Source: Klebsiella pneumoniae (GTDB lineage Bacteria; Pseudomonadota; Gammaproteobacteria; Ga0077536). Taken from it: a DNA stretch of 33,629 nt. The position numbers and the translations under genes are program-made. Below are positions 1 through 33,629 of this stretch, in pieces; positions within the stretch are counted from its first letter, which is position 1, and every line of letters starts with the position of its first letter. A model generated the notes under the pieces. The model worked only from the letters and a program-made list of their open reading frames with translations. It was not told the DNA's origin and made no database searches. The stretch lies in the NCBI GenBank assembly GCA_945876945.1, contig CAMCQE010000031.1, positions 1 through 33,629 on the forward strand, written 5' to 3'.

Positions 1-798
1 CTCGGCGGCTTCAAAAGGCTCCAGCATGCGCGGCTGCCAACGGCCGAATACTTTCGGGTTATTCGCGTATTCCTCGGTCATGCCGGTGCGAATAAAGGGC
101 AGCATCAGACAGGCGGCGCTGACCAAACCTGAAGCCTTGCCCAGATTCACCCGCAGCACTTCGGGCAAGCGCAGTACCGCCCAGTTGGCGACCACATAGC
201 CCGGCACCGCGACGCCCGGCTCCAGCGCCTGCATCGAGGAGATGTACATCAGCTGCAGGGGCTGTTGGTGGTAAAGCGCCTCGCCGGCCCACAGATGGGT
301 CATGGCGACCGCGCCTTCGATCTTGGTGTTCATCACGAGGCTCGATTCGGCCAGGTTTTCGATGAAGTCCCGTCGCACGCGGGCGCGGCGCTCGGCGCGC
401 GCTTCGCCGTCGATTTCAGGCAGCGCGCGGCCGAAGCGATAGCCCTTCTCGGTGAGGCCCGAGTTGCAGATGACGAGATCCGGCGCCTTGCCGCCGTTCT
501 GCTCAATGATGTAGCTGCGCGAAGCCCAGAGGTCGCGGGTGTTGGTGACGTCGGCCTGCACCGCATAGGCCTTCACGCCGCGCGCGCGAATCGCGTCGAC
601 CAGATCAAAACCGTCGCGGTAGCTGCTGTGAAAATGCACCCCGACCACCGCCGCACCGTTGGCCGCGGCCGCCAGCGCCAGCGCCTGACCGATGCCGCCG
701 TCCTTGCCCGAACCGGTGATCAGCACGCACTTGCCTGAAAAGGCATTGCCCGCCGCGTCAGGAAAATGAAACCGCTCGAAATCTGCCGTGAATGCCAT
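1..798 (-). CDS. Short-chain dehydrogenase/reductase, C-terminus cut by window edge
   Basis: This is the N-terminal 266 residues of a Rossmann-fold SDR that runs off the left edge. The minus-strand ATG at 798 follows GGAGG at good spacing. The nucleotide-binding loop reads VLITGSGKDGGIGQA, a variant of TGxxxGxG, at about residues 25-39. An NAD(P)-family ADV motif (VQADVT) and an NSG motif (ICNSG, the usual NAG position) follow. The active-site serine (YISSMQ) and tyrosine (PGYVVAN) are present, but the residue four after the tyrosine is Asn, not the usual Lys. The substrate cannot be told. The closest resemblance is to 3-oxoacyl-ACP reductase-like or long-chain SDRs. The gene points the same way as the rhodanese gene upstream (168-base gap) and may be co-transcribed with it. 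Confidence 0.82.
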   Translation of the reverse strand, partial: MAFTADFERFHFPDAAGNAFSGKCVLITGSGKDGGIGQALALAAAANGAAVVGVHFHSSYRDGFDLVDAIRARGVKAYAVQADVTNTRDLWASRSYIIEQNGGKAPDLVICNSGLTEKGYRFGRALPEIDGEARAERRARVRRDFIENLAESSLVMNTKIEGAVAMTHLWAGEALYHQQPLQLMYISSMQALEPGVAVPGYVVANWAVLRLPEVLRVNLGKASGLVSAACLMLPFIRTGMTEEYANNPKVFGRWQPRMLEPFEAAE

Positions 799-966
799 GC
801 GATGCCTCCATTGTGTTGGCCCGTGCGCGAGCGCCCCGCGATGAGGCGCACGCGTTTTTGCGGTGCTTCGGTAGCGCGAGAAGTGTTTGCTTGTGCCGTC
901 TGGCCGCGGGGGCCAAACGCTAGGATGAGCGCAGTGCAGAAACTGCGCCAAGCGGTCCGCGTCCGA

Positions 967-1410
967 TTAATGCGCGGCGTGGGCAGTCTTCTCCGCCTTG
1001 CCGGGACGACGCACCTTGAGCAGCAGCGAAACGTAGCTCACGCCGTCCCGGTTGTCGCGCGTGGTCGGCAGCAGGGCGGCACGCCAAGCCTCCATTCCCC
1101 CCGCCACCACCACCGCCGAGAGCCCGGCCGCTTCGAGGAGCGCCGCCGCTTCATCCGGTCGGGTATCCGAGCCGCCGCCCACCAGCACCGACGCATTGTC
1201 GCCCAGCAGGGTTTTAACGATGAGCGCGAAATCCTTGTTTGGAATGAATTCCCCGGTGGTCGGATGGGCAAAAGCCACCGGGATGTTCATGAGCTTGCCG
1301 AGCGGGCGACCCTGTACGAATTCGCTCACGGTGCGGACGTCGATATAGGTGAGCGCGGGGTCGGCCAGTAAACGCTCATGCGCCACGCGGGGTTCGATGC
1401 TGGACGACAT
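967..1410 (-). CDS. Rhodanese-like domain protein without catalytic cysteine
   Basis: A 147-residue protein that is a single rhodanese domain. It has the family's N-terminal YIDVRTVSEF motif (about residues 22-31), the central strand-loop VLVGGGSDTR (about 75-84) and a C-terminal VVVAGGMEAWR motif (about 99-109). In active rhodaneses the central loop is CRxGxR with a nucleophilic cysteine. Here that position is glycine and the whole protein contains no cysteine, so sulfurtransferase activity is unlikely. A binding or regulatory role is possible. The start ATG overlaps the stop of the upstream small gene by one base (TGATG), so the two are translationally coupled. They are divergent from the AOR operon, which suggests but does not prove a link to it. 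Confidence 0.85.
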   Translation of the reverse strand: MSSSIEPRVAHERLLADPALTYIDVRTVSEFVQGRPLGKLMNIPVAFAHPTTGEFIPNKDFALIVKTLLGDNASVLVGGGSDTRPDEAAALLEAAGLSAVVVAGGMEAWRAALLPTTRDNRDGVSYVSLLLKVRRPGKAEKTAHAAH

Positions 1411-1655
1411 CACGGGGTCTCCGGACGAAAGGCCACCACGAAGGGGGGAATGACCCGACAGCGGGCGCGGCTTTCGTCCGGCGCATGCGCGGCCAGTTCC
1501 AGATCCCCTGCCGCGTTCAGCGTCATCTGTTCGGCGTGAAAGTGCAGCAATTTGCCATCGGGCGCGAGCGCAAAAACGCAATCCAGCACCCGGCGCGCGG
1601 GCAGTTGACCCAGTTCAGGATGCTCGAGTGCGAATAAGGGTGAAGTATCAGTCAT
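1410..1655 (-). CDS. Small conserved-looking protein of unknown function (81 aa)
   Basis: I do not recognise this family. The frame gives an 81-residue soluble protein beginning MTDTSPLFAL with two cysteines (VLDCVF and ARCRV) and no signal peptide or membrane segment. Its stop overlaps the start of the Cys-free rhodanese gene by one base, which supports it being a real, coupled gene. The ATG at 1655 was chosen because it begins a compact domain. An AAGGGA element lies about 12 bases upstream, longer spacing than ideal. The frame stays open farther upstream to 1763, but that would run into the aorA start, so the longer version is unlikely. It is divergent from the AOR operon. Confidence 0.6.
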   Translation of the reverse strand: MTDTSPLFALEHPELGQLPARRVLDCVFALAPDGKLLHFHAEQMTLNAAGDLELAAHAPDESRARCRVIPPFVVAFRPETP

Positions 1656-1686
1656 GGGTGTGTGCAATTCCCTTGTGAGCAGATGC

Positions 1687-1716
1687 TTGACAGTAAGAAC
1701 GCCCGCATCGTACACG
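1687..1716 (+). promoter_or_regulatory. Possible sigma-70 promoter for the AOR operon
   Basis: A perfect TTGACA hexamer (1687-1692) is followed after 18 bases by TACACG (1711-1716), a weak -10. It lies in the divergent gap between the small minus-strand gene and the ferredoxin subunit gene at 1748. The -35 match is strong and the -10 match poor, so an activator could be involved. This is inferred from sequence only. Confidence 0.35.
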
Positions 1717-1747
1717 ACTGCTACAGACAGCGGGGAGCGCAGCAAAC

Positions 1748-2398
1748 ATGTCGCGGACACCACAAAAAGAATTAGTCACCGGTGCCGTATGGCACCCCGT
1801 CGGCGCCGAGATTCCGGACGTCGACGAAAAACTCTACGCACTGTCGAATCAGTGCACCGACTGCAACATCTGCGAAGTGGCCTGCTCGCTGGTGCATTCA
1901 CCGGACGGCATGGTCAATCCGCTGCTGGCTCGACTCAAGGTCGACCACTCGCCGCAGGTAGGCCGCAAAGCGGTGCATCCCTTTGGCTTTGCGGCGGACA
2001 TTTGCCATCACTGCGGTAATCCGCCGCCCTGCGCGGAAGTCTGCCCGGCGGACGCCTTCTACTACGATCCCAAAACCAACGTGGCGGTGATTGCCCAGGA
2101 CAAATGCATCCAGTGCATGGAATGCGTGCCGGGCTGCCCGTTCGACGTCATCTTCGTCGCGCCCGACGGCGAGTTGCTGAAGTGCGACCTCTGCGGTGGC
2201 GAACCGGCCTGCGTCGACGCCTGCGCCACCCGGCCCGAAATGAATAACGCCGGCAAGCAATACGTGCGCGCGCCGGTGCTGTTTCACACCGACACCGCCG
2301 GCTACAGAGCGGTGTTGCAAGACAAGCCGGAGCGCAAGGACGAAGTGGGCATGATGCAGGCCATGCTCGAAGCCGGCACCGTCAGCAGCGCGGCCTAA
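1748..2398 (+). CDS. Four-cluster ferredoxin-type subunit of aldehyde oxidoreductase (AorA/BamC-like)
   Basis: A 216-residue iron-sulfur electron-transfer subunit. Sixteen cysteines fall in four cluster motifs: QCTDCNICEVAC (about 35-46), CHHCGNPPPCAEVCP (about 81-95), KCIQCMECVPGCP (about 119-131) and CDLCGGEPACVDAC (about 145-158). This is the DMSO-reductase/HycB type of polyferredoxin. It would carry electrons to or from the pterin-bound tungsten site of the next gene's product. The ATG at 1748 follows GGGGAG at usable spacing. Only 35 bases separate it from the catalytic-subunit gene, so the two form an operon. In the Aromatoleum AOR a comparable subunit forms filaments with the catalytic subunit; that is family knowledge, not visible here. 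Confidence 0.88.
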   Translation: MSRTPQKELVTGAVWHPVGAEIPDVDEKLYALSNQCTDCNICEVACSLVHSPDGMVNPLLARLKVDHSPQVGRKAVHPFGFAADICHHCGNPPPCAEVCPADAFYYDPKTNVAVIAQDKCIQCMECVPGCPFDVIFVAPDGELLKCDLCGGEPACVDACATRPEMNNAGKQYVRAPVLFHTDTAGYRAVLQDKPERKDEVGMMQAMLEAGTVSSAA

Positions 2399-2433
2399 GC
2401 CGCGACACGTCAAATAATACGAGGGGAGAAACC

Positions 2434-4401
2434 ATGGAAAGCCGACTCTTACGGGTGGACCTCACCACCGGCGAATGCAAGGTCGAAACCGTACCGCATG
2501 CGATGTTCGAGCGCTGGATCGGCGGCTCCGGCATCAATAACTGGATCATGTGGGAGCACTTTCTCACCCACGACATCAACTGCGATCCGCGCGGCCCCGA
2601 CAACATCTTTGTCTTCGGCGTGGGCCCGCTGGCGGCCACCGGTTCCGGCAGCGGCATCAAGGGCCGCATCACGTTCAAAAGCCCCTGCTACGGCATCTTT
2701 GGCGACTCCGCCGCCGGCGGCAAATTCCCCTACATGGTGCGCTTCGCGGGCTTCGACTACATCGCCATTACGGGCAAAGCGCCAAAACCCGTGTATCTGC
2801 ATCTCTGCGACGGCGACGTGGAAATTCGCGACGCCAGCCACCTGTGGGGCATGAACAGCGCCGAGGCCCATAACACCCTGGTGCACGATCTGGGCGACTT
2901 CCCCTCTGCCGCCCACACCCTGACGATCGGACAAGCGGGCGAACATCAGGTGGGCATCGCCTCGGTGGTCTCCGACGCCTCCCGTATCCACGCCCGTGGG
3001 GGCGGGGGCTGCGTGCTGGGCTCGAAGAATCTGAAAGCCATCGCCGTTCAAGGCAGTGGTGGTGTGAAGGTGGCCAATCCGCGCGGGCTCCTGAACTGGT
3101 CGAAAGACTTCCGCCAGAAGATCGATCAGAACGAAGCCATTTACGGCTTCAAGCGTCGCGGCACGCTGGGCGCGGTGGAGATGTATCAGCACATCGGCAG
3201 CCATTTCTGGCGCAACAACCAGGGCAATATGTTCCGCGGCGACGACGTGCGCTCGGATAACTGGGTGAAGAAGTACCACAAGTATTCCGAGGTCTGCTCG
3301 GCGGACTGCTACATCGCCTGCGACGGGCGCTACAAGATCGACGGGACCGAGTCAGAGAAGGCCAAGAAATACGTGGGCGAGAGCTTCCGCCGGCCGGAAT
3401 ACCTCACCACCGCCAGCGCCGCCGGCGCGCTCGATCTGCGCGATTGGTCCGAAGTGGCGCACTGGGGCAAGGTCACCAACGACTACGGCATCGACAATCA
3501 GGATCTCTCCACCTCCATCAGTTTCATCATGGAACTCGAGCAGCACGGGCTGCTCTCGGCGCGGCAAAAAGCCGAGCTCTTCGACCGCGACCACCAAAGC
3601 CTCGAATGGGGCTGCATGGAAGACGTGGAAGAACTGATGAAGGACATGGTTTTTCAGCGCAACCGCTTCGGGAAGTTCTTTCACGACGGCCCCTACTACG
3701 GCGCGCTGCGCTACTCGCAGTTCCGCGGCGAGAACTTCATGAAGTACGCCACCTACGGCAAGGGCGGCGCGAGCTTCACCGAGGAAATGCGCCCCTTCCC
3801 GACCTGGATGAACAATATGGCGGTGGCCTCGCGCGGCGCCGACCACTTGAAAGGCATCGGGCTCATCGAGAAATTCCAGCGTCGGGATTTGTCCATGAAG
3901 TACTTTGGCCGACTCGAAGCCGCCGATCTGAGCACGCCGCTCCTCAAGGGCGCGTGCACCGCGGTGGTCGAGAATCAGGTCGCGCTGCTGAACTCCTACG
4001 GCGTGTGCCTGTTCCACTGGATGCTCGATCCGGGCGGCTACACGCCGGAGGACTACTACGGACGCGCGTTCGCCGAAGTCACCGGCATCGACCGCACGCC
4101 GGAAGAACTCATGCGCGACGGTGAACGCATCTGCAATCTGGAAAAAGCCTTCAACTCGCGGCTGGGCTTGCGCCGCGAGCACGACACCATCTGCGAGCGC
4201 TGGATGTTTGAGCCGTGTCCGGAAGGCATGTACCCCGGCAAGGTCGCGGCGGATATGTTCGAAACCGTGCTGGACGAGTACTACGACTGGCGCGGTTGGG
4301 ATCGGCAAAGCGGCCTGCAGACGGGAGCGCGCCTCAGCGCTTTGGGCATGGATGATGTGGCCGAGGTGCTGGCTGCCGATGGCGCGCTGGCCAAAGCTTG
4401 A
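2434..4401 (+). CDS. Tungsten/molybdopterin aldehyde:ferredoxin oxidoreductase catalytic subunit (AOR/BamB family)
   Basis: A 655-residue member of the AOR family, which binds a bis-pyranopterin tungsten cofactor and one 4Fe-4S cluster. It oxidises aldehydes to acids, or in the BamB branch reduces benzoyl-CoA. The N-terminal AFOR domain starts LLRVDLTTGECKVE, with WIGGSGINNW and FVFGVGPLAATGSG following, and GCVLGSKNLKAIAV at about 196-209. Cluster ligands appear as C288, C292 and C296 (CSADCYIAC) and C525 (NSYGVCLFHW). The first spacing is CxxxC where the classical Pyrococcus enzyme has CxxC. The length is nearer BamB than the archaeal AOR (about 605). A GAGGGGAG ribosome site precedes the ATG. 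It is flanked by a polyferredoxin and a MoaD-like gene. The exact substrate cannot be assigned. Confidence 0.9.
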   Translation: MESRLLRVDLTTGECKVETVPHAMFERWIGGSGINNWIMWEHFLTHDINCDPRGPDNIFVFGVGPLAATGSGSGIKGRITFKSPCYGIFGDSAAGGKFPYMVRFAGFDYIAITGKAPKPVYLHLCDGDVEIRDASHLWGMNSAEAHNTLVHDLGDFPSAAHTLTIGQAGEHQVGIASVVSDASRIHARGGGGCVLGSKNLKAIAVQGSGGVKVANPRGLLNWSKDFRQKIDQNEAIYGFKRRGTLGAVEMYQHIGSHFWRNNQGNMFRGDDVRSDNWVKKYHKYSEVCSADCYIACDGRYKIDGTESEKAKKYVGESFRRPEYLTTASAAGALDLRDWSEVAHWGKVTNDYGIDNQDLSTSISFIMELEQHGLLSARQKAELFDRDHQSLEWGCMEDVEELMKDMVFQRNRFGKFFHDGPYYGALRYSQFRGENFMKYATYGKGGASFTEEMRPFPTWMNNMAVASRGADHLKGIGLIEKFQRRDLSMKYFGRLEAADLSTPLLKGACTAVVENQVALLNSYGVCLFHWMLDPGGYTPEDYYGRAFAEVTGIDRTPEELMRDGERICNLEKAFNSRLGLRREHDTICERWMFEPCPEGMYPGKVAADMFETVLDEYYDWRGWDRQSGLQTGARLSALGMDDVAEVLAADGALAKA

Positions 4402-4403
4402 AG

Positions 4404-4685
4404 ATGATCACCATTCACGCCCAGTACCAGAGCCGCTTTCGGGAAATCACCCGCATCGAGAAAGAAAGCTTCGAGATCCCGGAACCCACGATGGCGGCGC
4501 TGGCCGCCGCCATCACCGGTAAATACGGCCCCGCCATGACCGCGCTGTTGATGGACGAGGAATCCAAATCCCTCAACTCGCGCGGCACGCTCTACCTCAA
4601 TTCCAAGGGGCAGCGCATGTATATCGAAGACAGTCTCACCGACGGTGAGACGGTGTTTTTTATGGTGGGGATTGCCGGCGGCTGA
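4404..4685 (+). CDS. MoaD/ThiS-like small sulfur-carrier protein with C-terminal Gly-Gly
   Basis: A 93-residue beta-grasp protein with the C-terminal sequence FFMVGIAGG. The terminal Gly-Gly is the hallmark of MoaD and ThiS, which are adenylated and thiocarboxylated to donate sulfur. Within it LNSRGTLYLNSKG and a LTDGETVFF segment match the MoaD pattern near the C-terminus. It sits two bases after the AOR catalytic gene, so it is in the same operon. In that context it is probably a dedicated sulfur donor or maturation factor for the tungsten-pterin cofactor, as proposed for MoaD-like genes in other aor operons. The ATG at 4404 was chosen; a TTG at 4398 overlapping the previous stop is the alternative. 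No strong ribosome site is visible, which fits translational coupling. Confidence 0.82.
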   Translation: MITIHAQYQSRFREITRIEKESFEIPEPTMAALAAAITGKYGPAMTALLMDEESKSLNSRGTLYLNSKGQRMYIEDSLTDGETVFFMVGIAGG

Positions 4686-4710
4686 AGGCTCGCCGGCTGT
4701 TCGGTTGGAA

Positions 4711-4736
4711 GCCGTCCCTGCCAGCGCGGGGACGGC
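4711..4736. terminator. Hairpin between convergent AOR operon and acyl-CoA ligase gene
   Basis: GCCGTCCC (4711-4718) and GGGACGGC (4729-4736) pair perfectly over 8 bp with a 10-base loop. It lies in the 72-base gap between two converging genes and could end transcription from either side. There is no T-run, so intrinsic termination is uncertain. Confidence 0.4.
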
Positions 4737-4757
4737 GATTAGACCCGGGCTTGGTGC

Positions 4758-6383
4758 CTACTTGCCGGCAAACATTTCCCGCAGTTTCAGCTTGTAGAAC
4801 TTACCGGTGGAGGTGCGCGGCACCGCATCAATGAACTCCACGCGATCCGGCACCTGCCATTTCGCAAAACCGTTCGCCATCAAATGCGCGCCGAGTTCGG
4901 CGGGGGTTGCAGTCTGCCCAGACTTCAGCACCACGCAGGCCAGCGGACGCTCATCCCACTTGGGGTCGGGGATCGCGATGACGGCGGCCTCGGCCACCGC
5001 CGGGTGGGCCATGATGGCGTTTTCGAGATCCACCGAGCTAATCCATTCGCCGCCCGACTTGATGAGGTCTTTGGTGCGATCGGTGATGCGAACGAAGCCC
5101 TGCTCGTCGATGGTGGCGACGTCGCCGGTACGCAACCAACCGTCCGCGGTGAACTTGTCCTCGGTCACCGGTACTTCGAAATAGCTGCCCGTGATGTAAG
5201 GGCCGCGCACCTGGATTTCGCCGACGGTCTTGCCGTCCCACGGGGCGTCAGTGCCCTCGTCCGTACGGATGCGCAGGTCGACCAGCGGAACCGGTACTCC
5301 GGCCATCGCTGCGCGCCGGAATTTCTCGTTGTCGTCGGCGTTGCGCAGCGCGCCCTTGGGGAAGGAGACGGTGGCGACCGGCGAGGTCTCGGTCATGCCC
5401 CAACCCTGCAGCAGCCAGATATCGTGCTTCGCAAACGCGCGGATGAGTGCTTCGGGCACCGCCGAGCCCCCCACCATCGAGCGCATCCCGACGGGCAACT
5501 TCCAGCGGGTCGACTGGGCCGCAACCGCAGCGTCGTAGGTCTGGATCATCGTCATCCAGATGGTCGGAACCCCCAGCGACAGGGTGGGCGGTTGGATGGT
5601 CATCAGGTCAAGCAGGTCGTCCGGGTGCAGGTGTGGCCCGGGAAAGACGATCTTCGCGCCGGTCATCACCACGCCGTAGGGCACGCCCCAGCTGTTGGCA
5701 TGGAACATCGGCGTAACGGGCAGCACCACATCGTGGCTGCGCAGGCCCCAGAGATCGCCGCCGCAACCCACCAGGGTGTGCAGCACCGTGGAGCGATGCG
5801 AGTACACCACGCCCTTGGCGTTGCCGGTGGTGCCCGAGGTGTAGCACATGGAAGACGGATCAGTCTCCGCATGGTCCGGATAGACAAAGGCATCCGGATC
5901 CGCTGCCGCGAGGAGTTGTTCGTAGTCAAGGAATTCGGCCGCCACTGGCGCGCCCGAGAACGGAAAGACGATGACCTGCTCGAAGTCGTACAGGTTGCGG
6001 AACTGCTCGAACAGCGGCAGCAGGATGTCGTCAAGGATGAGCACGCGATCCTTGGCGTCGTTGGCAATCCAGCCGATTTCCGCAGGCGAGAGCCGCAGGT
6101 TGAGCGTATGCATCACGGCGCCGGCGGCGGGAATGCCGAAGTAGCATTCGAGGTGGGCATGGTGGTTCCAGCACAGGGTCGCCACGCGGTCGCCTTTCCG
6201 GATGCCCAGCTTCTGCAAGGCAGAAGCCAGCGCGCGGGTACGTCGGTAGTACTCGCCGTAGGTATGGGTCCGCAGGGATTTGTCCGGCAGACGGGAGATG
6301 ATTTCCTGATCGGCGAAGAGTTTGCCGGCCCGCTCCAGGAACTGATTGAGGGACAGCTGGACGTCCATCATGGTTGAAATCAT
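4758..6383 (-). CDS. Fatty-acid/aryl acyl-CoA synthetase (AMP-forming)
   Basis: A 541-residue ANL-superfamily ligase that activates a carboxylic acid with ATP and CoA through an acyl-adenylate. The ATP-binding loop YTSGTTGNAKG is at 181-191. The A5-type motif GWGMTETSP is at about 330-338, and WLRTGDVATID and the hinge region DRTKDLIKSGGEWIS follow. The catalytic C-terminal lysine is in the TSTGKFYK motif (about K528). Length and motifs match medium- and long-chain fatty-acid ligases (FadK / AlkK type). The ATG at 6383 follows AGAGGAGAG with ideal spacing. The gene converges on the AOR operon and lies 53 bases after the thioesterase-like gene on the same strand, so it is probably transcribed with it. 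It could use acids made by the AOR; that is inference. Confidence 0.88.
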   Translation of the reverse strand: MISTMMDVQLSLNQFLERAGKLFADQEIISRLPDKSLRTHTYGEYYRRTRALASALQKLGIRKGDRVATLCWNHHAHLECYFGIPAAGAVMHTLNLRLSPAEIGWIANDAKDRVLILDDILLPLFEQFRNLYDFEQVIVFPFSGAPVAAEFLDYEQLLAAADPDAFVYPDHAETDPSSMCYTSGTTGNAKGVVYSHRSTVLHTLVGCGGDLWGLRSHDVVLPVTPMFHANSWGVPYGVVMTGAKIVFPGPHLHPDDLLDLMTIQPPTLSLGVPTIWMTMIQTYDAAVAAQSTRWKLPVGMRSMVGGSAVPEALIRAFAKHDIWLLQGWGMTETSPVATVSFPKGALRNADDNEKFRRAAMAGVPVPLVDLRIRTDEGTDAPWDGKTVGEIQVRGPYITGSYFEVPVTEDKFTADGWLRTGDVATIDEQGFVRITDRTKDLIKSGGEWISSVDLENAIMAHPAVAEAAVIAIPDPKWDERPLACVVLKSGQTATPAELGAHLMANGFAKWQVPDRVEFIDAVPRTSTGKFYKLKLREMFAGK

Positions 6384-6436
6384 TACTCACTCTCCTCTGC
6401 CCGCAGGGATTGCGGAAAATATGGAATCAGAAATTG

Positions 6437-6931
6437 TTAGTCGTTCAGTTCGGCCAGCGCCACGCGCTGCTGTCCTACCCACTGCCAGTCCGGCAGCTGC
6501 GAGTGCGCCGCGTGCAAGGCGGCAATCTGCGCTGCGATGTCCGGCGCGAAGGGACAACTCCGCCGGGCGTCGAGATCGAAACTAATCGCCATGCTTTCGC
6601 GGGTCGCGACCCACTCCTCGCCGCGCGCCAGCACCTGCGCGATGTGCAGCCGCTTGGCGTCGAAATCGACAATCCGGCTTTCGATCTGCAAGGTCTCATC
6701 CTGCCACGCGGGACCCAGCACGGTGAGTCTGGCTTCCAGCGCGACAGTGGAACGGCGATGGCGCTCCCGCCAGGCCGCATCCAGCCCGAAGACGTCTTTG
6801 AGATGATCGATAGAGCCGTCGAACGCGGCGGTATAGAACGCCGGGCGTAGACGCCCTGCCTCATCCACCCATGCCCGGCTAATCGCGACCTCAATACAGA
6901 CGCGGCCAACGGCCGCTTGTGCCTCAAGCAT
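6437..6931 (-). CDS. Hotdog-fold thioesterase-like protein (4HBT_2 type)
   Basis: A 164-residue protein resembling the acyl-CoA thioester hydrolases of the 4HBT_2 / YbgC-like group. The N-terminal WVDEAGRLRPAFYTAAFDG segment holds the usual catalytic Asp/Glu region where YbgC-like enzymes have a Asp-x-x-Gly-H motif. The LEARLTVLGPAWQDETLQIES and FDAKRLHIAQ segments match the central strands of the fold. The ATG at 6931 overlaps the stop of the DUF385 gene by 8 bases, indicating a coupled operon with it and the acyl-CoA ligase. The canonical glycine-histidine of the active site is not obvious, so activity is uncertain. It could act on products of the neighbouring ligase. Confidence 0.72.
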   Translation of the reverse strand: MLEAQAAVGRVCIEVAISRAWVDEAGRLRPAFYTAAFDGSIDHLKDVFGLDAAWRERHRRSTVALEARLTVLGPAWQDETLQIESRIVDFDAKRLHIAQVLARGEEWVATRESMAISFDLDARRSCPFAPDIAAQIAALHAAHSQLPDWQWVGQQRVALAELND

Positions 6932-7385
6932 CCGTTCGCTCAAGCACCACCACCGGGATCTGACGCTCGGTCTTGGCCTGATAGTCGGTGAATGGAGGAT
7001 ACATGCTCGCCATCTGCGCCCAGAGGCCCGGACGCTCTTCGGCAGTGGCAAGACGCGCCACAGCGTTCATTTTTTCAGGGCCCACCATCAAACGGACTTT
7101 GGGCTCATCCACCAGATTGAGATACCAGCCCGGGTGCTTGGGCGCACCGCCCTTGGAGGCGATGATGACGTAGCCGGTCGGCGTTTTGCCGTAGAGCAGG
7201 GGCAGGGTCTGGGTTTCGCCGGAGCGCCGGCCTTTGGTGCTGAGAAGCAGGGTCGGCAAGGGGCCCGGCCCGCCCACGGGAGCGGAGTCCCACAGATGAC
7301 CGTCGGCGCCGTTGCTGTCGAGATAGCGACGCATGTGGTCGGCCATCCATTTGGGCATGCTCTCGGGAATTTTGATGTCGCTCAT
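6924..7385 (-). CDS. DUF385 nitroreductase-type, deazaflavin(F420)-dependent oxidoreductase family protein
   Basis: A 153-residue split-beta-barrel protein of the Ddn/DUF385 family. Family features visible are LLLSTKGRRSGETQTLPLLY (about 46-65), YVIIASKGGAPKHPGWYLNL (about 72-91) and PPFTDYQAKTERQIPVVVLER near the C-terminus. Mycobacterial relatives bind the deazaflavin F420 and reduce quinones or nitro compounds. Proteobacterial members are common but their cofactor is often unknown, and no F420 biosynthesis gene is in this window. The start at 7385 has a modest GAGAAAAAG upstream. It is the first gene of a coupled set with the thioesterase-like and acyl-CoA ligase genes. Confidence 0.8.
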   Translation of the reverse strand: MSDIKIPESMPKWMADHMRRYLDSNGADGHLWDSAPVGGPGPLPTLLLSTKGRRSGETQTLPLLYGKTPTGYVIIASKGGAPKHPGWYLNLVDEPKVRLMVGPEKMNAVARLATAEERPGLWAQMASMYPPFTDYQAKTERQIPVVVLERTDA

Positions 7386-7479
7386 GTCTTTTTCTCTGAT
7401 TTTTCTGAGTTGCGGTTGGCGCCGGATGGTCGCATTAGCCGCCGCCCCGCAACCAGTCTCCGGCGAGGGTCAGGCTGCG

Positions 7480-7995
7480 TTACTGGCCGGTCGGCAAGGT
7501 GTCTTTCAACGCGGGAATTTCATCGTTGGGGAACCAGGGCCGGATTGCCTTTTCACCAAACAGGCTTTCCTGCGTGTCGATTTTCCACCGCCCGCCTTCC
7601 TGCGCCACGGTATAGACCTCGAACTCGGTGCTGCCCTGATTGTTCAGGACGTCGGCGGCGCGGAGCACGTTCGGCACCTTGGCGATCGCGGCGCATTCAA
7701 ACGCGTTCAGGCGCTCGCGTTTGGCGGCACGCACATCCAGCTCACCGATGCTCACGCCGCCCATTTCAAACAACTTCTGCTGGACGCTGGCCCATTCCTT
7801 ACGCGGCTTGCCGTCGGTCATGCGGGCGGTGACAAAATCGTAGGCGTCGGCGAAGCGCTTTTCCTTCATGGCTTGCAGATAGCCTTCGACCGCGAGCCTG
7901 GGCCCGGCGTCGCTCATGCACATGGCGCCTTTGAAATAGGCCAGCCCCAGTCCCAGTGCGGCCAGCACGACTATCGACAACAGTCCGTTTTTCAT
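7480..7995 (-). CDS. Exported or membrane-anchored NTF2-like protein of unknown function
   Basis: A 171-residue protein with an N-terminal hydrophobic segment (about residues 4-20, LLSIVVLAALGLGLAYF), probably a signal anchor or signal peptide without a lipobox. The body begins VEGYLQAMKEKRFADAYDFV, typical of DUF4878 / NTF2-like domains, in which a cone-shaped fold holds an unknown ligand. The segment EFEVYTVAQEGGRWKID resembles the closing strands of that fold. The ATG at 7995 follows GGGGAG. The frame remains open upstream to 8079, but that part has no ribosome site and no homology. The specific role is not known. Confidence 0.75.
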   Translation of the reverse strand: MKNGLLSIVVLAALGLGLAYFKGAMCMSDAGPRLAVEGYLQAMKEKRFADAYDFVTARMTDGKPRKEWASVQQKLFEMGGVSIGELDVRAAKRERLNAFECAAIAKVPNVLRAADVLNNQGSTEFEVYTVAQEGGRWKIDTQESLFGEKAIRPWFPNDEIPALKDTLPTGQ

Positions 7996-8094
7996 CACTG
8001 CACTCCCCGGGTGACGGCCCGTCGCTGCGGGCCTGTGGTGGTAATGCCCCTGTGCGGGGTCTGTCCGGAATGATGGCATGAGTCGCGCGTCCGC

Positions 8095-8658
8095 TCACGG
8101 CTTTGACACATGCGGATTGCCCTCGAGGTAGAAGCGCAGCGGCTTATTCGCCCATTCGCCCGCATAGGCCACGCCGATCCGTGGCCGGCTCACGAGGGTT
8201 TCCGTGACTGGCGTCGGGGGCGCGGTGATGAAAAGCGTGTCGCCGAGCAGATCCAGCGCGTTGTGGCGGCGGTCGATGCCCATCGCCTTGCTGAGCAGGC
8301 CGGGACCCGCGCTGCGGCCGGGGAGTTGCTGCACCGGGGCCAGCGCCCTGATCAGCACCGCCGCGCCGTTGCCCGCCGGCTCGGTGACCACGTTCATGCA
8401 GTGATGCATGCCATAGATCAGATACACATAGGCGTAACCCGGCGGACCAAACATCACCTGCGTGCGGGGCGTGAGTCCCTTCGCGCTGTGCGCGGCCAAA
8501 TCGTGCGCGCCGAGATAGGCCTCTACTTCCACAATGCATCCGATGCGGGTGGCGTCTGACGTCACATGCACCAACTGACAGCCCAATAAATCACGGGCGA
8601 CCGTGATGGTGTCGCGAACGTAAAAATCGCGGGACAGCGTGGGCGGCATGGCGGGCAT
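8095..8658 (-). CDS. DNA-3-methyladenine glycosylase (AAG/MPG family)
   Basis: A 187-residue base-excision repair glycosylase of the MPG (AAG) fold, which removes alkylated purines by flipping the base out of DNA. Visible family motifs are LSRDFYVRDTITVARDLLGCQL near the start, GCIVEVEAYLGAHDLAAH with the catalytic Glu (about 40-57), and GPPGYAYVYLIYGMHHCMNVV (about 71-91). The LIRALAP segment and GPGLLSKAMGI follow. The length is typical for bacterial members. The start is ambiguous: a GTG at 8670, ATG at 8658 and ATG at 8649 are in frame and none has a strong ribosome site. It is divergent from the esterase gene at 8716. Confidence 0.9.
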   Translation of the reverse strand: MPAMPPTLSRDFYVRDTITVARDLLGCQLVHVTSDATRIGCIVEVEAYLGAHDLAAHSAKGLTPRTQVMFGPPGYAYVYLIYGMHHCMNVVTEPAGNGAAVLIRALAPVQQLPGRSAGPGLLSKAMGIDRRHNALDLLGDTLFITAPPTPVTETLVSRPRIGVAYAGEWANKPLRFYLEGNPHVSKP

Positions 8659-8715
8659 GGCAAGTCTCACGGTCGTGGGAAGCGGCGGTTATCATGCCGA
8701 CATAAGGAGTGCGTT

Positions 8716-9390
8716 ATGCAACTGGAATACATCCTGCGCCGCCCCACCGTTCAGGAGGGTCGGCCCCCGCTACTGGTACTCCTGCACGGTCAAGGCGGGG
8801 ATGAAACCGGGATGGCCGCATGGGCGCAATCGCTGGACCCGCGACTGATGACCATCAGCCTCCGGGCCCCCCACCCGCACGCTGACGAGGGCTATCGCTG
8901 GTTCAGTGTGCGCTTCGGCCAACAGGCAGTGCGCGTGGATAGCGCCGAACTGGAGACCAGCCGGCTTGCCGTCACCCAGTGCATCAACGATGCGGTGATG
9001 GGCTTTGGCGCGGACCCGCGCCGGGTGTACGTGCTGGGCTTCAGTCAAGGCGCGACGCTAGCCTATGGTCTGGTGATGAGCATCCCGCACAAGCTGCGTG
9101 GCGTGGTCGCCATGGCGGGCCGCCTGCTGCCTGAGTTCCCCGCGCCGGGTCCGCGTCCACTCGAGCACCTGACCCTCTTGATTCAGCACGGCACCAAAGA
9201 CCCGGTCATTGCCCTCACCAAGGCCCAAGCCGCGCGGGATACATTTTTGGAGACGGGCGCGATGCTGGGCTATCGCGAATACCACGCCGCCCACGAACTG
9301 CACCCCGCCATGCGCGAGGACGCTGCAGAGTTTCTTACCCATCAACTCAATCGGCTGGATGCGCGCATTGCCGTGACCACCGTTGGCTGA
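8716..9390 (+). CDS. Alpha/beta-hydrolase, phospholipase/carboxylesterase type
   Basis: A 224-residue serine hydrolase of the YpfH / phospholipase-carboxylesterase group. The oxyanion strand LLVLLHGQGGDE is at about 19-30. The nucleophile elbow GFSQG places the serine at 110. The Asp of QHGTKDPV is at 162 and the His lies in AAHELHP (193 or 196), so the triad is complete. No signal peptide is present, so the enzyme is cytoplasmic. An AAGGAG site precedes the ATG. dinB starts only 6 bases after the stop, so the two are probably co-transcribed, though no functional link is evident. Confidence 0.88.
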   Translation: MQLEYILRRPTVQEGRPPLLVLLHGQGGDETGMAAWAQSLDPRLMTISLRAPHPHADEGYRWFSVRFGQQAVRVDSAELETSRLAVTQCINDAVMGFGADPRRVYVLGFSQGATLAYGLVMSIPHKLRGVVAMAGRLLPEFPAPGPRPLEHLTLLIQHGTKDPVIALTKAQAARDTFLETGAMLGYREYHAAHELHPAMREDAAEFLTHQLNRLDARIAVTTVG

Positions 9391-9396
9391 GCGCTG

Positions 9397-10479
9397 ATGC
9401 GCAAAATCATCCACCTCGACATGGATGCTTTTTATGCTTCCGTTGAACAGCGCGACGACCCTGCCTTACGCGGCCAACCGGTGGTGGTGGGCTGGCAGGC
9501 GCAGCGCGGGGTGGTGTGCGCGGCCTCCTACGAAGCGCGGCGCTTCGGGGTGCGCTCCGCGATGCCCGTGGCGCGTGCCCGCCAACTCTGCCCGCAGGCG
9601 ATTTTTGTGCCGCCGAACTTCGACCGCTATCGCGAAGTCTCCGCCCAAATTGGCGAGATTTTTCGGCGCTACACCGAGCTGGTCGAACCGCTGTCGCTGG
9701 ACGAGGCTTATCTCGATGTGACCGCCAACCGCCGCGGCCTTGCCACCGCCACCGAAACCGCGCGCGCGATTCGCGCCGAGATTGTTGAGGTCACCGCGCT
9801 CACCGCCTCGGCCGGCGTCGCGCCCAACAAGTTTCTCGCAAAGATTGCCTCCGACTGGAAAAAGCCCAACGGGCTGTTTGTGATCCAGCCGCATGAGATT
9901 GACGACTTCTTGAGTCCGCTGGCCGTTAACCGGCTGCCCGGCGTGGGCGAGGCCACCAATAAGCTCTTGACCGAGATGGGCATTGCCACCATCGCCGACC
10001 TGCGCGCCCAGCCGCTGCCGGCGCTCAGCGCCCGCTTTGGCAAATTTGGGGTGCGCCTGCATGAACTGGCGCGCGGCGTGGACGAGCGCCCGGTCACGCC
10101 GGACCGTCCGGTGCAGTCGGTGTCCAGCGAAAGAACCTTCGAGCGCGACTTGAGCTTATCCGAGCTTGCGCCCTATCTGCCCGCGATGGCCGAACAGGTA
10201 TGGCCGAACGCGCGCGACGGTGAACGAGTGGCCCGCACGGTGGTGTTGAAATTGAAAACCGCAGACTTCCGCACCCTCACCCGCAGCATCACCCCGCCAG
10301 CCGCGCCGGCGAGCAGCGAAGCCCTGTGCCGACTGGCCCTGGGTTTGCTCGAGAAAGTGGACTTGAAGGGCGTGCGGTTTCGGCTGCTGGGGATGGGGGT
10401 GGCCAACTTCAGCGCCGACCCATCCAGCCTACAGGTCGGCTTGTTCGATGCGGCGGCCGAGTGGACTGCCGAGGCTTAG
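9397..10479 (+). CDS. dinB: DNA polymerase IV (Y-family translesion polymerase)
   Basis: A 360-residue Y-family polymerase that copies past damaged bases. The metal ligands are in [12 protein letters not shown] (D8 at the start) and SLDEAYLDV (D102, E103). The helix-hairpin-helix region follows at [14 protein letters not shown]. The C-terminal QVGLF (346-350) matches the beta-clamp binding motif, so it can load on the sliding clamp. Length is close to E. coli DinB (351). The ATG at 9397 lies 6 bases after the esterase stop with only a weak ribosome site, suggesting coupling. Its stop TAG overlaps the stop of convergent parC. No clear LexA box was seen immediately upstream. Confidence 0.95.
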
Positions 10480-12713
10480 TCGACGACTTCCAGTCCGTCG
10501 ACCCGCTGGAAACCGCGCGGTAGCCGGCCGCCACGCTTGCCGCGCTCGCCACGATAGGCGTCTAAATCGCGGCCTTTGAGCGTGATATGCCGACTCCCCG
10601 CCAGCACTTTGAGACTGCGGCCGGCGGCCATCAGCACCACCGCTTTCAATACTTCTTCGCCCGTTTTGAACTTGGCGCCCGGAATCTGCACCAGCTTCAC
10701 GCCCTTGCCGCGCGGTAACTGCGGGATTTCTTCCAGCTTGAACACCAGCAACTGTCCGCCGGTGGTGAGGCAGGCGACATCGGTCTGAGCGGGGTCGTCG
10801 ACCACCACCAGATTCATGGCTTGCGCGCCGTCGCCCACCGAAAGCATGGATTTGCCCGCCTTGTTCTTGGCATACAGGCCTTCAAAGCTGGAGCGGAAAC
10901 CGTAGCCGGCGTTGGACATCAGCAGGACTTCCTGCGCGGCGTTGCCTAGCGCCACCGACACAAACGGCACGCCGTCAGGCGGTGAGAGGCGGCCGGCCAG
11001 CGGCTCGCCCATGCCGCGAGCGGAGGGCAAGGTGTGGGCAGCGATTGAATAGGCCCTCCCGTCGGTGCCCAGAAAGACGGCGGTTTGATTGCTTCGTCCA
11101 CGCGCTGCAGCGAGATAGCTGTCGCCGCTGCGGAAGGCTAATTGGGTGGGATCGATGTCGTGACCTTTGGCCGAACGCACCCAGCCTTTGTCCGAGAGCA
11201 CCACGGTGACGGGTTCGGACGGCACCAGTTCGGTCTCATCCAGCGCTTTGGCCGCCGCGCGTTCCACCAGCACGGTCCGGCGCTCGTCGCCGTATTCTTC
11301 CGTGTCGCGTTCGAGTTCCTGACGCACCAGCGTTTTAAGCCGGCGCTCCGAGCCCAGAATCAGCTCGATACGTTTGCGCTCTGCTTCGAGCTCCGCCTGT
11401 TCACCGCGGATTTTCATCTCTTCCAGTCGGGCCAGATGGCGCAAGCGGAGGTCGAGAATGGCGTCAGCCTGGGTGCCGGTAAGGTCGAAGCGCGCCATCA
11501 GCACCTGCTTCGGCTCTTCCTCGGTGCGGATGATGTGAATGACCTCATCGATGTTGAGATAGGCGATGAGGTAGCCGGCCAGGATGTGCAGGCGATCAAC
11601 CACTTTGTCCAAGCGGAACTGCAGCCGCCGCCGGACCGTTTCCGTGCGGTATTCCAGCCATTCCACCAGCATCGCCCGCAGGTTGCGCACGCCGGGCAGC
11701 CCGTTCAGCCCCACCACGTTCAGATTGACCCGCAGCGTGCGTTCCAGATCTGTCGTGGCGAACAGGTGCTGCATCAGCGACTCATGATCAACCCGGTTCG
11801 AGCGCGGAATGAGCACGATGCGGGTGGGCGTTTCGTGGTCGGACTCATCGCGGATGTCTTCCAGCATCGGCAGCTTTTTGGCCGTCATCTGCCCGGCAAT
11901 TTGCTCAATGACCTTGGCGCCGGAAGTCTGGTAGGGCAACTCGGTAATGACGATATTGCCGTTTTCCTCGCCGAACACCGCGCGCATCCGCAGGCTGCCG
12001 TGGCCCGTTTCATACATCTGGCGCAAATCAGCGGCCGGCGTGATGAGTTCGCCGCCGGAGGGGAAATCCGGGCCGCGCACGAGTTCACACAAATCCGCCA
12101 CGCTGGCCGACGGCGTCTCCAGCAAACGGATACAGGCGGCGGCGATTTCACGCAGGTTATGCGGCGGGATGTCGGTCGCCATGCCGACCGCAATCCCGGT
12201 GGTGCCGTTCAGCAACACATTGGGCAGCCGCGCCGGCAGCAGCTTCGGTTCTTCCAGCGTGCCGTCAAAGTTGGGCACCCAGTCGGCGGTGCCCTGCTCC
12301 AGTTCGGACAGCAAGGTATCCGCGTAGCGGGTGAGCCGCGCCTCGGTGTAACGCATGGCGGCGAAGGATTTCGGATCGTCCGGCGAGCCCCAGTTGCCCT
12401 GCCCGTCCACCAGCGGATAGCGGTAACTGAAGGGTTGCGCCATCAGCACCATGGCTTCGTAGCAGGCGGAATCGCCGTGGGGGTGGAACTTGCCGATGAC
12501 GTCGCCCACGGTGCGGGCGGATTTCTTGTGTTTGGACGCCGCGCTTAGACCCAACTCCGACATCGCATACACGATGCGCCGCTGCACGGGTTTCAGCCCA
12601 TCGGCCAGATGCGGCAGGGCCCGGTCGAGAATGACGTACATCGAATAGTCGAGGTAGGCCTGCTCGGTGAACTCCCGCAGCGGCCGCCGTTCGATATGTG
12701 CTTTTTCGCCCAC
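10476..12713 (-). CDS. parC: DNA topoisomerase IV subunit A
   Basis: A 745-residue type IIA topoisomerase subunit that cuts and reseals DNA to decatenate chromosomes. The quinolone-resistance region [17 protein letters not shown] has Ser82 and Glu86, the drug-susceptible residues, and the catalytic tyrosine is Y122 ([10 protein letters not shown]). The C-terminal part has the degenerate beta-pinwheel repeats expected of ParC. Length is near E. coli ParC (752). The start is a GTG at 12713 preceded by AGGAG; no ATG fits homology. It follows parE by 21 bases, so parE-parC is an operon. Its TAA and dinB's TAG share bases 10477-10478, so the two convergent genes overlap at their stops. Confidence 0.96.
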
Positions 12714-12734
12714 CGTGTGTTGCTCCTGCCGGGC

Positions 12735-14627
12735 CTAGTCGACCGCGGCCAGATTGCCTTTGCGTTCCAGCCAATCGCGCCGCTCGCCAGAACGCTTCTT
12801 CGCGAGCAGGAGATCCATGAGGGAATCGGTGGCGAGGTTGTCGTCGATCGTTAACTGCACCAAGCGGCGTGAGGACGGCAGCATCGCCGTCTCTCGCAGC
12901 TGGGAGGGATTCATTTCGCCCAGGCCTTTGAAGCGCTGGATGCTGATTTTGCCGCGGATGCGGTCGGCTTCGAGCCGTTTGATCAGGGCGTCGCGCTCGG
13001 TGTCGTCGAGCGCGTAGAGCACTTCCTTACCGGCATCGATGCGGTACAGTGGCGGCATCGCCACATACACATGCCCCGCCTCCACTACCGGCCGGAAGTG
13101 GCGGACAAACAGCGCGCAGAGCAGCGTGGCGATGTGGGCGCCGTCGGAATCCGCGTCCGCGAGAATACAAATTTTGCCGTAGCGCAGGCCTTCCAGATTG
13201 CTGCTCGCCGGATCCACGCCTATCGCAACCGCGATGTCGTGCACTTCCTGCGACGCCAGTACCTGCGTGGACTCCACTTCCCAGGTGTTCATGATTTTGC
13301 CGCGCAAGGGCAGGATGGCCTGAAAGTCCTTGTCGCGCGCCTGTTTGGCCGAACCGCCGGCGGAGTCGCCTTCCACCAGAAAGAGTTCGGATTCGTTAAG
13401 GTCGTTGGAGGTGCAGTCGGTGAGTTTGCCGGGCAGCGCCGGGCCGGCGCCGGCCAGTTTTTTGCGCACCACCGCTTTGGCCGCGCGCTGGCGAATGAGC
13501 GCGCGGTCAATGGCGAGCTGCGCGATGCGTTCACCCGCTTCCACGTGCTGGTTCAACCATAGGGCCAGGGCATCGCGCACCGCGCTCGCCACGATGCCGC
13601 TTGCGCCCTGACTCGACAGCCGCTCCTTGGTTTGGCCAGAGAACTGCGGCTCGGTCATTTTGAGCGAAAGCACGTAGGCGGCACGCTCGGCGGCGTCGTC
13701 GGCGGTAATTTTGATGCCGCGTGGCAGCAGATTGCGGAACTCACAGAACTCGCGCAACGCCTCCAGCAGGCCTTGGCGCAGCCCGTTCACATGCGTGCCG
13801 CCCTGCGCTGTCGGGACCAGATTGACGTAACTTTCGGTGACTAATTCACCGTCGTCAGCCCGCCATTGGAGGGCCCAGGTGACTGCCGCCTGCTCGGATT
13901 CGGCGTTGCCCTGAATGGCGTCGGTAGGCACCAGATCGGCGTCCGGCATGGCGGACGTGAGATAGCCTCGCAGACCGTCTTCGTAATGCCAGACCTCGCG
14001 TTCGCCGGCGGCTTCATCGACCAGCGCGACCGTAAGGCCGGGGCACAGCACCGCTTTCGCGCGCAGGAGATGTTTCAGCCGGGGAACCAGAATGCGAGTG
14101 GAATCAAAAAAGACCGAATCGGGCATGAACCGGATGCTGGTGCCGGTGTTGTTGCGCCCGACCTTGCCGACTTCCTCCAGCGGCGTAACCGGATCGCCGC
14201 CGTTGAAGGTCATGGCGTATTCCACGCCGCCGCGCTTCACGCGCACCTGCAATTCGGTGGACAGGGCATTCACCACGGAAACGCCGACGCCGTGCAGGCC
14301 GCCGGAAAACTTGTAGTTGCGGTTAGAGAACTTACCGCCCGCGTGGAGCTTGGTGAGGATGACCTCCACGCCGGAAATCTGCTCGCCGGGATGCACGTCG
14401 ACCGGCATCCCACGACCATCGTCGCTAACGGTCACCGCGCCGTCCGCGTGGAGAATGACGTCGATCCGGCTGCAGTGGCCGGCCAGCGCCTCGTCGACGC
14501 TGTTGTCGACCACTTCCTGTACCAGATGATTGGGCCGGGCGGTGTCGGTGTACATCCCCGGCCGTTTGCGAACCGGCTGCAAGCCGGTCAGGACTTCAAT
14601 ATCAGCAGCGTCGTAGCGTGCGCTCAA
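12735..14627 (-). CDS. parE: DNA topoisomerase IV subunit B
   Basis: A 630-residue GHKL ATPase subunit of topoisomerase IV. The ATP-binding motif QEVVDNSVDEALAG (37-50) and GGLHGVGVSVVNAL are in the N-terminal half. The TOPRIM residues are seen as VEGDSAGG and ADADSDGAHI. The N-terminus aligns with E. coli ParE (YNADAIEVLTGLEPVRRRPG) when translation starts at the TTG at 14627; the sequence offers no nearby ATG. GGGAA lies 7 bases before that TTG. Length equals E. coli ParE (630). It is the first gene of parE-parC and lies 72 bases after the DUF3501 gene on the same strand, without a clear terminator between them. Confidence 0.96.
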   Translation of the reverse strand: MSARYDAADIEVLTGLQPVRKRPGMYTDTARPNHLVQEVVDNSVDEALAGHCSRIDVILHADGAVTVSDDGRGMPVDVHPGEQISGVEVILTKLHAGGKFSNRNYKFSGGLHGVGVSVVNALSTELQVRVKRGGVEYAMTFNGGDPVTPLEEVGKVGRNNTGTSIRFMPDSVFFDSTRILVPRLKHLLRAKAVLCPGLTVALVDEAAGEREVWHYEDGLRGYLTSAMPDADLVPTDAIQGNAESEQAAVTWALQWRADDGELVTESYVNLVPTAQGGTHVNGLRQGLLEALREFCEFRNLLPRGIKITADDAAERAAYVLSLKMTEPQFSGQTKERLSSQGASGIVASAVRDALALWLNQHVEAGERIAQLAIDRALIRQRAAKAVVRKKLAGAGPALPGKLTDCTSNDLNESELFLVEGDSAGGSAKQARDKDFQAILPLRGKIMNTWEVESTQVLASQEVHDIAVAIGVDPASSNLEGLRYGKICILADADSDGAHIATLLCALFVRHFRPVVEAGHVYVAMPPLYRIDAGKEVLYALDDTERDALIKRLEADRIRGKISIQRFKGLGEMNPSQLRETAMLPSSRRLVQLTIDDNLATDSLMDLLLAKKRSGERRDWLERKGNLAAVD

Positions 14628-14699
14628 TGGACAATTCCCGGGCTGTGGACAGAGGCGCCGTGCGCGCGGCGCGGATGGTGTACCGAGGCCCGGACAGGG

Positions 14700-15284
14700 T
14701 CAAGCCAAGTCGGCGAGGAGCGAACTGCGAACCGCCGGCGGCAACGGATCCAGCGAGTAGGTGAACTGCGGGTGGTCGATACCCAGCGCAATCTCGGCCC
14801 CGGCTTTCGCCGCGGCCACCATTTCCGCGGTGAGCGGGAAACGCACAAAATGCACCGCTGAGGTCTTGGTTTCGCGGGAGCGCTCCATGTCTTCGTCGGC
14901 GATGGCATACACCGGCGGCAGCTGCCCTACCCGCGCCCATACCTGATGCTCAATGCCGACCAGTCGCTCCAGCGCCACCCGGCGCTCGTCGACGTTCGGG
15001 TACTCGATCATGAAGGTCGCTTTCCAGTTATCGCCGTCCGGAATCAGCGGGTTGTAGGCGTTCAGTTCGTCCTGAATCGCCTCGGCTTCAAAGATGCGCT
15101 CCACGCGGAGCATTTCCTGAATCTGGTACTGGATGGTCAGGCGGTCTTCGAAGTAGAGCGTCGCGTGGCCGCCCAGGGTGACCTGTCGCAGGGTCTTGTG
15201 CTGAATCACGTGGCGCCGGAATTCGGCGCGCTCGGCGTGGTAGCGCTCGAGAGGCATGAGGTCGTTACGGGTGAGTGCTGGCAT
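14700..15284 (-). CDS. DUF3501 family protein
   Basis: A 194-residue soluble protein recognised as DUF3501 by its start (LTRNDLMPLERYHAERAEF), the FEDRLTIQYQIQEMLRVERIF segment and the PDGDNWKATFMIEYPNVDER segment. Its function is unknown. Members of this family regularly sit next to a rubrerythrin and a CCG-type Fe-S protein, as here, so it is likely part of an oxidative-stress or peroxide-detoxifying module. The ATG at 15284 follows the Fe-S protein's stop by two bases, so translation is coupled. It contains no cysteine, so it is unlikely to bind a cluster by itself. Confidence 0.88.
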   Translation of the reverse strand: MPALTRNDLMPLERYHAERAEFRRHVIQHKTLRQVTLGGHATLYFEDRLTIQYQIQEMLRVERIFEAEAIQDELNAYNPLIPDGDNWKATFMIEYPNVDERRVALERLVGIEHQVWARVGQLPPVYAIADEDMERSRETKTSAVHFVRFPLTAEMVAAAKAGAEIALGIDHPQFTYSLDPLPPAVRSSLLADLA

Positions 15285-15286
15285 GG

Positions 15287-16630
15287 TCAGATTCCGTAGG
15301 CTTGTCGCAAAAGAGTGAACGCAGAAGTGGCTTCGCTGGTGGCCACGCCTTGCTCAATGAGTTCTCCCGCCATCGGGCAATCGCTGAGGTAATGGTCGTA
15401 GCCGCCTTCCGCAATACGATTCACCACCGGTTTGCAGATCTTCTTCGCGAACGCGTAGTTCTCAGCCTTCACCGCATACGTGCCGTCGTGACCGGAGCAG
15501 CGTTCGATGGAGGTCACGGTGGTGTCAGGCGCCAACTCCAGCACTTCCTTGGTTTTCAGGCCGATGTTCTGTACGCGCTGATGGCAAGGCACATGGTGCG
15601 CCACTTTGCCGATGGCGTCGTTGAAATCCGTCCGCAGCTTGCCGGCCTTGTGCCGCAGCATCAGGTACTCAAAAGGATCGAAGAACGCTTTTTTGATGCG
15701 CGCCAGACGCTCGTCTTCCGGGAACATGAGCGGGAGTTCCTGCTTGAACATCAGCACACAGCTGGGAATGGGGGCGATAAGGTCGTAGCCCTGTTCGACC
15801 AGCGGCAGCAGCGCGGCGACGTTGGCCTCCCGGTGTTTGGCGACGGTCTCCAGATCGCCCAGTTCCAGTTTGGGCATCCCGCAGCAGACTTCGCTGCCGG
15901 TCAGACGGACTTCGATGTCGTTGTGGCGGAACACCGCCACCATGTCTTCCACCACCGCCGGCGCGTTGCGATTGCCGTAGCAGGTCAGGAACACCGCCAC
16001 TTTGCCAGTGGTCTCGGGCGTTGGTTCGGCCTTGGCCGGGGTTGCCGGCAGATCCGCCAGACGGTGTCGGGCGGTGTTGCTCTCAAAGCGGGGCAAGGGC
16101 GCATCGGCATGAATGCCGACCACTTTTTCCATGATCTGGCGCAGCGGCTTGATGGCGTTGACCGCGTTGACGGTCTGCGCCACGACGGGAATGGACGCGA
16201 GTTTGCCGACGGCGTCGGTGGAGGTCAGCACTTTGTCGCGCAAACTGACTTCGCCATCTTTGAATTTGACCGCCTTGGCGCGGAGCATCAGGTGCGGGAA
16301 ATCGACATTCCACTCGTGCGGCGGCACGTAGGGGCATTTCGTCATGTAGCAGAGGTCGCAGAGATAGCACTGGTCGACCACCTTCCAGTAGTCCTCTTTC
16401 TTCACCCCATCGACTTCCATGGTGGGCGACTCGTCCACCAAATCAAACAACACGGGAAATGAATTGCAGAGACTGACGCAACGGCGGCAGCCGTGGCAGA
16501 TGTCGTAAACGCGTTCGAGTTCGTGAAACAGGGAGTCCTTGTTGTAGAAATCGGGTGAGCGCCAGTCCAGCGGATGCCGGGTCGGTGCTTCAAGGCTACC
16601 TTCGCGTCGGGTTGAATCACCTGCTGCCAT
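15287..16630 (-). CDS. CCG-domain iron-sulfur protein (heterodisulfide reductase/GlpC-like)
   Basis: A 447-residue soluble Fe-S protein. Two N-terminal ferredoxin clusters have ligands C45-x2-C48-x2-C51-x3-C55 (CHGCRRCVSLC) and C88-x2-C91-x2-C94-x4-C99 (CYLCDLCYMTKCP). Two C-terminal CCG-type repeats follow: CCGMPKLELGD and a second copy reading HVPCHQRVQNIG ... CSGHDG, in which the CCG has become CSG. The architecture is that of GlpC and HdrB-like proteins that pass electrons to quinone or dithiol partners. AGGAGATTC precedes the ATG. It lies between rubrerythrin and DUF3501, all on the minus strand. It probably donates electrons to rubrerythrin; that is inferred from synteny. Confidence 0.85.
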   Translation of the reverse strand: MAAGDSTRREGSLEAPTRHPLDWRSPDFYNKDSLFHELERVYDICHGCRRCVSLCNSFPVLFDLVDESPTMEVDGVKKEDYWKVVDQCYLCDLCYMTKCPYVPPHEWNVDFPHLMLRAKAVKFKDGEVSLRDKVLTSTDAVGKLASIPVVAQTVNAVNAIKPLRQIMEKVVGIHADAPLPRFESNTARHRLADLPATPAKAEPTPETTGKVAVFLTCYGNRNAPAVVEDMVAVFRHNDIEVRLTGSEVCCGMPKLELGDLETVAKHREANVAALLPLVEQGYDLIAPIPSCVLMFKQELPLMFPEDERLARIKKAFFDPFEYLMLRHKAGKLRTDFNDAIGKVAHHVPCHQRVQNIGLKTKEVLELAPDTTVTSIERCSGHDGTYAVKAENYAFAKKICKPVVNRIAEGGYDHYLSDCPMAGELIEQGVATSEATSAFTLLRQAYGI

Positions 16631-16684
16631 CTTGAATCTCCTGCTACGCGCCCCGCCGGGGCCTCAAATCCGAAACTTCAAACA

Positions 16685-16710
16685 ATGAAGCCGGGCGAAC
16701 CCGGCTTCAT
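16685..16710 (-). terminator. Hairpin after rubrerythrin gene, likely attenuating terminator
   Basis: ATGAAGCCGGG (16685-16695) and CCCGGCTTCAT (16700-16710) pair perfectly over 11 bp around the tetraloop CGAA. On the minus strand the stem is followed by TGTTTGAAGTTT, a modest T-rich tail. It sits between rubrerythrin and the downstream Fe-S gene. It may stop part of the transcripts so that rubrerythrin is made in excess over the other two. Confidence 0.65.
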
Positions 16711-16732
16711 CTTCATCCCTCGAAAAAGGCAA

Positions 16733-17152
16733 TTAGCCCATCGAGTCCAGCGCCTTCTGGAAGCGATTGGCGTGCGAACGCTCGGCCTTGGCCAGCGTTT
16801 CAAACCAGTCGGCGATTTCGTCGAAGCCTTCTTCACGCGCGGACTTGGCCATGCCGGGGTACATATCGGTGTACTCGTGGGTTTCGCCAGCGATAGAAGC
16901 CTTCAGGTTCAGCGCGGTGGTGCCGATCGGTTCGCCGGTCGCCGGGTCACCCACTTCTTCCAGATATTCCAGATGGCCATGAGCATGGCCGGTTTCACCT
17001 TCAGCGGTGGAACGGAACACGGACGAAATGTCGTTGAAGCCTTCAACGTCGGCCTTCTGCGCGAAATACAGGTAGCGGCGGTTGGCCTGAGACTCGCCGG
17101 CAAAGGCGGCCTTCAGGTTTTCTTCGGTCTTCGTCCCTTTCAAAGATGGCAT
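16733..17152 (-). CDS. Rubrerythrin-type ferritin-like di-iron protein (no rubredoxin domain)
   Basis: A 139-residue four-helix-bundle di-iron protein of the rubrerythrin family, used to reduce hydrogen peroxide in cytoplasm. Di-iron ligand helices read [18 protein letters not shown] (about 18-35), [17 protein letters not shown] (about 49-65), [14 protein letters not shown] (about 85-98) and [11 protein letters not shown] (about 121-131), with EGETGHAH and ERSH supplying Glu/His ligands. No cysteine is present, so the usual C-terminal rubredoxin domain is missing, and electrons must come from another protein, plausibly the adjacent Fe-S protein. AAGGAAAG precedes the ATG at 17152. The longer frame to 17197 lacks a ribosome site. 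Confidence 0.92.
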
Positions 17153-17211
17153 GGTGCTTTCCTTTTGAATTTGGGTGGGTAAGTAGCGTGGGTTCAAGCC
17201 CCAACGCCATG

Positions 17212-17245
17212 TTTAGACTTAGTCTAAAACTGTGGCGAGTCTAAA
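17212..17245. promoter_or_regulatory. 17-bp perfect palindrome plus third half-site, likely operator of the rubrerythrin operon
   Basis: TTTAGACT-T-AGTCTAAA (17212-17228) is a perfect dyad of 8-bp arms about one central base. A third copy of the half-site AGTCTAAA is at 17238-17245, 17 bases after the first copy. It lies 60-93 bases upstream of the rubrerythrin ATG in a divergent gap with xseB. The spacing and symmetry look like binding by a dimeric repressor or redox/iron regulator, but no regulator gene is nearby and the motif is not one I can name. Confidence 0.6.
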
Positions 17246-17353
17246 CGTGCGCCGTTCGCTATTGCAAGCCAGCATAGGCGCCCGATTGACCCTGCGTTGA
17301 TAGCCTCGGTACAGTGCGGCGCCTGCTTATTCACCGCGAGACCCGGCACGACC

Positions 17354-17626
17354 GTGAAAAAACGTAGCGCCCCGCAATTTGAAACCGCACTCGCGGAACT
17401 GGAGCAACTGGTGGTCCGGATGGAACGCGGGGAACTCAGCCTCGAAGAAGCGCTCCAGACCTTTGAGCGCGGCATCGCCTTGACGCGCGAATGCCAGAGC
17501 GCGCTCCGCGATGCCGAGCAAAAAATCCAGTTACTAAGCCGGGCCGACGGCAGCGAAAGCTTAAGCCCGTTCGCCGAAAACCCGGCCCCCGACCAAGATG
17601 AACCAGACGATGACGATGAACTTTGA
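17354..17626 (+). CDS. xseB: Exodeoxyribonuclease VII small subunit
   Basis: A 90-residue XseB, which with the large subunit XseA forms the single-strand nuclease ExoVII. The body QFETALAELEQLVVRMERGELSLEEAL matches the E. coli protein, as does the FERGIALTRECQSALRDAEQKIQLL coiled region. The C-terminus is a short acidic tail. Homology fixes the start at the GTG at 17354 (VKKRSAPQFE aligns to the E. coli MPKKNEAPASFE region); the frame is open farther upstream but without homology. It overlaps the ispA start, forming xseB-ispA, an order common in proteobacteria. Confidence 0.9.
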   Translation: MKKRSAPQFETALAELEQLVVRMERGELSLEEALQTFERGIALTRECQSALRDAEQKIQLLSRADGSESLSPFAENPAPDQDEPDDDDEL

Positions 17627-18506
17627 GCAAACCCTGAAGCAATTCCAGCAACGCGCCGAGGCCGCCCTCGATCGCTTTCTCCCGCCCGCCACGCTAGCCC
17701 CCACCCGACTGCACGAAGCGATGCGCTACGCCACGCTGGGGCCCGGCAAACGGGTGCGTCCCCTGCTGGTCTACGCCACCGGTTTGGCCATTGGCGCCAA
17801 TTTTGATGCGCTCGACGGTAGCGCGGCGGCGGTTGAGTTCATCCATGCTTATTCCCTGATTCATGATGACCTGCCGGCCATGGACGACGACGACCTGCGC
17901 CGGGGCCGCCCCACCTGTCACCGGGCCTTCGACGAAGCGACTGCCATTCTGGCCGGCGATGCTTTGCAGGCGCTGGCGTTTGAAGTGCTCGCGCTCGATC
18001 CGGGTCTCGCCGTGAGTGCCGAACAACGTCTGCGCATGATTACTGTGCTGGCTCAAAGCAGCGGATCGGTGGGGATGGCCGGCGGGCAGGCCATCGATCT
18101 CGAGGCCGTGGGTAAAAAGATTGCGCTGGCCGAACTCGAGAACATGCATCTGCACAAGACGGGTGCGCTCATTCGCGCCAGCGTGAGACTCGGATTTTTG
18201 GCCGGTGGCGGCACCGATACCGCGCTTGCCGAGCGGCTCGACACCTATTCGCGTTGCATCGGTCTCGCCTTTCAGGTCCAGGACGACATTCTGGACGTAG
18301 AAGGTCATACGGAAGTCATCGGCAAGCCGCAGGGCTCGGATCAGGATCGGGACAAACCAACCTATCCCAATCTTCTCGGCATGACAGAAGCCAAGGCAAC
18401 GGCGCAGCGCTTGTGCGATGAAGCCCTGAGCGCTTTGGCGGTATTTGATGAACGTGCGGACACCCTGCGGGATCTCGCGCGGTACATCGTCAAGCGCGAC
18501 CGCTGA
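17598..18506 (+). CDS. ispA: Farnesyl diphosphate synthase (polyprenyl synthetase)
   Basis: A 302-residue short-chain prenyltransferase that condenses IPP with DMAPP and GPP to farnesyl diphosphate. The first Asp-rich motif DDLPAMDDDDLRRGRPTCH has D90, D91 and D96, and the second is DDILD at 229-233 followed by GKPQGSDQDRDKPTYP. The motifs fit the bacterial FPP synthase class. Starts at 17598, 17610 and 17616 are possible. The last aligns best with the E. coli start MDFPQQL, giving 296 residues, while none has a clear ribosome site. It overlaps xseB by 11-29 bases depending on the start. In many betaproteobacteria dxs follows ispA; here it does not. Confidence 0.92.
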   Translation: MNQTMTMNFEQTLKQFQQRAEAALDRFLPPATLAPTRLHEAMRYATLGPGKRVRPLLVYATGLAIGANFDALDGSAAAVEFIHAYSLIHDDLPAMDDDDLRRGRPTCHRAFDEATAILAGDALQALAFEVLALDPGLAVSAEQRLRMITVLAQSSGSVGMAGGQAIDLEAVGKKIALAELENMHLHKTGALIRASVRLGFLAGGGTDTALAERLDTYSRCIGLAFQVQDDILDVEGHTEVIGKPQGSDQDRDKPTYPNLLGMTEAKATAQRLCDEALSALAVFDERADTLRDLARYIVKRDR

Positions 18507-18629
18507 GGACTTTAACCTTGGAGTTTGTCGGGTAGAGCCGCTAAAGGCTTCTGACTACACTGTCATCAACGTCCGGTTCCGGACATGCTGCGGCATCGCA
18601 ATCAGATGTCCGCCTTTTCAGGAGTTCCC

Positions 18630-19451
18630 ATGAACGACATCGCCAGCGATCTCAATCAAATCCAGCAAATTCCGGATGTGCAGGGCAGCGAAGATACTCG
18701 CCAGATTGCCATCGACCGCGTAGGCATCAAGGACATCCGCCATCCCGTGGTGGTGAAAGACCGCGCCGGCCGCGAGCAGCACACGGTGGCCAACTTCAAT
18801 ATGTATGTTGGGCTGCCGCACAACTTCAAAGGCACGCACATGTCGCGCTTTGTGGAAGTGCTGAACGGCCACGATTACGAAATTTCGGTGCCGAACTTCC
18901 GGAGTATGGTCAGTGAAATGGCTCAACTGCTGGAAGCCGAAACGGGCCGCATTGAAATGACCTTCCCCTATTTCGTGCTAAAGGCGGCCCCGGTGAGCGG
19001 CGTGAAAAGCCTGCTCGATTACACCGTGTCCTTCATTGGTGAAGTTGCCCACGGCGTGGAGACCATGTCGGTTAAGGTGGTGGTGCCGGTGACAACGCTC
19101 TGCCCCTGCTCGAAGAAAATCTCGAACTACGGGGCGCATAACCAGCGCTCGCATGTGACCATCGAGGCCAAAGTGAGCGGCTTCGTATGGATCGAAGAAT
19201 TCATCGACATGGTTGAGAGCGTCGCGTCCTGCGAACTCTATGGTTTGCTGAAACGCCCCGACGAGAAATACGTCACCGAGCGCGCCTACGACAATCCGCG
19301 CTTTGTAGAAGACATGGTGCGCGAAACCGCCCTGTTGCTGAACCGCGACGACCGCGTGTTGAGCTACACGGTCGAGTCCGAGAATTTCGAATCGATTCAC
19401 AACCACTCCGCTTACGCGCTGGTCTTCAAAGACAAGTCCAAGTCTGATTAA
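18630..19451 (+). CDS. folE2: GTP cyclohydrolase FolE2 (type IB)
   Basis: A 273-residue enzyme that opens GTP to 7,8-dihydroneopterin triphosphate for folate. It is the FolE2 (DUF198) type, unrelated in sequence to classical FolE and less dependent on zinc. Family motifs are [15 protein letters not shown] (about 30-44), [19 protein letters not shown] (about 56-74), the metal-binding cysteine region [20 protein letters not shown] (C158, C160) and [24 protein letters not shown] precedes the ATG at 18630; the longer frame to 18585 is not needed. In other bacteria FolE2 is often zinc-regulated; I see no Zur box in the 123 bases upstream. Confidence 0.95.
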
Positions 19452-19469
19452 GCGGAAGCGCTACGCCGA

Positions 19470-19491
19470 CGGGCGCTCAATCGAGCGCCCG
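19470..19491. terminator. Hairpin at the convergent folE2/mazG ends
   Basis: CGGGCGCTC (19470-19478) pairs with GAGCGCCCG (19483-19491) over 9 bp with loop AATC. It spans the stop codon of mazG and lies 18 bases after folE2. It may act for both genes, though neither side has a T-run. Confidence 0.45.
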
Positions 19492-20262
19492 CTTGGCGGA
19501 TCTCCAGAGTTCGTCTTGTGCCGCCGGATCGAGTTCGGCGAGCTTCAAACTTTCTACTTCCGCCGCCTGCTCCATATGCCGGAAGCGCGCCTCAAAACGT
19601 GAATTAGCCCGCCTCAGCGCCGTTTCGGGCTCAAGATCCAGATGCCGCGCCAGATTCACGCAGGTAAAGAGCAGGTCCCCCATCTCGGCCTCAATTGCAG
19701 ATGCCGCGCCCTGCGCGATGGCGTCGCGCAATTCCGTCACCTCCTCCTGCAGTTTCTCGAACACCGGGGCGACCTCCGGCCAATCGAAGCCCACTCGCGC
19801 CGCCCGGCTTTGCAACTTCGCCGCCCGCATGAGGGCAGGCAACGCCAAGGGCACATCGTCGAGCACACTCTGCGCCTTGCCGAGCAATCGGCGCTCTTCC
19901 GCTTTCAACTGTTCCCAGCGCTCCTTTTGCGCGGCGGAATCGAGCATCGGGGCATCACCGAAAATATGGGGGTGGCGGCGAGTGAGTTTATCGACGATGC
20001 GCGTGACGATGCTGTCAAAATCGAAACGCCCTTCCTCCTGAGCGATTCGGGCATAGAAGACAATCTGGAACAGGAGGTCGCCCAACTCGTCCGGAAGGCT
20101 CAACCAGTCGCCGCGCTCGATGCATTCCACGACCTCGTGCACCTCCTCCACCGTGTAGCGGGTGAGCGAGGCCATGGTCTGTTCAAGATCCCAGGGGCAG
20201 CCACATTCCGGATCTCGCAGTCGCGCCATGAGCTGTATCAGGGTTTCTAGGGGCGAGGTCAT
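19477..20262 (-). CDS. mazG: Nucleoside triphosphate pyrophosphohydrolase MazG
   Basis: A 261-residue two-domain all-alpha NTP pyrophosphatase that hydrolyses (d)NTPs to monophosphates and PPi. The metal-binding motifs of the first domain are EEVHE (39-43) and DELGD (58-62). The second domain has QEEVTELRDAI and EAEMGDLLF, the same pattern repeated. The start motif ETLIQLMARLRDPECGCPWDLEQT is diagnostic. Length equals the E. coli protein (263). AGGAAAAG precedes the ATG. The stop lies inside a hairpin shared with the folE2 end. Confidence 0.95.
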   Translation of the reverse strand: MTSPLETLIQLMARLRDPECGCPWDLEQTMASLTRYTVEEVHEVVECIERGDWLSLPDELGDLLFQIVFYARIAQEEGRFDFDSIVTRIVDKLTRRHPHIFGDAPMLDSAAQKERWEQLKAEERRLLGKAQSVLDDVPLALPALMRAAKLQSRAARVGFDWPEVAPVFEKLQEEVTELRDAIAQGAASAIEAEMGDLLFTCVNLARHLDLEPETALRRANSRFEARFRHMEQAAEVESLKLAELDPAAQDELWRSAKRALD

Positions 20263-20375
20263 CTTTTCCTGTTACTCCCGGCTGGGCCGCTCCGAGCGGC
20301 CTTGATTAAGCACCCGATTGTGCGAAGAATGCGGAGCAGAAGTCTGACCGCCGTAGAGAAAAGATTCACGCTCCC

Positions 20376-20954
20376 ATGGCCTCGACACCGCTTATTCTCC
20401 GTCTTGATATCTCAGGTGCTCCGGTTCGCTGGATTGCCTGGGAAGATGCGGTCTGTCTTTACAGCCGGGGGATGGTGGCGTGGACCACGGGACATAACGA
20501 ATTTGTCTTCCGTGGCGGCGTCGCGCGGGATACGGGCGAGCGCTCCAGCATCACCGTCCACAGCATCATCGCGATCAAACGCAGCGGTCGCGCGCCCTTA
20601 ATCCAGCGCACCGTCCCACCCTTGAACAATCATGAATTGTTCCGTCGCGATGGCTTCATGTGCATGTACCGCGGCACGCAATACTCTGAATCGGTCCTGA
20701 CACGCGACCACATCGAACCCCTCTCGCGCGGCGGCAAGGACGTTTGGTCAAATGTGGTCGCCGCCTGCCGTAGCTGCAACACCCGCAAGGGGGGGCGGCG
20801 GCCAGAGCAGGCCCGGATGCCATTACTGGCGATCTCGTTTGTGCCAAACTGGGCCGAATTCCTGGCGCTATCCAATCGCCGCATCCTTGCCGACCAAATG
20901 GAATTCCTGCGCGCGCAGTTCAAATCGCGCAACCGCAACCTCAACCTTGTGTAA
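20376..20954 (+). CDS. HNH endonuclease-fold protein with altered zinc-binding cysteine
   Basis: A 192-residue protein. The C-terminal half is an HNH domain: FMCMYRG (C96, R99), LTRDHIEPLSRGGKD (D111-H112), WSNVVAACRSCNTRKGG (N126, C131, C134). In the usual HNH zinc motif the first pair is CxxC; here the second cysteine is Arg (codon CGC at 20670-20672). The N-terminal half (1-80) resembles the beta-rich part of proteobacterial HNH proteins of unknown role. The start at 20376 lacks a strong ribosome site, and the gene is divergent from mazG. It is often a single-copy chromosomal gene rather than part of a restriction system. Confidence 0.82.
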   Translation: MASTPLILRLDISGAPVRWIAWEDAVCLYSRGMVAWTTGHNEFVFRGGVARDTGERSSITVHSIIAIKRSGRAPLIQRTVPPLNNHELFRRDGFMCMYRGTQYSESVLTRDHIEPLSRGGKDVWSNVVAACRSCNTRKGGRRPEQARMPLLAISFVPNWAEFLALSNRRILADQMEFLRAQFKSRNRNLNLV

Positions 20955-20993
20955 TCTCGCGCGCTCGGCTGCCTTGAGTCGCAGGAGAACTTG

Positions 20994-21392
20994 ATGCGTG
21001 CTCGCCGCCCTGCCATGCAATTGCTGTTGGTGCTGACCTTATTTGCCGCGATGCCGGCAACTCATGCGGCTGATGCAGCGGGGAATTACGCCATCTGGGG
21101 ACTCGGGCAAACGTCCTGCAATCAGTTTGTGACAGCCTCCGAACAAAGCGATGTCTCCGGCTACAAGCATTTCGTCGCGGGGTATCTGTCTGCCCTCAAC
21201 CGGGTCAGCACCGGCCTCTACCGCGTGACAGGTGGCCGAACCATGGCGCAAAACCTCGCCGTGCTCGTCGAGTACTGTCATCAACATCGCATGGACAGCT
21301 TCGACCAGGCGCTACAAAGCTTGATTAATCTGGCCGCCAGAGAACAAGGCGACGGCACCTCGTCCTGGGGTCGAGTCCCTCCAGCGAAATGA
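20994..21392 (+). CDS. Small exported protein, probably periplasmic, Rap1a/HdeA-like family
   Basis: A 132-residue protein with a cleavable-looking signal peptide (hydrophobic core LLLVLTLFAAM, then ATHAADAA) and a mature domain with two cysteines (TSCNQF and VEYCHQH) that could form a disulfide. Segments such as GYLSALNRV and MAQNLAVLVEYC fit the small Rap1a/Tai or HdeA-like fold. The role is not known; a periplasmic binding or chaperone function is possible. GGAG precedes the ATG at 20994. Its stop overlaps the Nudix gene start (ATGA), so the two are coupled. Confidence 0.75.
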   Translation: MRARRPAMQLLLVLTLFAAMPATHAADAAGNYAIWGLGQTSCNQFVTASEQSDVSGYKHFVAGYLSALNRVSTGLYRVTGGRTMAQNLAVLVEYCHQHRMDSFDQALQSLINLAAREQGDGTSSWGRVPPAK

Positions 21393-22003
21393 TAGCCACG
21401 CACGACTTACCCTCGTTGACCACTGTGCTGAGCCGCGTCGTTGAACCCATTGGGCCCCATCCGCTAGAGCAACTGGCGCGCACAACCAGCGAGCCGATAC
21501 GCCCGGCGGCGGTACTGGTGCCAATCGTCCTGCGGGATGGCGGCGCCGAACTGCTGCTGACGGTGCGCAACGCAAATTTGAAGAGTCATCCGGGGCAGAT
21601 CAGCTTTCCGGGCGGTCGCGTTGATGCGGGCGACCGTGACGTCGGCCACACGGCGCTGCGCGAGGCCGAAGAGGAACTTGGTATTCGGCCCGAACACGTT
21701 CAACTGCTGGGGAGTCTCACACTATTCGCCACCGGCACGGGCTATGGCGTGGTGCCGGTCGTAGGGCTAATCCCGCCCGACTACCCTTATCAGCCTGCCG
21801 CCGAGGAGGTGGCCGAAGTTTTTCACGTGCCGCTGTCGCATGTGCTCGACCCCCGGAATCATCAGGCCTGCGAGCGGGAATATCAGGGCGAACGACGTCG
21901 CTATTTCGAGATCTGGTTTGGCGATTACCGCATTTGGGGCGCCACCGCGGGCATGATCGTGGGCCTGCATCAGCGCCTGTCGGAAATGGTCACGCAAACT
22001 TAA
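21389..22003 (+). CDS. Nudix hydrolase, CoA pyrophosphatase (NudL-like)
   Basis: A 204-residue Nudix enzyme of the CoA-pyrophosphatase group, which splits CoA and its derivatives to phosphopantetheine and 3',5'-ADP. The family-specific LLTVRNANLKSHPGQISFPGG motif is at about 56-76, directly before the Nudix box GGRVDAGDRDVGHTALREAEEELG (about 75-98) with the REAEEE catalytic core. The first conserved Glu of the box is Asp (DAGD), seen in several members. The start overlaps the preceding gene by 4 bases (ATGA). Confidence 0.88.
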   Translation: MIATHDLPSLTTVLSRVVEPIGPHPLEQLARTTSEPIRPAAVLVPIVLRDGGAELLLTVRNANLKSHPGQISFPGGRVDAGDRDVGHTALREAEEELGIRPEHVQLLGSLTLFATGTGYGVVPVVGLIPPDYPYQPAAEEVAEVFHVPLSHVLDPRNHQACEREYQGERRRYFEIWFGDYRIWGATAGMIVGLHQRLSEMVTQT

Positions 22004-22036
22004 CTAGAAAAGGCTTTCAACTAATTGCACTGCACT

Positions 22037-22065
22037 TTGAATTCGGTCATCATTTGCTTGTTAAT
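22037..22065 (+). promoter_or_regulatory. Possible sigma-70 promoter of the lipoprotein gene
   Basis: TTGAAT (22037-22042) and GTTAAT (22060-22065) are separated by 17 bases upstream of the lipoprotein ATG at 22118, in an AT-rich stretch unlike the surrounding DNA. Each hexamer has four matches to consensus. A TATAAG at 22067-22072 is an alternative -10. Confidence 0.4.
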
Positions 22066-22117
22066 TTATAAGAATTCCTCACTAGGAATGTTCGTTCAAG
22101 TTGATAGGAGAATACCC

Positions 22118-22414
22118 ATGCAAAAATCCGTTTCCTTTGCTGTCCGCGCCGCCGTTATGGCCAGCGTCCTCGGCCTCGTCGCCGGTTGCTCCAATGTGAC
22201 CAAAGAACAGCTCGCCGCTGTTGAAGCCAAGGCCAGCGAAGCCTCTTCCAAGGCTTCTGCTGCTGCCTCCACCGCCGATGCCGCGATGAAGGCTGCTGCC
22301 AAGGCTTCTGAGTCTGCTACCGCTGCTCAGGCTGCCGCTGACGCTGCCCAGGCTTGCTGCAATGACAACAAGTCCCGTCTGGACAGCATGTTCGAAAAGG
22401 CGATGCGCAAGTAA
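22118..22414 (+). CDS. Outer-membrane alanine-zipper lipoprotein (Lpp/OprI-like)
   Basis: A 98-residue lipoprotein. The signal peptide ends at LGLVAGC with the lipidated cysteine at C24. The mature part is a heptad-like alanine zipper rich in Ala, Ser and Lys, then the C-terminal FEKAMRK. Pseudomonas OprI ends LEKASRK. The C-terminal lysine is the residue that L,D-transpeptidases link to peptidoglycan in such proteins. GGAG precedes the ATG at 22118 and a strong terminator follows. The short run CC near the C-terminus (residues about 83-84) is unusual. The gene is convergent with the L,D-transpeptidase next door, a functional partner in other bacteria. Confidence 0.85.
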   Translation: MQKSVSFAVRAAVMASVLGLVAGCSNVTKEQLAAVEAKASEASSKASAAASTADAAMKAAAKASESATAAQAAADAAQACCNDNKSRLDSMFEKAMRK

Positions 22415-22435
22415 GCGTTTCAGCCTCAGAGCAGA

Positions 22436-22466
22436 AAGAACCCCGCTTATGCGGGGTTCTTTTTTT
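22436..22466 (+). terminator. Rho-independent terminator of the lipoprotein gene
   Basis: AAGAACCCCGC (22436-22446) pairs perfectly with GCGGGGTTCTT (22451-22461) around the loop TTAT, followed by a run of seven T (22460-22466). It is a textbook intrinsic terminator and fits an abundant, monocistronic lipoprotein mRNA. It ends before the stop of the L,D-transpeptidase gene on the other strand. Confidence 0.92.
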
Positions 22467-22486
22467 ATGCCTTGCTGAATTCCCGA

Positions 22487-23455
22487 TCAGGGAGTGGCAG
22501 ACAGCGCGGTTCCCGCACCCGCAGGCAAGCGCGGCAAGACTCGACCGACTTCGGTCGGTACACCGGTTTGCTGATAGACAGCGGCCCGCAACACTTTCCA
22601 ATTCAACGCGAGTTCGTATTTTGTCGCGTATGGCAGCAGCAGACCGACCACCTGACTGAACTGTTCCGCCATGATTTTCGGCGCGTCTTCTTCAAGTGGC
22701 GGGTGTATTTCCAGCATCAACCGGTCTTCAAGAAGACCTACCTTGAACGGTTGATTCACCAAGTGAACCTTCGTGCCCACCGGCACGGTCTTGAACACGG
22801 TGGCAATATCCTCCGGATACATCCGCATACAGCCGTGGGTGACTCGCATGCCAATGCCAAACGGCTTGTCCGTGCCATGAATGAGGTAGCCGGAGAAACC
22901 CAGCTTAAGCGAGAAGGCGCCGAGCGGATTGCGGGGCCCTGGTGGCACCACCGCCGGCAAGATGTCCCCTTGCGCCGCGTGTTCCTTGCGGATCGACGCA
23001 GGCGGCGTCCATGACGGATCCTTCACTTTGCTTACTACGGTGGTCGCACCGTGGGGGGTCGACCAATCCTGACGGCCGATGCTGATCGGGTAGGTGGCGA
23101 CCTCGCGTGACGCGCCCTTGCCCGCGGCCGGGAAGTAATACATGCGCATCTCGGGGATATTGATGATGACGCCGTCCCGCGGGGCCTTCGGGAGCACGTA
23201 CTGGCTCGGAATCACCACCTCGGTGTCGTCGCCGGTCAACCAGGGGTCAACAGCAGGATTGGCCAGACGCATTTCGTTGTAGCCCTGACTGTATGCCCGG
23301 GCGATATCCGCAACGGTGTCCGTGCGGACAGTGGCGGTAAGCGCAAGCTCGCCAATGACTTCCCCGTTGAGCAGATAGTTTCGAGCCAATGCCTGATGTC
23401 CCGCACCCAGCATTAACATCAGGCAAGCCAGTTGAGCACGTTGCAGACGAGCCAT
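22487..23455 (-). CDS. L,D-transpeptidase (YkuD fold)
   Basis: A 322-residue secreted enzyme that makes L,D peptide cross-links or attaches lipoproteins to peptidoglycan meso-diaminopimelate. A signal peptide (about 1-24, ending GHQALA) is followed by a LysM-like segment with TVADIARAYSQGYNEMRLANP and then the YkuD domain. The catalytic motif has H193 (IHGTDKP) and VTHGCMRM with H207 and C209. The length is close to E. coli ErfK/YbiS/YcfS. GAGGA lies directly before the ATG, which follows the DUF423 stop with no gap. Convergent neighbour is an OprI-like lipoprotein, a likely substrate. Confidence 0.92.
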   Translation of the reverse strand: MARLQRAQLACLMLMLGAGHQALARNYLLNGEVIGELALTATVRTDTVADIARAYSQGYNEMRLANPAVDPWLTGDDTEVVIPSQYVLPKAPRDGVIINIPEMRMYYFPAAGKGASREVATYPISIGRQDWSTPHGATTVVSKVKDPSWTPPASIRKEHAAQGDILPAVVPPGPRNPLGAFSLKLGFSGYLIHGTDKPFGIGMRVTHGCMRMYPEDIATVFKTVPVGTKVHLVNQPFKVGLLEDRLMLEIHPPLEEDAPKIMAEQFSQVVGLLLPYATKYELALNWKVLRAAVYQQTGVPTEVGRVLPRLPAGAGTALSATP

Positions 23456-23875
23456 TTAATCCTCTTCCTTCTCGGTTGGGCGCGCGGTGTGAAAGCCCGC
23501 GTCGCGAACAGATTGGGGACAGACCGCGAGGGCTGCGACCAACCATCCCCCCATCAAACTCAGACCGCCCATGGGGATAATCGGCAACGGCTTATCGAAG
23601 CCGGCGCCGACGTAAACAAAAATGCCGCCGCTGAACAGCAGCATGCCGAGGACCATCAGGCCCCTCGCCAGACACCACAGGCGCGGACGCGCCACCCGGA
23701 CCAAGCCTCCGAGACACACCATCACGCCGTGGACGAGGAGATAAAGCACGGCCGTGTCGTAGGTATGCACCCGCGCGGAACCCGGTTCGAGGTGCAACAC
23801 ATGAGCGCCAACCGCCCCCGCAAGCACTGCAATTCCGGCCGCGAGCGCGCCGAACACGGTCATCATGTTTTGCAT
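23456..23875 (-). CDS. DUF423 inner-membrane protein (YgdD-like)
   Basis: A 139-residue protein with four predicted membrane segments (FGALAAGIAVLAGAVGAHV, VLYLLVHGVMVCLGGLV, LMVLGMLLFSGGIFVYV and GGLSLMGGWLVAALAV). The GAVGAH motif and the SGGIFVY motif are typical for DUF423. Function is unknown. Several starts are possible (23884, 23875, 23866, 23863); the ATG at 23875 was chosen because a TATAAT hexamer at 23883-23888 lies just upstream on this strand and none has a clear ribosome site. The stop abuts the L,D-transpeptidase start, so both are co-transcribed. Confidence 0.82.
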   Translation of the reverse strand: MQNMMTVFGALAAGIAVLAGAVGAHVLHLEPGSARVHTYDTAVLYLLVHGVMVCLGGLVRVARPRLWCLARGLMVLGMLLFSGGIFVYVGAGFDKPLPIIPMGGLSLMGGWLVAALAVCPQSVRDAGFHTARPTEKEED

Positions 23876-23923
23876 GCGCAGCATTATAGGCGTGAGGCTT
23901 GCCACATCACCACGCGCAAGGTT

Positions 23924-24445
23924 TCAACGTTCCAGCAATCTCGGCATCAATTCCGCCAGATTGCAGGGGCGAGTGCGGTAGTCCAGCTGGGCGGAAATCA
24001 GGGTATCCCAGCCCGTCGCACAGGCGCTGGGAGATCCTGGCAGGCAGAAGATATAGGTGCCGTTTGCAACGCCGGCAAGCGCCCGCGATTGAAGGGTGGA
24101 GGTTTTGATTTGTTCGTACGACAAGACCCGGAACATTTCACCAAAGCCGTCGATCGTCTTGTCGAACAGAACGGCTGCCGCCTCCGGCGTACCGTCGCGC
24201 CCGGTCACGCCCGTGCCGCCGGTGCTCAGTACCACCGAGCAATGAGGGTCTGCGATCCAGATGGAGAGTGCCTCGCGGATCAAATAAATGTTGTCTTTAA
24301 CAATGCGCTTGTCGTGCAGGAGATGGCCCGCATCGGTGAGCCGCTGCACCAGCAGTTTGCCGGAAGTATCGTTTTCTTCGGTCCGACTGTCGGAACTGGT
24401 GAGCACTGCAATCCGCAGCGGAATAAACGCGCGTTCTACGGCCAT
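23924..24445 (-). CDS. moaB: Molybdenum cofactor biosynthesis protein MoaB (MogA/MoaB fold)
   Basis: A 173-residue member of the MoaB/MogA family, which binds or adenylates molybdopterin before metal insertion. The family motif [11 protein letters not shown] is at 74-84, and the ligand-binding SSDSR (17-21) and LPGSPSAC segments are present. In some organisms MoaB serves tungsten enzymes in particular. AAGGA precedes the ATG at 24445. It lies 48 bases upstream of DUF423 on the minus strand. A tungsten/molybdenum aldehyde oxidoreductase (2434-4401) and moaA (from 32818) are in the same window but not in one operon. Confidence 0.92.
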
Positions 24446-24515
24446 GGTGGGTCCTTGGAGCTGGGAGTTTGAGCGCCATTGCCGGCGCGGCCTCGGCAGT
24501 GTATGACTTGCCGAT

Positions 24516-24902
24516 ATGGACGAACAACGATTAGACAAATGGCTGTGGTGCGTGCGCCTGTTCAAGACACGCACCCTCGCGGCCGACGCCATCAAGGCTG
24601 GCCGGGTGGAAGTGAATGGCGTTGAGGCCAAGCCGTCGCGGGTGGTCAGGCCGGGCGACCGCATGATGGTGAAGCAACCGCCGTTCGTACTCGACGTGAC
24701 GGTTACCGGCATTCCCTCCCAGCGCGTGAGCGCGAGCATCGCCGCAACGCTTTATCAGGAATCGGAGGCGAGTGTGCTGGCGCGGCGCGATTTGGCTGAA
24801 CGCCTGCGCATGACCGCCGTGGTGGAGGACCCGCGCCACGGCAAACTGAGCAAGAAAGATCGCCGCGACCGCGAAGCGTTCAAGCGCGAATCCTGGGACT
24901 GA
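24516..24902 (+). CDS. hslR: Heat-shock protein 15, S4-domain RNA/ribosome-binding protein
   Basis: A 128-residue protein with an N-terminal S4 RNA-binding domain (RLDKWLWCVRLFKTRTLAADAIKAGRVEVNG). The family binds stalled 50S subunits carrying nascent chains and helps recycle them. The C-terminus is basic (KLSKKDRRDREAFKRESW), matching E. coli Hsp15 (133 residues). Divergent from moaB. Its stop lies one base before the stop of convergent hrpA. No heat-shock promoter is evident in the 70-base gap. Confidence 0.92.
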   Translation: MDEQRLDKWLWCVRLFKTRTLAADAIKAGRVEVNGVEAKPSRVVRPGDRMMVKQPPFVLDVTVTGIPSQRVSASIAATLYQESEASVLARRDLAERLRMTAVVEDPRHGKLSKKDRRDREAFKRESWD

Positions 24903-24903
24903 C

Positions 24904-27900
24904 TTAAGCCGACTGCCGTCGCTTGGCCAACTGCTCCAGACGCGCAATGGAAACCGGCTCTGCGGTGCGCAACTCCGGGGCAAAAATCGCCACCCTCAGC
25001 TCCTGAAGCAGGTATCGAAGATGGCGCTGTTCAGTCGCCGCCCCCGCCTCCGGCTCGCTGGCAAATTCAGCCATCACCGGGGCCAGTTGCTCAAACTTGC
25101 GAACGTCTTTCAGGGGTTCGCGCTGTGCACGTTCCAGCCGGATCTCCATCGCGCGCAAATACCGCTCGCAATGGCGACGCAAGGTCTCATCCCAGGTAAT
25201 GAGACCCGTCGGCCCCAGCAATTCATTCAACTGCGCGCGCAAATCATGGCGAGCGGCCGGCAGTAAAACTTCTCGTGCGTCGTCCAGACGTGCGGCTAAG
25301 GCCGCACCCCGCATGAAGCGCTCGGCAAACATCCCCACCAGCGACCGCACCGCCGGCGTTACCGGTCCCCGCACGCGATGAAGCGCCTCTTTGAAAGCGG
25401 CTTCATTGCGCGGCAGCGCGGGTTCCAGACAGGAAACGTAGCCGGTTTCGATTAACCAGTCCGCCAACGAGTCGCGCCAGCCGAACAAGGGGGCCGCAAG
25501 CACCATCCTGGTCTGGCTCGTCACCTCTCGCCGCAGCGACTTGGTTTCATTGGTGGCGGTGAGCATGAGCAATCGCGCAACCCCCCGCGCGTGAATCGCG
25601 CTCGCGCTGGCCTCGTCCTGCAAGACCTGTACGGCCACCAGATTGGTCGAAGGCACGAGTGCCGGATAGCCTTTGAGCTGCAACCCGTTCACGCGCGTGA
25701 CGGTTTCGCTCGGCAAGTCCCCAAACGGCCAACCGCTCTTGCTCTCCCCGACCAGGGTCCAGCGCGCGGTCCGGAATGCGTCGGCCATCGCGGCTGCGTG
25801 CTCGCGCTGCAGTTCCCCAAGGTCGCGCCCGGCGTCCAATGCCTCACCCTGCGCGTTCACGATCGCGAACCGCATCTGCAGATGGGACGGCAATGTCTGC
25901 GCCCGCCAAGCCTCCGCAGGAATCTCGGCGCCGGTCATCCGGCGAACGAGCGCCGTCAGCGCCTCGGTCAGCGGTCCGGCTTCGGTTTCGAGCGCCGAAG
26001 TCAGCGCTGTCGCGAAATCATTCATCGGCGAGACCAGCCTCCGGTGCACTTTGGGCAAGCCTTTCAGCAGCACGTAAATCTTCTCGCGCAACAGTCCTGG
26101 CACCAGCCTTTCAAATTGCCCTTCGTCTAATCCGGGCAGGGCGGCGAGCGGCACGGTCACCGTGACGCCATCGTCGGGTGTCCCCGGCGCGAAGGCGTAA
26201 GCCAGCGCCAGCGCGCCGCCAGGCAAAGTTAGTTGTGCGGGAAAGAGATGCTTCTCCAGTGGTCCGAGCCCGTCTCGCGTCACGTGCTCCCAGCGCATAC
26301 GCAGCCGTCGGTCGTGTTCGGCCCTGGTTTCGAGCCAGTGCGCCAGCGCCTTACGACTACTCGTGTGAGCCGGCAGGCGGTCCAGATAAAACTGCGCCAG
26401 CTGGTTGTCGTCGGCTTTCAAATCAAGTCGCCGCGTGCGCGCCTCCCAACCTGACACCTCTTCCAGCAATTTGAGGTTATGTGCGAGAAACCCGGGCATC
26501 ACGCCAAGTTGCTGGCCCACCAGCGCTTCGCGCACGAAGACTTCCCGCGCGGCGCCAGCGTCGATGGTGGCGTAATCCACCATCACATCGGCCGCGAGGA
26601 TCAGACCCTGCAAAGACTGCTCTTCGCGCACCAGCACCCGGCCACGGTCCGCGTCAAAGGCGGGCAAGGAGTGCGCGCGCTTGATGAGATTCGGGACCGC
26701 GGCGGTTACCCATTCCGGTTCAATCGCCGCGACCAGCCGGGCATAAGCGGAGGTCGTTTCGGTAATTTCTGCCGCCACCAGCCAGCGCGGCGGTTTCTCG
26801 CGCAGCGAGGACGCCGGGTGGAGGCGAAAGCGCAGGTTCCTACCGCCAAGATAGCGTTGGCCTTCCTCCCGCCTGCCGATACGGAGCGCGAAACCGGCCA
26901 GCAGGGTTTGATGGACCGCCCGATAGCCGCCCGGACTCTCATTGGCCTGCAGGTTCAGTTTTAATGCCGCCGTGCGGAGTTGGGCGTGGATGGACTGCCA
27001 TTCGCGGGCCCGGCGCCACGACCAGAAGCGCTCGCGGCAGAAGCTGACTTGCTGGCGCCGCGAGCGCTCGGCAAAACCGGCGGAGAGCGTCTCCCAAGCC
27101 GTGAGCAACCAGCGAAATTCGGATTTCCGGTCGGCGGTCGCCGCGTGCACGGCTTCAGCCTCCGACCTTTGCTCGCGCGGCCATTCCCGGATATCTCCCG
27201 CGCTGAGCCCTGCCGTGATGATCAATGCCTCGTTCAGGCAGCCGGCCGGGCCCGCGGCCAGCACAATGCTGGCGAGGCGAGGGTCCAGCGGTAAGCGCGC
27301 CAGTTGTCGCCCCAGCGCGGTAATGCGCAGGGCCTCATCCAGCGCCCCGAGTTCCCGCAGCAGGGTGTAACCATCGTTGACCGCGCGCGGGCTGGGCGGA
27401 TCGAGGAGTGGGAAGTCACTGAGCGCCGGCAGGGCCAAATCACATAGCCGCAAAATGACCCCGGCCAGATTCGAGCGCAGCAACTCGGGTTCCGTATGGG
27501 CCGGACGCGCGGCGAAATCCTCTTCGCTGTAGAGCCGCACGCAAATGCCGGCCCGCTCGCGACCGCAACGCCCCTTGCGTTGCTCGGCGCTGGCCTGCGA
27601 GTTCGGCACAATCGGCAAGCGCTGAAGTTTGCTGCGAGGGCTATAACTGCTGATGCGCACCAGGCCGGCGTCGATCACATGGCGCACACCCGGCACGGTG
27701 AGCGAGGTTTCAGCGACGTTGGTGGCCAACACAACATGGCGTCGGGCGTGAGGCGTGAAGATTTTCTGTTGGTCGGCGTTCCCCAAGCGCGCGTAGAGCG
27801 GCAACACCTCGGTCTCGGCCAACTTCGCGCCACGCAGAAAATCTCGCGCTTCGAGAATTTCGCGCTCACCCGGCAGAAAAACCAGAATGTCGCCGCGCGC

Positions 27901-28785
27901 CTCAAGGTCAAGTTCGTGGATCACGCGGAGCAGGGTCTGATTCAGTTCGCCCTCCTCCCCTTCCTCCGGTGGGCGATAGCGCAGATCGATCGCGTGACTG
28001 CGTCCCGGGACATCCACCAGCGCCGCGCCGACAAAAAAATCCTGATAGCGCTCGGCCTCGATGGTGGCCGAGGTCAAGACCAGTTTCAGCTCAGGCCTGC
28101 GTTGCAGCAGTTTCCGCAGATATCCCAGCAGCAGGTCGACGTTGACCGAACGCTCGTGGACTTCATCAATGATGAGGGTGTCGTAGGCCAACAACTGCCG
28201 ATCGTGATTGATCTCTTGCAGAAGAATGCCGTCGGTCATCACCTTCACACGGGATGCGGGACTCAATATCTGCTCGAAGCGAGTCTGAAACCCAACGCCC
28301 TGCCCGACCGCGGTACCGGTTTCCTGCGCCAACCGGCCGGCGATTGCCCGCGCCGCCAGCCGTCGCGGTTGGGTCAGGCCGATGCGGCCCAGCAGGCCGC
28401 GTCCCAAATCCATGCAGAGCTTGGGCAACTGGGTTGACTTCCCGGAGCCCGTCGCGCCACACACGATAGTGACCTGATGCGCCGCCAGCGCCGCCAACAG
28501 ACGATCGCGATGGGCCGCCAAGGGCAACTCGGGCGGGAGTTCCAGCTTGGGACGCCACTGGCCACGCAGTGCGAGCAGGCGGGCCGACGCGCGGCAGCGC
28601 TGGCGAAACTCACGTAACAATGCGACCGCCTGCTGCCGCCCCGCGGGATTTTCGGCAAGACGTCCCACCCGCTCGAGCAAGCGTTGCAAGCGGGGACGCT
28701 CAGACCACACGGCCCCGACCAGCGCCCGCCGCCAGCACGGGTTAAGCACGAGACTGCTCCGGCTGGCGCGGCGGTCAGCGACCAT
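24904..28785 (-). CDS. hrpA: ATP-dependent RNA helicase HrpA (DEAH-box type)
   Basis: A 1293-residue helicase of the size of E. coli HrpA (1300), acting on mRNA processing and stalled ribosomes. The Walker A motif GATGSGKST is at 110-118; motif II reads DEVH (207-210), a variant of DEAH; TSATIE, ATNVAETSLTVPG and QRKGRCGR follow. The conserved HA2 and OB-fold regions, then the long HrpA-specific C-terminal domain, occupy the rest. The ATG at 28785 was chosen. A TTG at 28812 would add nine residues. It is convergent with hslR, and a 244-base gap separates it from the divergent PP2C gene. Confidence 0.95.
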   Translation of the reverse strand: MVADRRASRSSLVLNPCWRRALVGAVWSERPRLQRLLERVGRLAENPAGRQQAVALLREFRQRCRASARLLALRGQWRPKLELPPELPLAAHRDRLLAALAAHQVTIVCGATGSGKSTQLPKLCMDLGRGLLGRIGLTQPRRLAARAIAGRLAQETGTAVGQGVGFQTRFEQILSPASRVKVMTDGILLQEINHDRQLLAYDTLIIDEVHERSVNVDLLLGYLRKLLQRRPELKLVLTSATIEAERYQDFFVGAALVDVPGRSHAIDLRYRPPEEGEEGELNQTLLRVIHELDLEARGDILVFLPGEREILEARDFLRGAKLAETEVLPLYARLGNADQQKIFTPHARRHVVLATNVAETSLTVPGVRHVIDAGLVRISSYSPRSKLQRLPIVPNSQASAEQRKGRCGRERAGICVRLYSEEDFAARPAHTEPELLRSNLAGVILRLCDLALPALSDFPLLDPPSPRAVNDGYTLLRELGALDEALRITALGRQLARLPLDPRLASIVLAAGPAGCLNEALIITAGLSAGDIREWPREQRSEAEAVHAATADRKSEFRWLLTAWETLSAGFAERSRRQQVSFCRERFWSWRRAREWQSIHAQLRTAALKLNLQANESPGGYRAVHQTLLAGFALRIGRREEGQRYLGGRNLRFRLHPASSLREKPPRWLVAAEITETTSAYARLVAAIEPEWVTAAVPNLIKRAHSLPAFDADRGRVLVREEQSLQGLILAADVMVDYATIDAGAAREVFVREALVGQQLGVMPGFLAHNLKLLEEVSGWEARTRRLDLKADDNQLAQFYLDRLPAHTSSRKALAHWLETRAEHDRRLRMRWEHVTRDGLGPLEKHLFPAQLTLPGGALALAYAFAPGTPDDGVTVTVPLAALPGLDEGQFERLVPGLLREKIYVLLKGLPKVHRRLVSPMNDFATALTSALETEAGPLTEALTALVRRMTGAEIPAEAWRAQTLPSHLQMRFAIVNAQGEALDAGRDLGELQREHAAAMADAFRTARWTLVGESKSGWPFGDLPSETVTRVNGLQLKGYPALVPSTNLVAVQVLQDEASASAIHARGVARLLMLTATNETKSLRREVTSQTRMVLAAPLFGWRDSLADWLIETGYVSCLEPALPRNEAAFKEALHRVRGPVTPAVRSLVGMFAERFMRGAALAARLDDAREVLLPAARHDLRAQLNELLGPTGLITWDETLRRHCERYLRAMEIRLERAQREPLKDVRKFEQLAPVMAEFASEPEAGAATEQRHLRYLLQELRVAIFAPELRTAEPVSIARLEQLAKRRQSA

Positions 28786-28947
28786 CAGTGCGGCTCCCGG
28801 CGAAAATGCCAATGGGCCGCCCTCGCGCGCGGTGTTGCAGGGGTAAAGTATTCAAGCGAGGAAGCCGACCAATAGAATGCGGGCACCTTAGGCAAGGAGC
28901 GCTAAAGTGTCGATTAGCTTGATTGCGAGATACACGACCAGCGCCGT

Positions 28948-28976
28948 TTGATTTTGTGAGGCTCGACCGATAGATT
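28948..28976 (+). promoter_or_regulatory. Possible sigma-70 promoter for the PP2C-SUMF1 gene
   Basis: TTGATT (28948-28953) and TAGATT (28971-28976) are separated by 17 bases and sit 54 bases before the ATG at 29030, in the gap divergent from hrpA. Each hexamer matches four of six consensus bases. The rest of the 244-base gap shows no other signal I can support. Confidence 0.4.
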
Positions 28977-29029
28977 CGGCTGTATCCGATTGAGTCATTT
29001 AACTTTACTTCATCACCTGTGGATCAAGA

Positions 29030-30895
29030 ATGCTGACTTTTGACATCGCAGGTGGACAGATAGACGGCGCCCGCGACTATCAGGAAGACGCCTACCTGGT
29101 CACGCGACTCGGTGACTCGAACAGCAAGAAAAACGGTTCGCTCATTATCGTGGCCGACGGGATGGGCGGTCATGCGGCCGGTAACGTGGCCAGCAACATG
29201 GCGGTGCAGACGTTCAACAAGCACCTGACCAGCAATTATCCCTCCACCGAGCTCCCCAAAATTCTGCGGCAGGCCGTCCTGCAGGCCAACAACTCCATCG
29301 CCGAGACCGTGCGCGAGACGGCGGCGCTGAAGGGCATGGGCTGCACCTTGGTAGCAGCCGTCATTGATGACAAGTTCTTGCGCTGGGTGAGCGTCGGCGA
29401 TAGTCACCTCTATGTGGCGCGCGGCACCGAACTGCACAAAAAGAATGCCGACCATAGCTATGGCGGTTTTCTCGCCCGAATGGCGGCCCAGGGCAAATCC
29501 ATCGAGCCTGAGCCGGGTTTCTCGCGCAACATGCTGATGAGCGCCCTGACGGGGGATGAAATCGCCGAGATTGATTGCCCCGACACCCCCTTCGAACTGC
29601 AGCCCGGCGACCGCCTGATCATCGCCAGTGACGGTCTGGATACGCTGGGCACCGGCAAATTGCTCGGCTTGCTGGTGAAGGCAAACTCAGCCAAAGACTG
29701 TGCGGATGCCATCCTGAAAGGGGTGCAAGACGCCAGAATGCCCCGACAGGACAACACCACGGTCGTGGTGGTGGTCGTGGGCGAGCAGGCTGAATTCAAG
29801 GCACGCCCTACGCCGCCCCCGATGGCGGTCAACGAATCAGCGCCGAAGTCTGCGTCGATGTCCATGGCTACGCCCAGTCGGCCACTCGGGCGAACGCCCC
29901 CGCCGCAGCGGGTGGTGTTACCGCCGCGCAAGAAGCCTCAAGGCAACCTGGCGATCCTCTTAGTGCCTGCCTTCTTGCTCATCGGCGTGATTACCGCCAT
30001 GTGGTTAACCTTCCAGAAGTCCGAGGTCGAGACGCCGCCGCTGATGGACGACAGCGCGGCAGTCGCCCCGCATCAGGGAAATCCTCCGGTCGTGCCACAG
30101 GATTCGCCAGCGACCCCGCCTGAAACCCCCGCACCGGCCGCCACGACGCCCGCAAACCCTGCGCCCAGCGCAGCGATTACCACAGGCGCTGCGGCAGTTG
30201 CCGGTGCGGGAAAGGTCTTTACCGATGGGCCTGGCCCCGAAATGGTCTTCATACCGGCCGGACGCTTCACGATGGGCGCATCGGATGCAGAAGATGTCTA
30301 CGCCGAGCGGCCCGCGCACGAAGTCGCGATCAAGCGCTTTGCCATCAGCACCCACGAAGTGACCGCCGGCGAATTCGCGCGGTTCGCAGGCCGGCAGGCG
30401 GGTAACGGCCGGCTTCCCGCTGCTTTCGTGTCGTGGAATCAGGCGCTGGCCTATACCCGGTGGCTGTCCGCGCAGACTGGCAAGCGTTACCGACTGCCCT
30501 CTGAGGCGGAATGGGAATACGCCGCACGTGCGGGAACTACCACGCCCTATTGGTGGGGACGCCCGCTTGGCGAAAACAACGCCCACTGCTTTGCTTGTGA
30601 ATCGGGATTAGACCCGCGCAAGACCACACAAGTGGGTCGCTTCAAGCCCAACGCCTACGGCCTATACGACACGGCGGGCAATGTTGAAGAGTGGGTCCAC
30701 GATTGCTTCCACGCCAGCTATCAAGGCGCACCCAACGACGGTAGCGTGTTCGAAGGCGGAGACTGCCCGAATCGGGTTGCCCGGGGTGGCGCATTCTCCA
30801 GCGGCCCGCAGGGCTTGCGGGTCACGGCACGCAACAAGTTTCCCCAGAGCAGCGCCAATGACGGCCTGGGCTTTCGCGTGGTGCGCGAACCTTAG
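29030..30895 (+). CDS. Transmembrane PP2C phosphatase fused to SUMF1/FGE-fold domain
   Basis: A 621-residue fusion. Residues 1-250 are a PP2C Ser/Thr phosphatase: DYQEDAY (D20), VADGMGGHAAGN (D43), SVGDSHLYV, IIASDGLDTLG (D201) and DNTTVVVV (D241), so all metal-binding aspartates are present. A Pro-rich basic stretch ending PPRKKPQGN precedes one transmembrane helix (about 307-327), and the positive-inside rule puts the phosphatase in the cytoplasm. A Pro/Ala-rich linker (332-395) leads to a SUMF1/FGE-sulfatase domain (401-621; MVFIPAGRFTMG, RLPSEAEWEYAARAG, YGLYDTAGNVEEWVHDC, RVARGGAF). The Cys pair used by true formylglycine enzymes after RGGSY is absent (RGGAFSSGPQGLRVTAR), so it is not a formylglycine synthase. 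Cysteines 520, 523, 559 and 579 may pair. The ribosome site is weak. Confidence 0.9.
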   Translation: MLTFDIAGGQIDGARDYQEDAYLVTRLGDSNSKKNGSLIIVADGMGGHAAGNVASNMAVQTFNKHLTSNYPSTELPKILRQAVLQANNSIAETVRETAALKGMGCTLVAAVIDDKFLRWVSVGDSHLYVARGTELHKKNADHSYGGFLARMAAQGKSIEPEPGFSRNMLMSALTGDEIAEIDCPDTPFELQPGDRLIIASDGLDTLGTGKLLGLLVKANSAKDCADAILKGVQDARMPRQDNTTVVVVVVGEQAEFKARPTPPPMAVNESAPKSASMSMATPSRPLGRTPPPQRVVLPPRKKPQGNLAILLVPAFLLIGVITAMWLTFQKSEVETPPLMDDSAAVAPHQGNPPVVPQDSPATPPETPAPAATTPANPAPSAAITTGAAAVAGAGKVFTDGPGPEMVFIPAGRFTMGASDAEDVYAERPAHEVAIKRFAISTHEVTAGEFARFAGRQAGNGRLPAAFVSWNQALAYTRWLSAQTGKRYRLPSEAEWEYAARAGTTTPYWWGRPLGENNAHCFACESGLDPRKTTQVGRFKPNAYGLYDTAGNVEEWVHDCFHASYQGAPNDGSVFEGGDCPNRVARGGAFSSGPQGLRVTARNKFPQSSANDGLGFRVVREP

Positions 30896-30911
30896 GCAGC
30901 GCCACCGCGCG

Positions 30912-32162
30912 TCAAGGCTGGCTTTCGGGCAGCGCGGCCTCCACCGTCGGCCTGATTGACCACAGCAGCAGTAATCCCGGTAGCGCGAGACCGCACGAAA
31001 CGGCAAAGAACACGGGCCACCCCCAGCCAGCGACCAGCCCCGCAATTGGCCCGAGTACCACCCGCCCCACGCTCGCCAGCGCGCTAAGCAAGGCAAACTG
31101 GGTGGCCGTATAGCGGGCATCACACAGGGCCATAATCAGTGCGACATGCGCACAGGTGCCCATCCCCCCGCAGAAATTCTCCAGCATCACCACCAGCATC
31201 ATCCCCGTCAGCGATTTGCTGCCGAGGGCCAGCACCAGAAAACCAATGTTGGTCAGCGCCTGCAAGGCGCCGAACACCATCAGCGCACGCCATAAACTCA
31301 TCCGCAGCATCAGCGCACCGCCGAGAATACCCCCGGCTAGCGCCGCAACAATGCCGACGCCTTTGTAGATGGCGCCAATTTCGGTGAGCGAGAAGCCCTG
31401 CCCCCGAATAAAAAAGGTCTGCGCCAGCGCGCCTGCAAACTGGTCGCCCAACTTGTAGAGCACCACGAAGAGCAACAGCGGCAATAAACGTGAGCGCCCC
31501 AGTAACTGACGCAAGGGCGCAGCCAGCCCGGATTCGTCGCGATTAGCGGGGCGCAAGGTCTCTGGTATCGCAGGCTCACGAGCAATCAGAGACACCAGAC
31601 ACCCCACCAACATCAGGCCGGCCATCGAGAGATAGGTCACACGAAATCCCCAGCGATCGGCGAGCATCAGCGCACCTGCGCCGGAAGCAAACATCGCCAG
31701 CCGGTAGGCGGCGACCGAATAGCCTGTGCCCAAACCCCGCGCGGCGGGCGTGAGGGCCTCGGTGCGGAAGGCGTCGATGGCCACATCCTGCGTGGCCGAC
31801 AGGGTGGCCAAGGCCAGCGCGAGGCCCACCAGCGGCCAGACCGATTGCGTCGGGTCAAAAAACGCGCATAGCGCCAGCACAACGGCGAGCAAGGCCTGGG
31901 TGAGCACCAACCAGCTGCGGCGTCGACCGAGTCCTAGCGGCTGCCAGCGGTCGAGCACCGGTGCCCACAGAAACTTCAACAAATAGGGCCAACCCACCAG
32001 CGACAGCGCGCCGATGGTTTTCAGATCAACGCCAGCCACCGTCAACCAGGCCTGTAAGGTGCTGCCGGACAGCGCAAGCGGCAGGCCGGAGAAAAAACCG
32101 AGCAAGGCCACCACGACAAGCGCTCGTCGGTCAGAGAGGGGATTTGCAAGAAAGTGCGTCAT
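30912..32162 (-). CDS. ampG: Muropeptide MFS permease AmpG
   Basis: A 416-residue major-facilitator protein of about 12 membrane helices that imports anhydro-muropeptides for cell-wall recycling. AmpG features are the start LVVVALLGFFSGLPLALSGSTLQAWL, LVGWPYLLKFLWAPVLDRW (about 55-73), the LSATQDVAIDAFRTE segment (about 117-131), and LYKLGDQFAGALAQTFFIRGQGFS. The ATG at 32162 begins the first helix; the longer frame to 32321 is not homologous and lacks a ribosome site. Shorter than E. coli AmpG (491), which has extra C-terminal helices. It is convergent with the PP2C-SUMF1 gene, and no beta-lactamase or ampD is in the window. Confidence 0.88.
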   Translation of the reverse strand: MTHFLANPLSDRRALVVVALLGFFSGLPLALSGSTLQAWLTVAGVDLKTIGALSLVGWPYLLKFLWAPVLDRWQPLGLGRRRSWLVLTQALLAVVLALCAFFDPTQSVWPLVGLALALATLSATQDVAIDAFRTEALTPAARGLGTGYSVAAYRLAMFASGAGALMLADRWGFRVTYLSMAGLMLVGCLVSLIAREPAIPETLRPANRDESGLAAPLRQLLGRSRLLPLLLFVVLYKLGDQFAGALAQTFFIRGQGFSLTEIGAIYKGVGIVAALAGGILGGALMLRMSLWRALMVFGALQALTNIGFLVLALGSKSLTGMMLVVMLENFCGGMGTCAHVALIMALCDARYTATQFALLSALASVGRVVLGPIAGLVAGWGWPVFFAVSCGLALPGLLLLWSIRPTVEAALPESQP

Positions 32163-32259
32163 GTCGCGATTCTCGCACATGCCGGCCGCGCGGCTCGCCG
32201 GAATCGAGCAGGCCCGCGCTGCTACACTTCGCGTCCAAGCTTGAGAGGATGAAGCCGGT

Positions 32260-32769
32260 ATGGGACGCGAAATCGAACGAAAATTCCTGCTGGCCAATGA
32301 CGAATGGCGCGCCGAGGTCACACGCTCGCTGCCGATGCGTCAGGGCTATCTGGCCACCACCGACAAGATCTCGATTCGAATCCGTCAGGAAGGCGAAGAA
32401 GCCTTCCTCAACCTCAAGAGCGCGACGCTAGGCATCAGCCGCGATGAGTTTGAATTTCCCTTACCGGCCACCGGCGCGCTCGAAGCGCTGGCGCGATTTT
32501 GCGGCTCACGTTGCGTGGAGAAAATCCGCCATTTCGTGACCCGCGGCCAACATCTTTGGGAAATCGACGAATTCCTTGGCGAGAATGCCGGCCTTTTCGT
32601 CGCTGAAGTGGAATTGAGCGACGAGCAGGAGGCCTTTGAACGGCCGGTCTGGCTCGGCACCGAGGTGTCGCTGGAACGCCGGTACTACAACGTTTGTCTG
32701 CTTGACCATCCGTATAGGAACTGGTCGACCGCAGAACGCGCGCCGAACGGTGGCCAGCCTCCGGCTTGA
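32260..32769 (+). CDS. CYTH-domain triphosphate-binding protein
   Basis: A 169-residue CYTH (CyaB/thiamine triphosphatase) domain. The signature EIERKFL (ExExK at E4, E6, K8) starts the protein, and alternating basic/acidic strands such as YLATTDKISIRIRQEG and AFLNLKSAT follow, then the closing LWEIDEFLGENAGLFVAEVEL. The tunnel fold binds a triphosphate with metal; bacterial relatives hydrolyse inorganic triphosphate or act on tripolyphosphate. The real substrate is not shown. GAGGA lies about 10 bases before the ATG. It is divergent from ampG and 48 bases before moaA. Confidence 0.88.
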   Translation: MGREIERKFLLANDEWRAEVTRSLPMRQGYLATTDKISIRIRQEGEEAFLNLKSATLGISRDEFEFPLPATGALEALARFCGSRCVEKIRHFVTRGQHLWEIDEFLGENAGLFVAEVELSDEQEAFERPVWLGTEVSLERRYYNVCLLDHPYRNWSTAERAPNGGQPPA

Positions 32770-32817
32770 TGCGTATATTTACCCAGTAATTTCCCCAGAA
32801 TTTCCGGGCATCACTTC

Positions 32818-33629
32818 ATGGCCTTCAGCGCGCAGGAAACCTTGGTCGACCGCTTCGGCCGGACCGTCGACTACATCCGTATTTCGGTGACGGACCGTTG
32901 CGACTTCCGTTGCGTGTACTGCATGGAGCCCGATACCCGCTTCGTCCCGCATAACGAAGTGCTGACGCTGGAAGAACTCGCCTTCGTCGCCCGGGCATTT
33001 ACCGAACTCGGTGTCAAAAAGATTCGCCTCACGGGCGGTGAACCGCTGGTCAGACGCAATGTCCTGAAGTTGATGCAAGACATCACCACGCTGCCGGGCT
33101 TGCGCGAACTGGTGCTCACCACCAACGGCTCGCAGTTGGAGCGACTGGCCGGTCCAATCAAGGCCGCCGGGGTCAAGCGCATCAACATCAGCCTCGACTC
33201 GCTGGATCCGGAACGCTTCGCTCGCATCACCCGCACCGGCCAACTCGCGCCGGTGTTGGCCGGCATAGAGGCCGCGCGCGCCGCAGGCTTCGAGCAACTC
33301 AAGATCAACGCCGTCATCCTCAATCACCGCAATCAGGATGAGGTCATCCCCCTCACCCGCTACGCGGCCGAACGCGGCATGGATATCTCCTTCATCGAAG
33401 AGATGCCGCTGGGCGTCATCGGGGACCACGACCGCGCAGAGGCCTATTACTCCAGCGATCGCATTCGGGCCGATCTGGAAACCGCTTTCACACTGCTGCC
33501 CAGCACCGACAACACCGGCGGCCCCTCCAAATATTTTCGGCTGCTGGAAACCAACACACGGGTCGGCTTCATTTCGCCCCACAGTCACAATTTTTGCGAC
33601 ACGTGTAACCGGGTTCGGCTGACCGCCGA
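32818..33629 (+). CDS. moaA: GTP 3',8-cyclase MoaA, C-terminus cut by window edge
   Basis: The first 270 residues of the radical-SAM enzyme that makes the first pterin intermediate of molybdenum/tungsten cofactor from GTP. The SAM cluster motif is C28-x3-C32-x2-C35 (DRCDFRCVYCM), followed by RLTGGEPLVR (about 70-79), TTNGSQL and INISLDSLDP. The C-terminal cluster begins at HNFCDTCNRVRLT, which reaches the right edge, so the remaining about 60 residues are missing. The start at 32818 has only a weak ribosome site (CCGGG). It follows the CYTH gene and serves cofactor supply to the AOR enzyme of this window. Confidence 0.95.
   Translation, partial: MAFSAQETLVDRFGRTVDYIRISVTDRCDFRCVYCMEPDTRFVPHNEVLTLEELAFVARAFTELGVKKIRLTGGEPLVRRNVLKLMQDITTLPGLRELVLTTNGSQLERLAGPIKAAGVKRINISLDSLDPERFARITRTGQLAPVLAGIEAARAAGFEQLKINAVILNHRNQDEVIPLTRYAAERGMDISFIEEMPLGVIGDHDRAEAYYSSDRIRADLETAFTLLPSTDNTGGPSKYFRLLETNTRVGFISPHSHNFCDTCNRVRLTA

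Follow-up and report, generated by a model that had tools for sequence, protein, structure and literature searches.

A putative transmembrane PP2C phosphatase with a SUMF1 domain occurs together with cNMP-domain kinases and a cNMP-cNMP-rhodanese protein in Gammaproteobacteria

In Mycobacterium tuberculosis, the phosphatase PstP consists of a cytoplasmic PP2C domain, one membrane segment and a periplasmic domain that contains two disulfides and to which no function has been assigned (PMC12421883). The formylglycine-generating enzyme (FGE, or SUMF1) has a catalytic Cys pair that follows its RGGSY strand. PvdO of Pseudomonas, a stand-alone pyoverdine maturation protein with no phosphatase attached, has the SUMF1 fold without the FGE cysteines. 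TagR of Pseudomonas aeruginosa also has a SUMF1-type fold. In the H1 type VI secretion system (T6SS) of that organism, TagR acts in the periplasm as an activator, upstream of the Ser/Thr kinase PpkA and the PP2C phosphatase PppA, both inside the cell (PMC6657622, PMC10482370). The gene described here resembles each of these systems in part. It lies in the window, the whole stretch of DNA that was analysed (33,629 nucleotides), as an intact ORF with an ATG start that encodes 621 amino acids. From its N-terminus, the protein has a PP2C domain, a single membrane helix and then a variable linker that leads to an FGE-sulfatase (SUMF1) domain. Its features are as follows.

29030..30895, + strand, complete gene for the PP2C-TM-linker-SUMF1 protein, 621 aa (ORF, Pfam, orthologs)
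29030..29785, + strand, predicted PP2C (PPM) phosphatase domain, aa 1-252 (Pfam; fold match to tPphA 2y09)
29087..29089, + strand, D20 of RDYQED, PP2C metal residue (at least 95% of 44 orthologs)
29156..29161, + strand, D43-G44 of DGMGGH, PP2C metal motif (at least 95% of 44 orthologs)
29630..29635, + strand, D201-G202 of SDGLD, PP2C metal motif (at least 95% of 44 orthologs)
29750..29755, + strand, D241-N242 of QDNTT, PP2C metal motif (at least 95% of 44 orthologs)
29948..30016, + strand, single predicted transmembrane helix, aa 307-329 (hydropathy; AlphaFold2 helix 312-329)
30017..30214, + strand, Pro/Ala-rich linker, aa 330-395, disordered and fast evolving (pLDDT; dN/dS)
30215..30892, + strand, SUMF1/FGE-sulfatase domain, aa 396-621 (Pfam; fold match to PvdO 5hha)
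30587..30598, + strand, C520 and C523 (CxxC), invariant (44/44 orthologs)
30704..30766, + strand, stretch from C559 to C579, both Cys invariant and both present in PvdO (44/44 orthologs; PvdO alignment)
30782..30832, + strand, Cys-free equivalent of the FGE active-site strand, RGGAFSSGPQGLRVTAR (human FGE alignment; ortholog columns)

The PP2C_2 profile of Pfam matches amino acids 31-203 at 5.5e-15, above the curated cut-off. The original prediction had described the PP2C metal motifs as complete, and the ortholog columns bear this out: E19 D20, D43 G44, D201 G202 and D241 N242 are kept in at least 95% of 44 unique orthologs. By fold comparison, residues 1-252 match tPphA (2y09; Z 28.1, rmsd 2.5 over 227 residues) and PstP (1txo; Z 27.1), and PppA is also among the matches. 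The protein scores 138 bits against the Stp1/IreP equivalog NF033484 and does not reach the cut-off of 230. From its sequence, the N-terminal domain is predicted to be a catalytically active PPM/PP2C Ser/Thr phosphatase with an intact metal motif.

FGE-sulfatase (PF03781) matches amino acids 402-619 at 5.5e-52, above the curated cut-off and over positions 2-255 of the 255 in the profile, so the SUMF1/FGE fold that had been read into residues 401-621 is confirmed. PvdO is the nearest solved structure both by sequence and by fold (5hha against residues about 392-621; Z 32.8, rmsd 2.1 over 227 residues, 44% identity). Next is the Treponema variable protein TvpA with Z 30.6, and FGEs match with Z 27-30 (human FGE, Z 28.0, rmsd 2.5 over 213 residues). 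Likeness to FGE is restricted to the fold. In a phmmer alignment S591 lies opposite C336 of human FGE and the loop with C341 is gapped, the second FGE cysteine having been lost within a shorter loop. Column 591 holds Ser, Asn or Thr in the 44 orthologs, and never Cys. The domain is not a functional formylglycine-generating enzyme. The original prediction had noted this absence correctly and had made too much of it: PvdO likewise lacks the FGE cysteines at the same strand, and their loss is ordinary, common to non-FGE SUMF1 proteins. C520, C523, C559 and C579 are invariant in 44/44 orthologs, and PvdO has the equivalents of C559 and C579. Unlike PvdO, which stands alone, this protein carries a phosphatase, and against the PvdO equivalog NF051459 it scores 163 bits, short of the cut-off of 500.

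The single membrane helix that had been placed at about 307-327 is supported by both hydropathy and structure prediction. The only strong hydrophobic segment is 307-326 (KD 2.49), no second segment above KD 1.8 was found in any of the 44 orthologs, and the AlphaFold2 model has a helix at 312-329. The model, built from 31 sequences (mean pLDDT 76.4, pTM 0.47), is confident for the SUMF1 domain, fair for the PP2C domain and disordered in the flanks, with linker pLDDT mostly below 50; it does not predict how the domains are arranged in relation to one another. The four invariant cysteines of the SUMF1 domain form the pattern expected of disulfides outside the cytoplasm. Charges around the helix of the 621-aa protein (+4 before, -3 after) follow a clear charge rule, one that only 27/44 orthologs follow. 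The one membrane helix, these cysteines and the pattern of charges lead us to infer that the PP2C domain lies in the cytoplasm and the SUMF1 domain in the periplasm. With this orientation the layout would be that of PstP, with a SUMF1 domain in the periplasm in place of PstP's.

The combination of a PP2C domain, a membrane helix and a SUMF1 domain had been predicted from this one gene, and it holds across the class. Matches at least as strong as 1e-30 occur in 27/36 genomes of the order. Of 369 genomes drawn from across the class, 38 have the full-length architecture, and these belong to 16 families; this count includes checked split cases, and in genome G389 the two halves are separate matches in one ORF. 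At 1e-80 no further genome was found among 398 of the phylum, a sample with many genomes of the same class that sets no firm limit. The nearest ortholog is 91% identical, and comparison with it gives a dN/dS of about 0.055 for PP2C, 0.057 for SUMF1 and 0.46 for the linker. Both domains are under strong purifying selection, and the orthologs together with dN/dS rule out a chance ORF. Apparent conservation of M1 in the ortholog columns is an artefact of start trimming.

In its own family the gene is flanked by hrpA upstream and an MFS transporter gene downstream, both on the opposite strand. No operon partner was found, and the neighbors differ in other families. A promoter and terminator scan gave no signal above shuffles. 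Much of the order keeps a CYTH-like ORF (by eye; window 32260-32769, + strand) close to the phosphatase gene, and this ORF may have a link to nucleotide signalling. Unlike pstP, the gene has no kinase beside it in its own family.

The original prediction had suggested a counterpart Ser/Thr kinase elsewhere in the genome and a survey for linked kinases. Gene content was compared across the 369 genomes. Ten Ser/Thr kinases are encoded in the source genome, four of them with a C-terminal cNMP-binding domain (Pfam scan for one). These kinase-cNMP proteins include the one on contig C30 (C30:17889-19181) and its paralogs. A separate protein of about 347 amino acids contains two cNMP-binding domains and a rhodanese domain (cNMP-cNMP-rhodanese; C37:4110-5138). 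Presence was scored from search tables at fixed thresholds, with phylogeny handled by counting families only. cNMP-cNMP-rhodanese occurs in 38/38 carriers of the phosphatase versus 127/331 other genomes (Fisher 4e-15), or in 16/16 carrier families versus 67/166 others (1e-6). The kinase-cNMP protein occurs in 34/38 carriers versus 33/331 others (5e-25), or in 15/16 carrier families versus 19/166 others (8e-12); in the remaining four carriers it was not found above threshold. Thus the predicted kinase counterpart is supported, and the kinase-cNMP family is the specific candidate. Unlike the kinase of PstP, these linked kinases have cNMP-binding domains and not PASTA repeats.

A CHASE2-kinase of the source genome served as a control and occurs in 20/38 carriers versus 32/331 others. 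Stratified by the presence or absence of the CHASE2-kinase, the kinase-cNMP link gives odds ratios of 36 and 63; therefore it does not merely reflect kinase-rich genomes. With kinase-cNMP fixed, the CHASE2-kinase link fades to an odds ratio of 2.5 (p 0.09), and the CHASE2-kinase was rejected as the main partner.

In one family, f111, three genomes have the kinase-cNMP and phosphatase genes 2.4-3.4 kb apart on opposite strands, separated by a thioredoxin-like gene (by eye); this proximity represents one lineage. Fusion of the phosphatase to the rhodanese protein was also observed. In one family, a 1736-aa ORF at locus L193 reads cNMP-cNMP-rhodanese-PP2C-coiled coil-TM-SUMF1, with the coiled coil and TM assigned by eye. 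A second PP2C fusion, at L196, reaches the end of its contig before SUMF1 is complete. The PP2C domains of the fused proteins are 48% identical to that of the 621-aa protein and are far closer to it than the source genome's other two PP2Cs.

Several families have giant proteins of 1054-1881 amino acids with the order cNMP-cNMP-rhodanese-coiled coil-TM-SUMF1 (coiled coil and TM again by eye; L191:5302-10569, L192:3929-9571 and L194:5894-9055). The SUMF1 tree is too weak to order the giant proteins and the PP2C-TM-SUMF1 family in origin. Divergent 800-1300 aa proteins that start with cNMP-cNMP-rhodanese were seen in pairs at L216:4793-11664 and L218:3597-9373; in the two proteins of this type that were scanned, the remainder had no Pfam match.

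The source genome also pairs a SUMF1 domain with a kinase. On contig C24 (C24:27018-30685, equivalent to L151:7019-10686), a class III cyclase gene is followed by genes for a Ser/Thr kinase with one TM and a SUMF1 protein. The latter has 256 amino acids and a signal-like N-terminus, and its ORF begins before that of the kinase has ended. Over the SUMF1 domain it shares 48% identity with the PP2C-TM-SUMF1 protein. The row has the look of a kinase whose periplasmic SUMF1 partner is a separate protein. Thus one genome has SUMF1 domains of this kind both fused to a phosphatase and paired with a kinase, which is the strongest argument for a regulatory module over an enzyme fused by accident. Class III cyclases are present in the source genome, and two further loci were recorded. 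At C37:22557-29037 (L150:5558-12038) a CHASE2-cyclase faces a row of CHASE2-kinase, PP2C and FHA genes, just after RsbW-like and STAS-like ORFs (by eye). At C161:3785-5500 (L153:3785-5500) a class III cyclase gene has a small PP2C gene directly after it.

We lean towards a reading in which the protein is a transmembrane phosphatase that opposes the cNMP-kinases, works with the cNMP-cNMP-rhodanese protein and uses its periplasmic SUMF1 domain for sensing or docking. The protein would be a bitopic inner-membrane Ser/Thr phosphatase with its N-terminal PP2C domain working in the cytoplasm. Outside, the SUMF1 domain, without formylglycine-generating chemistry, would most likely bind either a ligand that it senses or an envelope partner to which it docks, and this binding would set where or when the phosphatase acts. 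The phosphatase would most likely reverse phosphorylation by the cNMP-domain kinases and may work with the rhodanese protein, so that an inner cyclic nucleotide signal and an outer envelope signal could meet on the same targets. Ligand binding, the direction of control, the kinase as opponent and the identity of the nucleotide are parts of this scheme that we infer.

Because a long, fast-evolving linker fits tethering or clustering as much as a conformational switch, passive docking is the main rival. SUMF1 would then be an anchor that holds the phosphatase at an envelope component, without ligand-dependent switching. A long, disordered and fast-evolving linker is a poor transmitter of a conformational signal, and in PstP the periplasmic domain is not essential (PMC12421883). 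Retention of SUMF1 in 38 genomes with dN/dS near 0.05 fits binding but cannot tell anchoring and sensing apart. We regard a purely passive anchor as rather unlikely.

It is considerably less probable that SUMF1 is a separate enzyme, performing a PvdO- or EgtB-like oxidation in place of formylglycine formation and tethered to the membrane via the phosphatase. PvdO is its closest solved structure and shares the missing cysteines. However, the score against the PvdO equivalog is far from the cut-off, and related SUMF1 domains end many membrane proteins that have cNMP-rhodanese modules, which a binding module fits better than one enzyme. A role as the phosphatase arm of the T6SS phosphorylation pathway, with SUMF1 as TagR and PP2C as PppA, recalls the general outline of TagR/PpkA/PppA and the PppA fold match but is very improbable and was rejected: here SUMF1 is fused to the phosphatase, and the sheath marker VipB (PF05943; E. 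coli control positive) is in 2/38 carriers and therefore missing from 36/38, as it is from the source genome.

The literature search, which left most subscription papers outside its reach, found no description of a PP2C-TM-SUMF1 protein or of the set of cNMP-kinase and cNMP-rhodanese proteins. The sole paper in it that names both PP2C and SUMF1 domains gives them separately. The suggestion that this is an undescribed system therefore holds for the literature searched and needs narrowing, as transmembrane PP2Cs with a periplasmic domain are known from PstP (PMC12421883). What is new is the company that the protein keeps: cNMP-cNMP-rhodanese, kinase-cNMP, and the fusion in one family. Tentatively, and with some doubt, these may form an undescribed gammaproteobacterial set of cNMP kinases, a cNMP-cNMP-rhodanese adaptor and a SUMF1-receptor phosphatase, in which cyclic nucleotide and envelope signals would converge on shared phosphoproteins.

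Even for PstP, the periplasmic domain that transmembrane bacterial PP2Cs carry lacks an explanation. With a well-folded and conserved SUMF1 domain in that position, this family offers a tractable case for asking whether phosphatases, besides kinases, are controlled from outside the cell, and the gene sets name a kinase and an adaptor as candidate partners. They also suggest that some proteins annotated as nonheme iron enzymes of the SUMF1/EgtB/PvdO type may be receptors or docking modules of phosphorylation networks.
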